Shown piece by piece: positions 1 to 64,000 of a stretch of 64,000 nucleotides of DNA; position 1 is the stretch's first letter; each line of letters begins with the position of its first letter. The position numbers and the translations under genes are program-made. The stretch is from the NCBI RefSeq assembly GCF_011752065.1, contig NZ_JAAIJY010000010.1, positions 1 to 64,000 of the forward strand, written 5' to 3'. A model generated the notes under the pieces. The model made no database searches. It was not told where the DNA came from and was given only the letters and a program-made list of their open reading frames with translations. The stretch comes from Actinomyces sp. ZJ308 (lineage in GTDB: Bacteria > Actinomycetota > Actinomycetes > Actinomycetales > Actinomycetaceae).

Positions 1-246
1 TCCATGAGCAAGCCGTCCTTCCCAGCAGGAGCGGTGAGATCTGGTGTAACACCACCGATCCTGCGAGGCCCTCACCCCATTGCCCAGCACCCACGCCGAC
101 CCACACCCCTTGGACTTACTCATCTAGGATGGCGTAGTCCTGCCCACCGCCTCCGGGGTTCCCATTGGCGTCCCACGCGGGAGAGCTACGAGAGCGCCGA
201 AAGACCACGGCCATTCGTACGATGCTTCGCATACCGAGGAGTCCTC

Positions 247-612
247 GTGTCCTCTACCTCGAACAAGATGATCGGCGACTTCAGCGGCAAGCCAGCGACG
301 GCCACCATGTACACGGCGATCGAGTCCTACGTCATGTCTCTTGGCGACGTCACGAAGCACCTGACGGCCCAGGTCAGCTTCTCCGTCAACCGGAAGTTCC
401 TCTGGGCGTGGGCCTACGAGAGGACGACTGACGGCACCCTGTTCCTGAACGTGAGACTCGACCATCCTCTGGAGGATCCGAACCTCCACCGCGTCACCCA
501 GGTCAGCACGAACCGGTGGAACCATCACGTCGTCGTGAAGACGATGGAAGCCGCGGAGAGCGGGTGGCTCAGAGCTCTCATTGGTGCCGGATACGAGTTC
601 GCCTCCCGCTAA
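247..612 (+). CDS. DUF5655 domain protein (small, soluble)
   Basis: A 121-residue protein with no signal peptide or membrane segment. The open frame runs back to base 4, but the GTG at 247 is chosen because GAGGAG at 236-241 sits 5 nt before it and the upstream translation is proline/arginine-rich and unlike a protein. The stretches YTAIESYVMSLG (about residues 20-31), FSVNRKFLWAWAY and the closing WLRALIGAGYE match the pattern I remember for the DUF5655 family, whose biochemical role is unknown; the fit is by eye. It stands alone, transcribed towards the oppositely oriented gene ending at 705. Bases 1-246 hold nothing I can support. Confidence 0.7.
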   Translation: MSSTSNKMIGDFSGKPATATMYTAIESYVMSLGDVTKHLTAQVSFSVNRKFLWAWAYERTTDGTLFLNVRLDHPLEDPNLHRVTQVSTNRWNHHVVVKTMEAAESGWLRALIGAGYEFASR

Positions 613-704
613 GCAGCCCGCCATCGCTGCCAGCGCCGCCAAGCACGAGTCGCCAAGCACGAGGCCGCGGACGTCAAACAGTCCTGACCTCATATAGCTA
701 ACGC

Positions 705-1001
705 TTAAACGCGATCAACGAACTCCACGGCGATCTCGAGGGGGACCGGATCCCATTTCTTCACGTATCGCACGGCTCGCACACGCCCGTTTCTTCTTCC
801 CGAGTCACGCAGGCGCCTGACCTCGTCGCGATCCAGCGGACTCTCCGAGAGCATACGGTCGATCGACAGGTTATAGGCCTGTCGGAAGTGGAGGCGCTCC
901 AGCTCACGCTTCGTCATGGGATATTTTCGGCCGCCTGCCAGAATCCAGACATACAACAGCATGGCGACGACAACCATGTAGGGTAACAAGTCATCAAACA
1001 T
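705..1001 (-). CDS. small membrane protein of unknown function
   Basis: A 98-residue protein. A longer frame extends upstream, but the ATG at 999-1001 follows a good ribosome binding site (AAGGAGC, about 7 nt) and begins a natural N-terminus. Residues 4-23 form one hydrophobic segment (LLPYMVVVAMLLYVWILAGG). The rest is charged and arginine-rich, with PMTKRELERLHFRQAYNLSI followed by DEVRRLRDSG and a final strand-like VPLEIAVEFVDRV. I do not recognise a family. It diverges from mnmA, so 1002-1131 must carry promoters for both. Confidence 0.6.
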   Translation of the reverse strand: MFDDLLPYMVVVAMLLYVWILAGGRKYPMTKRELERLHFRQAYNLSIDRMLSESPLDRDEVRRLRDSGRRNGRVRAVRYVKKWDPVPLEIAVEFVDRV

Positions 1002-1131
1002 CGCAGCTCCTTCCTCTGACCCAATCCTATGCCGGTCACCACAACGTCTTCTGAGTTGTCCCGGCTCCCCTGCCGGTGTCGACCTGCGGTAGCCTGCCAC
1101 GGCTGTACCCGCTTGCGTGAAGGAGACCCTC

Positions 1132-2316
1132 GTGCGCGTCCTGGCCGCCCTGTCCGGTGGAGTCGACTCCGCCGTCGCCGCAGCGCGCGCCGTCGACGCA
1201 GGCCACGAGGTCGTGGGCGTCCACATGGCCCTGACCCGCAACCGCGCCCAGACCCGCACGGGCTCACGCGGCTGCTGCTCCATCGAGGACTCCGCCGACG
1301 CCCGCTGGGCCGCCCAGATCCTCGGCATCCCCTTCTACGTGTGGGACCTGTCCGAGGAGTTCGAGGAGCGCGTCGTGGCCGACTTCCTCGACGAGTACCG
1401 CGCCGGCCGCACCCCTAACCCCTGCGTGCGCTGCAACGAGCGCGTCAAGTTCGACGCCCTCCTGGAGCGCGGCCTGGCTTTGGGCTTCGATGCGGTCGCC
1501 ACCGGCCACTACGCGCGCCTGAGCGGTGGCGCCGCCTCCGGCCGCCCCGGTGACACCACCGGTCTGAGGCTTCGCCGTGCCGTCGACACCGCCAAGGACC
1601 AGTCCTACGTGCTGGCGGTCTCCGGGCGCGAGGGCCTGGCCCGCGCCCTCTTCCCACTGGGCGATGCCCCCTCCAAGGCGCAGGTGCGCGCCGAGGCCGA
1701 GGCCCGCGGCCTGCCGGTGGCCTCCAAGCCGGACTCCTACGACATCTGCTTCGTGGCCGACGGCGACACCCGCGGATTCCTGACCCGCTCGCTCGGCGCC
1801 CACGAGGGCGCCATGGTCTCCCCCGACGGCGAGGTCCTGGGCACCCACCAGGGATACTTCGGCTTCACCGTCGGCCAACGCAAGGGCCTGGGGCTCTCCC
1901 GCCCCGCAGACGACGGCCGCCCCCGCTACGTCATCGAGACCCGCCCAGCCACCAACGAGGTCGTCGTCGGCCCCGAGGAGCTGCTGAGCCGCACGACGGT
2001 CGAGGGCGACGGGCTCATCCTGCTGGCCGATCCCGAGCCGCTCGCCGACGGCGTCGGCGCAGTTCCCGGCCTCGGTGACTCCCCCGCCGTCGGCTGGCAG
2101 GAGGCCAGCGTCCAGGTGCGCGCCCACGGCTGCCCGGTACCGGCCCGCGTCCGCGTCGACGAGACCGCGGGTCTCCTGCACGCCGAGCTGGCCACCCCCC
2201 TGCGCGGCGTCGCCGCCGGTCAGAGCCTGGTCATCTACGGCGGCGCCGACGGCGACCAGGTCCTGGCCCAGGCGACCGTCACCTCCGAGCACGCCACCAG
2301 CCGCGCCGTCGCCTGA
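1132..2316 (+). CDS. mnmA: tRNA-specific 2-thiouridylase MnmA
   Basis: MnmA makes 2-thiouridine at the wobble position of Lys, Glu and Gln tRNAs, using ATP and a relayed persulfide sulfur. The 394-residue protein has the PP-loop SGGVDS at 8-13, the cysteine motif PNPCVRCN (Cys98 and Cys101) and the second catalytic cysteine in [10 protein letters not shown] (Cys206), followed by GQRKGLGLS and the C-terminal beta-barrel region. Length and motif order are normal for the family. The start is set at GTG 1132 rather than GTG 1117 because AAGGAG at 1120-1125 lies 6 nt before it and the PP-loop then falls at the usual distance from the N-terminus. It reads towards an AbrB-type gene about 100 bp downstream. 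Confidence 0.95.
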
Positions 2317-2424
2317 ATCTGCGGAGCGGCTCCGGACCTCCACCGCGCCGGCACCGTGGAAAAGGGCTAGGGTTGGAGGCACCCCCGGCGCCCAGCAGAA
2401 CCAGCAGGAAAGGGATCCTCCAGC

Positions 2425-2733
2425 ATGTCAGCCGACACGTCCGCCGATTCTCCGTCGGACACGCAGCCCGGCACCCCACCTGACCTCACCGCCCAGGACC
2501 CGGAGCGCTACATCGCCACCGTCAGGCTCGGCCCCAAGTCACAGATCGTCATTCCCAAGGAGGTCCGGGAGATCTTCAACCTGGCCCCGGGAGACAACCT
2601 GCTCCTCCTGGCCGACCGCACCCAGGGGATCGCCCTGGTCAACCCGGCCGACTACGCCGACGTCGTCGCCGCCGCCTTCGATGCGGCCGCGCCCAGGACC
2701 AGCGGCGCAGCGGCGCCCAGGGCCACGGCATAG
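2425..2733 (+). CDS. AbrB/MazE/SpoVT-type swapped-hairpin DNA-binding protein
   Basis: A 102-residue protein with a disordered acidic/proline N-terminus (residues 1-30) and one AbrB-like domain at about 32-80: YIATVRLGPKSQIVIPKE, then VREIFNLAPGDNLLLLAD. The family forms swapped-hairpin dimers that bind DNA, as transition-state regulators or antitoxins. No toxin gene follows (the next gene is convergent), so an antitoxin role is not supported. The start ATG is preceded by AGGAAAGGGATCC. A TAGGGT box at 2368-2373 could be its -10 element. Target genes are unknown. Confidence 0.8.
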   Translation: MSADTSADSPSDTQPGTPPDLTAQDPERYIATVRLGPKSQIVIPKEVREIFNLAPGDNLLLLADRTQGIALVNPADYADVVAAAFDAAAPRTSGAAAPRATA

Positions 2734-2777
2734 CCACCGCGCCCCGAACGCCACGCGCCGGGTTCCTTCACCCCCGG

Positions 2778-3593
2778 TCAGCGCAAGCAGGTGTGCCGCT
2801 CGATCGCGCGCACCGCCCACCAGACCAGGATCGCAGCCAGGACCGGCGCCGCCACGACGGAGCCGATTCCCACCAGAAGCGGGTCCTGGCCCGTTCGGGC
2901 GGCCTCGATGAACTGCGGGAGCATCATGCGCCCCACGATCCGCCCGCTGGTCAGATCCAGCGACAGCGGCAGCAGCACCGTGGCGACCAGGCCCACAACC
3001 TGGTTGACCACGTAGAGGATGACCAGGCCGGCTGCCGGCGCCCCGAAGCCGAGTCGGTTCCAGCGCCCCTGCCCGCCAATGCTCATCACCGCTGCGACCT
3101 CGATAATCGTCACGATGACGCCCTCAACGACGGTCAGCCCGTAGAACACGACCATGCCGGTTCCCACCATGCTGATCATCTGACGCACCGGTTCGAGGAG
3201 CTGCCCGAGCGTGGAACCGAGCAGGTGCACGTAGGCGGCGAACCAGCCGATGGCGAGGAGCGTCGCCGCCGCCGCGGACACCACCACCGCGATCACGGCG
3301 TACAGGACCTTGGCGGCGAACACGGTACGTCCCCTCACCGGCAGACTCATGGTGAGGTAGCCACGCGCACCGTACATGGACGCCCAGTACTCGATGCCGA
3401 CCTGGACGCTCACGACACCGGGCATGGCCACGAGCGCCACGAACGCGCCAACGAGCAGCATCGAGGAGATCACGGGAAGCTCGAGCAGACTCAGAAGCAT
3501 GAAGCCGGCGGCGATGACCGCCACGATCCCCACGACTCCGGCGTTGCGCCGGGCCTGGGTCCGGACCTCTTCCATGAGCAACGTGGTGAACAT
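2778..3593 (-). CDS. ABC-2 type transporter permease
   Basis: A 271-residue polytopic membrane protein with about six hydrophobic segments, for example VVGIVAVIAAGFMLLSLLEL, MLLVGAFVALVAMPGVVSV and VLYAVIAVVVSAAAATLLAI, and MSLPVRGRTVFAAK between the second and third. This is the permease layout of ABC-2 exporters of the YtrC/NatB kind. It is the last gene of a gntR - ATPase - permease operon: its ATG overlaps the ATPase stop by one base (TGATG), which indicates translational coupling. The substrate cannot be deduced. YtrA-type operons in other bacteria respond to cell-wall antibiotics, so stress export is a reasonable inference only. Confidence 0.85.
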   Translation of the reverse strand: MFTTLLMEEVRTQARRNAGVVGIVAVIAAGFMLLSLLELPVISSMLLVGAFVALVAMPGVVSVQVGIEYWASMYGARGYLTMSLPVRGRTVFAAKVLYAVIAVVVSAAAATLLAIGWFAAYVHLLGSTLGQLLEPVRQMISMVGTGMVVFYGLTVVEGVIVTIIEVAAVMSIGGQGRWNRLGFGAPAAGLVILYVVNQVVGLVATVLLPLSLDLTSGRIVGRMMLPQFIEAARTGQDPLLVGIGSVVAAPVLAAILVWWAVRAIERHTCLR

Positions 3594-4339
3594 CAGTGGT
3601 ACTCCTTCCTGAACAGGGCGTCCAGGCTCATACCGCGGTCCTGGCGCAGGTCGTCGGCGTCACCGGCCAGCAGCAGACGGCCGTCCTTGAGGAAGACGGC
3701 GGAGTCGATGATGGGCTCGACGTCGGCGATGAGGTGCGTGGAGATGAGCATGAGCGCATCGGGGTCGAAGTCCCGCAGGATGCCGCCGAGGATGACGTCG
3801 CGGGCGGCGGGGTCGACCCCGGAGATCGGCTCGTCGAGGAGGTAGACGCGGGCCCGGCGGGACATGGCCAGGCTGATGCGCAGCTTCTCCCCCATGCCCT
3901 TGCTCATCTCCTTGAGGGTGCGGTCGGTCGGCAGGCTGAAGAAGCGTACGAGCTCGGCGGCCTTGTCGGCGTCGAAGTCGGCGAAGAAGCGCCGGTACTG
4001 AGCGATGGCCGCCGGGGCGGTCAGGTTGGAGGCTAGGAAGCTCGCGTCGGGCAGGAAGGAGACGAGAGCCTTGGACTCGGGTCCGGGGGCATGTCCGGCG
4101 ATACGGACCTGCCCGTCGTAGTCGGCCAGGACTCCGGCGAGGACCTTGAGCAGGGTGGTCTTGCCCGATCCGTTGGAGCCCATGAGGCCGACGATCCGCC
4201 CGGGCGGCAGCTCGAGGCTCAGCCCGTCCAGCGCGGGTCGGCCCTGGTAGGTCTTGGTGAGGTTCTCGACGGCGACCAGCGGTGAGGCGCCGTCGAGAGA
4301 GGGAATGGTGATGGGTTTACTGAGGGTCTGTGCGCTCAT
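3593..4339 (-). CDS. ABC transporter ATP-binding protein
   Basis: A 248-residue nucleotide-binding subunit for the adjoining permease. Walker A is GSNGSGKTTL, Walker B is VYLLDEPISGVD, and the signature loop is degenerate (MSKGMGEKLRISLAMSR in place of LSGGQ), which is common in the ABC-2 exporter class. The usual H-loop appears as LISTHL. The ATG at 4337-4339 is chosen because it follows ACAGGAG and overlaps the stop of the gntR gene as ATGA; the longer frame upstream only reads through that gene. It acts at the inner face of the membrane. Confidence 0.92.
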   Translation of the reverse strand: MSAQTLSKPITIPSLDGASPLVAVENLTKTYQGRPALDGLSLELPPGRIVGLMGSNGSGKTTLLKVLAGVLADYDGQVRIAGHAPGPESKALVSFLPDASFLASNLTAPAAIAQYRRFFADFDADKAAELVRFFSLPTDRTLKEMSKGMGEKLRISLAMSRRARVYLLDEPISGVDPAARDVILGGILRDFDPDALMLISTHLIADVEPIIDSAVFLKDGRLLLAGDADDLRQDRGMSLDALFRKEYH

Positions 4340-4731
4340 GACGCATCTCCTGTGGTACGGCGGACCAGTCGGTCCGGAGCCCACCAGCGCTCGGTGAGGA
4401 GCGCAGCGGTCTGGTCCAGGTCCATGCCGATGGCGGTCAAGGTGTCGATGTAGGCGTCCGTGGCCCCGGAGGCCAGGTCCCGACGCACGGAGTCGATAAC
4501 GCTCGCCTTCGAGGTGACGAAGCGCCCGGCGGTGCGCTCCGTCGCGGTGAGCCCCTCACCGTCCAGCGCGCCCAGTGCACGCTGGACGGTGTTGGGGTTG
4601 ACTCCGGTGTCCGCAGCGAGCTCGCGCACGCTGGGGACCTTGGTGCCCGGGGGCCACTGGCCGGAGACGATCCGGCGACGGAAGTCGTCGGCCAGCTGGA
4701 CCCAGATCGGGCGGGAGTCGTCGCGATCCAT
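4336..4731 (-). CDS. GntR-family regulator, YtrA subfamily
   Basis: A 131-residue regulator: an N-terminal winged helix (PIWVQLADDFRRRIVSGQWP, then VPSVRELAADTGVNPNTVQR and RTAGRFVTSK) followed by only about 55 residues of dimerisation helix, the short C-terminus typical of the YtrA branch. Such proteins repress their own operon, which normally also encodes an ABC exporter, exactly as here. A ribosome binding site (AGGAG) precedes the ATG. A 22-bp inverted repeat, a good operator candidate, lies 67 bp upstream. Confidence 0.93.
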   Translation of the reverse strand: MDRDDSRPIWVQLADDFRRRIVSGQWPPGTKVPSVRELAADTGVNPNTVQRALGALDGEGLTATERTAGRFVTSKASVIDSVRRDLASGATDAYIDTLTAIGMDLDQTAALLTERWWAPDRLVRRTTGDAS

Positions 4732-4797
4732 GGCTCTCCTGGTACTCGGGGACGGGGACTGCTCATGAGCGCAGCGCAGGCGGCCTCGTCAGACCGG

Positions 4798-4819
4798 CTG
4801 TATTACTGCACTAATACAG
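4798..4819. promoter_or_regulatory. palindromic operator for the GntR/YtrA regulator
   Basis: Perfect inverted repeat: CTGTATTA at 4798-4805, six bases, then TAATACAG at 4812-4819. It lies in the divergent region between the gntR start (4731) and the gene starting at 5020, and contains a TAATAC hexamer usable as a -10 box for gntR. Position and shape fit autorepression by the YtrA-type protein; this is inference. Confidence 0.75.
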
Positions 4820-5007
4820 TGACACAGACCGGCGGCGTCGTCAAGCCGGAGAGCCCGGACAGTCACGACCCCCCATCAACGACAGACGGCCTCCAGACCG
4901 AAGAACAAGAGCATTTATTCTCTCGGGAATTACCGAGCGAACAGTCGCGCGAATATCTACCAATTGATCGATCATCTATTTCGCCTTTCGACCGGCCTGT
5001 TTCCTTC

Positions 5008-5013
5008 TACGCT
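5008..5013 (+). promoter_or_regulatory. -10 box, leaderless start for the gene at 5020
   Basis: TACGCT followed by 6 nt and then ATG. There is no Shine-Dalgarno sequence before that ATG. This is the TAnnnT plus short spacer arrangement of leaderless actinobacterial transcripts and supports 5020 as the start. The rest of 4820-5007 is comparatively AT-rich with no gene. Confidence 0.55.
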
Positions 5014-5019
5014 GTGCCC

Positions 5020-7374
5020 ATGTCTCCGTCTCCCGAATCTCAGTCTCCCGAAACTCCATCCCCCTCTTCCGCGTCTCCCTCGCCCGAATACCCATCACCC
5101 ACTATGCCGCCCGCCGGGTTCGACCCCGCCCCCATGGCACCGTCATCACCCGGACGTCCTCGGCGGGGACGGCTGGTGATCCTCGGCGTCGTCCTCACCC
5201 TGGTCCTCGCACTGGGCGGCGGAGGCCTATGGGCGCTGACCCGCGACTCCGATCCGCTCTCACTGGTCAAGGCCCCGATCCTCAAGGCCCAGCAGGACCT
5301 GTCCAACCTCGGCAAGGAGCCCACGGCTGCCCCCTTCGACTCCAGCGGCACAACGGCCATTGTCAACAAGCAGCTGACGATCCTGCGGGTGATCGCGGAT
5401 CGCCGGGAGACCCTGGTGGCCCTGAGCACGAGCTCCTCGGCCTCCCATGCCGCCTGGCAGGTCCCAGTCCCCGACGAGCTGGCGGGGCAGAACCTCAGCT
5501 GCAAGGTGAGTACCAAGACCCTCGACTGCGGAGAGCGGATCAGCATCGACCTGGCCTCCGGCATCAACAGCCCCGCCAAGCCGTCGACGGTCTCGGCGGC
5601 CCCGGCCACCTCCTCCTCACAGGAGCCGGGGCAGCAGGAGCCGAGCGGCTCCAGCACGTCGGCCGACGACCCGACCTCGTCGACGGCACCAGCGCCCGCC
5701 GCCTCCCCCGAGTCCTCTCCGCAGACCTCCGCCACCGCATCCGATTCCTCACCCGTCCCCTCATCGTCTGACGCCTCCACGACGGCCTCCCCTGCCGTCT
5801 CCGCCTCGCCATCAGCATCGGATTCCCCGGCCCCGGCATCAGCGCCCGCCTCGGTGCGTCTGAGTGAGACGCCCTCCGGCGACGTGCCGCTGTCCGTCGA
5901 CAAGGACGGTGCCGTGAGCGTCAATAATGGCAAGGTCTCCGGCCTGAGCCTCGACGGCTCCAAGCCGGTGTGGGCGGCCCGCGTCGAGGCGCCCCGCAAG
6001 GTCGCCGGCGTCAACCTGCCGTCAAGCCGTGAGGTCTGGGTCGTCAGCGACGGCCTCACCGTAGCCGCCCTCGACGGCAGCACCGTGCTGTGGTCGAGCG
6101 AGCTGCCCGACGGCGCGGGCGCCCTCAACGGCCTGGGCGCCGAGACTCCGCCGCGCTGGCAGATGAGCAAGGGCGCCGTCGTCATGGCCTACCCGGACTC
6201 GCTGCGCGCCCTCGACCCGATCGACGGCACCGCGATCTGGCAGGTCTCCACCCCGGTGACCTCATGGGCGGCCGGTGACGGCTACGTCGTGGTCTTCAAC
6301 GGCTCGACGACGTCTGTCCTGGCCTTCGACTCCGGCTCGAGCTCAACCCGAGCCACGACGCTGCCGACCTCGGCCCCCGTCTCCACGGACGTCCCAGACC
6401 AGAAGGAGATCGAGAACGCGAGCCTCGACGTACCGGGCATCTGCGCGGAGGCCTTCAGCGGAGGGGGCCGAGGCATGACGAGGGCTGACATGGTGAAGCA
6501 GGCCCCGGAGAAGACGACGGTCACCTTCTCCGACGGAAAGGCCGCCGGTACCGCCAGGGGCAACGGCGTTGGCAGCAGCATCTCGAACACGATCTCCATG
6601 AAGGCGACGCAACAGGGGCTGCTCGGCAGCACGCCGGTCATGGTCACCGTCCTGGACTGCAACGCGGACAATCCCACCTACGGGTTCGATGTTCTTGTCG
6701 CCTACAACGCAGACAAGGAGATGGTCGGCTCACTCGTCATGGACGCCGAGGCCAACGAGATCGGCTACGTGTCCGCCCCGCACATGGAGAACCTGCGTGT
6801 CGTCGGCGGCACCATCACCTTCGATGAGCCGCAGCTGCGGATCTCCGGTGACGAGTCCTGCCTGACCTGCGGCGGCAGCGCCTCGGCCACCGTCACCGCG
6901 CAGTGGGACGGAGACTCCCTGGAGCTGTTCGACGTCGTCTACCACCTGCCGACCCAGGACATCCATCGCCCGTCACTGGCCACGGTCCAGGCCGTCTACG
7001 ACGCTCTGGCCGCCAAGGAGGACAGCAGGGTTGCCAACCAGGTCGACCCCTCAGTGCTCTCGTCCCTGGATCAGCCCGCCAGGGCGGCGCAAGCAGGCGA
7101 CGCCACGCTGCGCACCGCCTTCGTGCCCGAGGGCGGCAAGGTGGTCACCTGTCTGCTGGCCGGTTCCAAGGACTCCTCGGGCGCCTCAATGGCCTTGACA
7201 CAGGATCTGCCTCTGGGCTCGATCGTCTGCCCGATCACCTCAGATGATCCTTCCAAGCCCTGGATGCAGCCCACCCCCAAGTACTCCGCCCAGGCCGAGT
7301 ACGGTTCCTGGCTGGTGCTCACCTCGAACGAGGAGGGTTTCACGGTCACCGATATCGGACACAAGACCAACTGA
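5020..7374 (+). CDS. membrane-anchored PQQ-propeller-like protein
   Basis: A 784-residue protein. The frame is open from 4765, but 4765-5019 contains the GntR operator and reads as non-coding; ATG 5020 follows a leaderless-type -10 box. Order: Ser/Pro-rich cytoplasmic tail (1-45), one membrane segment (about 54-72, VILGVVLTLVLALGGGGLWA), a globular part, a long Ser/Pro/Ala linker (about 185-285), then a region with propeller-like repeats (GSKPVWAARVEAPRKV, STVLWSSELPDGAG, GTAIWQVSTPVTSW) and a C-terminal domain holding the cysteine pair CLTCGG. The PQQ/WD-like repeats suggest an extracytoplasmic scaffold or sensor rather than an enzyme. No relative of known function is recognised. Confidence 0.75.
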   Translation: MSPSPESQSPETPSPSSASPSPEYPSPTMPPAGFDPAPMAPSSPGRPRRGRLVILGVVLTLVLALGGGGLWALTRDSDPLSLVKAPILKAQQDLSNLGKEPTAAPFDSSGTTAIVNKQLTILRVIADRRETLVALSTSSSASHAAWQVPVPDELAGQNLSCKVSTKTLDCGERISIDLASGINSPAKPSTVSAAPATSSSQEPGQQEPSGSSTSADDPTSSTAPAPAASPESSPQTSATASDSSPVPSSSDASTTASPAVSASPSASDSPAPASAPASVRLSETPSGDVPLSVDKDGAVSVNNGKVSGLSLDGSKPVWAARVEAPRKVAGVNLPSSREVWVVSDGLTVAALDGSTVLWSSELPDGAGALNGLGAETPPRWQMSKGAVVMAYPDSLRALDPIDGTAIWQVSTPVTSWAAGDGYVVVFNGSTTSVLAFDSGSSSTRATTLPTSAPVSTDVPDQKEIENASLDVPGICAEAFSGGGRGMTRADMVKQAPEKTTVTFSDGKAAGTARGNGVGSSISNTISMKATQQGLLGSTPVMVTVLDCNADNPTYGFDVLVAYNADKEMVGSLVMDAEANEIGYVSAPHMENLRVVGGTITFDEPQLRISGDESCLTCGGSASATVTAQWDGDSLELFDVVYHLPTQDIHRPSLATVQAVYDALAAKEDSRVANQVDPSVLSSLDQPARAAQAGDATLRTAFVPEGGKVVTCLLAGSKDSSGASMALTQDLPLGSIVCPITSDDPSKPWMQPTPKYSAQAEYGSWLVLTSNEEGFTVTDIGHKTN

Positions 7375-7404
7375 CTCGGCCCGATACCGCCTGAAACGGC
7401 ACGA

Positions 7405-7448
7405 ATGGTGGGGGGCGCACCGTCAGATCGACGGTGCGCCCCCACCAT
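7405..7448. terminator. bidirectional terminator hairpin
   Basis: A stem of about 19 bp with one bulged G (7405-7424 pairs with 7430-7448, five-base loop) lies between the convergent genes ending at 7374 (+) and 7466 (-). No U-tract is obvious. Confidence 0.8.
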
Positions 7449-7465
7449 GTCGTTGGAGAAGCTTC

Positions 7466-8464
7466 TCAGCCGCGCAGCCTGGCGAGCTCCTCGACGAGCT
7501 GGGGGACGACGTCGGTGACATCGCCGACGACGCCGAAGTCGGCCATCTCGAAGATCGGCGCCTCGGAGTCGTCGCAGATCGCCACGACGGTGCCGGCACC
7601 CTGGATGCCGCTGGTGTGGTGGACGGCGCCTGAGACGCCGAGCCCGATGTACAGGCGCGGGGAGATGGTCTCGCCGGTCTGGCCGATCTGGGCGCTGCGC
7701 TCGATCCAGCCCTCGTCGCAGGCCACGCGGGTGGCTCCGACGGCCGCGTCCAACGGCTCGGCCAGGGAACGGACCAGGTTGAAGTCCCCATCCACTCCAC
7801 GACCGCCCACGACGACGGTGCGGGCCTCGCTCAGGGCCGGACCGGCGGCGACGGAGGTGGCCTCGCGCGAGACGAGGCGCACGGCGGCGGCCTCGGCGCT
7901 GACGGGCACCTCCAGGGACTCGGCGGCGAGTGCCGCACCGTCAGCGGCGGCGACCTCGGCGATCCCGGGGCGCACGGCGATGATCGGTGCGCTGCCGCCC
8001 GAGCCGACGGAGGCGGTGGTGGACCAGGAGCCGGACAGGACCAGCTTGGAGGCGCGCAGCGTGGCGCTCTCCCCTGTGCCGGCGGCCTCCAGGGCGGTGG
8101 CGTCGGAGACGCAGGCCGAGCCGAGCAGGACGGCGGCCCGCCCGGCCAGCTCCTTGCCGCGGTAGTCGGAGACGACCAGGACCGCGGCGGGCTGGACCGC
8201 GTCGACGGCCGCGACGACGGCGTCGGCCGCGGTGGCCGGCAGGTGGGCGGACTCGCCCAGGTCGGCGGCAAGCAGGCGGGTGGCGCCCGCAGCGGCCAGG
8301 GCCGCGGTGGCCGGATCGCCCAGGGGCTGGAGGGCCAGGGCGACGACGTCGCCGCTGGTCAGACCTCGGGCGGCGGTGAGCAGCTCCAGGCTGGGTCCGG
8401 TGGGGGCGGGGGCCGCCTCGGTGGTCTCGAGGTCGATCAGGACGAGGATGGGGGCGTCGAGCAT
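7466..8464 (-). CDS. etfA: electron transfer flavoprotein alpha subunit (EtfA/FixB)
   Basis: A 332-residue subunit that binds FAD and, with EtfB, passes electrons from flavin dehydrogenases to the respiratory chain or another acceptor. The conserved C-terminal FAD-binding segment is present: GQTGETISPRLYIGLGVSGA, then HHTSGIQGAG and IFEMADFGVVGD. The N-terminal half is alanine-rich and divergent, as usual. The start is the ATG at 8462-8464 (MLDAPILVLID); the longer upstream frame has no family-like sequence. It lies downstream of etfB with a 104-bp gap, probably one transcript. No acyl-CoA dehydrogenase is in view. Confidence 0.93.
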   Translation of the reverse strand: MLDAPILVLIDLETTEAAPAPTGPSLELLTAARGLTSGDVVALALQPLGDPATAALAAAGATRLLAADLGESAHLPATAADAVVAAVDAVQPAAVLVVSDYRGKELAGRAAVLLGSACVSDATALEAAGTGESATLRASKLVLSGSWSTTASVGSGGSAPIIAVRPGIAEVAAADGAALAAESLEVPVSAEAAAVRLVSREATSVAAGPALSEARTVVVGGRGVDGDFNLVRSLAEPLDAAVGATRVACDEGWIERSAQIGQTGETISPRLYIGLGVSGAVHHTSGIQGAGTVVAICDDSEAPIFEMADFGVVGDVTDVVPQLVEELARLRG

Positions 8465-8568
8465 GGGAATCAGCTTCTTTCGCGGGTGGTGTGAGGCGGG
8501 TGAGGCGGCACCGCGGGCTCCGGCGTCCCTCGCTGAGGGGTGACGGCCTGCGACGGCTTGGCTCACCG

Positions 8569-9327
8569 TCAGACGAGCTTGTTCTCCACGAGCCAGGCGG
8601 CGAGCTCGCGGCCCGCCTCGCCGGCATCGGTGCGGATGATGCCGGCCTCGCGGGCCGGCCGGGCCTCGTCGTCGACGACGCTCACGGCCGGGTCGGCGAC
8701 CTGGAGCCCGAGCTCGGAGGTGTCCCAGAAGTCGACGGGCTTCTTCTTCGCGGCGCGCATGGCGGCGAAGTTGGGGTAGCGGGGCTCGTTGGCCTGGTCG
8801 GTGACGCTGACCAGGGCGGGCAGCGGTGCGCTGACGACCTCGCGGACGGTGCCCACGGTGCGGGTGACGGTGACGGCACCGCCGTCGACCTCGAGCCGGT
8901 TGGCCAGTGTGAGGGCCGGCAGGTGCAGGGCGGCGGCCAGGGCGCCTGGGAGCATGGAGGTCAGGGAGTCCAGGGAGGCCATACCGGTAACGACCAGGTC
9001 GACCTCGCCGATGCGCTCGATGGCGGCCGCCAGGACCCGGGCGGTGGTGACGACGTCGGCGCCGGCCAGGGCGTCGTCGGCGACGACGATCCCGGAGTCT
9101 GCTCCCATCTGGAGGGCGCGGCGCACTGCGTCCTCGGCGTCCTCGGGGCCCATGGTCAGGGCGATGACCTCGCCGTCGGCCTCCTCGGCCAGGGTGACGG
9201 CGGCCTCGACGGCGTTCTCGTCGAGCTCGTTGAGGACGTCCTCCTCACCTCGCACGAGCCGGCCGCCCTCGAGACGGCGCTCGGACTGCACGTCGGGAAC
9301 GTGCTTGATGCAGACCACGATTCTCAT
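8569..9327 (-). CDS. etfB: electron transfer flavoprotein beta subunit (EtfB/FixA)
   Basis: A 252-residue partner of EtfA that binds AMP and docks dehydrogenases. The start MRIVVCIKHVPD is the family N-terminus, so the ATG at 9325-9327 is used although the frame extends to 9378. Other marks are NELDENAVEAAVTLAE, VIALTMGPEDAEDAVRRAL and LVVTGMASLDS. Only a weak ribosome binding site is seen. First gene of the etfBA pair, divergent from glgX. Confidence 0.93.
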   Translation of the reverse strand: MRIVVCIKHVPDVQSERRLEGGRLVRGEEDVLNELDENAVEAAVTLAEEADGEVIALTMGPEDAEDAVRRALQMGADSGIVVADDALAGADVVTTARVLAAAIERIGEVDLVVTGMASLDSLTSMLPGALAAALHLPALTLANRLEVDGGAVTVTRTVGTVREVVSAPLPALVSVTDQANEPRYPNFAAMRAAKKKPVDFWDTSELGLQVADPAVSVVDDEARPAREAGIIRTDAGEAGRELAAWLVENKLV

Positions 9328-9593
9328 GCGCTCAAGGGTGCCATAACAGCGGCATCTCACCACTGAGCGCTGAGTCACCCTGACACGGCGTCAGGGCCCG
9401 GGTCGTGCCGGCTCCGTCGAGGTCGACAGGACCGCTTGACACGACTGCACGGTCACGATGGTCACGATGCCATCACCAGGCAGCATCGAGCCGCATCGAT
9501 GCGTCGGATAAACGCGACGCGGCGCACTCTCACGAGGGAGACCTCACTGCGCCTCAACTGGTAGCGAACTGCGGGCGCCAGGACAATGGACCC
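9328..9593. other. divergent promoter region etfB / glgX
   Basis: It holds a TTGACA at 9437-9442, a direct repeat of GGTCACGAT (9452-9460 and 9461-9469), and GACAAT at 9582-9587 placed 6 nt before the glgX ATG, which would be a near-consensus leaderless -10 box. No gene is supported. Confidence 0.4.
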
Positions 9594-12011
9594 ATGCCTT
9601 CGACGCCAGAGCCCGCTCCAGCACCGCGCGCCGAGCTGCCAGCAGCTCCCGACCACGGGCTGGGCGTCACTCTCAGCGGTGACGGCGCGGACTTCGCGGT
9701 CCACGCCCCGCACGCCACGGCCGTGGACCTGTGCCTGCTGACCATGAACGCCGACGGCTCGGTGGCGGAGGAGACCCGGATCGGGATGCACGGCCCCTCG
9801 CGGGGCGTCTGGAGCGCTCACGTCCCCGGCGTCGGCGCCGGCCAGCGCTACGGCTACCGCGCCCACGGGCCCTGGAACCCGCACGAGGGACTGCTCTACA
9901 ACCCTCGCAAGCTGCTCCTGGACCCCTACGCCCGCGCCCTGGACGGGCAGGTCGACCTGGGACCGGCCGTCTACGCGCACGAGGTCACTGACGACCTGGT
10001 CCCCGCGGCCGAGCCGTGGCGGCCCTCGCACCTGGACTCGGCCGGCCACAGCGTCGTCGGCGTCATCACCGGCGACACCTTCCCGGTGGTTCCGGGCCCG
10101 CACGTTCCCCGCGAGCGCACCATCATCTACGAGGCCCATGTCAAGGGCCTGACCTACAAGCTGCCGGGCGTGCCCAAGGAGCTGCGCGGCACCTACGCGG
10201 GCCTGGCCCACTCGGTGACGGTCGAGCACCTCAAGGGCCTGGGGGTCACGACGATCGAGCTGCTGCCGATCCACGCCTCGGTGACCGAGCCCTTCCTGAC
10301 CAAGCGGGACCTGACCAACTACTGGGGCTACTCCACGCTGAGCTACTTCGCGCCGGAGCCCTCCTACGCCACGGCCGCGGCGCGCGCCGCCGGCCCGCAG
10401 GCCGTCCTGGACGAGGTGCGCGGCATGGTCTCCATGCTCCACGAGGCCGGTCTGGAGGTCGTGCTCGACGTCGTCTACAACCACACCTGCGAGGGCGGGG
10501 TGGACGGCCCCTCCCTGAGCCTGCGCGGCCTGGACAACCTGGACTACTACCTGCACGCCCCCTACCTGCCGGCGCAGTACATGGACGTCACCGGCACGGG
10601 CAACACGGTGGACTTCCGGGCCACCGGTGCGATCCGGATGGTCCTGGACTCGCTGCGCTACTGGGTCACCGAGGTCGGCGTGGACGGCTTCCGCTTCGAC
10701 CTGGCGACCACGCTGGGGCGCCACGCCGCGGAGTTCTCACCGCGCCACCCGCTGCTCACGGCGATCGCCACCGACCCGGTGCTCAGCACGGTCAAGCTCA
10801 TCAGCGAGCCGTGGGACGTGGGCCCCGGCGGCTGGCGCACCGGTCAGTTCCCCGAGCCCTTCCAGGACTGGAACGACCACTTCCGCGACACCACCCGCTC
10901 CTTCTGGCTGCACGACGCCTCGGAGATCTCCAAGGGGCGCCTGGGCTCGGACCTGCGTGACCTGGCCACGCGCCTGTCGGGCAGCGCGGACCTGTTCAGC
11001 CACGGGGAGTTCCCCGGGGGCCGCGGTCCCCTGGGCTCGGTCAACTTCGTGGCGGCGCACGACGGCTTCACCCTGCGTGACCTGGTGGTCTACGACCACA
11101 AGCACAACCTGGCCAACAAGGAGGACAACCGCGACGGCACCTCCAACAACCGCTCCTGGAACCACGGTTTCGAGGGCGACGTCGTCGAGGGCATCAACGG
11201 CGGCCCGATCGAGGTGCTGCGCCGCCGCTCCATGCGCAACCTGCTGGCCACCATGCTGCTGAGCGCCGGGACCCCCATGCTGCTGGGCGGTGACGAGATG
11301 GGCCGCACCCAGCAGGGCAACAACAACTGCTACTGCCAGGACTCGGTGCTCTCCTGGGTCGACTGGAACCTGGAGGTCTGGCAGCGCGACCTGGTCGCCA
11401 CCACGCGCTTCCTCATCCACCTGCGCCAGACCCACCCGGTGGTGCGCCCCTCGCGCTTCGCGACCGGGCAGGTCCTCGATGGCGACACGATCCCGGACCT
11501 GGCCTGGTACCGGGGCGACGCCGTCCCGATGGACGGGGAGTCCTGGCACGATCCGCACACCCGCGTGGTCCAGATGCTGCGCTCGGGCCGCCCCTGGAAC
11601 GACGACGACATGCTCGTGGTCATCAACGGCGCCCTGGATCAGGTCGACGTCGTCCTGCCCGAGGGACGGGGCACCGACTGGCACCTGGCCTGGGACTCGA
11701 CCTGGGCGGTCCCTCAGCCCCATACGGCTCCCTTCTCCCAGGCGCGTCGCGTCAGCCGGAGCCCGCAGGACACGGAGGCCGATGTCATCGTCGAGACCGA
11801 CGGCTCCGGGGAGGTGAAGGAGGTCAAGACGGTGGCCAGCGGCCCTACCGGACAGACCACCGAGAGTCTCACGGACTGCCACCAGGACCGCCCGGGGGAC
11901 ACGACGATGCTGGAGCCGCTGTCGCTGCGGGTCTACTTCTCCGGCGAGCTCCTGGAGACCCTCAAGGCGGGTGCTCAGGCGGAGCACGGCGGGAAGGTCG
12001 GCGCGCACTAG
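9594..12011 (+). CDS. glgX: glycogen debranching enzyme GlgX (GH13_11)
   Basis: Hydrolyses alpha-1,6 branch points of limit dextrins produced by glycogen phosphorylase. 805 residues: N-terminal CBM48-like domain (about 25-190), then the GH13 barrel with YNHTCEGG, the nucleophile in VDGFRFDLATTLG (Asp369), the acid/base in KLISEPWDVGPGGW (Glu405) and FVAAHDGFTLRD (Asp490). An acidic insertion and tail after about residue 740 make it longer than the roughly 700 usual. The frame extends upstream to 9405, but ATG 9594 starts the recognisable protein (GLGVTLSGDGADFAVHAP). Its partner phosphorylase, glgP, is about 12 kb downstream on the same strand. Confidence 0.95.
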   Translation: MPSTPEPAPAPRAELPAAPDHGLGVTLSGDGADFAVHAPHATAVDLCLLTMNADGSVAEETRIGMHGPSRGVWSAHVPGVGAGQRYGYRAHGPWNPHEGLLYNPRKLLLDPYARALDGQVDLGPAVYAHEVTDDLVPAAEPWRPSHLDSAGHSVVGVITGDTFPVVPGPHVPRERTIIYEAHVKGLTYKLPGVPKELRGTYAGLAHSVTVEHLKGLGVTTIELLPIHASVTEPFLTKRDLTNYWGYSTLSYFAPEPSYATAAARAAGPQAVLDEVRGMVSMLHEAGLEVVLDVVYNHTCEGGVDGPSLSLRGLDNLDYYLHAPYLPAQYMDVTGTGNTVDFRATGAIRMVLDSLRYWVTEVGVDGFRFDLATTLGRHAAEFSPRHPLLTAIATDPVLSTVKLISEPWDVGPGGWRTGQFPEPFQDWNDHFRDTTRSFWLHDASEISKGRLGSDLRDLATRLSGSADLFSHGEFPGGRGPLGSVNFVAAHDGFTLRDLVVYDHKHNLANKEDNRDGTSNNRSWNHGFEGDVVEGINGGPIEVLRRRSMRNLLATMLLSAGTPMLLGGDEMGRTQQGNNNCYCQDSVLSWVDWNLEVWQRDLVATTRFLIHLRQTHPVVRPSRFATGQVLDGDTIPDLAWYRGDAVPMDGESWHDPHTRVVQMLRSGRPWNDDDMLVVINGALDQVDVVLPEGRGTDWHLAWDSTWAVPQPHTAPFSQARRVSRSPQDTEADVIVETDGSGEVKEVKTVASGPTGQTTESLTDCHQDRPGDTTMLEPLSLRVYFSGELLETLKAGAQAEHGGKVGAH

Positions 12012-12027
12012 CTCGCCACTCACGTCG

Positions 12028-12033
12028 TAGGCT
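12028..12033 (+). promoter_or_regulatory. -10 box TAGGCT, leaderless start for 12041
   Basis: TAGGCT, 7 nt, then ATG at 12041, with no Shine-Dalgarno sequence. It lies only 17 bases after the glgX stop, so the next gene has its own promoter. Confidence 0.65.
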
Positions 12034-12040
12034 GGGGCCG

Positions 12041-13768
12041 ATGCCGACTCTTCCCCCTCTTGCTGAGCGCGCCTGGGACCGTCTGCGTCCGGACCCGACC
12101 GGCCTGGTCCTGGGCTCGGTGTTCTTCGTCCTGGCGCTGACGCCCTCCCTCATCCCCCGTGACATCCTCTTCCAGGGGGTGGCCTGCGGGCTGTGTGCAG
12201 CGACCGGCTACCTGGTGGGGGTGTGGCTGTCGTGGAACTGGCGGACCTGGGTGAGCAAGGTGGTGCGGGTCCTGTGGGAGGCCAGCGGCCGGAGCCTGCC
12301 GTCCTGGGTGCCCCGGTGGCGGCGGCGCGTGGAGATCGCGCTGACCGTGATCGTCGTCGTGGCCCTCAACGCGATCCTGCTGCGGGCGGTCCACTGGCAG
12401 CAGCAGGTCGCGGCCCTGACCGACTACCGCGCCTACACGCCGGTGCAGTACCTGCTGGTCTTCCCGGTGGGCTTCGGTATCTGGATGGCCCTGGTAGTGG
12501 TGGGACGAGGCTTCCTGCGACTGGAGACCTGGCTGCGCCGGCACCTGCCGCAGCGCCTGCCTCTTCCGGTGCGGTCGGTGTCCTCCTGGATCATCGTGCT
12601 GGTGCTGGTGTTCGCGCTGGTCAACCAGGCGATTCCGGGCATTATCATCCGGGGCGCGGAATCGGCCTTCTCCGTGCGCAACAGCGCCGATCCGCCCTCG
12701 ACGCCGAGGCCGACGGCGGCAGAGCGCTCGGGCTCTCCGGACTCGCTGGTGTCCTGGGAGTCCCTGGGGGCCTATGGCAAGCGCTTCGTGGGCCGCGGCC
12801 TGAGCGCCCAAGGGCTTGAGGAGGTGACCTCTCGGCCTGCCAGTGAGCCGATCCGCGTCTACGCCGGGCTGGAGAGCGCCGGCAGTGACGAGGCCCGTGC
12901 CGCGCTGGTCGTTGAGGAGCTCAAGCGCACCGGGGCGGCCTCACGCTCGGCGATCATGATCGCTCCGACGACGGGAACCGGCTGGGTGGACCCGGTGGCG
13001 GCCCTGTCCCTGGAGGTGCTGTACGACGGCGACACGGCGATCGCCGCCGCCCAGTACTCCTACCTGCCCTCCGGCGTGCAGTTCATCGCGGACACCGACA
13101 AGGCCCGGGCGTCGGGCAAGGCGCTGGTGACGGCCATCGTGGCCTGGTGGAAGACGCTTCCGGAAGGAGACCGGCCCCGGCTCCTGCTGTACGGGGAGTC
13201 GATGGGGGTCCTGGCGGGCGAGGCGGCCTTCGATGACCTGGCAGGAGTCCTGGACTCGGTCGACGGCGTCCTGTGGGTGGGGCCTCCCAACTCCTCGCGG
13301 CTGTGGCGGGACCTGGTGACGCGACGCGACCCGGGGACCCGGGAGGTGGATCCCACCTACTCGGCCGGGTTGACGGTTCGCTTCGCCCAGGATGAGTCGG
13401 ATATGGAGTCCTTCGCGGGGGACACGACCTGGGGAGATCAGCGCATCCTCTACATCCAGCACGCGAGCGACCCGGTGGTGTGGTGGTCGCCCAGGCTCAT
13501 CCGTGAGAACCCGGACTGGCTGCGGGAGCGTCCGGGGACGGACCGCTCCCCCGCCATGCACTGGATGCCCTACATCACCTTCTTCCAGGTCAGTGCGGAC
13601 CTGCCGCGTGCGATGAACGTGCCCGCGGGGCACGGGCACCGCTACGGCGCCGAGATCCTGGACGGGCTGGCCCTGGTCGGCCACAACAGCTCCTTCACGC
13701 CCGAGCGCGTGGCCCAGGCCCGCCAGGAGCTGGAACGGGCCCTGGCCACCCAGCCCGCCGACGACTGA
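12041..13768 (+). CDS. membrane alpha/beta-hydrolase (Abhydrolase_9 family)
   Basis: A 575-residue protein with five or so membrane segments in the first 215 residues (for example GLVLGSVFFVLALTPSLIP, VEIALTVIVVVALNAILL and WIIVLVLVFALVNQAIPG), followed by a soluble hydrolase domain. The nucleophile elbow is LLYGESMGVLAGEA, and the C-terminal histidine is in the VGHNSSFTP region. This is the layout of the actinobacterial family described as alpha/beta-hydrolase with a conserved membrane N-terminus. The substrate is unknown; a role in cell-envelope lipid or ester turnover is only a guess. It interrupts the glucan gene series and has its own leaderless-type promoter. Confidence 0.85.
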   Translation: MPTLPPLAERAWDRLRPDPTGLVLGSVFFVLALTPSLIPRDILFQGVACGLCAATGYLVGVWLSWNWRTWVSKVVRVLWEASGRSLPSWVPRWRRRVEIALTVIVVVALNAILLRAVHWQQQVAALTDYRAYTPVQYLLVFPVGFGIWMALVVVGRGFLRLETWLRRHLPQRLPLPVRSVSSWIIVLVLVFALVNQAIPGIIIRGAESAFSVRNSADPPSTPRPTAAERSGSPDSLVSWESLGAYGKRFVGRGLSAQGLEEVTSRPASEPIRVYAGLESAGSDEARAALVVEELKRTGAASRSAIMIAPTTGTGWVDPVAALSLEVLYDGDTAIAAAQYSYLPSGVQFIADTDKARASGKALVTAIVAWWKTLPEGDRPRLLLYGESMGVLAGEAAFDDLAGVLDSVDGVLWVGPPNSSRLWRDLVTRRDPGTREVDPTYSAGLTVRFAQDESDMESFAGDTTWGDQRILYIQHASDPVVWWSPRLIRENPDWLRERPGTDRSPAMHWMPYITFFQVSADLPRAMNVPAGHGHRYGAEILDGLALVGHNSSFTPERVAQARQELERALATQPADD

Positions 13769-13823
13769 GATGACGGAGGTGCGGGCCCGATCGACGTCGG
13801 GCCCGATCCGCAGCGCCACCCCC

Positions 13824-13829
13824 TAGGAT
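13824..13829 (+). promoter_or_regulatory. -10 box TAGGAT before trpS
   Basis: TAGGAT, 6 nt, then ATG at 13836. The same bases (AGGATGAGG) could act as a ribosome binding site, so the leaderless reading is less certain here than at 12041. Confidence 0.45.
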
Positions 13830-13835
13830 GAGGCC

Positions 13836-14948
13836 ATGACTCAGACCCCCACCGCGGCCGAGGAGGCCCTGGCCAACGCCACCAATGACGCCTCCCTGGC
13901 CCGATCGATCGCCCGCTCCGCCGAGATCGAGGCCGATATCGCCGTCAACCCCGGCCGCTACCGGATGTTCACCGGGGTGCGTCCCACCGGGAACATGCAC
14001 TTGGGCCACTACTTCGGCACCATGCACTCCTGGAAGACCATCCAGGACGCGGGCGTGGACACCTGGATCCTCGTGGCCGACTACCAGGTCATCACCGACC
14101 GCGACGGCGTCGGCCCCATCCGCGAGCGCGTCCTGTCCCTGGTCACCGACGCCCTGGCCGTGGGCGTGGACCCGCAGCGCTCGACGATCTTCGCCCACTC
14201 GGCGGTCCCGGCCCAGAACCAGCTGATGCTGCCCTTCCTGTCCCTGGTCACCGAGTCCGAGCTCCATCGCAACCCCACGGTCAAGTCCGAGCTGGAGGCC
14301 ACCGACGGTCGCGCCATGACCGGCCTGCTGCTCACCTACCCGGTCCACCAGGCCACTGACATCCTCTTCTGCCAGGCCAACCTCGTGCCCGTCGGCAAGG
14401 ACCAGCTCCCCCACCTGGAGCAGGCCCGCCTCATCGCCCAGCGCTTCGACAAGCGCTACGGGCGGGCCGTCAAGGACCACCCGGTCTTCCGCCGCCCCGA
14501 GGCCCTGCTCAGCCAGGCCCCGATGCTGCTGGGCCTGGACGGGGAGAAGATGAGCAAGTCACGGCGCAACACGATCGAGCTGCGCATGAGCGCCGATGAG
14601 ACCGCCAAGGCCATCAAGAAGGCCAAGACGGACTCCGACCGCGTCATCACCTACAACCCGACCGGGCGCCCCGAGGTGGCCAACCTGCTGATGCTGGCCT
14701 CCCTGTGCGGGGCGGGCGCGCCCGAGGAGATCGCCGAGCGCATCGGCGACGGCGGCGCGGGCACCCTCAAGAAGGTCACCACCGAGGCCGTCAACGAGTT
14801 CTTCGCCCCCATCCGCTCCCGCCGGGCCGAGCTGGCCGCCAACGAGGACTACCTCCTGGAGGTCCTGGGTCAGGGCAACGCCCGGGCGAGCGAGGTCGCC
14901 GAGAAGACCCTCGACGAGGTCCGTACCGCCATGCACATGAACTACTGA
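13836..14948 (+). CDS. trpS: tryptophanyl-tRNA synthetase
   Basis: Class Ic aminoacyl-tRNA synthetase charging tRNA-Trp. 370 residues with the HIGH-type motif GNMHLGHYFG (about 52-61), preceded by RMFTGVRPTG, and KMSKS as LDGEKMSKSRRNTI (about 236-249). An N-terminal extension of about 40 residues precedes the Rossmann fold, giving it a length above the usual 330-350. Placement between the hydrolase gene and glgE looks incidental, since it has its own promoter and is followed by a hairpin. Confidence 0.95.
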   Translation: MTQTPTAAEEALANATNDASLARSIARSAEIEADIAVNPGRYRMFTGVRPTGNMHLGHYFGTMHSWKTIQDAGVDTWILVADYQVITDRDGVGPIRERVLSLVTDALAVGVDPQRSTIFAHSAVPAQNQLMLPFLSLVTESELHRNPTVKSELEATDGRAMTGLLLTYPVHQATDILFCQANLVPVGKDQLPHLEQARLIAQRFDKRYGRAVKDHPVFRRPEALLSQAPMLLGLDGEKMSKSRRNTIELRMSADETAKAIKKAKTDSDRVITYNPTGRPEVANLLMLASLCGAGAPEEIAERIGDGGAGTLKKVTTEAVNEFFAPIRSRRAELAANEDYLLEVLGQGNARASEVAEKTLDEVRTAMHMNY

Positions 14949-14997
14949 GGGCCGGTGAGCGTCAGGAGACGTCCCCGGGCCCTGCGGTTCACTGGCC

Positions 14998-15038
14998 CCG
15001 ATCGGCCCGGTTCGCGACGCGCGTACCGGGCCGATCGG
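14998..15038 (+). terminator. trpS terminator hairpin
   Basis: A perfect 14-bp stem (14998-15011 with 15025-15038, 13-base loop) begins 50 bp after the trpS stop, and no U-run follows. It separates trpS from the glgE operon. Confidence 0.6.
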
Positions 15039-15079
15039 CGTCGTGCGGTCGGACATGTGACTCAGGTCGTTTCTCACCG

Positions 15080-15085
15080 TAGTCT
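15080..15085 (+). promoter_or_regulatory. -10 box TAGTCT, leaderless start for glgE
   Basis: TAGTCT, 7 nt (TGCCCCT), then GTG at 15093. No Shine-Dalgarno sequence is present, and the frame upstream of 15093 reads through the trpS terminator, which argues against the longer start at 14955. Confidence 0.65.
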
Positions 15086-15092
15086 TGCCCCT

Positions 15093-17285
15093 GTGACTCC
15101 TAACACGACGCCCAAGGCCGGCAAGAAGCAGTCCCCCCGTTCCTCCAAGTCCGCTGCCGCTCCGACCGACGCGCCCGTCAAGGCGCCCGAGACGGCGTCG
15201 ACGCCGTCCGCAGAGTCCGCCGCGTCCCCGGCATCCGCAGCGGCTGGGCCGGACGTGGCGAGCGGGCCGCAGCCGGCCCAGCACTCGCTGATCGGCCGGA
15301 TCCCGGTCACCGAGGTCTTCCCCGTCGTCGAGGACGGCCGCTGGCCGGCCAAGGCGGTCGTCGGGGAGACCTTCCCGATCCGCGCCACCGTCTTCCGCGA
15401 GGGACACGACCGCTACGGAGCCACCGCGGTCCTGGTTCGCCCCGACGGCACCGACGGCCCGCGCGCCCGCATGCACGACATCGCCCCCGGCCTGGACCGC
15501 TACGAGGCCTCCCTGGCCCCCGACGCGCCCGGCAACTGGCGCTTCCGCGTCGAGGGCTGGTCGGACCCGTACGCCACCTGGAGCCACGACGCCGGTATCA
15601 AGGTGCCGGCCGGCATCGACGTCGAGCTCATGCTGGAGGAGGGCGCCCGGGTCCTGGACCGGGCGCTGGCCATCGAGGGCCGCGACGAGGAGGGCACCAA
15701 GGCCCTCAACGACGCCGTGTGGATCATGCGCGACCCATCCAACCCCGTGAGCGACCGCCTGGCCGCCGGTCTGGCCGACTCGGTCAAGGCGGCCCTGGAG
15801 CGGCTGCCGCTGCGCGACCACGTCTCCCCCACCGCCGAGTACCCCCTCCAGGTGGACCGCGAGCGCGCCCTGACCGGCGCCTGGTACGAGATCTTCCCGC
15901 GCTCGCTGGGTTCGGGGGTCAGCCAGGACGGCACCTGGCACTCGGGCACGCTGCGCACCGCCGCCGAGCGCCTGGACCGCATCGCCGCCATGGGCTTCGA
16001 CGTCCTCTACCTCACGCCGATCTCGCCGATCGGCACCACCAACCGCAAGGGCCGCAACAACACCCTGACGGCCCGGCCCGGGGACCCCGGCTCCCCCTAC
16101 GGCATCGGCTCGCCCGACGGCGGCCACGACGCCATCCACCCCGACCTGGGCACCTTCGAGGACTTCGACGCCCTGGTGGCCCGCTCGCGCGAGCTGGGCA
16201 TGGAGGTGGCCCTGGACCTGGCGCTCCAGTGCTCCCCGGACCACCCGTGGGTGGCCGAGCACCCGGAGTGGTTCACGGTCCTGGCCGACGGCTCCATCGC
16301 CTACGCGGAGAACCCGCCCAAGAAGTACCAGGACATCTACCCGCTCAACTTCGACAACGACCCCGAGGGCATCTACCAGGCCATCCTGGAGGTCGTGCGC
16401 ACCTGGATCGCGCACGGGGTGACGATCTTCCGCGTGGACAACCCCCACACCAAGCCCCTGGCGTTCTGGCAGCGGCTCATCGCCGAGATCCACGCCGAGT
16501 CCCCGGACGTGCTGTTCCTGGCCGAGGCCTTCACCCGCCCGGCCATGATGCGCACCCTGGGCATGATCGGCTTCCACCAGTCCTACACCTACTTCGCCTG
16601 GCGCAACACCAAGGAGGAGCTCATCGAGTACATGATGGAGCTCAGCAAGGAGACCGCCCACCTGCTGCGCCCGGCCTTCTGGCCCACCACGCACGACATC
16701 CTCACGCCCTTCATGACCAACGGGAAGGTGCCGGCCTTCAAGCTGCGCGCCGTGCTGGCGGCCACGCTCTCACCGACCTGGGGCATCTACTCCGGCTACG
16801 AGCTGGCCGAGTCCACCCCGCGACCGGGCTACGAGGAGCAGATCGACAACGAGAAGTACGAGTACAAGCCGCGTGACTTCGCCGCCGCGCGCCGCAACGG
16901 CATCGAGGACCTGCTCACCCGTCTCAACGCCGCCCGGGCCTCCCACCCGGCGCTGCGCCAGCTGCGGGACATCTACTTCCACCCCACCAGTGACGACCAG
17001 ATCATCGCCTACTCCAAGCGGGTGGACGCCTCTCACAGCCCCACGGGCAGGGACGACGTCGCCCTGACGGTGGTCAACCTCGATCCGCACGGGGCCCGGG
17101 CCGGCGAGGTCTACCTGGACCTGGAGGCCCTGGGCCTGCCGGGCTGGGTGGACGCCTCGCGCCCGGTGGTCAGGGTCACCGACGAGCTCACAGGAGACTC
17201 CTATGACTGGTCGGGGCAGAACTACGTGCGCCTCGATCCCTTCGCCGGGCAGGTCGCCCACGTCTTCTCCGTGGAGCCGCTGTGA
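15093..17285 (+). CDS. glgE: maltosyltransferase GlgE (GH13_3)
   Basis: Transfers maltose from alpha-maltose 1-phosphate to the non-reducing end of an alpha-1,4-glucan, releasing phosphate. 730 residues: a disordered Lys/Pro/Ala N-terminus (1-65), the N-terminal beta domain starting at IGRIPVTEVFPVVEDGRWPA, and the catalytic barrel with GAWYEIFPRS, VDNPHTKP carrying the nucleophile (Asp449) and LFLAEAFTRP carrying the acid/base (Glu478). Length agrees with characterised GlgE proteins of about 700 once the extra N-terminus is removed. It is first in the operon glgE - treS - mak - glgB; the treS start overlaps its stop as GTGA. Confidence 0.95.
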   Translation: MTPNTTPKAGKKQSPRSSKSAAAPTDAPVKAPETASTPSAESAASPASAAAGPDVASGPQPAQHSLIGRIPVTEVFPVVEDGRWPAKAVVGETFPIRATVFREGHDRYGATAVLVRPDGTDGPRARMHDIAPGLDRYEASLAPDAPGNWRFRVEGWSDPYATWSHDAGIKVPAGIDVELMLEEGARVLDRALAIEGRDEEGTKALNDAVWIMRDPSNPVSDRLAAGLADSVKAALERLPLRDHVSPTAEYPLQVDRERALTGAWYEIFPRSLGSGVSQDGTWHSGTLRTAAERLDRIAAMGFDVLYLTPISPIGTTNRKGRNNTLTARPGDPGSPYGIGSPDGGHDAIHPDLGTFEDFDALVARSRELGMEVALDLALQCSPDHPWVAEHPEWFTVLADGSIAYAENPPKKYQDIYPLNFDNDPEGIYQAILEVVRTWIAHGVTIFRVDNPHTKPLAFWQRLIAEIHAESPDVLFLAEAFTRPAMMRTLGMIGFHQSYTYFAWRNTKEELIEYMMELSKETAHLLRPAFWPTTHDILTPFMTNGKVPAFKLRAVLAATLSPTWGIYSGYELAESTPRPGYEEQIDNEKYEYKPRDFAAARRNGIEDLLTRLNAARASHPALRQLRDIYFHPTSDDQIIAYSKRVDASHSPTGRDDVALTVVNLDPHGARAGEVYLDLEALGLPGWVDASRPVVRVTDELTGDSYDWSGQNYVRLDPFAGQVAHVFSVEPL

Positions 17286-19309
17286 GTACGGACCCGATGG
17301 GCGCGGCCCCGATGCCGCTCGGCGGCGAGGTTGCGGGTGTACCGCCGGTGCAGCCCGGACAGCCTGCTCAGTTCCCCCCGACGGGTCAGCCCGGTGCGGC
17401 GCCGATGTCGGTGCCCGTACCGGCCCCCATGGCGGCGATCCCCACCCCCAGCGGCGGGGTCCCCATGCCGATGACGGTGGCGCCGCCGATCCCCGGGGTG
17501 CCGGTCCTGCCGGCCCAGGCCCGCCCCGGCATCAGCGCCGACCCCGAGTGGTTCCGCACGGCCGTCTTCTACGAGGCGCTGCTGCGCTCCTTCGCCGACT
17601 CCGACGGCGACGGGATCGGTGACCTGCGCGGGCTCATCTCCCGCCTGGACTACCTGGCGTGGCTGGGCGTGGACTGCGTGTGGATCCCGCCCTTCTACCC
17701 CTCGCCCATCCGCGACGGCGGCTACGACATCTCCGACTACACGGCGATCGACCCGCGCTACGGCACGATGGAGGACTTCCGCGAGCTGGTCCACCAGGCC
17801 CATCAGCGCGGGATCCGCATCGTCATCGACATGGTCGTCAACCACACCTCCGACGCCCACCCCTGGTTCCAGGCCTCCCGCTCGGACCCCGAGGGCCCCT
17901 ACGGGGACTTCTACGTGTGGGCCGACGACGACTCCGGCTACGACGACGCCCGTATCATCTTCGTGGACACCGAGGAGTCGAACTGGGCCTACGACGTCGA
18001 GCGCGGCCAGTTCTACTGGCACCGCTTCTTCTCCCACCAGCCCGACCTCAACTACCGCAACCCGGCGGTCATCGAGGCGATCCACGACGTCATCCGCTTC
18101 TGGGCGCGCACCGGGGTGGACGGCTTCCGCCTCGACGCCATCCCCTACCTGACCGAGTCCGAGGGCACCAGCTGCGAGAACCTGCCCGGCACCCATGAGA
18201 TCATCGCGGGTATCCGCGAGATGCTCGATCGGGAGTTCCCCGGGACGATCACGATCGCCGAGGCCAACCAGTGGCCCGACGACGTCGTGGAGTACTTCGG
18301 CACCGAGGAGGCGCCGGAGTGCACGATGTGCTTCCACTTCCCGGTCATGCCGCGCATCTTCTACGCGCTGCGCCAGGGCTCGGCCGAGGCCATCCGCTGG
18401 GTGCTGGAGAAGACCCCCGACATCCCCGCCCACGGGCAGTGGGGGACCTTCCTGCGCAACCACGACGAGCTGACCCTGGAAATGGTCACCGACGCCGAGC
18501 GCGACCAGATGTACGCCTGGTACGCCCCCGAGGAGCGCATGCGCGCCAACATCGGGATCCGGCGCCGCCTGGCCCCGCTCCTGGACGCCTCGCGCGCCGA
18601 GGTCGAGCTGGCCTACGCCCTGCTCCTGTCGCTGCCGGGCAGTCCCTGCCTCTACTACGGCGACGAGATCGGCATGGGTGAGAACATCTGGCTGGAGGAC
18701 CGCGACGCGGTGCGCACCCCCATGCAGTGGGACGACTCGCCCAACATGGGCTTCTCCACCGTCGTCGACCCCGGCGCGCTGACCCTGCCGCTCATCCAGG
18801 CCCCGGGCTACGCGCACCTGACGGTGGCCACCGAGATGGGTCGGCCCGACTCCCTGCTGCACTTCACCCGGCGGATCCTGCACCTGCGCCGCTCCCACCC
18901 CGTGCTGGGACGCGGCGGCTTCCGTCTGCGTCCCACCAGCGACGACGCCGTCCTGGCGCACACGCGCTGCGACGATCCCTCGGAGGAGGGCGCCGAGAGC
19001 CTGCTGTGCGTCGCCAACCTCTCGGCCACGCCCCGCTCGGTGACGATCGAGGTGCCCGAGCTGGCCGGGCGGCGCACCACCGACCTGTTCGGCGGCTGCG
19101 CCTTCCCGTCGGTCGATGACGATGGTCACCTCACCCTGACGCTGGGGGCGCGCGGCTACTACTGGCTGTCCGTCGAGCGCGAGGAGCCCGATGTCTCACG
19201 GGAGAGCGGCAACCGGGAGGCCCCCGGGAGCTCGCACGCCGCCGAGTCCCCGGCTGACGCCTCCCACGCGGACGCAGACCACGACCACCACCCGATCGAG
19301 GATTCCTGA
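17282..19309 (+). CDS. treS: trehalose synthase TreS (GH13_16)
   Basis: Interconverts trehalose and maltose. 675 residues. The first 85 or so are a low-complexity Pro/Met/Gly/Ala tail not expected in the family; the barrel starts near WFRTAVFYEAL. Catalytic residues are Asp285 in DGFRLDAIPYL, Glu327 in IAEANQWPDD and Asp395 in LRNHDELT. A long charged, His/Asp-rich tail closes the protein. The GTG start overlaps the glgE stop by four bases (GTGA) and its own stop overlaps the next start (TGATG), so translation is coupled. In the GlgE pathway TreS supplies maltose to the maltokinase encoded next. Confidence 0.95.
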   Translation: MSTDPMGAAPMPLGGEVAGVPPVQPGQPAQFPPTGQPGAAPMSVPVPAPMAAIPTPSGGVPMPMTVAPPIPGVPVLPAQARPGISADPEWFRTAVFYEALLRSFADSDGDGIGDLRGLISRLDYLAWLGVDCVWIPPFYPSPIRDGGYDISDYTAIDPRYGTMEDFRELVHQAHQRGIRIVIDMVVNHTSDAHPWFQASRSDPEGPYGDFYVWADDDSGYDDARIIFVDTEESNWAYDVERGQFYWHRFFSHQPDLNYRNPAVIEAIHDVIRFWARTGVDGFRLDAIPYLTESEGTSCENLPGTHEIIAGIREMLDREFPGTITIAEANQWPDDVVEYFGTEEAPECTMCFHFPVMPRIFYALRQGSAEAIRWVLEKTPDIPAHGQWGTFLRNHDELTLEMVTDAERDQMYAWYAPEERMRANIGIRRRLAPLLDASRAEVELAYALLLSLPGSPCLYYGDEIGMGENIWLEDRDAVRTPMQWDDSPNMGFSTVVDPGALTLPLIQAPGYAHLTVATEMGRPDSLLHFTRRILHLRRSHPVLGRGGFRLRPTSDDAVLAHTRCDDPSEEGAESLLCVANLSATPRSVTIEVPELAGRRTTDLFGGCAFPSVDDDGHLTLTLGARGYYWLSVEREEPDVSRESGNREAPGSSHAAESPADASHADADHDHHPIEDS

Positions 19310-20940
19310 TGCCCACCGAGTCCACCTCCGCCGCCGAGCAGTCGCACGCCCAGGCCCCAGCAGCGCCGGTCAGGTCGCTGCGCAGCGCCGAGGCGCCGTC
19401 GACCTGGCCCAGTGACGCCGAGATCCTGGCGGCCCTGGGCCCGTGGATGCTTCAGCGACGTTGGTTCCCGCTCAAGGGGGACGCCGCCCCGCCGCTGGGC
19501 TCCTTGCGGATCATCGCCTCCTGGGAGCCGGAGGCGGGGGTGCGCGACCTGGTCATCGCGGCCCTGAGGGGAAACCAGGCCGAGACCGGCCACAGCGACG
19601 GGATGGTGCTGCTGCACGTCCCCGTGGTCCTGGAGGCCGCCGACGCGCTCGATTCCTTCGCCGCCCCGGGTGAGGCGTCCGGCAACCACGGCCTGCTGTT
19701 GGAGACCGCCTCCGGCGGAGCGCCTTCGCCGGTGGCCCTGGTCGACGGCGCCCACCACCCGGCCTTCTGGCGCGCCTGGGCCCTGGGGGCGCTGGAGGCG
19801 GGCACCGTCCTGAGCCGGGCCGGCGCCCTGGCCATCGCCCAGCGCGCCCCGAGGCTGCGGGTGACCACCGGGGAGCAGTCCAACACCTCCGTGATCCTGC
19901 CTGCTCCCGCAGGCGACGGCGAGGCCCTCGGTGAGCAGGACGCCGCCACCGGTGACCTCATCGTCAAGCTCCTGCGGGTCCTGGAGCACGGCCGCAACCC
20001 CGACGTCGAGCTCTCCGTGGCCCTGGCCCGCAGCGGCTGGGACCGGGTGCGCACCCCGGTGGCATGGTCCACCCTGACCTGGACGCGCATCGGAGGCTGC
20101 GGCCAACCGACCCTGGAGGAGTCGACCGACTCGGCGGTGGCGTGCAGCTTCGTGCCCCGTGCCGACGACGGCTTCGAGCTGTTCTGCTCGTTGGCCTCCA
20201 CCGACGACGTCGACGGGCCGGTGCGGGCCCGCGCCGTCGACCTGGCCCGGGACCTGGGACGCACGACGGCGCAGATGCACCACCACCTGGCCGCCTCCCT
20301 GGGCACGAGCCGGCCCCCCGCGCCGGCCGAGCTGGCAGCGGCACTGCGCAGCCGGGCCCGGTGGGCGCTGGAGGAGGTGCCCGAGCTCTCCGGCCACATC
20401 CCCGCCCTGGAGCTCAAGGTGGAGCAGACGCTGGCGCGGCTCGAGGAGCTGCCCGCTCTGGAGCCGGTCACCCGCATTCACGGCGACTACCACCTGGGGC
20501 AGGTGCTTCATGAGGTCGGCGGCCGGCAGCGCTGGTACGTGCTGGACTTCGAGGGCGAGCCCCTGCGCCCCCTGGCCCAGCGCTCCGACCCCGATCTGCC
20601 GGCCCGGGACGTGGCCGGGATGCTGCGCTCCTTCGACTACGCGGCGGCCGTGGGAGAGGCGCCCCACCCCGACTGGCTGGCCGCCGTACGCACCGCCTTC
20701 GAGGACGGCTACCGCCAGGCGCGCCGGGAGACCCGCCCTGAGCCCGCCTCCCAGGGCGATTCACAGGGCTCGTCGCAGGCAACCGGGCAGGCGGAGGATT
20801 CGCGCCAGACGGTCCTGACCTGCCTGGAGCTCGACAAGGCCCTGTACGAGGCCGTCTATGAGGCCCGCAACCGCCCCGACTGGCTGGGCATCCCCGTGGC
20901 GGGGATCGACTCGGTCCTGAACGAACGCACGGAGGGCTGA
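19309..20940 (+). CDS. mak: maltokinase (Mak/Pep2)
   Basis: Phosphorylates maltose with ATP to maltose 1-phosphate, the donor for GlgE. 543 residues with an aminoglycoside-phosphotransferase-like fold: the N-lobe cap domain contains MLQRRWFPLKGD, the catalytic loop is TRIHGDYHLGQVL (about 388-400), and the metal-binding aspartate is in WYVLDFEGEP. LDKALYEAVYEARNRPDW is the expected C-terminal helix. It is longer than the mycobacterial enzyme (about 455) because of a disordered N-terminus and a Gln/Ser-rich insertion near 470-500. Coupled to treS by TGATG. Fusions of treS with this gene are known elsewhere; here they are separate. Confidence 0.93.
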   Translation: MPTESTSAAEQSHAQAPAAPVRSLRSAEAPSTWPSDAEILAALGPWMLQRRWFPLKGDAAPPLGSLRIIASWEPEAGVRDLVIAALRGNQAETGHSDGMVLLHVPVVLEAADALDSFAAPGEASGNHGLLLETASGGAPSPVALVDGAHHPAFWRAWALGALEAGTVLSRAGALAIAQRAPRLRVTTGEQSNTSVILPAPAGDGEALGEQDAATGDLIVKLLRVLEHGRNPDVELSVALARSGWDRVRTPVAWSTLTWTRIGGCGQPTLEESTDSAVACSFVPRADDGFELFCSLASTDDVDGPVRARAVDLARDLGRTTAQMHHHLAASLGTSRPPAPAELAAALRSRARWALEEVPELSGHIPALELKVEQTLARLEELPALEPVTRIHGDYHLGQVLHEVGGRQRWYVLDFEGEPLRPLAQRSDPDLPARDVAGMLRSFDYAAAVGEAPHPDWLAAVRTAFEDGYRQARRETRPEPASQGDSQGSSQATGQAEDSRQTVLTCLELDKALYEAVYEARNRPDWLGIPVAGIDSVLNERTEG

Positions 20941-21027
20941 GCACGGAACGATCTCTTGCCCCCATCATCCCATCGGTTCGACGTCCAAAAGCACCCGTTA
21001 ATCACCGACGCATGGAAGAGTTGCTGT

Positions 21028-23262
21028 ATGAGCGCCAACACCCCTGAGAACGACCCCAGGTCCCCGGCCCCGGCCGACCTCAACCCCGTACCCGTGGACC
21101 CCTGGGTTCTGGCCGACGTCGCCTACGCGCGCTACCACGACCCGCACGAGGTCCTGGGCGCGCACGTGGGCGAGGACGGGGTCACCGTCCGCACCGTCCG
21201 TCACCTGGCCGACAACGTCGTCGTCGTCACCAAGGACGGCACCTACCCGGCCACCCACGAGCAGGACGGCGTGTGGGTCGCGGTCCTGCCGGGCCAGGAG
21301 GTCCCCGACTACCGCATCAAGGTCACCTACGGCGACGAGACCACCACCGTCGACGACCCCTACCGCTACATGCCCACCCTGGGCGAGATGGACACCTACC
21401 TCATCGCCGAGGGCCGCCACGAGGAGCTGTGGGAGGTCCTGGGCGCACACGTCAAGCGCTACGACGGCCCCATGGGCGAGGTCGAGGGAACCGCCTTCGC
21501 GGTGTGGGCCCCCAACGCCCGCGCCGTGCGCGTCGTCGGCGACTTCAACTACTGGGACGGCACCGCCACCGCCATGCGCTCCCTGGGCTCGTCGGGCGTG
21601 TGGGAGCTCTTCGTCCCCGGCGTCGGCGTGGGCGCGCGCTACAAGTTCGAGATCTGCTTCGCCGACGGCTCCTGGCACCAGAAGGCCGACCCGATGGCGC
21701 GGGCCACCGAGGTCCCCCCGGCCACCGCCTCGGTGGTCACCGACCAGTTCCACCAGTGGGAGGACCAGGAGTGGATGGCCAAGCGCGCCACCACCGATCC
21801 TCACAACGGCCCGATGAGCATCTACGAGGTCCACATCGGCTCGTGGCGCCAGGGCCTGGGCTTCCGCGGCCTGGCCGAGGAGCTGGTCCCCTACGTCAAG
21901 GAGGCCGGCTTCACCCACGTCGAGTTCCTGCCCGTGGCCGAGCACCCCTTCGGCGGGTCCTGGGGCTACCAGGTCACCAGCTACTACGCGCCCACCTCGC
22001 GCTTCGGCACCCCCGACGACTTCCGCTACCTGGTGGACCAGCTCCACCAGGCCGGCATCGGCGTCATCCTGGACTGGGTGCCCGCCCACTTCCCCAAGGA
22101 CGAGTGGGCCCTGGCCCGCTTCGACGGCACCCCGCTGTACGAGGACCCCGACCCGCAGCGCGGCGAGCACCCCGACTGGGGCACCTACGTGTTCAACTTC
22201 GGACGCAACGAGGTGCGCAACTTCCTGGTGGCCAACGCCCTGTACTGGCTCGAGGAGTTCCACGTCGACGGCCTGCGCGTCGACGCCGTGGCCTCCATGC
22301 TCTACCTGGACTACTCGCGCCAGGACGGCCAGTGGCACCCCAACCAGTTCGGCGGCCGCGAGCACCTGGAGGCCATCAGCTTCCTGCAGGAGGCCACCGC
22401 CACCGCCTACCGCAAGAACCCCGGCATCATCATGGCCGCCGAGGAGTCCACGGCCTGGCCCGGGGTGACCGCCCCCACCGAGTACGGCGGCCTGGGCTTC
22501 GGCCTGAAGTGGAACATGGGGTGGATGAACGACACCCTGCGCTACCTGGCCGAGGACCCGGTCAACCGCCGCTACCACCACGGCGAGCTGACCTTCTCCC
22601 TCGTCTACGCCTTCTCCGAGCAGTTCATCCTGCCGCTGAGCCACGACGAGGTCGTCCACGGCAAGGGATCCCTGCTGTCCAAGATGCCCGGCGACGCCTG
22701 GCAGGAGCTGGCGGGTCTGCGCGCCCTGTACGCCTACCAGTGGTCGCACCCCGGCAAGCAGCTGCTGTTCATGGGCCAGGAGTTCGGGCAGGGGACCGAG
22801 TGGAACGCGGACAACTCCCTGGACTGGTGGATCCTGGACGACCCGGGACACCAGGGGCTGCTCGCGCTGGTCGGTGACCTCAACCGTCTCTACCTGAGCT
22901 CTCCGGCCCTGTGGTCGGAGGACTTCTCCCACCGGGGATTCGAGTGGATCGAGGCCGGCGACGGCGACCACAACGTCCTGTCCTACCTGCGCAAGGGAGT
23001 CGACGCCGACGGCAAGGCCGACCTCATGGTCTGCATCATCAACTTCGCCGGCACCCCGCACGAGGGCTACCGGGTGGGTCTGCCCTTCGCCGGGGACTGG
23101 GAGGAGGTCCTCAACACCGACTCCGAGGAGTACGGCGGCTCCGGTGTGGGCAACCTGGGTCACGTCGAGGCCGAGGACCTGCCCTGGAACGGGCGGCCGG
23201 CCTCGGTGCGTCTGCGGGTCCCCCCGATGGGCGCGGTCTTCCTGCGCCCCGTGCAGGACTGA
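21028..23262 (+). CDS. glgB: 1,4-alpha-glucan branching enzyme GlgB (GH13_9)
   Basis: Introduces alpha-1,6 branches into the glucan made by GlgE. 744 residues: an N-terminal N1 domain, a CBM48 domain (about 150-260, [20 protein letters not shown]), and the barrel with [19 protein letters not shown] (nucleophile Asp), [14 protein letters not shown] (Glu) and [14 protein letters not shown]. The C-terminal beta domain ends [11 protein letters not shown]. The start ATG 21028 (MSANTPEN) is preferred over the upstream extension because GGAAGAG lies before it and the extension is not protein-like. Last gene of the glgE operon, 87 bp after mak. Confidence 0.95.
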
Positions 23263-23385
23263 TCCGGGTCGGCGCCGGCCAGCACAGGCCGACGCCGGCT
23301 GACGCCGACTGAAGCCGTCTGACACGGACGGTACGAGCCGGCGCGAGCACGGTGCGGCCGGCCGTCACGGCCTGCGACCACACGC

Positions 23386-23426
23386 CGCGGTGGGGCGGGA
23401 GGTGAGGAGCCTCCCGCCCCACCGCG
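23386..23426 (+). terminator. terminator after glgB
   Basis: Perfect 17-bp GC-rich stem (23386-23402 with 23410-23426) and a 7-base loop, 124 bp after glgB. The region 23263-23659 otherwise holds no gene; its right end carries the glgP promoter. Confidence 0.7.
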
Positions 23427-23609
23427 TGCTCGTGGGTCGCGAGACTGATGACGTCCTTGTTCCGCACCCGACTATCTGCACCCGGCACCATCACCTATGA
23501 GCCGGTAGTCTGGGTCCTGTCTCGCACAGGCGCGCGGCCTCCGGCGCCCTGTGCTCCCTGCGCAGGCCGGGCGGCCCGGCCCTCGTCGATGTACGCTTAT
23601 TTCAGTCCG

Positions 23610-23626
23610 CTGCAATAATCTTGCAG
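23610..23626 (+). promoter_or_regulatory. palindrome in the glgP promoter, candidate operator
   Basis: CTGCAA at 23610-23615, TAATC, then TTGCAG at 23621-23626, centred 42 bp before the glgP start. The hexamer TAATCT (23616-23621) inside it could be the -10 box, so a bound protein would block transcription. The half-site resembles LacI/MalR-type operators of sugar genes; no such regulator is in the window. Confidence 0.5.
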
Positions 23627-23659
23627 TCGGTGACCACGAAGCCTGACAAGGGAAGAAGA

Positions 23660-26026
23660 ATGACACAGAAGCTGGTCACGAGCGCCCCCGCGCAGGTGCG
23701 CGCCGTATCCGGTCGCCCCGCCACCGCAGCCACCCTCATGGAGGTCTGGCAGGGCCTGTCCGCCGCCGTCGTCGACACCATCGCGGACGACTGGTACGCC
23801 ACCGAGCAGAAGTACAGCGCCGGTCGTCAGGAGCACTACTTCTCCGCCGAGTTCCTCATGGGTCGCGCCCTGCTCAACAACCTGTCCAACCTGGGCATGG
23901 TCGACGAGGCCCGCGAGGCCGTCGGCTCCTTCGGCGTCAGCCTGACCGACGTCCTGGAGCAGGAGCCCGACGCCGCCCTGGGCAACGGCGGTCTGGGCCG
24001 CCTGGCCGCCTGCTTCCTGGACTCCTGCGCCACCCTGGACCTGCCGGTCAACGGCTTCGGCATCCTCTACCGCTACGGGCTGTTCAAGCAGCTCTTCGAG
24101 GACGGCTTCCAGACCGAGCACCCCGATCCCTGGATGGAGGAGGGCTACCCCTTCGTCATCCGCCACGAGGAGGCCCAGCGCCTGGTGCGCTACCGGGACA
24201 TGACCGTGCGCGCCATCCCCTACGACATGCCCATCACCGGCTACGGCACCAAGAACGTGGGCACCCTGCGGCTGTGGAAGGCCGAGCCGGTCGAGGAGTT
24301 CGACTACGACGCCTTCAACTCCCAGCGCTTCACCGAGGCCATCGTCGAGCGCGAGCGCACCTCGGACATCTCCCGCGTCCTCTACCCCAACGACACCACC
24401 TACGAGGGCAAGGTCCTGCGGGTGCGCCAGCAGTACTTCTTCTGCTCGGCCTCCCTCCAGCAGATCGTCGAGAACTACGTCAGCCACCACGGCCAGGACC
24501 TGTCCGGCTTCGCCGACTACAACGCCATCCAGCTCAACGACACCCACCCGGTGCTCGCCATCCCCGAGCTCATGCGCATCCTCATGGACGAGCACCACCT
24601 GGGCTGGGAGGCGGCCTGGGACGTGGTCACCAAGACCTTCGCCTACACCAACCACACGGTGCTGGCCGAGGCCCTGGAGACCTGGGAGATCTCCATCTTC
24701 GACCGTCTCTTCCCGCGCATCACCGAGATCGTCCGCGAGATCGACCGTCGCTTCCGTCTCGAGATGGCCGAGCGCGGCCTGGACCAGGGCACCATCGACT
24801 ACATGGCCCCCGTCTCCGGAGACACCGTGCGCATGGCCTGGATCGCCTGCTACGCCTCCTACTCCATCAACGGCGTGGCCGCCCTGCACACCGAGATCAT
24901 CAAGCGCGAGACGCTGGGCGAGTGGCACGCCATCTGGCCCGAGCGCTTCAACAACAAGACCAACGGCGTCACCCCCCGCCGCTGGCTTCGCCAGTGCAAC
25001 CCGCGGCTGTCAGCGCTCCTGGACGAGGTCACCGGCTCGGACGCCTGGGTCAAGGACCTCTCGCTCCTGGGCGACTTCACCGACGCCGTCGACGAGACCG
25101 TCTACGACCGCCTGGCTGAGATCAAGCACGCCAACAAGGTGGACTTCGCCGCCTGGATCGCCCAGCGCGAGGGCATCGAGATCGACCCCGAGGCGATCTT
25201 CGACGTCCAGATCAAGCGCCTCCACGAGTACAAGCGCCAGCTGCTCAACGCCATCTACGTCCTGGACCTCTACTTCCGCATGAAGCAGGACCCGAGCCTT
25301 CAGGTCCCCAAGCGGGTCTTCATCTTCGGCGCGAAGGCGGCTCCCGGCTACATCCGCGCCAAGGGCGTCATCAAGCTCATCAACGCCATCGCGAGGCTCG
25401 TCAACAACGACCCCGTCGTCTCCCGGACCATCAAGGTCGTCTTCGTCCACAACTACAACGTCTCCCCGGCCGAGCACATCATCCCGGCCGCCGACGTCTC
25501 CGAGCAGATCTCGATGGCCGGCAAGGAGGCCTCTGGCACCTCCAACATGAAGTTCATGATGAACGGTGCCCTGACCCTGGGCACGCTCGACGGCGCCAAC
25601 GTGGAGATCCTTGAGGCAGTGGGCGACGACAACGCCTACATCTTCGGCGCCACCGAGGACGAGCTGCCCTCGCTGCGGGAGAGCTACGACCCGGTGTGGC
25701 ACTACGAGAACGTCCCCGGTCTCAAGCGCGTCCTGGACGCCTTCACCGACGGCACCCTCGACGACAACGGCTCGGGCTGGTTCGCCGACCTGCGCCGCAG
25801 CCTCCTGGAGGCCTCCTACGAGCCGGCCGACGTCTACTACGTCCTGGGCGACTTCGCCTCCTACCGCGAGACCAAGGACGCCATGGCGGCCGACTACGCC
25901 GACGCCCGCGCCTGGCAGCGCAAGGCCTGGGTGAACATCACCCGCTCGGGCCGCTTCTCCTCCGACCGCACCATCAGCGACTACGCCCGCGAGGTCTGGA
26001 AGATCGGTCCCGAGCCGATCGCCTGA
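23660..26026 (+). CDS. glgP: glycogen/maltodextrin phosphorylase
   Basis: PLP enzyme releasing glucose 1-phosphate from the ends of alpha-1,4-glucan. 788 residues with FSAEFLMGRALLNNL near the N-terminus, ALGNGGLGRLAACFLDS, QLNDTHPVLAIPELMR, KVVFVHNYNVSPAEHIIPAAD and the cofactor motif EASGTSNMKFMMNGALTLGT (Schiff-base Lys631). ATG 23660 after GGGAAGAAGA is chosen; the TTG at 23621 lies in the palindrome. Sequence and length are of the E. coli/animal type, not the longer divergent type I associate with mycobacteria. Own promoter and terminator, so expressed apart from the synthetic operon. Confidence 0.95.
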   Translation: MTQKLVTSAPAQVRAVSGRPATAATLMEVWQGLSAAVVDTIADDWYATEQKYSAGRQEHYFSAEFLMGRALLNNLSNLGMVDEAREAVGSFGVSLTDVLEQEPDAALGNGGLGRLAACFLDSCATLDLPVNGFGILYRYGLFKQLFEDGFQTEHPDPWMEEGYPFVIRHEEAQRLVRYRDMTVRAIPYDMPITGYGTKNVGTLRLWKAEPVEEFDYDAFNSQRFTEAIVERERTSDISRVLYPNDTTYEGKVLRVRQQYFFCSASLQQIVENYVSHHGQDLSGFADYNAIQLNDTHPVLAIPELMRILMDEHHLGWEAAWDVVTKTFAYTNHTVLAEALETWEISIFDRLFPRITEIVREIDRRFRLEMAERGLDQGTIDYMAPVSGDTVRMAWIACYASYSINGVAALHTEIIKRETLGEWHAIWPERFNNKTNGVTPRRWLRQCNPRLSALLDEVTGSDAWVKDLSLLGDFTDAVDETVYDRLAEIKHANKVDFAAWIAQREGIEIDPEAIFDVQIKRLHEYKRQLLNAIYVLDLYFRMKQDPSLQVPKRVFIFGAKAAPGYIRAKGVIKLINAIARLVNNDPVVSRTIKVVFVHNYNVSPAEHIIPAADVSEQISMAGKEASGTSNMKFMMNGALTLGTLDGANVEILEAVGDDNAYIFGATEDELPSLRESYDPVWHYENVPGLKRVLDAFTDGTLDDNGSGWFADLRRSLLEASYEPADVYYVLGDFASYRETKDAMAADYADARAWQRKAWVNITRSGRFSSDRTISDYAREVWKIGPEPIA

Positions 26027-26045
26027 TCCTCACGACCCACACCGC

Positions 26046-26086
26046 ACGTCAGTGCCCCTCACCGACCAGGTGAGGGGCACTGACGT
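26046..26086. terminator. bidirectional terminator
   Basis: Perfect 18-bp stem (26046-26063 with 26069-26086) and a 5-base loop between convergent genes ending at 26026 (+) and 26111 (-). Confidence 0.85.
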
Positions 26087-26110
26087 CTGCCGAGGAAGCG
26101 GTGCAGGCGC

Positions 26111-27064
26111 TCAGTAGAGCATCGTGGCCAGGCGGCGGCGGGCCTGGGCGACCTCCGGCGAGGTGGAGCCGATGACCTCGAAGAGCTCGAGCAGGCGCAG
26201 GCGAGCCGTCTCACGCTCCTCGCCCTGGTGGGTGCGCACGGCCTCCAGGGCCCGGCCGAGGGCGGCGTTGACGTCGCCGAGGGCCAGTGCGGCGTCGGCC
26301 CCGGCCAGGGCGGCCTCGAGATCGGTGGGGGCGGCGTCGGCCGCGGCCAGCAGCTCATGGGGGTCCTGGCCGTCCAGGCGGGCCATGAGGCGCACCTGGT
26401 TGCGGGCCACCTTGAGCTCGTCATCGCCCGGGTTCTGGGCGATGGCATGGGTGTAGACCTCCTCGGCGGCGGCGAAGTCGCCGGCCTCGATGGCCTCACG
26501 GGCGGCACGCTCGACCTCGGTCTCCTCGGGCTCCTCCTGAGCCGTGGCGCCGGCCCCGGAGTCGACGGCGATGGTGCCGCTGACGCCGTTGGCGGCCGCC
26601 ACCTCCAGCAGCTGGTCGATGACCGAGCGCAGCTGCTCCTCGGGCACCGGCCCCTGGAACATGGGCACCGGCTGTCCGGCGACGAGGGCCACGACCGTGG
26701 GGACGGCCTGAGCCTGGAGCGCCTGAGCGACCTCCGGGGCGGCGTCGACATCCACGCGGGCCAGCTGGAAGCGGCCGGCGTACTGGCCGGCGAGCTGCTC
26801 CAGGACGGCGGCAAGATCGGCACTGGCCTGGCTTCGCGGGCTGTGGAGGACGACGATGACGGGGACCTGGGTGGAGACCTCGGCGACGTCACGCAGGCTG
26901 GAGGCGTCGACGTCGACCACGAGCGGCACTGGCAGGCCACCACCGGCGCCCCCGGGCCCGCCCGCCATGGGAGTCGTCGCAGGAGCCGGGGCCCCGCCGG
27001 CAGGACCGGCCGGCTTGGTGGCGGGGGCGAAACTGGACAGGTCGACGGCGCCGAACATGCTCAT
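26111..27064 (-). CDS. thioredoxin-fold/TPR protein, YbbN (CnoX)-like
   Basis: 317 residues: a Pro/Ala/Gly-rich start (1-45), a thioredoxin-like domain (about 50-160), a linker, and a TPR-like helical half (about 185-317: AIEAGDFAAAEEVYTHAIAQ, LALGDVNAALGRALEAVRTH). In the thioredoxin domain the active-site cysteines are absent: the strand reads VIVVLHSPRSQASADL where WCxxC would follow, while the cis-proline AVPTVVALV and VDVDAAPEVAQALQ are kept. YbbN/CnoX proteins are chaperone-like holdases, and many lack redox cysteines. The first ATG (27062-27064) follows GAGGAAGG; a second ATG two codons on is possible. No operon partner. Confidence 0.85.
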   Translation of the reverse strand: MSMFGAVDLSSFAPATKPAGPAGGAPAPATTPMAGGPGGAGGGLPVPLVVDVDASSLRDVAEVSTQVPVIVVLHSPRSQASADLAAVLEQLAGQYAGRFQLARVDVDAAPEVAQALQAQAVPTVVALVAGQPVPMFQGPVPEEQLRSVIDQLLEVAAANGVSGTIAVDSGAGATAQEEPEETEVERAAREAIEAGDFAAAEEVYTHAIAQNPGDDELKVARNQVRLMARLDGQDPHELLAAADAAPTDLEAALAGADAALALGDVNAALGRALEAVRTHQGEERETARLRLLELFEVIGSTSPEVAQARRRLATMLY

Positions 27065-27179
27065 TGACAGCTGCCTTCCTCGGGCCGCAGCCCGGTTGCT
27101 TCATTGGTCGGGGTCTTTCGGTGTCTCTCAGCGCAGGCGCGACCGGCAGGCCTCACTCGTCATTCAGAGGCGCACCGGC

Positions 27180-27232
27180 GGCCCGACTCCGTGGGGTCAC
27201 AGTGGTCGTCACAGTGATCACGGAGCCGGGCC
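27180..27232 (-). terminator. terminator of the lipoprotein operon
   Basis: 14-bp arms with one mismatch (27180-27193 with 27219-27232) lie just downstream of the minus-strand gene ending at 27247. Confidence 0.5.
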
Positions 27233-27246
27233 GGGGATCGGAGAGG

Positions 27247-28293
27247 TCAGGACGGTCTGGTCGACGCCGCGGCCGTGGGAGCCGGGGTCTGGGAGTCGTC
27301 CCGGTCCACCTTGATGAGCGCGGTCTCGGCTCCCAGGATCGCCGCCTTCTCGCTGCTTCCCTCCTTGGGGATGGAGAAGGCGACCATGGAGTCGTAGGTG
27401 GCCGTGACCGTGCCGACGATCTTCTGGTTGCCCCCCATGAGAGCGGCGACGTCACCCTGCAGGGTGAGATCGGAGCCGTCGACCGTGCGCTTGTAGACAA
27501 CCGTGTAGGTCAGGGTCGTGAAGACCAGTGCCCCACCGTCTCCCTCCTCCATCTGGAGCCCCTGGAAGCCGTCCTGACCGGCGGCCACCGTCAGGGTGAC
27601 CTCGCCCAGGGAGCTGAGGTTGGTGGCACGGGTGGCCTGGATCTTCTGGCGCAGCAGGTCATCGGGGAAGGCCTTGCCGTTCTCGCCCTCGGGATTGTTG
27701 AGCGCATCGACATAGGCGTCGAGGACCGCCTGGGGGGTGGCGACCAGCCCCGTGGAGTCAGCCGTCACCTGCTTGGCGCGCTGAGCCGACTGCTTGGTCA
27801 GAACCGGGATGTTCTTCTGCTCCGAGAACCCCTGCACCCAGGCCCACACCTTGAACTGGTCGCGCGCCGAGTTCTGCTCCAGGGACAGGATCGAGGGGCT
27901 GGCACCCTCCGACGCCGCTGCGGCGTTGCGGGGGAAGCCGACGGTCTGGCCCACTCCCCCACCCTGGATCGTGGTGGTCACGGGGTGGATGAACTCGTTG
28001 TTCCCGCTGGCGGAGGCCGTGGCGTACTCGGCCGCACGGATCCGGGCCGCCGGGCCGGACATGACCTCCTTGAGCTTGTCAGCGTTCCTCTCCTGGTCCG
28101 CCGTCGCCAGACCGGTCTGGACGCGCTGGAGGATCTCGGAGAGCTGCTTGTCATTGAGGACGGGCTCGGCGATCGGAGTGCCGGAGGCCTGGGTCTCGGC
28201 GGTCTTCGGCTGCGACCTCGAGCAGGCGGCCAGGCTCAGGGCGAGGGCGGAGGCGCCGCCTGCGCTCAGGAAGGCTCGACGGGTGGACTTCAT
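27247..28293 (-). CDS. secreted lipoprotein of unknown function
   Basis: 348 residues with a lipoprotein signal: MKSTRRAFLSAGG, a short hydrophobic stretch, then lipobox LAAC at about residues 21-24. The twin arginine RRAFL suggests Tat export. The mature part is about 320 residues, soluble, with no metal or catalytic motif I can see; a segment VTLTVAAGQDGFQGLQMEEG is followed by strands such as VFTTLTYTVVYKRTVDGSD. Start ATG 28293 follows CAGGAGC and overlaps the upstream stop as ATGA; the longer frame only reads into that neighbour. It presumably works at the outer face of the membrane with the protein encoded just upstream. Confidence 0.8.
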   Translation of the reverse strand: MKSTRRAFLSAGGASALALSLAACSRSQPKTAETQASGTPIAEPVLNDKQLSEILQRVQTGLATADQERNADKLKEVMSGPAARIRAAEYATASASGNNEFIHPVTTTIQGGGVGQTVGFPRNAAAASEGASPSILSLEQNSARDQFKVWAWVQGFSEQKNIPVLTKQSAQRAKQVTADSTGLVATPQAVLDAYVDALNNPEGENGKAFPDDLLRQKIQATRATNLSSLGEVTLTVAAGQDGFQGLQMEEGDGGALVFTTLTYTVVYKRTVDGSDLTLQGDVAALMGGNQKIVGTVTATYDSMVAFSIPKEGSSEKAAILGAETALIKVDRDDSQTPAPTAAASTRPS

Positions 28294-30239
28294 GCGTGCT
28301 CCTGGTTGTGGGGGTCCGCGGTGGGGTCGGGCTCGCCAAGGGGCTCGGCGTCGGCGGCCTGGATGGCGGCGGGGTCGGCAGCGGGAGGCAGCTCGACGCC
28401 GTCGGAGTAGCTGGGCCACGAGACGGTCGAGGTCGTGGACGGGTCAGTGAGGCCGGCGGAGGAAGAGTTCTCGCCGGAGCCCTCGGGCTCGGCTGCTTGC
28501 GGGCGAGGTTCCGCGTTCGCCTCCGCCCCGAGCTGCTCAGGGACCTGCCACGGCTGAGACCCGGGCTGCTCGGTGGCCGGCCAGGGCTGAGGCTCGGGCT
28601 GCTCAGGGACCTGCCACGGCTGAGACTCGGGCCGGGGCTGTTCGGTGACCGGCCAGGACTGAGGCTCGGGCTGGGCGAAGCCGGTCGGCATCTGGAGGCT
28701 GGGGTCCTGGGACGGGGCCGACGCCGCCACCTCCTCGATCTCCGCGGTGTCGCCATCGAAGGTCCGCCGCTCATCCGGCTCGGCCGCCGCGTGGCTGCCG
28801 TGGTGCTCCTGGTACTCCTGGGGGGCGAAGCGCGTGTGGTCCTGCGCCTCAGGCTGCCCGGGCGCCGGCTCAGCGCCCGGAGCCACGTGGCTGTGGTGGC
28901 TCACGTGACTGGTGTGCGCAGGAGCCTCACCGCCTCCCGGCGCATCGGAGAGATCGGAGAACCCGGGCGCGGCTGATGTGCCGGCGTCGTCCGAGGCGAT
29001 CGCCAGCGCCTCACCGTCCTGGAGTCCCTCCAGCCCTCGGGAGGCCCGGTACTGCTGGGCGGCGGCCTCGTCGAGACCGGGAACGACCGACGAGCCCCGG
29101 GCGACCCCCGCGGCCGTCTGTTCCTCCTGCCCGAGGTGGCTCTCATCGTAGCCACCACCGGCACCGGCTTCATTGAATCCACCGAATCCACCGGTGAAGC
29201 CACCGCCGTAGCCGCCGGCGGGAGGCGTCTCGGGAGCCTGGGGGACGGAGGGGGCCTCAATGCCGTCGAGGTAGACGCGGCCCGTGCGCGGGTCGGTCCA
29301 GGCCTCGCCGGAGGCCTCGGCGCGCTCCTTGTCCCGCAGCTCTCGGCGGGTCAGCTGCCGGTCGGGATCATCCACCTGGGGAATGCCCTCGGTGGAGACG
29401 GAGTCGGCGTTGGCGATGCGGGCCGCGCGCTCGGCCGAGCGAGTCCGCCGCTCGACGCCGGCGCGACGCAGCTGGAGGTCGATGAAGAACAGGAAGGCTC
29501 CCGCCAGCACGAACAGGCCGCCCAGGACCAGACCGCCGTAGAAGTACCAGGGCGTCTCCACCTGGCGCGACCAGCTGATCGTCAGGTTGGGGGCCTGGGC
29601 CTTGCCGTCGGTCATCGCCATGACGACGATCTGCTCATCGACGTTCTTGCGCGGCAGCAGGGCGCGGTCGGCGGTCTCGGCGGTGTTGAAGGTGACCGAC
29701 GAGCCGCCGCTCTTCTCCCCGAGCCAGAGGTCGGAGCCCGAGGCACTCACTCCACTGGCCTTGCGCTCCGAGCACTGCGACCCGGAGGCCCCGGAGGCCG
29801 ACGGCGTCGCGCCCGCCTGGGCGGAGGCCGAGGACTGCGGGCCAGCCGCGGCGGACGCGGCAGGCGTGGCGGAGGGCGGCGGACAGTACTGGGTCTGGTC
29901 ACTGGAGGTCAGGGTGCCGGCGTCGGCATTGATTCCGGTGACCTCCGTGTAGGCAAGCGCGTTGTCGGCGTCGGGGCTCAACCATGCCTCGACGTCGGCC
30001 GCACGGGCCACGAAGAGGTGAACGTCCTTGCCGTCGGAGGACTTCGCGGTCACGGCGACGTCGGACTCCGCGCCACTGAGGACCCCGGGGGCCGTGACGA
30101 CGTAGGGCTGGGAAGGACCGGAGGCGAGCGTCGCCTCGACCTTGGAGCTGGGTTTCCAGATGGTGGCCGAGCAAACGGCCAGGGCGATGAGGACCAGCCC
30201 GAGGACGGTCACTACCACGCTCAAGATACGTCGACTCAC
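28290..30239 (-). CDS. membrane protein with extracytoplasmic domain and Pro/Gln repeat tail
   Basis: 649 residues from a GTG that follows AGGAG. Order: membrane segment 1 (about 5-26, ILSVVVTVLGLVLIALAVCS), an extracytoplasmic domain of about 200 residues with a variable Ala/Ser-rich loop, membrane segment 2 (about 233-253, FYGGLVLGGLFVLAGAFLFF), then a long cytoplasmic tail. The tail opens with basic helices (RRAGVERRTRSAERAARIAN) and becomes Gly, Gln, Glu and Pro rich, with repeats of the type QPWQVPEQ. It overlaps the downstream lipoprotein gene by four bases. No known family. The shape suggests an envelope scaffold whose tail binds a cytoplasmic partner; this is inference. Confidence 0.75.
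   Translation of the reverse strand: MSRRILSVVVTVLGLVLIALAVCSATIWKPSSKVEATLASGPSQPYVVTAPGVLSGAESDVAVTAKSSDGKDVHLFVARAADVEAWLSPDADNALAYTEVTGINADAGTLTSSDQTQYCPPPSATPAASAAAGPQSSASAQAGATPSASGASGSQCSERKASGVSASGSDLWLGEKSGGSSVTFNTAETADRALLPRKNVDEQIVVMAMTDGKAQAPNLTISWSRQVETPWYFYGGLVLGGLFVLAGAFLFFIDLQLRRAGVERRTRSAERAARIANADSVSTEGIPQVDDPDRQLTRRELRDKERAEASGEAWTDPRTGRVYLDGIEAPSVPQAPETPPAGGYGGGFTGGFGGFNEAGAGGGYDESHLGQEEQTAAGVARGSSVVPGLDEAAAQQYRASRGLEGLQDGEALAIASDDAGTSAAPGFSDLSDAPGGGEAPAHTSHVSHHSHVAPGAEPAPGQPEAQDHTRFAPQEYQEHHGSHAAAEPDERRTFDGDTAEIEEVAASAPSQDPSLQMPTGFAQPEPQSWPVTEQPRPESQPWQVPEQPEPQPWPATEQPGSQPWQVPEQLGAEANAEPRPQAAEPEGSGENSSSAGLTDPSTTSTVSWPSYSDGVELPPAADPAAIQAADAEPLGEPDPTADPHNQEHA
28532..28669. 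repeat. two-copy coding minisatellite
   Basis: A 66-bp unit (28532-28597) is followed by a second copy with a 6-bp insertion (28598-28669). In the minus-strand protein it encodes repeats containing QPWQVPEQPEPQPWPATEQP. The reading frame is kept, so copy number could vary without breaking the gene. Confidence 0.7.
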
Positions 30240-30703
30240 GACGCGGGTCTCCTATGCTCGCGGACACGGTTGGCGACGGCCGGCTACGGAGCCGGACACC
30301 GCTGCGAGCGCTCACCATGCGCCCGCCAGGAACCAGAATCGCATGACGGACCCCGCGACCGCACCGACCTCGGCGCAAAATCACAACGAGGCACGCGCTG
30401 AGCGAAGTGATCTCTCCCGGGAACCAGCCGGCAGAAAACACCTTGAGCGCCCACCAAACAGTGCCTGGTTGTCGGTGGTGAGCCGGAGGAACACTCGGAG
30501 AAACGGCGGCCCACGATCGGATGATGCCCGCCTGGTCGTCGACCGCCTCCTCGGCCGCCCCGCCGATACCGCTCAGAACCGGGCCTCTGCCTGCTAGATT
30601 GTGCGTATCGTCACGCTTTCGTGACCACCGTCCCGATCGCGCCCAATCGTTACGCTTGGGCTGGCGGTGAGCGTCCCCGGCTCACCAGGAGGAGGAACCC
30701 GAC
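30240..30703. other. intergenic, divergent promoters
   Basis: No supportable gene in 464 bp. It holds the upstream region of the minus-strand membrane protein, a small palindrome GTCACG-CTTT-CGTGAC (30610-30625), TAGATT near 30595, and TACGCT at 30651-30656, a possible -10 box for the gene at 30704. Confidence 0.4.
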
Positions 30704-32347
30704 GTGGCTGAGGAATACAGCGAGTTTGCCATCACGATGCGCGGCTACGACCGCGCCCAGGTCGACCGGAAGCTGGAGCAGCTCTCTCGTCAGCTGGCCG
30801 ACGCGCGTCGTGAGGTCGCCAGCCTCGACCAGCGCGCCATGACACTGGCCGGTGAGCTGGCCGACGCCCAGCGCCGGCTGCGGGAGTCCGACAAGCCGAC
30901 CTACGCCGGCCTGGGCTCCCGGATCGAGCAGCTGCTGCGCAGCGCCGAGGAGCAGAGCGCCTCCGTGCTGTCCAAGGCCAACGCCGAGGCCGACGCGCTG
31001 CTGACCCGCACCCGGACCAACGCCAAGAACCTCTCCGAGCGCAGCGCCTCGGAGGCGGCGACCCTGCTCGCCGACGCCCGTCGCGAGGCCAGTGAGCTGC
31101 GCTCCCGCTCCCAGGGAGAGGCCTCCACCGCCCTGGCCAACGCCGAGGCCCGCGCCCAGGAGCTCGTCTCCTCCGCCTCGCGCAAGGCCGCCCAGATCTC
31201 CGCCGACTCCGAGGCGGCCGTCACCGAGATGCGCGCCACCGCCGAGCGCGAGGCCGCGCTGGTCCTGTCCCAGGCGCGCAAGCAGGCCGCCGAGATCGCC
31301 ATCACCTCCGAGCGTGACGCCACTGCCAACCGTGAGGCCGCTGCGGCCGAGGCCGACGAGCTGCACAAGACCTCCACGACGAAGGCCGAGGAGATCCTCT
31401 CGGCCGCCAAGCAGGAGGCCGAGCTGACCGTCGGCAAGGCCAGGCGCGAGGCCGAGGAGATCCTCACCTCGGCGCGCAACGAGTCGGAGACGCTGCGCCG
31501 ATCGGCCACCGATGAGGCCGCCGCCGCCCGCTCGGAGGCCACCGAGCTGCGCCAGCAGGCCACCCTGGAGATCGCCGCGGCGCACGAGCAGGCCGCCCAG
31601 GAGGACTCCGACGCCCACGAGGCCACTCGCGAGCGCATCCGGGAGATGCAGGAGCAGGCCCAGGTCCAGGCCCAGGAGGCCGAGGAGCGTCTTCAGGAGG
31701 CGCTCTCGCGCGCCGAGGAGGTCCGTGCCCGCACCGACGCCGAGGCCCGTAAGCGTCAGGAGGAGGCGGTCGCCCAGGCCGAGGAGACCCTGGCCCAGGC
31801 CCGGATCGAGGCCGAGCAGATCGTCAGCGACGCCCGTGCCGACGCCGACGTCACTGCTCAGGTGGCCGCCCGTCAGCTCCAGGAGCTCGAGCGCCAGCGC
31901 GACTCCGTCTCCGCCTACCTCACCGAGATGCGCGGAGTCCTGGGTGGTGTCCTGCCCCAGGCGCCCACCTTCAGCGACCACGTCGCGGCCCTGCCCCAGG
32001 AGGCTCAGGAGCCGGAGCAGGAGCAGTCCTCCGCAGCTTCGGCGGAGCCGGCGGCCAGCGGCAACAGTGCCAGCAACAGTGCCAGCAGCGCCAACGCCGC
32101 GGGCTCGGGCGGCGCCTCCGCGACGTCAGCCGCCTCGGCGCCGTCGGCGACCTCGGCTCCCGCCCCGACCGGCAACACGGCCGCCGCGGCCTCGAACCGT
32201 GGCCAGCAGACGGGTGCCCAGTCGACCTCCAAGAACGCCCAGAAGGGCGGCGGCCGCATTGAGAACGTCCCGGCTCCCGGCAGGGGCTCGGGCGGCTCCG
32301 GCAACGCCGGCAACCGCCACCCCCGCCAGGGCAAGGGGCGCCGCTGA
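30704..32347 (+). CDS. DivIVA-like long coiled-coil protein
   Basis: 547 residues. The N-terminal DivIVA-type membrane-binding motif is visible (EFAITMRGYDRAQVDRKLEQ at about 5-24), followed by an almost unbroken Ala/Glu/Arg-rich coiled coil from about 25 to 410 and then a disordered Ser/Ala/Asn/Gly tail ending in basic residues. In actinobacteria such proteins (DivIVA/Wag31, Scy, FilP types) organise polar growth or the cell skeleton. The GTG start is preceded by an excellent ribosome binding site (AGGAGGAGG). The next gene starts 9 bp downstream and is probably cotranscribed. Not the main DivIVA, which is shorter and lies beside the division cluster. Confidence 0.8.
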   Translation: MAEEYSEFAITMRGYDRAQVDRKLEQLSRQLADARREVASLDQRAMTLAGELADAQRRLRESDKPTYAGLGSRIEQLLRSAEEQSASVLSKANAEADALLTRTRTNAKNLSERSASEAATLLADARREASELRSRSQGEASTALANAEARAQELVSSASRKAAQISADSEAAVTEMRATAEREAALVLSQARKQAAEIAITSERDATANREAAAAEADELHKTSTTKAEEILSAAKQEAELTVGKARREAEEILTSARNESETLRRSATDEAAAARSEATELRQQATLEIAAAHEQAAQEDSDAHEATRERIREMQEQAQVQAQEAEERLQEALSRAEEVRARTDAEARKRQEEAVAQAEETLAQARIEAEQIVSDARADADVTAQVAARQLQELERQRDSVSAYLTEMRGVLGGVLPQAPTFSDHVAALPQEAQEPEQEQSSAASAEPAASGNSASNSASSANAAGSGGASATSAASAPSATSAPAPTGNTAAAASNRGQQTGAQSTSKNAQKGGGRIENVPAPGRGSGGSGNAGNRHPRQGKGRR

Positions 32348-32356
32348 GGCGCAGTC

Positions 32357-32857
32357 GTGACAGCCGACGACGCCGCCCGGTTCGAGAACGAGTCGTCCAG
32401 CGCCTCAGGCCCTGGGGACTTCGAGGACTCCGACTGGGCGGCGTCGCGTCGTCGGGCGGCCGCTCAGCGGGCCCGCATGCTCCAGGAGCGTCAGGACGCC
32501 GAGCACGCCCGGGCGGCCCGCATCGTCGGCCTCTTCCTCAGAGTCGCCCGCGATGAGGGTCTTGAAGCGGTTCCGCTGCGGGTGCGCGGGTACTCCGGTG
32601 GCAGCGCCCGCACCCCGCTGCGCGGCTGGTACCTGAGAGCCGATGAGACCGTCGGCATCGACACGGAGGGACGCTTCTACATCCTGTCCATGCCGTTGAG
32701 CCTGGGACCGCGCCTGAGCGGGGTCAGGCCCGAGGGCCAGCCGGTACCGATGACCATCGGAGAGGGCGGACGCGACGGCGATGTCGTGCCGCTGCGCTTC
32801 GCCCTGGACCGCCTGCTGCCGGGATGGGAGGAGCACTCCCCCGAGCCGCTCGTGTGA
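32357..32857 (+). CDS. conserved hypothetical protein
   Basis: 166 residues, GTG start 9 bp after the DivIVA-like gene with GAGG before it. An acidic N-terminus leads into a basic helix (SRRRAAAQRARMLQERQDAE) and a folded part with strands GLEAVPLRVRGYSG, GWYLRADETVGIDTEGRFYI and MTIGEGGRDGDVVPLRFALD. No membrane segment, signal or known motif. The operon position suggests a link with the coiled-coil protein. Confidence 0.65.
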   Translation: MTADDAARFENESSSASGPGDFEDSDWAASRRRAAAQRARMLQERQDAEHARAARIVGLFLRVARDEGLEAVPLRVRGYSGGSARTPLRGWYLRADETVGIDTEGRFYILSMPLSLGPRLSGVRPEGQPVPMTIGEGGRDGDVVPLRFALDRLLPGWEEHSPEPLV

Positions 32858-32887
32858 GCGCTCGGCAGGTCACCGCCCCTGGTTCGG

Positions 32888-33178
32888 CTACCAGAGGCGG
32901 CGCTCCCAGCAGGAGGTGTGCCAGTGGCGCCGTTCCTCCAGGCCCCGGTCCGCGCCGAAGAGGGACTCGTTGGTCCAGGCCACCACGTGCGCCGTGCCGA
33001 CGGGGATGACGCGGTGGCAGCCGGGGCAGGTGTAGGGCTTGTCCCCGCCGCGCAGGTAGCGCACGGTGAAGTCGGCCCCTCCGGGCCCGGTCTGGGTGCG
33101 CGGCACGGAGGCGAGGCGGTCCATGCTCAGGGGGATGTGCCCCTGCCCGTAGGGGCGCTTGGATCTGCGGCGTGCCAT
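32888..33178 (-). CDS. small zinc-ribbon-like conserved actinobacterial protein
   Basis: 96 residues, very basic at the start (MARRRSKRPYGQGHIPLSMD), with a CPGCHRVIPVGTAHVV knuckle (CxxCH) and a later HWHTSCW that can supply further metal ligands. This is the small family often labelled ATP/GTP-binding protein in actinobacterial genomes, a label not supported by any P-loop. A zinc-bound nucleic-acid-binding role is plausible inference. Convergent with the preceding gene (30 bp apart). Confidence 0.75.
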   Translation of the reverse strand: MARRRSKRPYGQGHIPLSMDRLASVPRTQTGPGGADFTVRYLRGGDKPYTCPGCHRVIPVGTAHVVAWTNESLFGADRGLEERRHWHTSCWERRLW

Positions 33179-33188
33179 GCCCCGATCT

Positions 33189-33245
33189 CACCACATCTGG
33201 CTCCCTCCCCCAAGCCGGGGGCGGGAGCCAGATCCAGATGTGGTG
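33189..33245 (-). terminator. long hairpin downstream of mdh
   Basis: CACCACATCTGG at 33189-33200 pairs with 33234-33245, and an inner CTCCC/GGGAG stem continues it, leaving a 6-base bulge (ATCTGG) on one arm. It is about 90 bp past the mdh stop. Confidence 0.6.
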
Positions 33246-33337
33246 GTGGGCGGGCCCGCCAGAAGCGCAACGATCGATAAGGGCTTCTCAGCCCTCGGCG
33301 GCCTGGCCGGGTGGCGACCAGGGCGACTGACGACGAC

Positions 33338-34435
<1,098 letters not shown>

Positions 34436-34477
34436 TCACCACTCCTGGGGCCGATGGTGGTGGGGATCCTGCTGGTA

Positions 34478-34495
34478 CTCGGTGATCTCACCGAG
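34478..34495. promoter_or_regulatory. palindrome between mdh and the ABC pair
   Basis: CTCGGTGA-TC-TCACCGAG, perfect 8-bp arms, upstream of both divergent genes and just before the promoter at 34509. Candidate operator; the binding protein is unknown. Confidence 0.45.
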
Positions 34496-34508
34496 ATCCT
34501 GAACGCTC

Positions 34509-34538
34509 CTGACAGCACCCCGTCCTGGTCGATACGCT
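34509..34538 (+). promoter_or_regulatory. promoter for the CydDC-like operon
   Basis: CTGACA (34509-34514), 18 bp, TACGCT (34533-34538), about 40 bp before the start at 34579. Confidence 0.5.
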
Positions 34539-34578
34539 GGAGTCCTCCCCCAGCCCGTTTCTCGCCTCCAGGACCGTG

Positions 34579-36459
34579 ATGAGCTCACGCCGATCCCTCG
34601 TGCCGCTTCCGGCGCCGCTGCGCCGCGGCTCCACGCCCCCACCCGTGGTCTCCTCATCCGCAGGGCGCCGAGCGGGCGTCGTCTCCTTCGGCCTGACGCT
34701 GCTGGGCGCCCTGGGCTCGGGGTGGTGCCTCATCTCCACCGGGCGCGCCCTGGGAGCCCTGCTGCGCTCCTCACCGGTGGCCGGCCTGCTGGCCCAGGCG
34801 CTGGCCGCGGCAGTCCTGAGCGCCGCCTGCCAGCTGCTGGCCCAGCGGGTCGCCCGCTCCAGCGCGCTCAGCGAGGAGGCCCACCTGCGCCGGCTCACGC
34901 TGGCCCATCTGCTGGGCCTGGGCCCGGCGCGCGCCGCCGACGTCCGCAGCGGCGCCACCGCCTCCCTGCTGACCGACGGCGCCGAGCGCGTGGCCCTCTA
35001 CCGGCAGACCTTCCTGGCCCCCACCCTGGCCGCGGCCGCGGCGCCCCTGCTGGTGCTCGTCGAGCTGGCCGCCGCCGTCGACGTCGTCCCCGCCCTGGTC
35101 CTGGGGACGGCCGTCGTCGTGGTGCCGGCCTTCATCGCCTTCGCCCACTCGCGGCTGCGGGCCTCGTCGTCGGACTCGCGCCGGGCGCGCACGCGGCTGG
35201 CCGCCGAGTACCTCGACGCCATCCAGGGGCTGCGGACCCTCACCCTGGCTCGGGCGGCGGAGCGCACCAGCGCCCGCCTGCGCCTGGAGGGGGAGACGAA
35301 CCGGCGCGCCGTCATGGGCCTGCTGGCCGGCAACCAGCTCGTCATCCTGCTCACCGATGGACTCTTCTCGCTCTTCCTCATCACCGTGGCCGCGGGCCTG
35401 GCCCTGGTCCGCCTGTCCATCGGTGCGATCGACGTCGGCGACGCGCTGGCGATCGTGCTCACCTCCTACGTGCTCCTGGAGCCGCTGGACCATGTGGGGG
35501 CCTTCTTCTACGTGGGGATGGGAGGCATGGCCAACCAGCGCGCCATCCGTCGGATCCTGTCCCGGCCCCTGCCCCGCTCCGCGGCGCGCCCCGGGACACG
35601 GGCCGGGGCCTCGAGCACCGCTGAGGCGCGGGCCTCCATCGTGCTCGACGACGTCGAGGCCGCCTGGGGCGAGGAGCCGGTGCTTGAGGGCGTGAACCTC
35701 ACCGTGCGTCGCGGCGAGCACCTGGCGGTCGTGGGCCCCTCGGGCGCGGGTAAGTCCACACTCATGGCGATGCTGGCCGGGAACCTGCTGCCCAGCGCCG
35801 GGTCCCTGCGCGTCGAGGGCGCCGAGCTGACCGCCGCCACCCAGGAGCAGGTGCGGGCGGCCTCCGCACTGGTGGCGCAGACGACGTGGCTGTTCACCGG
35901 CACGATCGCGGACAACCTGCGTCTGGCCCAGCCCTACGCGACGCCCTCGCAGATGTGGCACGCCCTGGAGGTGGCCCGCCTGGACAAGGAGGTGGCCCTC
36001 ATGCCCGAGGGGCTGGAGACGCAGGTCGGCGAGGCGGGGCTGGGGCTCTCGGGAGGTCAGGCCCAGCGCCTGTCCCTGGCGCGCGCGTTCCTGGCCGACC
36101 GCCCCGTGCTGCTGCTGGACGAGCCCACCAGCCAGGTGGACCTGGCCAGTGAGGCGGCCATCGTCGAGTCCATCGAGCAGCTGGCCCGGGGCCGGACCGT
36201 CATCACCATCTCGCACCGTGCGGGGGCGCTGACGACTGCGGACCGGACCGTGAGGGTCGAGGCCCACGGGCTCCACGAGGTGGGCACGGCCGGCCCGGCT
36301 GGAACTGCCCAGGCTCCCTCAGCCGACGGCGCGGCGGCCGGCCCCGAGCTCGCCAAGACCGATGGCACCAAGACCGATGGTGCCAAGGCCGGCTCCCAGC
36401 GGGCCGGCGGCACCACTGCCGGGGCGGCCGCCGGGAACCACGGGCAGGAGCGGTCATGA
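34579..36459 (+). CDS. CydD-like ABC exporter, fused permease and ATPase
   Basis: 626 residues: a membrane domain with about six segments (30-340) and an ATPase domain with Walker A VGPSGAGKSTL, signature LSGGQAQRLSLARA and Walker B LLLDEPTSQVD. The C-terminal tail is Lys/Ala/Gly-rich and disordered. ATG 34579 is used because AGGA sits 5 nt before it; GTG 34576 is too close. It forms a heterodimeric half-transporter pair with the next gene (ATGA overlap). Pairing and sequence resemble CydD/CydC, which export glutathione or cysteine for cytochrome bd assembly; no cydAB genes are in the window, so another substrate is possible. Confidence 0.8.
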   Translation: MSSRRSLVPLPAPLRRGSTPPPVVSSSAGRRAGVVSFGLTLLGALGSGWCLISTGRALGALLRSSPVAGLLAQALAAAVLSAACQLLAQRVARSSALSEEAHLRRLTLAHLLGLGPARAADVRSGATASLLTDGAERVALYRQTFLAPTLAAAAAPLLVLVELAAAVDVVPALVLGTAVVVVPAFIAFAHSRLRASSSDSRRARTRLAAEYLDAIQGLRTLTLARAAERTSARLRLEGETNRRAVMGLLAGNQLVILLTDGLFSLFLITVAAGLALVRLSIGAIDVGDALAIVLTSYVLLEPLDHVGAFFYVGMGGMANQRAIRRILSRPLPRSAARPGTRAGASSTAEARASIVLDDVEAAWGEEPVLEGVNLTVRRGEHLAVVGPSGAGKSTLMAMLAGNLLPSAGSLRVEGAELTAATQEQVRAASALVAQTTWLFTGTIADNLRLAQPYATPSQMWHALEVARLDKEVALMPEGLETQVGEAGLGLSGGQAQRLSLARAFLADRPVLLLDEPTSQVDLASEAAIVESIEQLARGRTVITISHRAGALTTADRTVRVEAHGLHEVGTAGPAGTAQAPSADGAAAGPELAKTDGTKTDGAKAGSQRAGGTTAGAAAGNHGQERS

Positions 36460-38303
36460 TCCGGTCCACGCGATCATCAGCGTCCCGGTCGCAGGAGGCC
36501 GGCCGATCTGTCCGGCGCAGCGCGAGCGCCGGGGCCAGTGCGTCCACCCAGGAGCGTCCCTCGCGTGCGACGCTCGTGCGCTGGCTGCTTCGGGTCACCC
36601 GCCCGGTCCTGTCGCCGCTGCTGGGCTCCACGCTGTGCCGCACCATCGACCTGCTCAGCGGTGTGGCCCTGTTCGCCCTGGGGGCCTACGCCGTGGCCCG
36701 GGCGGGGCTGGCCATGGCGACCGGTGCGCCCCTGCCCGCCGTCTGGCCGGTGCTGGCGGTCATGGCGGGACTGTCGCTGCTCAAGGCGGCGCTGCGCTAC
36801 GCCGAGCAGTTCCTCGGCCACCTGGTGGCCTTCAAGGCCCTCGAGCTGCTGCGCGGGCAGATCTTCCGCTCGCTCATCCCCCGCTCCCCCAGGGTCAGTG
36901 CGACCTCGCGCTCGGGCGACCTGCTGTCGCGAGCCACCAAGGACGTGGACCGCATCGAGGTCTTCTTCGCCCACACCTTCGCCCCGGCGGTCTCCGCCGT
37001 CATCACCCCGATCGTGGTGCTCACGGTCATCGGCCTCAAGGTGTCCTGGCCGGTGGCGCTGGCGGCGCTGCCCTTCGTGGCCGTCCAGCTGCTCGTGGTT
37101 CCCCGCCTTGGCTTCACGGCCTCCCTGGAGGCCTCCCGCTCGGCCTCCGCGGCGCGGGCGGACCTCACCCAGCACGTCACCGACACCGTTCAGGGCATGA
37201 GCGAGGTCGTCGGGTACGGGCGCAGCCAGGAGCGTCTTGATGAGATGGCCCGGATCGACGCCGAGATCGCCGGTGCCTCGCGGCCAGGCGGCCAGTGGGC
37301 CTCCGTGCGCCGGGGCGTCAACCAGCTGGCGAGCCTGACGGCGCCGATCGTCGTCGTCATGGTCGGGGCGATGCTGCCCGCCACCGGTTCCGGCGCCGGC
37401 GTCCCCCTCCTGGCTGCGGCTGCGGCGGCGGTCCTGCGTATGACCGAGACCGTGCGCGGCGTCGAGGAGCTCTCGGGGGCGCTCAACGCCTCCTTCGCCT
37501 CGGCCGAGAGGGTGTGGGAGGTCGTCAACGCCCCCGTGGAGGTGCACGACGGCGATCAGGAGCTGACCAGCGGGATCTCCCACGAGGTCCTGTGGCAGGA
37601 CATCAGCTACTCCTACCCCAACACCGCCGCGCAGGCCGTCCACGGGGTGAGCCTGCGGGCCAGGGCCGGAAAGTGGACCTGCATCGTGGGGGCCTCCGGC
37701 TCGGGCAAGTCCACGCTGGCCCAGCTGGCGGTGCGCTTCGACGAGCCGGAGTCGGGCCGTATCCTCATCGACGGTCAGGACGTGGCAGATCTGCGCGCCA
37801 TCAGCCTCTACCAGGAGATCGGCATGGTGGATCAGCAGGTCCACCTCATGCGCGCCGCCATCGCCGACAACGTGCGCCTGGCGGCGCCGTCGGCCAGTGA
37901 CGCCCAGGTGCGCCGGGCCTGTCGGGCCGCCTGCATCGATGAGGACATCGAGGCCCTCGAGGACGGCTACGACACCCTCGTCGGTGAGCGCGGCCAGTCC
38001 CTATCCGGGGGGCAGCGGCAGCGACTGGCACTGGCGCGAGCCCTCCTGGCCCGTCCCGGGGTGCTCATCCTCGACGAGTTCACCTCGCATCTGGACCCTG
38101 AGCTGGACGAGCGAGTGCGCATCGGGGTGCGCACCTACCTGCCGCAGGCCACGATCATCGAGATCACCCACCGCCTGCAGTGGTCCGAGCAGGCAGACCA
38201 CATCGTCGTCATGGACGCCGGGACCGTGGTGCAGGCCGGCCCGCCGGCCAAGCTCCTGGCCGAGCCGGGGCCGCTGCGCACACTCACCAACCGCGGACAC
38301 TGA
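36456..38303 (+). CDS. CydC-like ABC exporter, fused permease and ATPase
   Basis: 615 residues with a Ser/Arg-rich disordered start, six membrane segments and an ATPase domain: Walker A VGASGSGKSTL, signature LSGGQRQRLALARALL, Walker B LILDEFTSHLD. The second-helix sequence LRYAEQFLGHLVAFKALELL resembles the RYxER-H region of CydC. It starts inside the stop of the preceding half-transporter, as expected for a coupled heterodimer. The Walker B region has DEFTSHLD where DEPTSALD is common; Asp and Glu are kept, so it should hydrolyse ATP. Confidence 0.8.
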   Translation: MIRSTRSSASRSQEAGRSVRRSASAGASASTQERPSRATLVRWLLRVTRPVLSPLLGSTLCRTIDLLSGVALFALGAYAVARAGLAMATGAPLPAVWPVLAVMAGLSLLKAALRYAEQFLGHLVAFKALELLRGQIFRSLIPRSPRVSATSRSGDLLSRATKDVDRIEVFFAHTFAPAVSAVITPIVVLTVIGLKVSWPVALAALPFVAVQLLVVPRLGFTASLEASRSASAARADLTQHVTDTVQGMSEVVGYGRSQERLDEMARIDAEIAGASRPGGQWASVRRGVNQLASLTAPIVVVMVGAMLPATGSGAGVPLLAAAAAAVLRMTETVRGVEELSGALNASFASAERVWEVVNAPVEVHDGDQELTSGISHEVLWQDISYSYPNTAAQAVHGVSLRARAGKWTCIVGASGSGKSTLAQLAVRFDEPESGRILIDGQDVADLRAISLYQEIGMVDQQVHLMRAAIADNVRLAAPSASDAQVRRACRAACIDEDIEALEDGYDTLVGERGQSLSGGQRQRLALARALLARPGVLILDEFTSHLDPELDERVRIGVRTYLPQATIIEITHRLQWSEQADHIVVMDAGTVVQAGPPAKLLAEPGPLRTLTNRGH

Positions 38304-38314
38304 CCGATACGCCG

Positions 38315-38353
38315 ATCGGGCGCCGAGAGTCCCGGTGACTCTCGGCGCCCGAT
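38315..38353. terminator. bidirectional terminator
   Basis: Perfect 17-bp stem (38315-38331 with 38337-38353) and a 5-base loop between convergent genes ending at 38303 and 38371. Confidence 0.85.
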
Positions 38354-38370
38354 TCGTGGGTGGATGCGTT

Positions 38371-39723
38371 CTACTCCCCGGAGCGGGTGGCGGCGGCCGA
38401 GGCCTCCAGCTCCTCGGGGCTGACGACGCCCTCGACACTGACGGCATGGAGGTAGGCCATGCCGTCGAAGGAGAGCTCGCGGACGTTCTCCGGGTCGCCC
38501 TCGTCGTTGACGGAGCCGCCGGCCATACGGTCCACGATGATGGCGATGGCGCCGTCACCGGTGACGTTGGTGGCGGTCCCGAAGGAGTCCAGCGCGATGT
38601 AGGTGGCGATCATGAGAGCCACCTGCTGGTCGTTGAAGCCGAGCATGGAGGACAGCAGACCGGTGGCCGCCATGATGGCGCCCCCGGGCACGCCCGGCGC
38701 GGCCACCATCGTGATGCCGAGCATGAAGATGAAGCCGATCCACTGGGCGGTGCTCACGTGCAGGTCCTGGGTGAGGACGATGGCGAAGGCGAAGGCGAAG
38801 ATCTTCGAGGTCGACCCCGCCAGGTGGATCGTGGCGCACAGGGGGATGGTGAAGGAGGACACCGCGTCGGACACGCCGTTCTTCTTCGTCTGGCGCAGGG
38901 TGACGGGGATCGTGGCCGCCGACGACGAGGTCCCCAGGGCCGTGAGGTAGGCCGGGACCATGGTGAGCAGGGCCTTGAGCGGGTTGCGGCGCCCGATGAT
39001 CCCGGCGAGGCCGAACTGGATGGCCAGGATGACGACCTCCAGGATGAGGACCACGACGACGACCCGCAGGAGCGCCTTCATGACCGAGCCCGCGGCGCCC
39101 GTGTAGGTGAGGTTGAGGAAGATGCCGAAGATGTGCAGCGGCAGCAGCGGGATGATCATCCGCTCGATGAGCCGGGTGATGATGGCCCGGAACTCGATGG
39201 AGCCCTTGCGCAGGACCCCCCGGGGAACCAGGGACAGACCGATACCGAAGATGAAGGACAGCAGCAGCGCCGTCATGACCTCCACCGGCGGGGGCATCTC
39301 CACGGTGAAGTAGCTGCTGAGCGCCCCCTCGGGCTTGGCGACGTCGGCCAGGGAGGTCCCGGCCAGCAGGCGGGGGAAGGTGGCGGCGCACACCAGGAAG
39401 GTGAGGAAGCCTGCGAAGAGGGTGGAGGTGTAGGCCAGGGCCGTGGTGATGCCGAGCCACTTGCCGGCGCCGCGCCCCAGGTCCGCGATGGCGGGGGTCA
39501 CCAGGCCGATGATGATGAGCGGGATGGCGAAGTTGAGGAACTGGCTGAACAGGTCGGAGAAGGTCGCGAAGACGTTGCCGACGGCCTTGGGGATGATCGG
39601 GTGGCCTCCGACCCGGATCGATCCTAGGACCAGGGCCGCCAGGATGGCGCCGATGACCCAGGTGAGGATGCTGTGGCTGAGGCGGTGGCCCAGCGATGGC
39701 GGGACCGAGGGATTGCTTGTCAT
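38371..39723 (-). CDS. dicarboxylate/amino acid:cation symporter (DAACS family)
   Basis: 450 residues with eight or so membrane segments and two re-entrant loops. Family marks: the serine-rich hairpin ALGTSSSAATIPVTLRQTKK, then FTIPLCATIHLAGSTSKIF, the second hairpin AAPGVPGGAIMAATGLLSSM and the substrate site ALDSFGTATNVTGDGAIAII (NVTGD). Sodium- or proton-driven uptake of C4-dicarboxylates, glutamate or serine/threonine; the hydrophobic pattern fits the SstT/GltP range but the exact substrate cannot be read. Proximity to mdh makes a dicarboxylate attractive but unproven. Single gene. A short palindrome ACCGATCGGT (39785-39794) lies upstream of its start. Confidence 0.88.
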   Translation of the reverse strand: MTSNPSVPPSLGHRLSHSILTWVIGAILAALVLGSIRVGGHPIIPKAVGNVFATFSDLFSQFLNFAIPLIIIGLVTPAIADLGRGAGKWLGITTALAYTSTLFAGFLTFLVCAATFPRLLAGTSLADVAKPEGALSSYFTVEMPPPVEVMTALLLSFIFGIGLSLVPRGVLRKGSIEFRAIITRLIERMIIPLLPLHIFGIFLNLTYTGAAGSVMKALLRVVVVVLILEVVILAIQFGLAGIIGRRNPLKALLTMVPAYLTALGTSSSAATIPVTLRQTKKNGVSDAVSSFTIPLCATIHLAGSTSKIFAFAFAIVLTQDLHVSTAQWIGFIFMLGITMVAAPGVPGGAIMAATGLLSSMLGFNDQQVALMIATYIALDSFGTATNVTGDGAIAIIVDRMAGGSVNDEGDPENVRELSFDGMAYLHAVSVEGVVSPEELEASAAATRSGE

Positions 39724-39904
39724 AGGGGACCTTCAGGGTGCGAAACGAGGTGACGAGACGTCTTCAATGGGCCCAGCGTGCCATACCGATCGGTCGCAGC
39801 GCCGCCCCGGACCAAGAAATGGGCAGCCGAACGGCCCAGATCACAGGAGATGGCACGCGGCGTCTCCGGGAGAAATCAGTGGCGCGCGGGGAGCGCTCCG
39901 CCTC

Positions 39905-40204
39905 TCACAGGACGCGGGGCAGGTTGACGTACGAGGACAGCAGGAACAGGACGGCGGCCAGGCCGATACCGAATCCGACGTCGAACAGGCGGCTGCGCGC
40001 CGCCAGCCAGGTGCCGTCGGGACGCTGGATCCGGACGATGGCCAGCGCCAGGATCCCGGTGGCCGCCCACAGGACGGCGATGCGGCGGTGTCCCAGCAGC
40101 GCGATGGCGGGAACCGCCGCCAGGCCGATGGCTACGAGGACGACGCAGATGGTGCGATAGGGCTCCTTGTGCTCGGCCTGCTGGGGATGCGGGTCATGAG
40201 TCAC
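39905..40204 (-). CDS. DUF3017 membrane protein
   Basis: 99 residues with three hydrophobic segments (ICVVLVAIGLAAVPAIALLG, IAVLWAATGILALAIVRI and GFGIGLAAVLFLLSSYVNL) and the intervening RPDGTWLAARSRLFD that characterises DUF3017. The frame is open upstream, but GTG 40204 is placed 7 nt after a TAGGCT box and the upstream reading is not protein-like. This family sits next to purH in many actinobacteria; its function is unknown. Confidence 0.8.
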   Translation of the reverse strand: MTHDPHPQQAEHKEPYRTICVVLVAIGLAAVPAIALLGHRRIAVLWAATGILALAIVRIQRPDGTWLAARSRLFDVGFGIGLAAVLFLLSSYVNLPRVL

Positions 40205-40211
40205 GGTGGAG

Positions 40212-40217
40212 AGCCTA
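40212..40217 (-). promoter_or_regulatory. -10 box TAGGCT, leaderless start for DUF3017 gene
   Basis: On the minus strand: TAGGCT, 7 nt (CTCCACC), then GTG at 40204. Same hexamer and spacing as at 12028. Confidence 0.65.
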
Positions 40218-40344
40218 TCGGCGCACCGGGGCGCGGGTCCACGACCTTCCTCCCCCATCCTCCGCAGCCTCCCCGCACGTCCTCGGACGCGCAGGCCTCG
40301 CACCGGGTCCTCACCGACTCCCTGGGCGCGAGGCCAGCGGCGCG

Positions 40345-42195
40345 TCAGTGGGCGAAGTGACGGGTACCGGTGAGATACATGGTGACGCCGGCGGCCTGGG
40401 CGGCGTCGATGACCTCCTGGTCGCGAATGGACCCGCCGGGCTGGACGACGGCGCGCACCCCGGCATCGATGAGGACCTGGAGACCGTCGGCGAAGGGGAA
40501 GAAGGCGTCGGAGGCGGCCACGGCCCCACGGGCACGCTCCGGGACGGCGGCCCCCGCCTCCCCCAGGACCTCGGCGGCGTCGGCCCCGCCGACGGCGCCC
40601 TTCTCCGCCTGCTCCGCCCGGTCCGTCTGCGAGCCGCCGGCCGCGGCGTCACCGGTGGAACGGGCGCCCAGGGTGTTGGCGCGCTCGACGGCCAGCCTGC
40701 AGGAGTCGACGCGGTTGACCTGCCCCATGCCCACCCCGACGGTGGCGCCGCCCTGGGCCAGGAGGACCGCGTTGGAGCGCACGGCGCGCACCGAGCGCCA
40801 GGCGAAGGCGAGCTCGGCCAGCAGGGCGTCGTCGGCGGCGGGCCCGGCGGCCAGGGTCCAGGTCGCCGGGTCGTCGCCCGGGGCGGTCAGGACGTCGCGC
40901 TCCTGGATGACGGCGCCGCCGGAGACCTGCTTGATCTCGTAGCCCTCGCGTTCGGGGGCCTCGACGACGAGCAGGCGGAGGTTCTTCTTGGTGGACAGGA
41001 TCTCCACGGCCTCGTCCTCGAAGGCGGGGGCGGCGACGACCTCGGTGAAGATCGGCTTGATCTGGCGGGCCATCTCGGCGGTGACGGTGGCGTTGGTGGC
41101 GATGACGCCGCCGTAGGCGGAGACCGGGTCGCAGGCGTGGGCCTTGCGGTGGGCCTCGGCGACGTCGCCGGCGGCGGAGACGGCGATGCCGCAGGGGTTG
41201 GCGTGCTTGACGACGGCGACCGTGACTGCGTCGCCGTGGTCGTAGGCGGCGCGCACGGCGGCGTCGGTGTCGGTGTAGTTGTTGTAGCTCATGGCCTTGC
41301 CGTGGAGCTGGCGGGCACCGGCCACTCCTCCGCTCGCCCCTGCGGTGCGGTAGACGGCGGCGCGCTGGTGGGGGTTCTCCCCGTAGCGCAGGCTCGCCAG
41401 GCGCTCGTAACCGGCGCCGACGTAGGCGGGCAGGGCGACCGGCTCGCCGGAGCCGTCGCCTGCGGCATCGGCGCCGCCGACGGCATCGGCCTCGACCTGC
41501 CCGGCCAGCCAGGTGGACACGGCGGCGTCGTAGGCGGCGGTGTGGGCGAAGGCCTCGGCGGCCAGGCGGCGTCGGGCCTCCAGGGTGAAGCCGCCCTCGC
41601 GCACGGCGGCGGCGACGTCGTCGTAGTGCTCAGGACTGGTGACGACGGCGACGGCGGGGTGGTTCTTGGCGGCGGCGCGCACCATGGTGGGCCCGCCGAT
41701 GTCGATCTGCTCGACGCAGGCGTCGAAGGGGGCTCCGGAGCCGACGGTGTCGGTGAAGGGGTAGAGGTTGACCACGACCAGGTCGATGGGGGTCACGCCC
41801 AGGGTCTGGAGCTGGTCAAGGTGGTCGGGCTTGCGGCGGTCCGCGAGGATGCCGGCGTGGACGGCCGGGTGGAGGGTCTTGACCCGCCCCTCGAGGCACT
41901 CGGGGAAGTCGGTGACCTCCTCCACCGGGGTGACGGCCAGGCCGGCGGCGGCGATGGTGGCGGCGGTGGAGCCGGTGGAGACGATCTCGACGCCGGCCTC
42001 GGCCAGTGCCTGCGCGAGCGGGACGAGGCCGGTCTTGTCGTAGACGGAGACGAGGGCGCGTCGCACGCGGACGCGGTCGGGGCTGACGAGCCCCTCGGTG
42101 GGGACGTGGGCGGTGGGAACCGCCTCGGCGGCGGGCTGATCCGGCTGAGTGGACCGGGCGGACCGGGTTGACTGGGAGGACGACGACGGGGACAT
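40345..42195 (-). CDS. purH: bifunctional AICAR transformylase / IMP cyclohydrolase PurH
   Basis: Catalyses the last two steps of purine synthesis. 616 residues: an extra Ser/Pro/Ala start (1-45), the IMP cyclohydrolase domain ([49 protein letters not shown]) and the transformylase domain with the catalytic [13 protein letters not shown] and YGGVIATN. An Ala/Gly/Gln-rich insert near 535-560, before [20 protein letters not shown], makes it longer than the usual 520. ATG 42195 follows CAGGAGC. purN, often its upstream partner, is not adjacent; the gene upstream is divergent hchA. Confidence 0.95.
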
Positions 42196-42573
42196 GGCGC
42201 TCCTGGTGCGGCGTGAGGGTGCGGGACGCCCAGGCGGGCGACGTCCCGTTCATGGACGGCCTCGGCCACTCCCCGGTGGTGCCCCACCCTCGCCAGTTGT
42301 GGCCGGCCCCATCCTATCGGGTGGATCCGGTCACGCGACCGGCCGCGCAGCGAGCCCGCAACTCACGTCCAGGCGTGGCTCCTGGCGCGCGGTTGTGGAG
42401 GTCAGTACGAACGTGCCGGCAGGCGGCGAGACCAGCATCATGTCCATCCGTCAGGTCCACCGGCAGCGCTGATCGCTCTCGAAGAATCCGGTGGGGTCGT
42501 CCGGCACGCACTCGCATCATCAATTACCTTCATTCCACTCCTATTTTAGTCCGAGCAACTAGAGGAAAGGTTG
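42196..42573. other. divergent intergenic region purH / hchA
   Basis: 378 bp without a supportable gene. The right third (42515-42560) is AT-rich and contains TATTTT at 42542-42547, a possible -10 box for hchA. No convincing operator. Confidence 0.4.
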
Positions 42574-43446
42574 ATGAGTATGACTGTCTCCAAGACCCCC
42601 GTCCCGGACCGGGCCGAGCACAACGCCTTCTTCCCCTCCGAGTACTCGCTGGGGCAGTACGTCCCGGCGAGGACCGACTTCGACGGCGCCGTCGGGGCGC
42701 CCCGGGTCACCTCCGGCCCCCGCAAGATCCTGGCCATCGCCGTGGACGAGCGCTACCTGCCCACGCAGGGCGGCAAGCTGTTCTCCACCGGCAACCACCC
42801 GGTGGAGACCCTGCTGCCCCTCATGCACCTGCAGGCCGCCGGCTACGAGGTCGAGGTGGCCACACTGTCGGGCAACCTGGCGAAGTTCGAGATGTGGGCG
42901 TTCCCCGCCCAGGACGAGGCGCTCAAGGCCGCCTACGAGGGTCTGCTGCCCGCCCTGACGCACCCCAAGCGCCTGGCCGACGTCGTCGCCACGGAGCTGG
43001 ATGAGGACTCCGAGTACGCCGCGGTGTTCATCCCCGGCGGCCACGGCGCCATGGGCGGCGGCGTTCCGGAGAGCACTGACATCAAGGACACCCTGGTGTG
43101 GGCGCTGAGGAACGACCGCCCGGTCATCACCCTGTGCCACGGTCCGGCCGCCCTGTGCGCCGCCACCGACGAGGAGGGGGCCTCCTACTTCGCCGGCTAC
43201 TCGCTGTGCGTCTTCCCCGACGCCCTGGACAAGGGCGCCAACGTGGAGATCGGCTACCTGCCCGGGCAGCTGACCTGGATGCTGGGCGAGCGCCTCAAGC
43301 AGCAGGGCCTGACCATCGTCAACGACGGCATGAGCGGCCAGGTCCACCGCGACCGTCTCCTGCTCACCGGTGACAGCCCCCTGGCGGCCAACGCCCTGGG
43401 CCGCCTCGCGGTGGAGACGCTGACGGGCAGGGCCTACAGCGCCTGA
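42574..43446 (+). CDS. hchA: Hsp31-type deglycase/chaperone HchA (DJ-1/PfpI superfamily)
   Basis: 290 residues. The superfamily triad is visible: nucleophile elbow VITLCHGPAALC (Cys188, His189) and the early glutamate in NHPVETLLP (Glu78). FIPGGHGAMGG and the longer N-terminal cap (EHNAFFPSEYSLGQYV) mark the HchA branch. Reported activities are glyoxalase III, protein/nucleotide deglycation and holding of unfolded proteins. The ribosome binding site AGAGGAAAGG precedes TTG 42571, ATG 42574 and ATG 42580; 42574 is taken as the best compromise. Single gene with its own promoter and hairpin. Confidence 0.92.
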   Translation: MSMTVSKTPVPDRAEHNAFFPSEYSLGQYVPARTDFDGAVGAPRVTSGPRKILAIAVDERYLPTQGGKLFSTGNHPVETLLPLMHLQAAGYEVEVATLSGNLAKFEMWAFPAQDEALKAAYEGLLPALTHPKRLADVVATELDEDSEYAAVFIPGGHGAMGGGVPESTDIKDTLVWALRNDRPVITLCHGPAALCAATDEEGASYFAGYSLCVFPDALDKGANVEIGYLPGQLTWMLGERLKQQGLTIVNDGMSGQVHRDRLLLTGDSPLAANALGRLAVETLTGRAYSA

Positions 43447-43480
43447 GGAATTCACCTGACTCAACTGACGCTTCTCCGAC

Positions 43481-43535
43481 GTTCGGTCGGCCGGTTCACA
43501 GGCGATGTCGCTGCCGGTGAACCGGCCGACCGAAC
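43481..43535 (+). terminator. hairpin after hchA
   Basis: Perfect 19-bp arms (43481-43499 and 43517-43535) with a 17-base loop, 34 bp after the hchA stop. Confidence 0.7.
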
Positions 43536-43570
43536 GGCCCGTTTCCTTGCGGGCGGCTTTAGATACGTCA

Positions 43571-43576
43571 TACAGT
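43571..43576 (+). promoter_or_regulatory. -10 box TACAGT, leaderless start for 43584
   Basis: TACAGT, 7 nt, then ATG at 43584, no Shine-Dalgarno sequence. Confidence 0.6.
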
Positions 43577-43583
43577 CCACAGC

Positions 43584-46079
43584 ATGACTGCGCCCATCAA
43601 CATCGCAGCAACACCGGTGTACCGCGGGGCTCCTCCCGAGCGGTGGCAGGAGGCGGCCTCCGCCTACCGGCGCTGGTGGAGCCGCCACCCGGGGTTATCC
43701 AGCGCTCTGAACCTGGTGGTGCGCGGAGCCTACGCCGTGATGATCCCCCTGCTCATCGCCGCCCTGGTGATGGTGCCGCGGCTGACCTACGCCGCCGTCC
43801 CGGCGGCGTTCATGGCCGTGTGCCTCATGGTGGTGGCCCTGCTGTCGCGTACCCGGACCATCAGCTGGCGCTCGGTGGTCCTCATGTACGGCGTCGGCGC
43901 CGTGTGGTCCCTCATCGTCGCCATGATCATGAGCTCCGTGCGCACCCGGGCGGGGCTGTCCGTCATGGGCAACGGAATGAGTATCGCCCTGACCATCGCC
44001 CTGGAGGTGCTCAGCCCCCTGGTGCCCCTGGTCCTCGTGGTGTTCCTGGCACCGGGCCGGATGCGCCGCCTGGCGGCCTCCGACTGGGCCCTGCTCGGTT
44101 TCGCCGCCGGCGCCGGCCTGACGGCCGTCAACGACGGCATCCGGGCCCTTGAGGACAGCAGCATGCTCTCCTCGGTCCTGGGCAACGGGCGCCTGCCCTT
44201 CTCCTTCAACCCGTGGACCTCGGGGTCGATGACCCAGGAGAACAGCAACGTCCTGGCGGTCAGCTACCAGGTGAGTACCGCGAACATCACCATGGCGGTG
44301 GCCCTGGCGATCACGCTGTGGCGCCTCAAGGACTCACCGGCCTTCGAGGGGGCCAAGAACCTCGTGTGGCTGCGGATCGTGGCCTGGATACTGCCTGCGG
44401 TGGTCATCCTGCAGTCGGTCAGCGACCACGCCACCTACACCGCCAGGATCGCCCAGCAGCTCGGCCAGAGCGACTCCGGAGGCGGCTTCCCGGCACTGCT
44501 CATGTTCCTGTGGCGGGTCAACGGCGGGGGCCTGAGCGCCATCCCGCTGTCCGTCATCCTCATGGCCGCCTGCCTGCTCCTGGACGCCCACCGCCGCGCC
44601 TACGCCGGCGTGCACGGATGGACGGTGGCCGGGGCGCCGGCTCCCCGCTACCCCAATCTCACCGAGGCGCCGCCGTTCGTACGCGCCCTCATCGTCTCGG
44701 TGGTGGCGCTGGCGAACTTCACCTGGGGAGACCTGGCCGTCACCTGGGGCGCCTACGGCGACCTGCGCCAGGGCCGCCTCTACGCCATGAGGGCCGGGCG
44801 GGCTACCGCCGAGCAGGTGCGCGGCGTCAGGGCCGATGCCATGGAGGCCACGACGCCGGGCGCCGAGCCGAACGCCCGCCAGGGCTTCAGGCTCGGGATC
44901 CTCGTGGTCAGCGTCGTGCTGTTCCTGTTGTGCTGCATCTACGAGGTGCGCACCGTCTGGCAGCTGCCCCCCGGACTCAAGGAGACCGAGGACGATCTGT
45001 TCCTCTCGGCGCTGCCGCGACTGCTCTCCCAGTGGTGGAGCGCCCTGAGCGGCACCCAGGGTCTTCTCTACGCGATCGGCGCCCTGGCCGCGGTGGCCCT
45101 GAGCCTCTCACTGGTCCTGACCCTGGGTGCGCCGGGGCGTCGCATCAGCACGGCGCCGTCGTCCGTGAGCCTCACGGGCTACCTGCTCACGCTCACGCCC
45201 GGGCAGGCCGCCTTGAGCCTGCTGGACTTCGCGACGACCTACATGCCGCGCTCGGCCCTGAGCGCGAGCCCGGCGGGCGGTGGCACGGACCTGGCCGCCG
45301 AGCTCTCGGTCAACCGGCGGATCCGGGTCGCCGAGAGCTTCTCCGAGAGCCAGGAGCTGTTCACGGCGCGCACCAAGCGGCAGGTGGCGGTCGAGGCCGA
45401 CATCGCTCGTCTCCAGAAGCTCGCCGAGTCCCTGGGCGTCGTCGGCGTCGACGCCCTCGAGCCCAGCCGGCTCGATGAGACCGTCGCCGACCTGGCCGAC
45501 TCCGGGGCGGACTCACGCGTGGTCGGCGAGATGCGCGACCTGGCCGCCTCGGTGTCCGAGCAGCAGGGCGAGATCCTGGGGCTCTCACGCCGACTCAACA
45601 CCGGCAACGGTGAGCAGTTCGCCATCCTGGAGGGCTTCCGGATCACCGATGCCTTCCGCGGCAGCGCCATCGACCAGCGGCCGGTCGACAGCCCCGTCCA
45701 CGCCCTGGCGCTCTCCCCCGGCGGGGCCCAGCTGGTCGTCGTCGAGTACCAGGGTGCGGCCCCCACCATCGATGACGACGACGAGACCGACATTCCTCCT
45801 CGCCGGCTGCCGGGCCGCTCGGCCCACAAGTCGGCCGACAACGTCCTGGAGCACCTGGCCACCGACGAGCGCGTCACACGGTTCTTCCAGGAGTCCCCCG
45901 AGCTGTGGCAGGCTCTCAAGGAGGGGCGGGTGAGCCTGGAGGCGAACGTCCTCTACACCCCCATCCCCGGAATGACCTACCGGGCCGGGTCGGCGAGCCT
46001 CGCGGTGACGCCCGATCTCATCGACGGCGTGGACGCGGCGATCAGTGCCTTGAGCAGCGCGGACGCTTCGGCCCGCTGA
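43584..46079 (+). CDS. large multi-pass membrane protein, possibly PrsW-like
   Basis: 831 residues. About nine hydrophobic segments lie in the first 390 residues (for example 48-65, 70-87, 98-117, 131-156, 263-280, 317-333, 364-380), two more at 436-452 and 493-514, then a soluble part of about 310 residues with a helical, charged stretch (ELSVNRRIRVAESFSESQEL, TAVEADIARLQKLAES-like) and a C-terminal domain. Three places recall the PrsW/CPBP intramembrane protease core: IALEVLSPLVPLV (Glu141), LGFAAGAGLTAVNDGIRALE, and QSVSDHATY (His282). The classical paired glutamates are missing, so activity is doubtful. Function unknown; leaderless-type start. Confidence 0.7.
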   Translation: MTAPINIAATPVYRGAPPERWQEAASAYRRWWSRHPGLSSALNLVVRGAYAVMIPLLIAALVMVPRLTYAAVPAAFMAVCLMVVALLSRTRTISWRSVVLMYGVGAVWSLIVAMIMSSVRTRAGLSVMGNGMSIALTIALEVLSPLVPLVLVVFLAPGRMRRLAASDWALLGFAAGAGLTAVNDGIRALEDSSMLSSVLGNGRLPFSFNPWTSGSMTQENSNVLAVSYQVSTANITMAVALAITLWRLKDSPAFEGAKNLVWLRIVAWILPAVVILQSVSDHATYTARIAQQLGQSDSGGGFPALLMFLWRVNGGGLSAIPLSVILMAACLLLDAHRRAYAGVHGWTVAGAPAPRYPNLTEAPPFVRALIVSVVALANFTWGDLAVTWGAYGDLRQGRLYAMRAGRATAEQVRGVRADAMEATTPGAEPNARQGFRLGILVVSVVLFLLCCIYEVRTVWQLPPGLKETEDDLFLSALPRLLSQWWSALSGTQGLLYAIGALAAVALSLSLVLTLGAPGRRISTAPSSVSLTGYLLTLTPGQAALSLLDFATTYMPRSALSASPAGGGTDLAAELSVNRRIRVAESFSESQELFTARTKRQVAVEADIARLQKLAESLGVVGVDALEPSRLDETVADLADSGADSRVVGEMRDLAASVSEQQGEILGLSRRLNTGNGEQFAILEGFRITDAFRGSAIDQRPVDSPVHALALSPGGAQLVVVEYQGAAPTIDDDDETDIPPRRLPGRSAHKSADNVLEHLATDERVTRFFQESPELWQALKEGRVSLEANVLYTPIPGMTYRAGSASLAVTPDLIDGVDAAISALSSADASAR

Positions 46080-46099
46080 GCCCGAACGGCTATGGGTAG

Positions 46100-46128
46100 C
46101 CCGATCGGAGGCCCACCCTCCCATCGGG
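46100..46128 (+). terminator. hairpin after the 831-residue gene
   Basis: 12-bp arms with one mismatch (46100-46111 and 46117-46128), loop of five, 20 bp after the stop at 46079. Confidence 0.6.
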
Positions 46129-46147
46129 GACTTACCTTCGCGACGGC

Positions 46148-46208
46148 GACTGCGTTTCGCTGCAGATGACTGGTGTCTGACCTCAGTCATCTGCAGCGAA
46201 ACGCAGTC
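46148..46208. repeat. 25-bp perfect inverted repeat
   Basis: 46148-46172 is the exact reverse complement of 46184-46208, with 11 bases between. It lies between convergent genes (46079 + and 46251 -), so it may terminate perM transcription, but it is longer than the other hairpins here and less GC-rich (contains GCGTTTCGCTGCAGATGA). Confidence 0.85.
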
Positions 46209-46250
46209 CTGGCCGGAGAAGTACGTCCTCGATCCACCGGATCCACGGCG

Positions 46251-47501
46251 CTAGACCTCGTCCTCCTCGTCGCTGCGCTCGGCCGCGGCCGGCTCCTGTG
46301 AGCGCGAGCCCGGCAGGATCGACCCTGGCAGGGCGCCTCGGGCCCAGGTGCGCGTGTAGGGGTGGGCGAGGACCGCCATGGCGGCCAGGCCGACCCCGAC
46401 CTCGACGAGGACGAGGATCACGGTGTAGAGGACCTGCGGGCCGACGTCGGTCATCCGCCCGGGCCCCACGGCGCCGGAGGCGGCCAGGCACAGCAGACCC
46501 ACGCCGCCGGCCACGAGGAGGGCCGCCAGACCGGCGGCACTGACGGCGTAGCGCACTCGCAGGGCGTTGAGGACCGCCCGACGCCGCCAGGCGGCCACCA
46601 TGGCTCCGGCCGTCACCACGAGCGGGAGCCACAGTCCCACGGTGCTCAGCGGCGCCGTCGGCAGCAGTCCCAGCAGCGGCAGGGTGGGAACGGGGCCGGC
46701 CACCACGCGGTCGGGGGCGAAGACCGTCCCCGTGCCCACGGAGAAGCCGGCGCCGATGAGCCAGGAGCAGGCCCAGATGAGCAGGGTCGGCACCCAGCCG
46801 AGCTGGAGCAGGACCAGGCCGGTCATCGTGATGAAGCCGCCCCCGGCCAGGGCGTCGTGCAGGACCGAGACCCGGCCGGCTCCGGTGAAGACGGCCGCGA
46901 CTACTACCAGGAGGCTGAGCAGCGCCAGGGCACGCGCGGCGCCGTAGGCCAGCGACAGGGCCGGGCCCACCCAGTGGGGGCGGCGGTCCCACCACCGGTT
47001 CAGGGTCGGCCAGCCGTTGCCGGAGCGCTGGAGCTGGACGGCGACGACGGCTCCTGTGATCGCGGTGATGCCGACGACGGCCGGCCAGGTCTCCGGCCCC
47101 GTGGGACCGGTCAGGCAGGCCAGGATCGCGGCGGCTGCGGAGGCGGTGACGATGGCCGCCCCGGCCGCCGGGCGGCTGGGGCGGGCCCGCCGCACGCAGT
47201 TCCAGGTCCAGCCCGCCTGCGCCAGGGTCAGCCCCAGCAGCGGCAGGCTGAGGGTGCCCTGGTCCGCGGAGGACGAGGCGACCATCCCCCCGAAGCCGAG
47301 GCTCCACAGGGCGGTTCCGGCGCGCAGCGCCTCACCGGCGCTCAGGGCGGCCGCGGCGTTGAAGCTGGAGGCCGCCATGGACACGGCGACCGTCAGCAGC
47401 ACCACCATCAGCCAGATCAGTCCGACCGACTCGATCCCCACGCGCAGGGACCACAGGACCCAGGACGTCAGCCTGGTGACTCGCGACCGCTCCAGTCTCA
47501 A
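46251..47501 (-). CDS. perM: DUF6350/PerM-family membrane protein
   Basis: 416 residues with about nine membrane segments (for example [78 protein letters not shown]). TTG start overlapping the sucD stop as TTGA, with AGGTGAG before it. The position directly after sucCD matches that of the mycobacterial PerM protein, needed for division under acid or low-calcium stress and for persistence; identification rests on topology ([20 protein letters not shown] is characteristic) and neighbourhood. Confidence 0.8.
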
Positions 47502-48439
47502 GCGCTCACCTCATCGGCCAGTCGGCGGTAGAGGTCGCGGGCGATCTCGGCGGTCTGGCTGGGGGTGCGGCCCACGCGGACGCCGGCCGCCTCCAGGGCG
47601 GTCCTCTTGGCCTCGGCGGTGCCCGAGGAGCCGGAGACGATCGCGCCGGCGTGGCCCATGGTGCGCCCCTCGGGGGCGGTGAAGCCGGCGACGTAGGCGA
47701 CGACGGGCTTGGTCATGTGCTCACGGATGTAGGCGGCGGCCCGCTCCTCGGCGTCGCCCCCGATCTCGCCGATCATGACGACCAGGCGGGTGTCGGGGTC
47801 GGCCTCGAAGGCGGCCAGGGCGTCGATGTGGGTGGTGCCGACCACCGGGTCCCCGCCGATGCCGATGCAGGTGGTGAAGCCCAGGTCGGACAGCTCGTGC
47901 ATGAGCTGGTAGGTCAGGGTGCCGGACTTCGAGACCAGGCCCAGGGGTCCGGGGCCGGTGATGTCCGGCGGGGTGATGCCCACGTTGGAGCGGGCCGGGG
48001 AGATGATGCCCGGGCAGTTGGGGCCGATGATCCGCACGCCGCGGTCGGCCGCGTAGGCGCGCATCCAGGTCGCGTCGGCCACCGGGATGCCCTCGGTGAT
48101 GACGACGACGAGGCGCACGCCGGCGTCGACGGCCTCGATGACGGCGCCCTTGGCGAAGGCGGGCGGGACGAAGACGACGCTCACCTCGGCGCCGGTGGCC
48201 TGCCTGGCCTCGGCGACGGTGCCGTAGACGGGGACCTCGACGGTGCCGGCCTGAACCTGGTCGGAGCCGGGGCCGACGGGGGTGACGTCGAAGGTGACGG
48301 TGGTGCCGGCCTTGCGGGGGTTGACGCCGGCGACGACCTTGGTGCCGGCCGACAGCATGCGGGTGGTGTGCTTGCGGCCCTCGGAGCCGGTCATGCCCTG
48401 GACGATGACACGGTCGGTCTCGGTCAGGAAGATGCTCAT
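47498..48439 (-). CDS. sucD: succinate-CoA ligase alpha subunit
   Basis: 313 residues. The subunit binds CoA and carries the phosphohistidine: [18 protein letters not shown] at the N-terminus, [10 protein letters not shown], and the active-site [18 protein letters not shown]. Catalyses the substrate-level phosphorylation step of the TCA cycle together with SucC. ATG start 3 bp after the sucC stop; a four-base TTGA overlap links it to perM. Normal length, all motifs present. Confidence 0.96.
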
Positions 48440-48442
48440 GTC

Positions 48443-49648
48443 TCAGGCCTCCTTGCCAGCGGTCTGCCCGCTGATCTGCTCGGCGATGGCGGTGACGACG
48501 TCGGCGGCCCCGTCCATGGTGTCGACGACGGTGACGCCCTCGATGGCGGCGTCGGCCAGGATGGCGCGGCCGGTCTCGGCGTTGTTGCCGTCCAGGCGCA
48601 CGACGACGGGCTTGGGCAGTCCGCCCAGGGTCTCCACGGCGGTCACGATGCCCTGGGCGACGGTGTCGCAGGAGGTGATGCCGCCGAAGACGTTGACGAG
48701 GATGGCGCGCACCTGGGGGTCGGAGGCGACGACCTCCAGGCCGGTGGCCATGACCTCGGCCGAGGAGCCGCCGCCCAGGTCCAGGAAGTTGGCGGGCCTC
48801 ATGCCACCGTGGCGCTCACCGGCCCCGGCGACGACGTCGAGGGTGGACATGACCAGGCCGGCGCCGTTGCCCAGCACCCCGACCTGGCCCTCCAGGCGCA
48901 CGTAGTTGAGGCCGGCCTCGCGGGCGCGGACCTCCAGGGGGTCGGTGGCGGTGGAGTCGACGAGATCGGCGTGGGCGGGATGGCGGAAGCGGGAGTTGTC
49001 GTCGAGGGTGACCTTGCCGTCCAGGGCAATGATGCGGCCGTCGGAGGCCTTGACCAGGGGGTTGACCTCCACGAGCGTGGCGTCCTCGGCGGTGAAGACC
49101 TCCCAGAGGCGCTCGATGACGGCGGCGACGTCGTCGGCCAGGGGGCCGGGGGTGAAGCCGGCGGCCTCGACGATCCGGTGGGCGACCTCGGGGGTGATGC
49201 CCTCAAGGGGGCTGATGCCGACGCGGGCCAGGGCCTCGGGGCGCTCGGCGGCGAGCGTCTCGATGTCCATGCCGCCCTCGCGCGAGCACATGGCCAGGTA
49301 CTGGCGCTCGGCGCGGTCCAGGAGGATGGAGAAGTAGTACTCGGCCTCGAGGTCGACGCCGTCGGAGATGAGGACGGCGTGCACCGTGTGGCCCTTGATG
49401 TCCATGCCCAGGATGTCGCGGGCGCGGGCCTCGGCCTCTTCGGCGGTGCGGGCGAGCTTGACGCCGCCGGCCTTGCCGCGGCCGCCGGTCTTGACCTGGG
49501 CCTTGACGACGACCAGCTCACTGCCCGCCTCCAGGAGGGACTGCGCGGCGCTGCGCGCCTCCTCGGGGGTCGTGGCCACGGCGCCGTCGAGCACGGGGAC
49601 GCCGTGCTCGCGGAACAGGTTCCTGGCCTGGTACTCGTAGAGATCCAT
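48443..49648 (-). CDS. sucC: succinate-CoA ligase beta subunit
   Basis: 401 residues with an ATP-grasp fold: MDLYEYQARNLFREHGVPVL at the start, VVKAQVKTGGRGKAGGVKLA, EVNPLVKASDGRIIALDGKV and GNGAGLVMSTLDVV, FLDLGGGSSAEV. First gene of sucC - sucD - perM. GAGAGGATC precedes the ATG. The upstream region to 49836 is shared with the divergent small protein gene. Confidence 0.96.
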   Translation of the reverse strand: MDLYEYQARNLFREHGVPVLDGAVATTPEEARSAAQSLLEAGSELVVVKAQVKTGGRGKAGGVKLARTAEEAEARARDILGMDIKGHTVHAVLISDGVDLEAEYYFSILLDRAERQYLAMCSREGGMDIETLAAERPEALARVGISPLEGITPEVAHRIVEAAGFTPGPLADDVAAVIERLWEVFTAEDATLVEVNPLVKASDGRIIALDGKVTLDDNSRFRHPAHADLVDSTATDPLEVRAREAGLNYVRLEGQVGVLGNGAGLVMSTLDVVAGAGERHGGMRPANFLDLGGGSSAEVMATGLEVVASDPQVRAILVNVFGGITSCDTVAQGIVTAVETLGGLPKPVVVRLDGNNAETGRAILADAAIEGVTVVDTMDGAADVVTAIAEQISGQTAGKEA

Positions 49649-49836
49649 GCAGCTGATCCTCTCGGTGCATGTGGATGGCTTGTGGGCGCGGCGCGGGCCG
49701 ACGCGGCCGGGCGGGCGCCGGTGATGAGCCTAACGTCCCGGTGCCCGCTGAGCGGGACGAACACGGGAGTGAGTACGCCGACCCACCATTTACCATGGAT
49801 TGACACGACGTCGAGGCGAGAACGAGGGGAAGAGTC

Positions 49837-49998
49837 ATGCCGGGGCTGACGGTAACGAGCATCCTCGTGGGCGCTGTGGTGCTGCTCGGCGTCTGGAGCG
49901 GCAGGCGGTGGGGCCTCAGGCGCAAGCGCCTCCTTGACACCGACGAGCCACGTGCCTCAGCGCAGCTCCGAGGGCGCCCTGGGACCTGGGGAGGATGA
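49837..49998 (+). CDS. 53-residue single-pass membrane protein
   Basis: ATG after GAGGGGAAGAG. The peptide starts MPGLTVTSILVGAVVLLGVW: a hydrophobic segment at about 5-20, followed by a strongly basic stretch (SGRRWGLRRKRLL) and an acidic-polar tail, the layout of an N-out, positive-inside membrane microprotein. It lies between divergent sucC and pfk, 93 bp before pfk. No homologue is recognised; the good ribosome binding site and membrane pattern are the support. Confidence 0.5.
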   Translation: MPGLTVTSILVGAVVLLGVWSGRRWGLRRKRLLDTDEPRASAQLRGRPGTWGG

Positions 49999-50091
49999 CG
50001 TGGCGGCGCTCACCAGCGACAATGGGGACCGACGTCCTCCCGGCCGACGCCGGGAGCCAGGCCCACCGGCGACCCCAGGGAAGGACCCCAC

Positions 50092-52467
50092 ATGCCAGCC
50101 GCCATGTCCCCAGACACCGCCCCCTCCCCCACAGACTCGTCGCCCGGCCCGCTCCTCGGTCTGGACGGGGAGCCTCTGCGCATCGGGGTCCTCACCTCCG
50201 GCGGTGACGCCCAGGGCATGAACGCGGCCGTGCGGGCCGTGGTGCGCACCGTCATCCGGCTGGGGGCCAGGCCCTACGCGGTCATGGAGGGCTGGGCCGG
50301 CGCCGTGACCGGTGGCGACGGGATCCGTCCCCTGGAGTGGGACTCGGTGGGCTCCATCCTCCAGCGCGGCGGCACCATCATCGGCACTGCCCGCTCCGCG
50401 GAGTTCCGCGAGCGCGCCGGCCAGCTGGCGGCCGCCCGCAACCTCCTGGAGCACGGCATCGACCGGCTCGTGGTCATCGGCGGGGACGGGTCCTTGACCG
50501 GCACCAACGAGTTCCGCAAGAACTGGCCCTCCCTGCTCGAGGAGCTCGTCGCCAACGGGGACATCAGCGCGGAGACGGCCGCCGCCCACCCCGTGCTCAT
50601 GGTGACCGGCCTGGTGGGCAGCATCGACAACGACCTGGTGGGCGCCGACATGACCATCGGCACCGACTCGGCCCTCCACCGCATCCTGGAGGCCATCGAC
50701 GACATCTCCTCGACCGCCGCCTCCCACCAGCGCACCTTCGTCGTGGAGGTCATGGGCCGCCACTGCGGCTACCTGGCGCTCATGGCGGCCGTGGCCGGGG
50801 GCTGCGACTACGTCCTGGTCCCCGAGCTCCCCCCGGGCAAGGACTGGGAGGAGGACATGTGCTCCAAGCTCAGGGCCGGCCGTGAGGCGGGGCGCCGCGA
50901 GTCCATGGTCATCGTCGCCGAGGGCGCCACCGACCGCGAGGGCAACCGCATCACCGCCGACGACGTCCGCCAGGTCATCGCCGACAAGCTGGGTGAGGCC
51001 GCCCGCGTCACCATCCTGGGCCACGTCCAGCGCGGTGGCCGCCCCAGCGCCTACGACCGCTGGATGTCCACGCTGCTGGGCTGCGAGGCGGCCCGCGAGG
51101 TGATCGCCATGGAGCCGGGCAGCGAGCCGGTCATCATCGCCGAGCGCCACAACCGCATCCGTCGCCTGCCGATGATGGAGCAGATCGCGGCGACCCGCGC
51201 TGTCAAGGACCTCGTGGCCGCCCACGACTACCTCGGGGCGATCCAGGCCCGCGGCGCCAGCTTCGGCAACATGCTCGAGCTGTTCGAGACCATGTCCACT
51301 CCCCCGGCCGAGCCCGCCGCCGGCGCGGGCTCGCAGGCGTCACCCACCACGCGTCCCAAGCAGGTCGCCATCATCCACGCCGGCGGCCTGGCGCCGGGCA
51401 TGAACACGGCGGCGCGCGCGGCCGTGCGCCTGGGCATTGATCATGACTTCACGATGCTGGGCGTCTACGGGGGATTCCCCGGCCTGCTCGACGGCGACGT
51501 GCGGGAGCTGACCTGGGCCGACGTCGAGGGCTGGGTCGGTGACGGCGGCGCCCAGCTGGGCACCCGCCGCGAGGTGCCCACCATCGAGCAGCTCTACGCC
51601 CTGGGGAGGGCCATCGAGCTCCAGGAGATCGACGCCCTGCTGGTCATCGGCGGCTACAACGCCTACCTGAGTGCCTACCGCCTGGTCACCGAGCGGGACC
51701 GCTACCCCGCCTTCCAGATCCCGATCGTGTGCGTGCCGGCCTCCATCGACAACAATCTGCCCGGCTCCGAGCTGAGCATCGGCACCGACACGGCGCTGAA
51801 CAACGCGGTGGCGGCGCTGGACTCCATCAAGCTCTCCGCGGCGGCCTCGCACCGCTGCTTCGTCGCCGAGGTCATGGGCCGCAAGTGCGGCTATCTCTCC
51901 CTGATGTCCGGTATCGCCACCGGCGCGGAGAAGGTCTACCTCAACGAGGAGGGCATCACCCTCAAGGGCCTGGCCGCAGACTCCGAGCGGATGGTGGAGT
52001 CCTTCCGCTCGGGCCGCAGCCTCTACCTGGTCATCCGCAACGAGCGGGCCAGCGTCAACTACACCACCGACGTCCTGGCCCATATCTTCGCCGAGGAGGG
52101 CAAGGACCTCTACGACGTGCGCGAGGCGATCCTGGGCCACCAGCAGCAGGGCGGCAGCCCCACGGCCTTCGACCGGATCATGGCGACCAAGCTCGTCGCC
52201 TACTCCCTGGACCTGCTGGCCGGCGCCCTCAAGCACGGCGAGCCGATGGCCTCCTACGTGGGCCTGGTGGAGGGCAAGGTCTCCCACCACCCGCTGGACC
52301 GTATGAACGACGAGCTCGACCGCGAGCACCGCCGCCCCCGCCACCAGTGGTGGCTGGGTCTGCGCCCGGCCATCGGCCTGGTCAGCCAGAACAGCGGGAC
52401 CCTGGCGCTCAAGGACGTGCCCGACTTCGGTGAGGCGGTCGACGACGCGGCCGGAGAGCGGAGGTAG
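50092..52467 (+). CDS. pfk: 6-phosphofructokinase, tandem eukaryote-type fusion
   Basis: 791 residues: two PFK domains in one chain (about 28-400 and 420-785). First half: GVLTSGGDAQGMNAAVRA, GGDGS at 130-134, GSIDND at 176-181 with the catalytic Asp, EVMGRHCGYLAL and LGHVQRGGRPSA, so it is catalytic; Gly at both discriminating positions predicts ATP rather than pyrophosphate as donor. Second half: HAGGLAPGMNTAARA, GGYNA at 520-524 where GGDGS should be, SIDNN at 551-555, EVMGRKCGYLSLMSG and LGHQQQGGSPTAF, so it is probably regulatory, as in eukaryotic PFK. GGAAGGA precedes the ATG. Its 3' end is duplicated downstream (see repeat). Confidence 0.92.
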   Translation: MPAAMSPDTAPSPTDSSPGPLLGLDGEPLRIGVLTSGGDAQGMNAAVRAVVRTVIRLGARPYAVMEGWAGAVTGGDGIRPLEWDSVGSILQRGGTIIGTARSAEFRERAGQLAAARNLLEHGIDRLVVIGGDGSLTGTNEFRKNWPSLLEELVANGDISAETAAAHPVLMVTGLVGSIDNDLVGADMTIGTDSALHRILEAIDDISSTAASHQRTFVVEVMGRHCGYLALMAAVAGGCDYVLVPELPPGKDWEEDMCSKLRAGREAGRRESMVIVAEGATDREGNRITADDVRQVIADKLGEAARVTILGHVQRGGRPSAYDRWMSTLLGCEAAREVIAMEPGSEPVIIAERHNRIRRLPMMEQIAATRAVKDLVAAHDYLGAIQARGASFGNMLELFETMSTPPAEPAAGAGSQASPTTRPKQVAIIHAGGLAPGMNTAARAAVRLGIDHDFTMLGVYGGFPGLLDGDVRELTWADVEGWVGDGGAQLGTRREVPTIEQLYALGRAIELQEIDALLVIGGYNAYLSAYRLVTERDRYPAFQIPIVCVPASIDNNLPGSELSIGTDTALNNAVAALDSIKLSAAASHRCFVAEVMGRKCGYLSLMSGIATGAEKVYLNEEGITLKGLAADSERMVESFRSGRSLYLVIRNERASVNYTTDVLAHIFAEEGKDLYDVREAILGHQQQGGSPTAFDRIMATKLVAYSLDLLAGALKHGEPMASYVGLVEGKVSHHPLDRMNDELDREHRRPRHQWWLGLRPAIGLVSQNSGTLALKDVPDFGEAVDDAAGERR
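52424..52451. repeat. direct repeat, copy 1 (inside the pfk 3' end)
   Basis: 28 bp identical to 53325-53352. In pfk it encodes FGEAVDDAA of the C-terminus. Confidence 0.9.
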
Positions 52468-52473
52468 CGCGAG

Positions 52474-53310
52474 TTGGCAGCCCGCCCCGGCTCGCAGCGT
52501 GAGGTGGTCCCTCCCGGGGCCGTGAGCGCCCCGGCCGGGGCGGAGGCGACCCGTACCCGCTGGAGCGCGTGGGCCGCCCTGATCCTGCTCATCGGAGGCC
52601 TGTCGATCGGCGTCGTCCTGGCCCTGGCGGGTGGCCCCTGGCAGGTTCTCGCCGTTCTCCACCTAGGAGCACTGGCCATCTGGTTCCTCGTGTGGCGCCG
52701 TAGCTGGCGCGACCTGCTGCGATCCGCAGGGCCTCGCAGTCCCTGGCTGCTCTTCGCCGTCGGCGCGGGGTTGTGCGCCCTGAGCGCCGTGGCGCGCCGC
52801 CCGATCGACGACCCGGGCGCCGTTCTCGCTCCCGTGACGCTCACCGGGCTTCTGTCGGCCCTGGCCAGCGCCGTGGGCGTCGGTGTGCTCATGAATGCCG
52901 TCCCCGAGGAGCTCTCCTTGCGCCGTTGCCTGCTCGAGCCCCTGCGAGCGCAGTTCGGGGACCGGTTCGCCCTGTGGGTCACCGCCCTGGCCTTCGTCGG
53001 CATTCACCTGCCCACCTGGATCTCATCGGGCGCCACCGCCTCCATCTACGCCGCCGAGGTCCCCGAGAAGCTGTTCTTCGGTCTGGTGGCCGGATGGTCC
53101 GTCCTGCGGCTCGATTCCCTGGCCTTCGCCCTGGGCATGCATGTGGGCGGCAACGTCGTCGGCGTCCTGCTGGACTCCCTGTCCCGGCAGGACACCCTGA
53201 CAGGGTGGAGTCGACTCACCGCGCCCGTCGTCGTCGCAACCCTCATCGAGACGACGGCGGCGGCCGGTGCCGTCTGGTACCTGAGCCGGAAGCCTGGAGC
53301 CGGTCGATGA
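52474..53310 (+). CDS. CPBP-family intramembrane metalloprotease, copy 1
   Basis: 278 residues, seven or eight membrane segments. The abortive-infection/CPBP (Rce1-like) signature is complete: VPEELSLRRCLL (Glu145, Glu146, Arg150), FVGIHLPTW (His178) and GMHVGGNVVG (His223, Asn227). Such proteins cleave prenylated or peptide substrates in the membrane, and several give bacteriocin self-immunity; the substrate here is unknown. TTG start 9 nt after GGAGG. It begins 6 bp after pfk and is followed by a second copy of the pfk 3' end, suggesting insertion. Clearly paralogous to the gene at 55955. Confidence 0.85.
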   Translation: MAARPGSQREVVPPGAVSAPAGAEATRTRWSAWAALILLIGGLSIGVVLALAGGPWQVLAVLHLGALAIWFLVWRRSWRDLLRSAGPRSPWLLFAVGAGLCALSAVARRPIDDPGAVLAPVTLTGLLSALASAVGVGVLMNAVPEELSLRRCLLEPLRAQFGDRFALWVTALAFVGIHLPTWISSGATASIYAAEVPEKLFFGLVAGWSVLRLDSLAFALGMHVGGNVVGVLLDSLSRQDTLTGWSRLTAPVVVATLIETTAAAGAVWYLSRKPGAGR

Positions 53311-53324
53311 AGGGGGGCTGCCCT

Positions 53325-53352
53325 ACTTCGGTGAGGCGGTCGACGACGCGGC
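53325..53352. repeat. direct repeat, copy 2 (pfk tail remnant)
   Basis: Identical to 52424-52451. Read in the pfk frame from 53324 it gives YFGEAVDDAAR then TGA (53357-53359), that is, an orphan pfk C-terminus lying between the protease gene and the chloride channel gene. Confidence 0.9.
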
Positions 53353-53397
53353 GCGCTGAGGGCTCAGCCGGAACGCGGCCGGATCGGCGGGTGCGGG

Positions 53398-53403
53398 TAT
53401 CGT
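53398..53403 (+). promoter_or_regulatory. -10 box TATCGT, leaderless start for the ClC gene
   Basis: TATCGT, 7 nt, then GTG at 53411; no Shine-Dalgarno sequence. It favours 53411 over the GTG at 53402, which lies within the -10 region. Confidence 0.55.
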
Positions 53404-53410
53404 GCCTGGG

Positions 53411-54706
53411 GTGCGCGCGCTGACCCGTCCCCGGTTCCTGGTGGCCGCCGTCCTGGCGGGCGTGACCGCGGGCCTCATCGGGATCGCGATGGCACTGCTC
53501 CTGGAGGTCTTCGAGTCACTGTTCTACGGCGTCACCCACGGCGGGCTCCTGGAGCGCCTGGCCGCGGCCCCTCCCTGGCGGCGCGTACTCGCCCCCGCCG
53601 CGGGAGGCGTCGTCGCCGGCGGCGTGTGGTGGTGGCTGCGCACCACCGGCGGGGTCGCCGACGTGGAGACCGCCGTTGCGGACTCCTCCGGGAGGGCCGC
53701 CTCCCGGATGGGGCTCGCGCGCCCGTTCGTCGACGCCGTGAACCAGGTCCTCACCGTCGGCTCGGGCAACTCGGTGGGTCGGGAGGGCGCCCCGCGTCTG
53801 GCCGCCGGGGCCGTGGCGGCCCGACTCGTCGCCCGTCTGGGGATCGGAGGCGCCGACGGGGCGATCCTCATCGCCTCGGCCGCCGGGGCGGGCCTGGCCG
53901 CCATGTACAACGCGCCGCTGGGCGGGGCGGCCTACGCCGTCGAGCTCGTCATGGTCACCGGGATGCGGCGGCGCGGGGTCGCCGTGGCGGTTCCGGTCTG
54001 CGTCATCGCCACGCTCGTCTCCTGGCTGCACTCCCACGGGCGCCCGACCTTCGGGATCGCCTCGCCGGGGCCGTCACCGGCAACCGCGCTCGGACTGGTC
54101 GCGGTGGTGCCGGTGGCCGCCGCTCTGGGCGTGGGGGCCAGACGGCTGTGGTCCTGGATGCTGCGGCGCCGGGTTCGCGCCGCACGGTGGCTGCCCGCGG
54201 CGATCGGGGCGGCGGGGCTGGTCACCGGGCTGGTGAGCCTGTGGATCCCGGCCGTCGTCGGCAACGGCCGCGACGCCATGGAAGTGGCCCTGAGCGCCGC
54301 GGACGCCCAGGTCGGCGCCCCGGGTCCGGCCCTGGTCATGCTGCTGGGGGTCGTCGCCCTCAAGCCGGTCCTCACCGGCCTCACGCTCGGGGCCGGCGCC
54401 ACCGGCGGTCGCCTGGCCCCGTCCCTGGCCGCGGGCTCGAGCGCCGGGGCCGCCCTGGCACTCGCGCTACAGGCCGGCGGGATGGAGGCGAGTGTGCCGG
54501 TGCTGGCACTGGCGGGTGCCGGCGCCGTCCTCGCCACGACCCAGAAGGCCCCGGTCTTCGGGATCGTCTTCACCTGGGAGCTGGCCCGCGCCGGGTCCTG
54601 GACTCTGGTGGCACTGATCGTCGTCGTCCTCGCCGTCACCGCACTGACCACGCCGGCTTACTTCGGCAATTTATATCGCGTGTTTTACAAACCACAGACA
54701 ACATAG
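53411..54706 (+). CDS. ClC-family chloride channel/antiporter
   Basis: 431 residues, about ten to twelve helices. Selectivity motifs: GSGNSVGREGAPR (gating Glu125), ASAAGAGLAAMYNAPLGGAA, GAGATGGRLAPSLAAGSSAG and TQKAPVFGIVFTWELA. No CBS domains. ClC proteins exchange chloride (some fluoride) for protons; the GREG sequence is the chloride type. The last residues (YFGNLYRVFYKPQTT) are encoded by DNA that turns abruptly AT-rich after about 54660, so the native C-terminus has probably been replaced at a recombination junction. Confidence 0.88.
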   Translation: MRALTRPRFLVAAVLAGVTAGLIGIAMALLLEVFESLFYGVTHGGLLERLAAAPPWRRVLAPAAGGVVAGGVWWWLRTTGGVADVETAVADSSGRAASRMGLARPFVDAVNQVLTVGSGNSVGREGAPRLAAGAVAARLVARLGIGGADGAILIASAAGAGLAAMYNAPLGGAAYAVELVMVTGMRRRGVAVAVPVCVIATLVSWLHSHGRPTFGIASPGPSPATALGLVAVVPVAAALGVGARRLWSWMLRRRVRAARWLPAAIGAAGLVTGLVSLWIPAVVGNGRDAMEVALSAADAQVGAPGPALVMLLGVVALKPVLTGLTLGAGATGGRLAPSLAAGSSAGAALALALQAGGMEASVPVLALAGAGAVLATTQKAPVFGIVFTWELARAGSWTLVALIVVVLAVTALTTPAYFGNLYRVFYKPQTT

Positions 54707-55098
54707 ACACCATGAGGATTATTCATAGCAGTCTCCGCTACCTTTCTTGAACTGCGATGAGTGTGCGGACTCTGGTGTCCACAGAAATGACATTGAAGCA
54801 CTTATGGCGGGTGCGGCACTGGCAAATCGTTGGAATTACGCCGATCCGTCGACTCGAATCCAGGCGTTGAGGCCCCAATGTCATTTCTGTGGACACAACA
54901 GCGGCACGACTCGGGCCGTCCGTGTGATTCGAGGCCGCCGAGTCCCGCCGTGAGCGTCGCGGTCGGGAGCGAGACTCCGGTTCAAGCCTTCAAGGTACAG
55001 ACTCGGCGTCTCCCCTACCCCTTCGAACGTGATGTCCCCTGCAGCCACCACGGTCAAGATCACCTATGGACAGCCCCGCGAATAAGCCTCCATAATCC
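54707..55098. other. no supportable gene; left part of AT-rich island
   Basis: Contains the 122-bp inverted-repeat element and short frames on both strands (for example 54747-54953 +) that lack ribosome binding sites and recognisable sequence. Base composition is lower in GC than either flank, with a GC-rich patch at 54900-55030. Confidence 0.5.
54775..54896. mobile_element. MITE-like element with 21-bp terminal inverted repeats
   Basis: 54775-54795 is the perfect reverse complement of 54876-54896 (GTGTCCACAGAAATGACATT plus G). The inside is 80 bp with no transposase. Ends of the TG...CA kind fit several IS families. No flanking target duplication is visible. Confidence 0.5.
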
Positions 55099-55569
55099 TT
55101 ATTGTCGATTAGCAGCCATGATCATAAAACCAAAGACCGCAAGAATTAAAAGAATAAGGCCTGATATTGACGTAGGAATAGTGGCCGCAACCCTCCGAAA
55201 ACCTTCCCATAATGCCGCCCACAGAAGTAACGGAAGTGACACACCAACGACAATTGTGCGCACGCCGACACCGAACGCCGCCCATGAGCGCACCACCGCA
55301 GCCAATAAGAGCGCAAAAAGAAGGAGGTATACCCAAAACGCCGAGCGCCCTGATTCAATCCGCGAAACCCCCTGCCAAACACAAGCAACCGCAACATAGG
55401 GAGTGACCAAATGTGCAGCAACCGACAATCCGACAGGACCACATTGCCGTCCAGAAGAAAGTCAGCAGGAAAAGCCCGCGGACACCAAACCAACGATCAC
55501 CACAGCGAGCGTCGCGCGCCAATCCCAGTCAACATAGTGATCGACAGCCACATCTTCGACGTTAAACAC
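55099..55569 (-). pseudogene. membrane protein gene interrupted by an in-frame TGA
   Basis: GTG 55567-55569 follows GAGGTG and opens VFNVEDVAVDHYVDWDWR, continues through one membrane segment (ATLAVVIVGLVSAGFSC) and stops at TGA 55462-55464. The same frame continues without further stops to TAA at 55099: LSSGRQCGPVGLSVAAHLVT, then three more hydrophobic segments (FWVYLLLFALLLAAVV, TIVVGVSLPLLLWAALW, ISGLILLILAVFGFMIMA). Read through, it is a 156-residue four-helix protein. The C-terminal 109 residues could restart at TTG 55428. A decayed gene is the simplest view. The family is not recognised. Confidence 0.6.
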
Positions 55570-55767
55570 TTACTCACACCTCGAATCTAACCGCTGAAAA
55601 TACAAGATCGAGAAACCAGCACCCCAGACACAGCAAGACACCAAATCAGATCCCAACGAATCAAAGTCGCGACCACAAAAGGAAGCAACCTTTAAGTCTG
55701 CATCAAAACAACATCCCCCTCCCCGAGTAACACAACAACGGCACCCGAAAATCGCAGCCGCGTACAA
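55570..55767 (-). CDS. doubtful cysteine-rich small ORF
   Basis: 65 codons with many cysteines (FGCRCCVTRGGGCCFDAD near the start), ending exactly where the interrupted membrane gene begins. A strong AAGGAGG lies upstream, but the ATG it serves (about 55776) is followed at once by TGA, in frame with this ORF. Another frame of the same DNA reads FSGAVVVLLGEGDVVLMQT and PFVVATLIRWDLIWCL, also broken by stops, so this may be the remains of a further membrane gene. Confidence 0.2.
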   Translation of the reverse strand: MYAAAIFGCRCCVTRGGGCCFDADLKVASFCGRDFDSLGSDLVSCCVWGAGFSILYFQRLDSRCE

Positions 55768-55954
55768 TCACATCCCCACCCTCCTTTTCGATTTCCCTTA
55801 ATCGAAACTGTAACACAAGCAGACAACCCACATAAGCTCCAGATTTAAGTCACTTATTCAACATTCCCAGATTAAACTAATGGGATTCTTGCTTCATTAA
55901 TTTAATTGCACTAATATATCTGCGTCAGTAGATAATGTTACTTATCGGAGCCTC
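55573..55954. other. AT-rich intergenic, right part of the island
   Basis: Apart from the doubtful small ORF nothing is supportable. 55840-55945 is the most AT-rich stretch of the window and includes several TATAAT-like hexamers, for example in AGATAATGTTACTTATCGG just before the gene at 55955, which is probably its promoter. Confidence 0.5.
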
Positions 55955-56809
55955 ATGCGCCGTCATCACGACAACGCCCCGCCTCGCCACGCCGCGCCAC
56001 CTCACCGCGCATGGCACGCCGGCGACGGCACCGGGCGTCCGCCGGCTTCAGGTGGCGCCGTCGCCATCTCCCTCATCCTGCTCGCCGGGTCCCCGGCGCT
56101 GGGAACCGCCCTGGCTCTCCTCCAGGGACCGTGGATCCTCATGCTCCCGGTCCTTCACCTCGGCGGCCTGATGCTCTGGGTGGGGCCGCTCCATCGTGGC
56201 TGGCGCGACCTCGTCGCCTCCGGCAGCACCCACAGCCGAACCGCGCTCTTCACCGCCGGCGCCCTGGCTGGAATCGCCTTCGGCGGCCTGCACGCCTGGA
56301 TGGGGCCGACGGGCACCGGCCCCCTGTGGAAGCCGGAGATCACCGCATCCACGCTGCTCCATGCCCTGGTCTTCGCCGTCTCGGTGGGCATCGTGTACAA
56401 CGCGCTCCCCGAGGAGATCACCCTGCGACGCACCCTGTTCGCGCCCGTGCACGAGCGCCTCGGGGCCACCGCGGCGGTGCTGGTGACCACGGCCTCCTTC
56501 ACCGCCCTGCACCTTCCGACCTGGCTGACCTCGCAGACCAGCGCCGGCGGCTACGCCTGGCAGGTCCTTCACAAGGTGCTCTTCGGACTCCTCGCCGGCT
56601 GGTCGGTGGTGCGGCTGCGGTCGGTCTTCTTCGCCCTGGGGCTGCACGTCAGCGGCAACGCGCTGGGCCTGTTCATCGGCCAGCTTCAGAGCGAGAACCT
56701 TCCCGACTTCGAGATCTCGTGGCTCAACGCCGCCATCCTGCTGATCGGCGCAGCCGTCACCACCGCCTTCATCCACCTCCTGGGCCGACGACGAGGCCGA
56801 GGGACCTGA
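55955..56809 (+). CDS. CPBP-family intramembrane metalloprotease, copy 2
   Basis: 284 residues with a His/Arg-rich N-terminus, about seven membrane segments and the CPBP core: LPEEITLRRTLF (Glu153, Glu154, Arg158), FTALHLPTW (His186) and GLHVSGNALG (His231, Asn235). It matches the copy at 52474 almost motif for motif (FGLLAGWSVVRLRSVFFALG against FGLVAGWSVLRLDSLAFALG), so the two are paralogues separated by the ClC gene and the AT-rich island. GGAG precedes the ATG. Ends 4 bp from the convergent SDR gene with no terminator between. Confidence 0.85.
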   Translation: MRRHHDNAPPRHAAPPHRAWHAGDGTGRPPASGGAVAISLILLAGSPALGTALALLQGPWILMLPVLHLGGLMLWVGPLHRGWRDLVASGSTHSRTALFTAGALAGIAFGGLHAWMGPTGTGPLWKPEITASTLLHALVFAVSVGIVYNALPEEITLRRTLFAPVHERLGATAAVLVTTASFTALHLPTWLTSQTSAGGYAWQVLHKVLFGLLAGWSVVRLRSVFFALGLHVSGNALGLFIGQLQSENLPDFEISWLNAAILLIGAAVTTAFIHLLGRRRGRGT

Positions 56810-56813
56810 GGAC

Positions 56814-57521
56814 TCAGGCCCAGCCCTGGGCGGTGGGGACCACCTCGATGTCGCGAACGACGACGTCCTGGGGCAGGTTCAGCTGGTGGTGCACGATCGT
56901 GGCGATGTCTTGCGGGTGCAGGGGCGCTGAGGCGATCTGCTCGGTCACCGCGGGGATGTCCCGCCCCTTGGTGGCCGCTGTCTCCACGTAGCCGATCGCG
57001 ATCGTGCGTGAGCGCACCCGGTCGGCTCGCAGCTCCACCCGCAGCTGCTCCCCCAGGGCGTTGCGGGCGGCCGCCGTGGCCCCGTAGACGGCCGCGTGCT
57101 CGAAGGCGACGTCGCTGGCGATGGAGCCGATGACGATGATGTCGGCGACCCCTCGGGCCTCGGCGGCCCGCCTGAGGGCGGGCAGGAGGAGGCGCGCCGC
57201 CCTGAGGACGGTGGCGATGTCGGTGGTCATGCCCTCGACCCACTCCTCGGCCTCCCTGGAGTCGAAGGGGCCGCCCAGCATCCCGCCCGCGCTCGTCACG
57301 AGGGCGTCGACCGTCCCCTCCTCGCGCACGATGCGCTCCAGGGCCTCGTGAGTGGCGTCGGCGTCCTTGAGATCGCAGCGCACGACACGCGCATCGATCT
57401 CACTGAGCGGCTCCTGACGGTCGACGACGACGGTGTTCCAGCCCTCGGCCGCGGCCCGCTGGGCAATGGCCAGGCCGATGCCGGAGGCGCCTCCGGTGAC
57501 GACGATCGTGCGAGGGCTCAT
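56814..57521 (-). CDS. SDR-fold protein lacking the catalytic lysine (1)
   Basis: 235 residues of short-chain dehydrogenase/reductase type: nucleotide motif TGGASGIG (9-16), acidic residue after strand 2 (VVVDRQ), CDLKDAD, SAGG, then Ser133 and Tyr146. The active-site motif reads YGATA, so the lysine of YxxxK (position 150) is alanine. NAD(P) binding seems intact but oxidoreductase activity is doubtful. Third gene of the operon SDR - nhaA - SDR; its ATG overlaps the nhaA stop as ATGA. It could be a nucleotide-sensing or structural partner of the antiporter; that is inference. Confidence 0.85.
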   Translation of the reverse strand: MSPRTIVVTGGASGIGLAIAQRAAAEGWNTVVVDRQEPLSEIDARVVRCDLKDADATHEALERIVREEGTVDALVTSAGGMLGGPFDSREAEEWVEGMTTDIATVLRAARLLLPALRRAAEARGVADIIVIGSIASDVAFEHAAVYGATAAARNALGEQLRVELRADRVRSRTIAIGYVETAATKGRDIPAVTEQIASAPLHPQDIATIVHHQLNLPQDVVVRDIEVVPTAQGWA

Positions 57522-59416
57522 GCCTTACCTCCTGCTGCTCCGGGGACATCGGCTGTCTGACAGGGCTGCTGGGCCTGCTCGTCCTGCTGCTCGAGGGCGT
57601 GCCTGGCCTCCTCCAGCGCGGCGATGAGGTGATCGGTCTCGGCCGGTCCCTCGTAGATCTCGCCGTTGATGAAGAAGGTCGGGGCCGTGGTCAGCCCCAG
57701 CGAGATGGCGTCGTCGGCGTCGTCGTGCACCCGCGGGGCGTGGACCTGCTGACGCATGGCCTCCTCCAGACGCGGCAGGTTCGCTCCGACGTCGATGGCT
57801 GCGCGCCGCAGCATCTGCTGATCGAGCTCCTCGTCCTGGCACAGGCGGCTGAGCTCCTGACGCATGGGCGAGAACAGCTCCCGGCTCTGGGCGCTGACGG
57901 CCTCGATGACGAGGGCGGCCTGCTCCGCCGCGGGGTCGCCCATGGGGTTGTGGCGGTAGACGAAGCGCAGCTCGGGCCCGAAGTGGTCGCGCAGCTCCTG
58001 GACGATGTCGTCGATCGCGGCATCGTCCAGGTCGCCCAGGCGGCCGTACTCCACGAGGGTGAGCGGGGCGTTGACCGGACCGTCGATGTGGTCGCGCTCG
58101 GGGTCGACCGGCCGGTTGAGACGCTTGTGGGCGGGGGCGTGCTGGACGTCGTAGCGCGCCGTGGCGGACATGGCGATCATGCCGAGCACCGCCGAGAGCA
58201 GGGAGGCGGCCAGCACGCCGATCCGTGCCTCGGACTGCAGGACGGGGTCCTCCAGGGCCAGGTCCACGATGAACAGCGAGATGGTGAAGCCGATCCCGGT
58301 GAGGATCGATCCGGCGCCGACGTGCCGGTAGCCGACGCCCGGCGCCAGCTCGCCGATCCGCAGCTTGGTCGCCAGGACGGTCGCGCCGTAGATGCCCACC
58401 ACCTTCCCGACGACCAGGCCGACGATGATGCCCCAGGTCAGCGGCGAGGTGAAGGCCTGCTTGAGGGTCTGCGGGGTGATGATGACGCCCGCGTTGGACA
58501 GGGCGAAGACCGGCACCACGACGAGGTTGACGAACGGCGCCAGCATGAGCTGGAGGCGCTCGTTGATGGACACCGAGCGCATGATGCCGTCCATGGCGGC
58601 GCTTCCGGTGGCCGCCACCGGGGTCCGGCGGAAGACGCGGGTGAGCTCCTCGGCCTGCAGGACCGCGCTGCGCTCGGGCGGGAACACCGGCAACAGCAGG
58701 CCCAGGATCACGCCGGCGATCGTGGCGTGGACGCCCGAGGCGAAGACCGCCAGCCACAGCACCACCCCGGAGATGACGTAGACGGCCATGCGGTGCGGCC
58801 TGGACTGCTGGAGCAGGAACAGCAGGAAGGCGACGACGCCCGCCACCGCCAGGGGGACCAGGTGGATGGTCTCGGTGTAGGCGGTCGCGATGACCAGCAG
58901 CGCGCCGACGTCGTCGACGACGGCCAGCGTCACGAGGAAGGCGCGCAGCTGGGTGGGAAGGCGGCTGCCGAAGACGGCCAGAATCCCCATGACGAAGGCG
59001 GTGTCGGTGGAGATGACGATTCCCCAGGCGGAGGCGCCCTCGGTTCCGGTGTTGAGCCAGAAGAAGAGGAGGGCCGGAATGATGAGGCCGGCGAGGGCGG
59101 CGATGACGGGGACGCTGGCCCGCCGCCACTCGCGCAGCTCGCCCATGATGAAGTCGTGCTTGACCTCCAGGCTCACCAGGAAGAAGAACAGCATCATGAG
59201 GGCGTCGTTGATCCAGTGCTGGAGCGACAGCCGGATCTCGGTGCTCCCCAGGGAGACCGCGAGCTCGGTGTGCCAGAAGTCCTCGTAGGAGTGCCCGCCG
59301 AGGTTGGCCCAGGCGATGGCGATGATGGTGGCGGCCAGCAGGAGGATCGCGCCGGAGGTGTCGCGGCCGCGGAAGGCGGTGTAGGCGCTGCGCACGCGCC
59401 CGATCATCCGTCCCAT
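57518..59416 (-). CDS. nhaA: Na+/H+ antiporter NhaA fused to a thioredoxin-like domain
   Basis: 632 residues. NhaA part (about 20-425), twelve helices: ISTDTAFVMG with Asp138 and LAVVDDVGALLVIA with Asp168-Asp169 match the sodium/proton-binding aspartates of E. coli NhaA; FFFLVSLEVKHDFIMGEL is also diagnostic. The C-terminal part (about 445-610) is a DsbA/Thioredoxin_4-type domain, but where the CxxC should follow VEYG the sequence is VEYGRLGDLDDAA, without cysteines; the cis-proline loop LTTAPTFFINGEIYEG is kept. NhaA-thioredoxin fusions occur in other actinobacteria. Coupled to both SDR genes (TGATG upstream, ATGA downstream). Confidence 0.93.
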   Translation of the reverse strand: MGRMIGRVRSAYTAFRGRDTSGAILLLAATIIAIAWANLGGHSYEDFWHTELAVSLGSTEIRLSLQHWINDALMMLFFFLVSLEVKHDFIMGELREWRRASVPVIAALAGLIIPALLFFWLNTGTEGASAWGIVISTDTAFVMGILAVFGSRLPTQLRAFLVTLAVVDDVGALLVIATAYTETIHLVPLAVAGVVAFLLFLLQQSRPHRMAVYVISGVVLWLAVFASGVHATIAGVILGLLLPVFPPERSAVLQAEELTRVFRRTPVAATGSAAMDGIMRSVSINERLQLMLAPFVNLVVVPVFALSNAGVIITPQTLKQAFTSPLTWGIIVGLVVGKVVGIYGATVLATKLRIGELAPGVGYRHVGAGSILTGIGFTISLFIVDLALEDPVLQSEARIGVLAASLLSAVLGMIAMSATARYDVQHAPAHKRLNRPVDPERDHIDGPVNAPLTLVEYGRLGDLDDAAIDDIVQELRDHFGPELRFVYRHNPMGDPAAEQAALVIEAVSAQSRELFSPMRQELSRLCQDEELDQQMLRRAAIDVGANLPRLEEAMRQQVHAPRVHDDADDAISLGLTTAPTFFINGEIYEGPAETDHLIAALEEARHALEQQDEQAQQPCQTADVPGAAGGKA

Positions 59417-60192
59417 CAGCGGTTCCCCACCGGCTGGATCGTGGCGCTGGCCAGGTTCACGTGGGCGGGCAGCGAGATCATGAACTCCAGCTCGTCGGCG
59501 ACCCGTTCACCCCTGATCGTCTCCGCGTCCGCCGGCATCTCGTCGACGAAGTCGTGGTGGTTGCTCGTGGACCGGTGGGCCCCGAAGTTGCTCTTGGCGA
59601 AGAAGCTCCCTGCGGTGAACATGGCCGGCAGGTGGTGGACGCGCACACCCCGCGGCCCGTACTCGGCGCGCAGGTGCTTGGCGAACTGACCGACGGAGGC
59701 GCCCAGGGAGGAGAACACGGAGTAGGCGTGCTGGCGCTCGTAGGCCGGCCCCGTCCCGATGAGGACGATGTCCGCGCGCTCACCCCGCTCCCCGGCGGCA
59801 AGGATGTCGGGGGCGAAGATCTGCACCGTCTGCAGCGTCCCGGCCAGGTTGGTGGACATCATCAGCCGCCAGTCGGCGGGGATCGCCTCCTCGAAGGGGG
59901 CGGCGCGGCGCACGCCCGCCGCGCACACGAGCAGGTCGGGCGGACCGTAGCCGGCCAGAATTCGTTCTCGGGCCTCGACGATCTCATAGGCACTGGTCAC
60001 GTCCGCGGGGCAGCTCAGCGTCCGGGCGCCGTGCGGGAGGTGCGCCTGCATCCGTTCGATCCGGCGCCGCTTGCGGGCGATGAGGGCGACCCGGAACCCG
60101 GACTCGACCAGCTTGTGGACCACGGCTGAGCCGATGGTGCCGGTGGCCCCGGTGACGACGGCGGTGCGGCCGTCGAAGTCATCTGATGGCAT
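59416..60192 (-). CDS. SDR-fold protein lacking the catalytic lysine (2)
   Basis: 258 residues. Nucleotide motif TGATGTIG (14-21), arginine-rich end of strand 2 (ARKRRR, NADP-type), CPADVTS, CAAGV. At the active site the sequence is AYSVFSSLG: Tyr157 is followed by Ser161 where lysine is required, and the usual serine about 13 residues earlier is also absent. First gene of the operon, with GAGAGGA before the ATG; its promoter must lie in 60193-60435. Only distantly similar to the SDR at the other end, so not a recent duplication. Confidence 0.83.
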   Translation of the reverse strand: MPSDDFDGRTAVVTGATGTIGSAVVHKLVESGFRVALIARKRRRIERMQAHLPHGARTLSCPADVTSAYEIVEARERILAGYGPPDLLVCAAGVRRAAPFEEAIPADWRLMMSTNLAGTLQTVQIFAPDILAAGERGERADIVLIGTGPAYERQHAYSVFSSLGASVGQFAKHLRAEYGPRGVRVHHLPAMFTAGSFFAKSNFGAHRSTSNHHDFVDEMPADAETIRGERVADELEFMISLPAHVNLASATIQPVGNR

Positions 60193-60435
60193 GAACGTCC
60201 TCTCTCATCATCCCGCCGGTGCGCCGCATCAGGACCGGGATCCTGTCCGCGAGCGCGCCTGCCAGGCGGTGCGAAAGATGTCTACCAGATCCTCCCGGAA
60301 GACGGTCCGGCTCATGGACGTGGCACACCCGCCCAGCCACCTGGCAGGAAGTGTCCAGATAGGCCAACACGTCGTCCACCCGGACTATTCCACGGTTCCC
60401 CGCAGGGCCGTCGCTCCCCGGAGCGCTCCGACTCC

Positions 60436-62304
60436 TCAGGCCCGACGGCGCAGCAGGAGCGAGTCCCAGCCGGCCAGGGACTCCGGCATGCCCACATGCC
60501 CCGAGCCCGGCTGGACGTCCGGGTCGCCGGCGCGCAGAACCTGCTCGGCCCGCGCCCACTGTTCCGGCTCCAGGCCCTCGGCCGCGAGCGCCACCAGCAG
60601 GCCGCCCTCACCGGTCAGTGGCAGCTCCTCGCGGGAGCACTGGGCGATGAGCAGCAGCTGCTCCAGGTGGCCGCCGTCCTCCTCGGGGGCGCGCCACCGG
60701 CGCGCGATGACCCATGCGGTGGGGTGGTCGGCCGCCAGCAGCCGGAAGGTGCCCAGGGCGAGGGCGGCGTCGTCGTGCCGCAGGGCGATGAGGCTGCGGT
60801 AGTGCTCGAAGACGGATCCGGGCACGCCCACCTGGGCGGCGGCGTTGACGGTTCCGTGGTCGGGGGCCAGGTCGATCCAGGGCTCGCCGGTGGTGAAGCC
60901 GGCCCTCTCGCTGGAGTCCCACTGGACGGGGGTGCGGGCGTTGTCCCGGGAGATGGGCGCCAGTCCGGCCAGGACGGCGGCCGGGTCGTCTCCGGCGCGC
61001 ACGCGCTCGTGGAAGTGGTTGACGGACTCCAGGTCCCGGTAGTCCTCGATGCCGCGGAAGACCGTGTTGGCCATGCCGAGCTCCTCGCCCTGGTAGACGT
61101 AGGGGGTGCCGCGGTGGGTGTGGAGGATCGTGGCCAGGGTCTTGGCCGAGCGGACGCGCCAGGCGGGGTCGTCGTCGCCGAATCGGGAGACGGCGCGGGG
61201 CTGGTCGTGGTTGTCCCAGTAGGCCGAGTTCCAGCCCTTCTCCGCCGCAACGACGCCGGAGGGCTCCGTGACGGGGGCCAGGGCGGCCTGCCAGTCGGCC
61301 AGGTTGGTCTTGAGGGTGACCAGGTCGAGGGGGCGGGGGTCGAACTTGCCTCCCGGCCCGTCGGTGAGGCTGACGTGCTCGAACTGGAAGACCATGTCGA
61401 GCTCGGCGCGGGCGGGGTCGGTGTAGAGGGCGGCCTCGGACCGCGTGGCCCCGGGCATCTCCCCGACGGTGATGACGTGGCCGGGGCGGGGCGCGAGGAC
61501 CTGCTGGTTCATCTCGCGGAGGAACTCGTGGATGCGCGGGCCGTTGGCCACGGCGGCGAAGGCGTTGCCATAGAGGTCGCCCTCGCCCTGGGGCGCGTCG
61601 GTGAGCGGGTGGGTCTTGGAGATGAAGTTGATGACGTCCATGCGGAAGCCGTCGACGCCGCGGTCCAGCCACCAGGTCATCGTCTCGTGGACGGCGCGGC
61701 GCACCTCGGGGTTCTCCCAGTTGAGGTCGGGCTGCTTGGGTGAGAAGAGGTGCAGGTAGAACTCCTGGGTGCCCTCGTCCCAGGCCCAGGCCGACCCGGA
61801 GAAGGCCGACCCCCAGTTGGTGGGCTCGGTGCCCGGCTGCCCGGGGTCCAGTCCGTCGACCTGTCGGGCGGGCCGCCAGATGTACCAATCGCGTTGGGGG
61901 TCCTGCTTGGAGGAGCGGCTGGCGGCGAACCAGGGGTGCTCGTCGCTGGTGTGGTTGACGACGAGGTCCATGACCAGGCGCATGCCGCGGGCGTGGAGAG
62001 CCTCGATGAGGGCGTCGAGGTCGTCCAGGGTGCCGAAGAGGGGGTCGATGTCCTGGTAGTCGGAGATGTCGTAGCCGTTGTCGTCCTGCGGGGAGCGGTA
62101 GACGGGGCTGAGCCACACGACGTCGATGCCCAGCTCGTCGAGGTGGTCCAGGCGGCTGGTCAGTCCCGGGATGTCGCCGATCCCGTCGCCGTTGGAGTCG
62201 GCGAAGGAGCGGGGGTAGACCTGGTAGACGACGGCGCGGCGCCACCAGTCGGGCTCGTCGCCGACGTGGTGGGCTGAGACGACCAGGGGTGCGGGACGGG
62301 GCAT
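60436..62304 (-). CDS. alpha-glucosidase / oligo-1,6-glucosidase (GH13)
   Basis: 622 residues, cytoplasmic. WWRRAVVYQVYPRSFADSNG at the start, LVMDLVVNHTSDEHPWF, nucleophile Asp223 in VDGFRMDVINF, acid Glu282 in TVGEMPG, and Asp367 in WDNHDQPR. Valine straight after the nucleophile (DVIN) is the mark of alpha-1,6-specific enzymes (isomaltase, dextran glucosidase), so isomalto-oligosaccharides are the predicted substrate, such as those left by debranching. Ribosome binding site GGAAGGAAGG. Divergent from the GH31 gene with which it probably shares regulation. Confidence 0.92.
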   Translation of the reverse strand: MPRPAPLVVSAHHVGDEPDWWRRAVVYQVYPRSFADSNGDGIGDIPGLTSRLDHLDELGIDVVWLSPVYRSPQDDNGYDISDYQDIDPLFGTLDDLDALIEALHARGMRLVMDLVVNHTSDEHPWFAASRSSKQDPQRDWYIWRPARQVDGLDPGQPGTEPTNWGSAFSGSAWAWDEGTQEFYLHLFSPKQPDLNWENPEVRRAVHETMTWWLDRGVDGFRMDVINFISKTHPLTDAPQGEGDLYGNAFAAVANGPRIHEFLREMNQQVLAPRPGHVITVGEMPGATRSEAALYTDPARAELDMVFQFEHVSLTDGPGGKFDPRPLDLVTLKTNLADWQAALAPVTEPSGVVAAEKGWNSAYWDNHDQPRAVSRFGDDDPAWRVRSAKTLATILHTHRGTPYVYQGEELGMANTVFRGIEDYRDLESVNHFHERVRAGDDPAAVLAGLAPISRDNARTPVQWDSSERAGFTTGEPWIDLAPDHGTVNAAAQVGVPGSVFEHYRSLIALRHDDAALALGTFRLLAADHPTAWVIARRWRAPEEDGGHLEQLLLIAQCSREELPLTGEGGLLVALAAEGLEPEQWARAEQVLRAGDPDVQPGSGHVGMPESLAGWDSLLLRRRA

Positions 62305-62677
62305 GGGCAGCCTTCCTTCCTACCGGCATGAGGGGAGATGCGATGAGAACGAAGCAGGAACAGAGCAGGAACGGGGCTCAGGCCATCGCGATGCGGACGG
62401 GACCCCGATGAGCAAGGTCGGCGCCGGCTCATGGTCCCTCCGGGCTGCGCCGCCAGGACTGACGGTGCCTGCTGGTTCCGCCCCGATTGTGTCAGAAAGC
62501 GACGCCGTCCATGGCCGATTATGATGAGTTCTCGCGCCTGGTCCGGCCTTGGCGGCCTTGGCGGTCTTGGCCAGGAGGGCGCCGCTCCCCCGCCGCGTCC
62601 CTGAGACGTGGATGTCCTTAGCGACGTCGTCTCGACGCTCCTGACGACTCCGTTGTCCTGTTGTGAAAGGCAGACCG
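62305..62677. other. divergent promoter region GH13 / GH31
   Basis: 373 bp, no supportable gene. It contains three tandem 9-bp repeats of the CCTTGGCGG type (62547-62555, 62556-62564 and a diverged 62565-62573). No clear palindromic operator was found. Confidence 0.4.
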
Positions 62678-64000
62678 TTGGTTTCTCCTCTCTCCGACGC
62701 CCCCGACACGCCGCGGCCGGCCGCCGCCCGTCCCGAGGCGGTCGTCATCGGGCCCGCAGTCGCCGAGTCCCGCAGCCGGTTCACGGTGCTGACCTCCCGG
62801 CTCATCCGCATGGAGCTCTCCCCCACCGGGGCCTTCACGGACGCCGCCACCCAGCTGGTCGTCAACCGGGACCTCGGCGATCCGCCGTCGTTCCGCGTGG
62901 TGCGGGGCGAGGACCGCCTGGAGATCATCACCGAGCACCTGCACCTGATCCATGTCCCCTCGCTGGGCTTCTCCCCCTCCGGGCTCAGCGTCAGGCTGCG
63001 CTCGACGGCGCTGCACGCCCACGGCGGCACCTGGCACCACGGCGACGTGTGGGACCCCGACGAGGCCTTCCCCACGAACCTGGGCGGCACCGCCCGCACC
63101 CTCGATGAGGCCGACGGCGCCGTCAGGCCGGGCCCGGGCCTGCTGAGCCTGAGCGGCATCACCGCCCTGGACGACTCGTCCTCACTGCTGCTCACCGAGG
63201 ACGAGTGGGTTCGGCCCCGCGACGCCGGCAACCGCCTCAGCGACGGGGCGCAGGACCTCTACGTCTTCGGCTACGGTCAGGACTACCGGCAGGCGCTGCG
63301 CGACTTCTTCCGCCTCACCGGCCCGAGCCCCCTGATCCCCCGGGCGCTGCTGGGCAACTGGTGGAGCCGCTACCACCCCTACAGCGGTCAGGAGTACCTG
63401 GCGCTCATGGACCGCTTCGCCACCGAGGAGCTGCCCTTCTCCGTGGCCGTCATCGACATGGACTGGCACCTGACCGACATCGACCCGGCGATCGGCACGG
63501 GCTGGACCGGCTACACCTGGAACCGGAAGCTCTTCCCCGACCCGAGGGCCTTCCTGGAGGGTCTGCATGAGCGGGGCATGCTCACCACGCTCAACGTCCA
63601 CCCGGCCCAGGGGGTGCGGCGCCACGAGGAGGCCTACGAGGAGGTCTGCGCCGACCTGGGCCTGGACGCCGCCGGCGGGGAGGACGTGCCCTTCAACGTC
63701 GCCGACCGGGGCTTCATGGGCTCCTACCTCTCCCGACTCCACCACCGCCTGGAGGAGCAGGGCGTGGACTTCTGGTGGCTGGACTGGCAGCAGGGCGGCT
63801 CCACGACGGTTCCCGGCCTGGACCCGCTGTGGATGCTCAACCACGTCCACTACCTCGACTCGGGCCGCGAGCGCCCGGTGGCCTCAGGTGGCGTGGAGCG
63901 CCGTCGGCCGGTGACCTTCTCGCGCTTCGCCGACGCCTCCAGCCACCGCACCCCGGTGGGCTTCTCCGGGGACACGATCATCAGCTGGGCCTCGCTGCGC
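62678..64000 (+). CDS. glycoside hydrolase family 31 (partial, runs off the window)
   Basis: 441 codons, open to the edge. The TTG start at 62678 has GAAAGG 7 nt before it. An N-terminal beta domain (VLTSRLIRMELSPTGAF) is followed by the GH31 barrel: LLGNWWSRYHPYSGQEYLAL, FSVAVIDMDWHLTDIDP, GWTGYTWNRKLFPDP, TTLNVHPAQGVRRHE, and the nucleophile aspartate in VDFWWLDWQQGG (about residue 368), then PVTFSRFADASSHRTPVGFS and GDTIISWASLR. Alpha-glucosidase or alpha-xylosidase activity is likely; the acid/base residue lies in the part shown or just beyond. Likely coregulated with the divergent isomaltase-type gene. Confidence 0.88.
   Translation, partial: MVSPLSDAPDTPRPAAARPEAVVIGPAVAESRSRFTVLTSRLIRMELSPTGAFTDAATQLVVNRDLGDPPSFRVVRGEDRLEIITEHLHLIHVPSLGFSPSGLSVRLRSTALHAHGGTWHHGDVWDPDEAFPTNLGGTARTLDEADGAVRPGPGLLSLSGITALDDSSSLLLTEDEWVRPRDAGNRLSDGAQDLYVFGYGQDYRQALRDFFRLTGPSPLIPRALLGNWWSRYHPYSGQEYLALMDRFATEELPFSVAVIDMDWHLTDIDPAIGTGWTGYTWNRKLFPDPRAFLEGLHERGMLTTLNVHPAQGVRRHEEAYEEVCADLGLDAAGGEDVPFNVADRGFMGSYLSRLHHRLEEQGVDFWWLDWQQGGSTTVPGLDPLWMLNHVHYLDSGRERPVASGGVERRRPVTFSRFADASSHRTPVGFSGDTIISWASLR

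Follow-up and report, generated by a model that had tools for sequence, protein, structure and literature searches.

A set of SDR pseudoenzymes is tied to a fusion of the antiporter NhaA with a thioredoxin domain, and its conservation under selection is well supported by its occurrence in 11 genomes, by the distribution of the catalytic lysine and by the dN/dS ratios. The catalytic Lys is missing in all 21 SDRs linked to the fusion, and present in all 62 homologues outside the cassette. These partners, one or two per antiporter gene in certain actinobacteria, have a fold of the nucleotide-binding type but no longer the lysine that catalysis requires, which suggests that they have become subunits that regulate NhaA, perhaps by sensing NAD(P)(H).

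Organization of the cassette

The window, that is, the whole stretch of 64,000 nucleotides analysed, carries three overlapping ORFs on the minus strand, SDR2, the NhaA-thioredoxin fusion and SDR1, in which Pfam identified SDR, NhaA plus thioredoxin, and SDR domains, respectively. After checking of the ORFs, the positions and the gene overlaps (1 base in TGATG and 4 bases in ATGA) given in a preliminary description of this DNA were borne out. The features are as follows.

59416..60192, minus strand: SDR2, the upstream one of the two SDR pseudoenzymes (258 aa), with TGATGTIG as its loop; catalytic Ser replaced by T147, Tyr by F160 and Lys by G164
59701..59715, minus strand: F160-x3-G164 of SDR2, the true YxxxK position by alignments with canonical SDRs
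59414..59418, minus strand: TGATG stop/start overlap from SDR2 to NhaA, 1 base
57518..59416, minus strand: NhaA-thioredoxin fusion, 632 aa; TIGR00773, 326.4 bits (cut-off 254)
58142..59374, minus strand: NhaA domain, aa 15-425; D138, D168, D169, H230 and K338 intact
57611..58072, minus strand: degenerate thioredoxin (Thioredoxin_4/DSBA-like) domain, aa 449-602; Pfam, 27.4 bits (cut-off 23.2)
58022..58033, minus strand: former CXXC site, now D462-L-D-D465
57518..57521, minus strand: ATGA stop/start overlap from NhaA to SDR1, 4 bases
56814..57521, minus strand: SDR1, the downstream one of the two SDR pseudoenzymes (235 aa), with TGGASGIG as its loop; beta-2 ends in D34; S133 and Y146 are retained and A150 stands in place of Lys
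57072..57086, minus strand: Y146-GAT-A150 of SDR1, the YxxxK position with Lys changed to Ala

Both window SDRs matched PF00106 (adh_short) with 116.2 and 104.7 bits (cut-off 26.6). The structure model of SDR2 (pLDDT 71.6) matched the fold of 2jah_C (Z 26.6, rmsd 2.8, 225 aligned), and 3lf1 and 3lf2, entitled as an NADPH-binding SDR with an atypical catalytic centre, ranked 3 and 7 among its fold matches; the model of SDR1 was poor (pLDDT 54.9) and unusable. The YxxxK pair is incomplete in both proteins, with Lys gone from SDR1 (Y146/A150) and both Tyr and Lys gone from SDR2 (F160/G164). The loss of Lys from both SDRs had been claimed before and holds, but alignments with canonical SDRs show that the SDR2 motif then read as YSVFS was placed three residues off the true site, and Tyr is lost as well. 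Likewise, of the two glycine loops described as retained, TGGASGIG of SDR1 fits the classical TGxxxGxG, but TGATGTIG of SDR2 has the spacing TGxxGxxG. The NNAG motif is replaced in both window SDRs (CAAG and TSAG), and is found in full in 28 of the 62 non-cassette homologues.

Distribution and linkage

The association of NhaA with SDRs was identified in 11 genomes (G000, G044, G020, G016, G1232, two Propionibacteriaceae, G693, G1186, G1277 and G1271; L092 and G016 are one genome, counted once), of which nine carry the order SDR-NhaA-SDR, one SDR-SDR-NhaA and one a single SDR. In G1271 the three genes are still together in the changed order SDR-SDR-NhaA, indicating that the linkage is kept and not one frozen order. 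The upstream junctions overlap in 10 cassettes and abut in G1232.

SDR neighbours were sought in 54 NhaA loci (about 1.5 kb on each side, contig permitting), in 2 further cassettes and around 17 non-cassette NhaA genes for which larger regions were available. Of these 17 regions, followed out to some 5 kb if the contig was long enough, 16 carried no SDR. In G138 (L114), which has a CXXC-bearing fusion, ordinary SDRs lie 4.1 kb upstream (YNASK) and, on the opposite strand, 1.8 kb downstream (YAVSK), neither of them adjacent. NhaA neighbours were sought for a subset of the SDR matches. Because several of these searches sampled larger groups, the range of the cassette given here is a lower bound. 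The cassette is rare among relatives: some NhaA match was obtained in 107 of 149 relatives, but of 49 genomes from the genus just 4 match the SDR1 profile, indicating that NhaA does not generally depend on such partners.

Among plasmid records, 39 match some part of the triad and none covers 80% of it. A search for riboswitches upstream of the window cassette gave two matches, both far below gathering scores, and in the eight sources taken for eight other cassettes (G1277 and G1271 left out) a tRNA in L145 was the only match to reach the gathering threshold. No clear conserved block was detected across seven of the 11 upstream regions.

Loss of the catalytic lysine and state of the cofactor site

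The Lys position of the linked SDRs holds A, S, G or E. In the upstream SDRs the Ser/Tyr/Lys positions read TFG, AFS, AYE, SFS or SFG, with Tyr gone in 9 of 11, and 9 of the 10 downstream SDRs keep both Ser and Tyr (8 with Lys changed to Ala and 1 with Lys changed to Ser). Of 108 unlinked homologues, 62 remained after thinning by shared 4-mers, all of them with Tyr and Lys; for the final set of 62, six long-branch rows, which also have Tyr and Lys, were removed, and five new rows were brought in along with the third SDR of G1186. The homologues bearing YxxxK are thus the non-cassette ones. Whether the substitutions are unique to one strain had been set as a test in advance, and they are seen across all 11 genomes. 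On the main point, the refuting conditions set in advance therefore turned out in favour of a conserved set of pseudoenzymes. An ordinary operon of active SDRs is ruled out by the split of Lys with linkage.

Residues of beta-2 and of the loop were read for 17 of the 21 cassette SDRs. All 17 have glycine at loop positions 2 and 8 and a further one at position 5 or 6, and the classical TGxxxGxG spacing is found in 9 of them, as against 62 of 62 other homologues. For nucleotide sensing by the SDRs, the glycine-rich loop is the one feature of the sequences that would speak in its favour. The catalytic Lys of SDRs also contacts the nicotinamide ribose and, with the spacing of the loop altered as well, cofactor binding in the cassette SDRs may be weakened or lost. 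The beta-2 end of the upstream SDRs is A in seven and D in two of nine, and with this mixture NAD versus NADP type is ruled out as a conserved trait of the upstream SDRs. Four SDR2 rows share the segment TAGxFFAxSNFGAxRxTSxHHD after the catalytic helix, which was not seen in the unlinked L036, L097, L098, L100 and L102, and is largely absent from L093 and G693.

Selection and origin of the SDRs

All three proteins are under selection, the dN/dS ratios for two close pairs being 0.264 and 0.113 for SDR2, 0.206 and 0.121 for NhaA, 0.170 and 0.194 for SDR1, and 0.137 and 0.052 for the thioredoxin domain. Strain-specific decay and pseudogenes are ruled out by these ratios and by the conservation, the one exception to intact genes being the frameshifted SDR2 of L094.

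The two SDRs had been described as unrelated. They are instead homologous, with 31% identity across 139 aa (E 1e-13 in a single comparison). Unconstrained trees suggest two losses of Lys, that is, independent recruitment of two SDRs; trees that unite every cassette SDR in a single clade had a likelihood higher by 4.67 and 7.58 and were not rejected (p-AU 0.576 and 0.632). The split of Lys by linkage represents one or two evolutionary events, not 21.

NhaA-thioredoxin fusion

Pfam at E <= 0.001 identified Na_H_antiport_1, Thioredoxin_4 and DSBA on the fusion, the RCK/KTN domain being absent. The NhaA aspartates were found to be intact, as noted previously: D138, D168 and D169 are conserved in all 11 cassette proteins, and so is K338. 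We take D168/D169 to be the transport Asp pair, D138 the Asp of TM IV and K338 the Lys of TM X. The thioredoxin domain had been said to lack cysteines, but C526 lies in the thioredoxin part and C619 in the tail. The cysteines that have been lost are those of CXXC, a motif absent from all 11 cassette fusions.

In the tree, the linked NhaAs group together as a single clade (SH-aLRT 97). CXXC is kept in 25 of the 54 fusion loci examined, and SDR neighbours within about 1.5 kb were found for 9 of 29 CXXC-less fusions versus none of the 25 CXXC-bearing ones. A second clade contains 20 fusions with neither CXXC nor SDR neighbours, so that the decay of the thioredoxin site does not belong to the SDR story as had been supposed, and loss of CXXC is ruled out as a mark of SDR partnership.

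Proposed role of the SDR partners

Our preferred, still tentative reading is that SDR2 and SDR1 are non-catalytic subunits that regulate exchange by NhaA, most likely through NAD(P)(H). Both would be produced together with the Na+/H+ antiporter and bind NhaA to form a putative complex. The C-terminus of NhaA is cytoplasmic, and the docking site would most likely be its thioredoxin-fold tail. The SDRs would then regulate exchange by binding and release of NAD(P)(H), through occupancy and conformation and not through hydride transfer. A more specific arrangement, in which SDR1 and SDR2 sit together as a heteromeric gate, with the degenerate thioredoxin as platform, and make exchange respond to the balance of NAD(H) and NADP(H), appears unlikely; here the Asp at the beta-2 end of SDR1 is presumably an NAD-type signature, and SDR2 of the Actinomyces-type cassette has Ala-Arg, an NADP-type signature. 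If true, it would be a redox-sensing antiporter with control parts that are all retired oxidoreductases.

The drift of all catalytic positions in genes that remain linked and selected, together with loss of the classical loop spacing in 8 of 17, is also consistent with a purely structural or assembly role, in which the SDRs, by nature dimers or tetramers, stabilize or cap the degenerate thioredoxin tail with no nucleotide signal. This we consider somewhat unlikely, because a glycine-rich loop in every row read exceeds the need of a scaffold, although it could be kept for folding. The segment shared by the four SDR2 rows would favour a model in which the former substrate pocket senses some ligand different from NAD(P)(H) and relays this to NhaA, as for glutathione adducts on Kef; with this segment largely missing in L093 and G693 and no ligand known, such a role is improbable.

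It is quite improbable that the SDRs are still enzymes, using a Lys-free site with another proton donor or catalysing a non-redox reaction. The Ser and Tyr of most downstream SDRs and the high rank of 3lf1/3lf2 among the fold matches agree with activity, but Tyr is also gone from most upstream SDRs and the Lys position is varied, unlike a re-evolved active site. As to co-transcription by coincidence, with SDRs unrelated to NhaA function, 45 of the 54 fusion loci are without adjacent SDRs and ordinary SDRs lie near the fusion by chance in G138; against this stand the linkage in 11 genomes through a change of order, the overlapping or abutting upstream junctions and the complete split of Lys by linkage, leaving coincidence with very little probability.

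Regulation of NhaA by dead SDR subunits, if true, would tie sodium/proton exchange to a metabolic signal in one NhaA clade, and would provide a clear natural set of SDR pseudoenzymes in which catalysis was lost in step with a new partnership. The cassette would also be simple to test, since it needs three genes and routine assays of transport and nucleotide binding.

Comparison with known systems

Among Na+/H+ antiporters NhaA is the textbook case, and its gating by pH is well known. In a literature search at listing level, no description of NhaA with SDR partners was found. The E. coli NhaA is of the same family as the cassette antiporter and has the same transport residues; to our knowledge it has neither a thioredoxin tail nor SDR partners. 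Actinobacterial NhaA-thioredoxin (DsbA-like) fusions share the architecture, but the cassette clade has lost CXXC and has SDR partners.

By analogy, the SDRs might plausibly act on NhaA as KefF does on KefC. In Kef systems, which are glutathione-gated K+ efflux systems, an NAD(P)H-using partner of the oxidoreductase type is encoded 5' with an overlap of a few bases, and its catalysis is not directly required for activation (PMC10224563). Common to KefC-KefF, KefB-KefG and the cassette are a cation/proton antiporter, a cytoplasmic tail and a soluble partner of the oxidoreductase type whose gene lies on the 5' side with a short overlap. They differ in that the cassette antiporter is NhaA (PF06965) with a thioredoxin-fold tail, whereas the Kef tail is an RCK/KTN domain, and in that the cassette partners are adh_short SDRs without catalytic Lys, usually two, whereas the Kef partners are FMN quinone reductases of flavodoxin fold.

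The cassette SDRs share fold and family with the classical SDR oxidoreductases (PF00106), but are devoid of Lys and, in SDR2, of Tyr. Heteromeric SDRs such as BbsCD have one inactive subunit beside an active SDR. A catalytically dead SDR is thus kept as a partner in both cases, but in the cassette both SDRs are degenerate and what they accompany is an ion transporter.

Organization of the SDR-NhaA-SDR cassette

The cassette is located on the minus strand of contig C79 in the 3.28-Mb genome of Actinomyces sp. ZJ308, and consists of two members of the short-chain dehydrogenase/reductase (SDR) family on either side of an antiporter (Pfam domains in brackets):

59416-60192, minus strand, upstream SDR2 (adh_short)
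57518-59416, minus strand, NhaA-thioredoxin fusion (Na_H_antiport_1 and a weak Thioredoxin_4/DSBA domain)
56814-57521, minus strand, downstream SDR1 (adh_short)

One base is common to the SDR2 stop and the NhaA start (TGATG), and the NhaA stop overlaps the SDR1 start by four bases (ATGA). The antiporter scored above the cut-off of NCBIfam TIGR00773. Upstream, an alpha-amylase-family gene close to phosphotrehalase (60436-62304) lies on the same strand after a gap of 243 bp; on the other side are a CAAX-protease-like gene (55955-56809), convergent with SDR1 and present also beside the cassette of genome G044, and a CLC chloride channel gene (53402-54706).

Distribution and selection of the cassette

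Among 149 relatives, the triad was identified in the genome of the window itself and in G044, G020 and G016, and the SDR1 profile matched in 4 of the 49 genomes of the genus, including that of the window. After scanning genome contigs with the SDR2 alignment, 83 matched stretches led to five related loci. The triad is present in three of these, from [Pseudopropionibacterium] massiliense, a Propionibacteriaceae MAG and an Actinomyces MAG whose contig is the one already seen in G016. The NhaA profile matched at 1e-80 in 27 of 198 Propionibacteriaceae genomes, including G693, which carries only the upstream SDR, overlapping NhaA by GTGA and with Ser, Tyr and Lys replaced by Ala, Phe and Ser. In the window's order, 21 of 396 genomes matched and two of them, G1232 and G1186, have further cassettes; 13 matches among 111 genomes of the G1186 family added G1277 and G1271, the latter in the order SDRb-SDRa-NhaA, so that linkage is retained despite the changed gene order. 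In total there are 11 cassettes, of which nine are SDR-NhaA-SDR, one is rearranged and one has a single SDR; the upstream SDR overlaps NhaA in all except G1232, where the two abut (with inferred GTG starts). A phylum-wide search of 396 genomes gave six other genomes at threshold, with cassette-type NhaA in none of the six loci examined; for the order of G537 (391 genomes), 28 of 30 loci examined were unlinked and two were already known cassettes.

In the trees, NhaA and SDR2 of the Actinomyces-type cassettes are about as near to those of [Pseudopropionibacterium] massiliense as to one another across the genus, which suggests spread by horizontal transfer. The SDR2 of [Pseudopropionibacterium] massiliense (L094:6992-7773) carries a frameshift near the 3' end, a sequencing error or early decay, while its NhaA and SDR1 are open.

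For the close pairs window/G044 and G020/G016, in that order, dN/dS was 0.264 and 0.113 for SDR2, 0.206 and 0.121 for NhaA, and 0.170 and 0.194 for SDR1, indicating that all three are maintained proteins. Taken separately, the two parts of the fusion gave 0.137 and 0.052 for the dead thioredoxin domain and 0.176 and 0.117 for the NhaA domain; constraint on the former is no weaker than on the latter. Values from more distant pairs were higher (reaching 0.57 for SDR1) and less reliable.

Active sites of the cassette SDRs

SDR1 keeps Ser133 and Tyr146, with A150 in place of the Lys of the catalytic YxxxK motif. The preliminary description took YSVFS as the SDR2 motif, but alignment with canonical SDRs, gap-free along the catalytic helix (FSSLGASVGQFAKHLRAEYG against, for instance, YGATKAAITHLSQCLRTEFG of locus L098), places F160 at Tyr and G164 at Lys, together with T147 at Ser, and SDR2 is thus more degenerate than SDR1. 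The Ser/Tyr/Lys triplet is TFG (five), AFS (two), AYE (two), SFS or SFG (one each) in the 11 upstream SDRs, and SYA (eight), AYA or SYS (one each) in the 10 downstream SDRs. All 62 homologues outside the cassette read SYK, including the third SDR of G1186 (YSGTK), 1.7 kb downstream of that cassette.

Antiporter and thioredoxin domain

E84, D138, D168, D169, H230 and K338 are present in all 11 cassette NhaA proteins and align with matching stretches of E. coli NhaA; D168 and D169 are the transport Asp pair and K338 the Lys of TM X. The thioredoxin domain, described beforehand as free of cysteines, has lost its CXXC pair, but the fusion does have cysteines, C526 and C619.

A tree built from the NhaA part of 56 proteins groups all 11 cassette proteins in a single clade (SH-aLRT 97) and places 20 fusions lacking both CXXC and SDR neighbours in a separate one (SH-aLRT 100); CXXC is kept in 25 of the 56, and two changes suffice for its loss. 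An SDR neighbour was seen within about 1.5 kb at 9 of 29 loci without CXXC as against 0 of 25 with it, and the later-found cassettes of G1277 and G1271 likewise lack CXXC. A general SDR profile, applied to 17 larger non-cassette NhaA regions, detected SDRs only in G138, in the surroundings of a CXXC-bearing fusion; both are ordinary and neither is adjacent:

L114:2-772, YNASK, 4.1 kb upstream
L114:9133-9837, YAVSK, 1.8 kb downstream

The window's genome encodes a second fusion, belonging to the 20-protein clade:

C27:180-1931 (loci L002 and L104), NhaA-thioredoxin fusion, 39% identity, CXXC also lost

No SDR was found in the 5 kb downstream of this gene, the other side lying beyond the contig end.

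Proposed role of the SDRs

The SDR2 model (pLDDT 71.6) gave 2jah as best structure match (Z 26.6), and the cassette SDRs are predicted to keep the SDR fold. The three genes are coupled, they encode an intact antiporter, and under the usual SDR mechanism loss of the Lys should cripple catalysis. The simplest reading is that the SDRs are regulatory subunits, which would dock on the cytoplasmic thioredoxin-fold tail of NhaA and through which nucleotide would gate the antiporter. The SDRs might instead serve as structural scaffolding or respond to a different ligand. As to nucleotide, all 17 cassette SDR rows read keep a glycine-rich loop, but just 9 have it in the classical spacing, which 62 of the 62 other SDRs show; this argues against assuming nucleotide binding. 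The SDR2 loop, TGATGTIG, has the TGxxGxxG spacing of extended and atypical SDRs. Residual chemistry is another alternative.

NhaA-thioredoxin fusions are already known as an architecture. We found no description of an SDR partner of NhaA in titles and abstract openings of the papers listed from PubMed Central, outside which most subscription journals fall. Like known antiporters with ancillary subunits, the cassette would have subunits derived from oxidoreductases, but antiporter and subunits belong to other families and the subunit active sites are dead. If the SDRs are indeed regulatory subunits, the cassette would be one step beyond the system as outlined in PMC11150392, catalysis having been removed by evolution.

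Origin of the lysine loss

Kinship inflates the lysine split between cassette and other SDRs, the SDR tree needs only two Lys losses, and descent of every cassette SDR from one origin was not rejected (p-AU 0.576 and 0.632; the constrained tree was slightly likelier than the free tree). We therefore limit the claim to one or two old losses, after which the site drifted with no return in 21 rows, rather than many independent losses. SDR1 is homologous to SDR2 (31% identity over 139 aa), and the two may be duplicates. Canonical SDRs of the same subfamily, both YSGTK, are located near two dead-SDR cassettes and are possibly living relatives of the cassette-SDR ancestor:

L204:9989-10768 (G1186), 1.7 kb from the cassette
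L225:1159-2031 (G1277), about 7 kb from the cassette

The former sits behind a gene that resembles, as judged by eye, a helix-turn-helix regulator.
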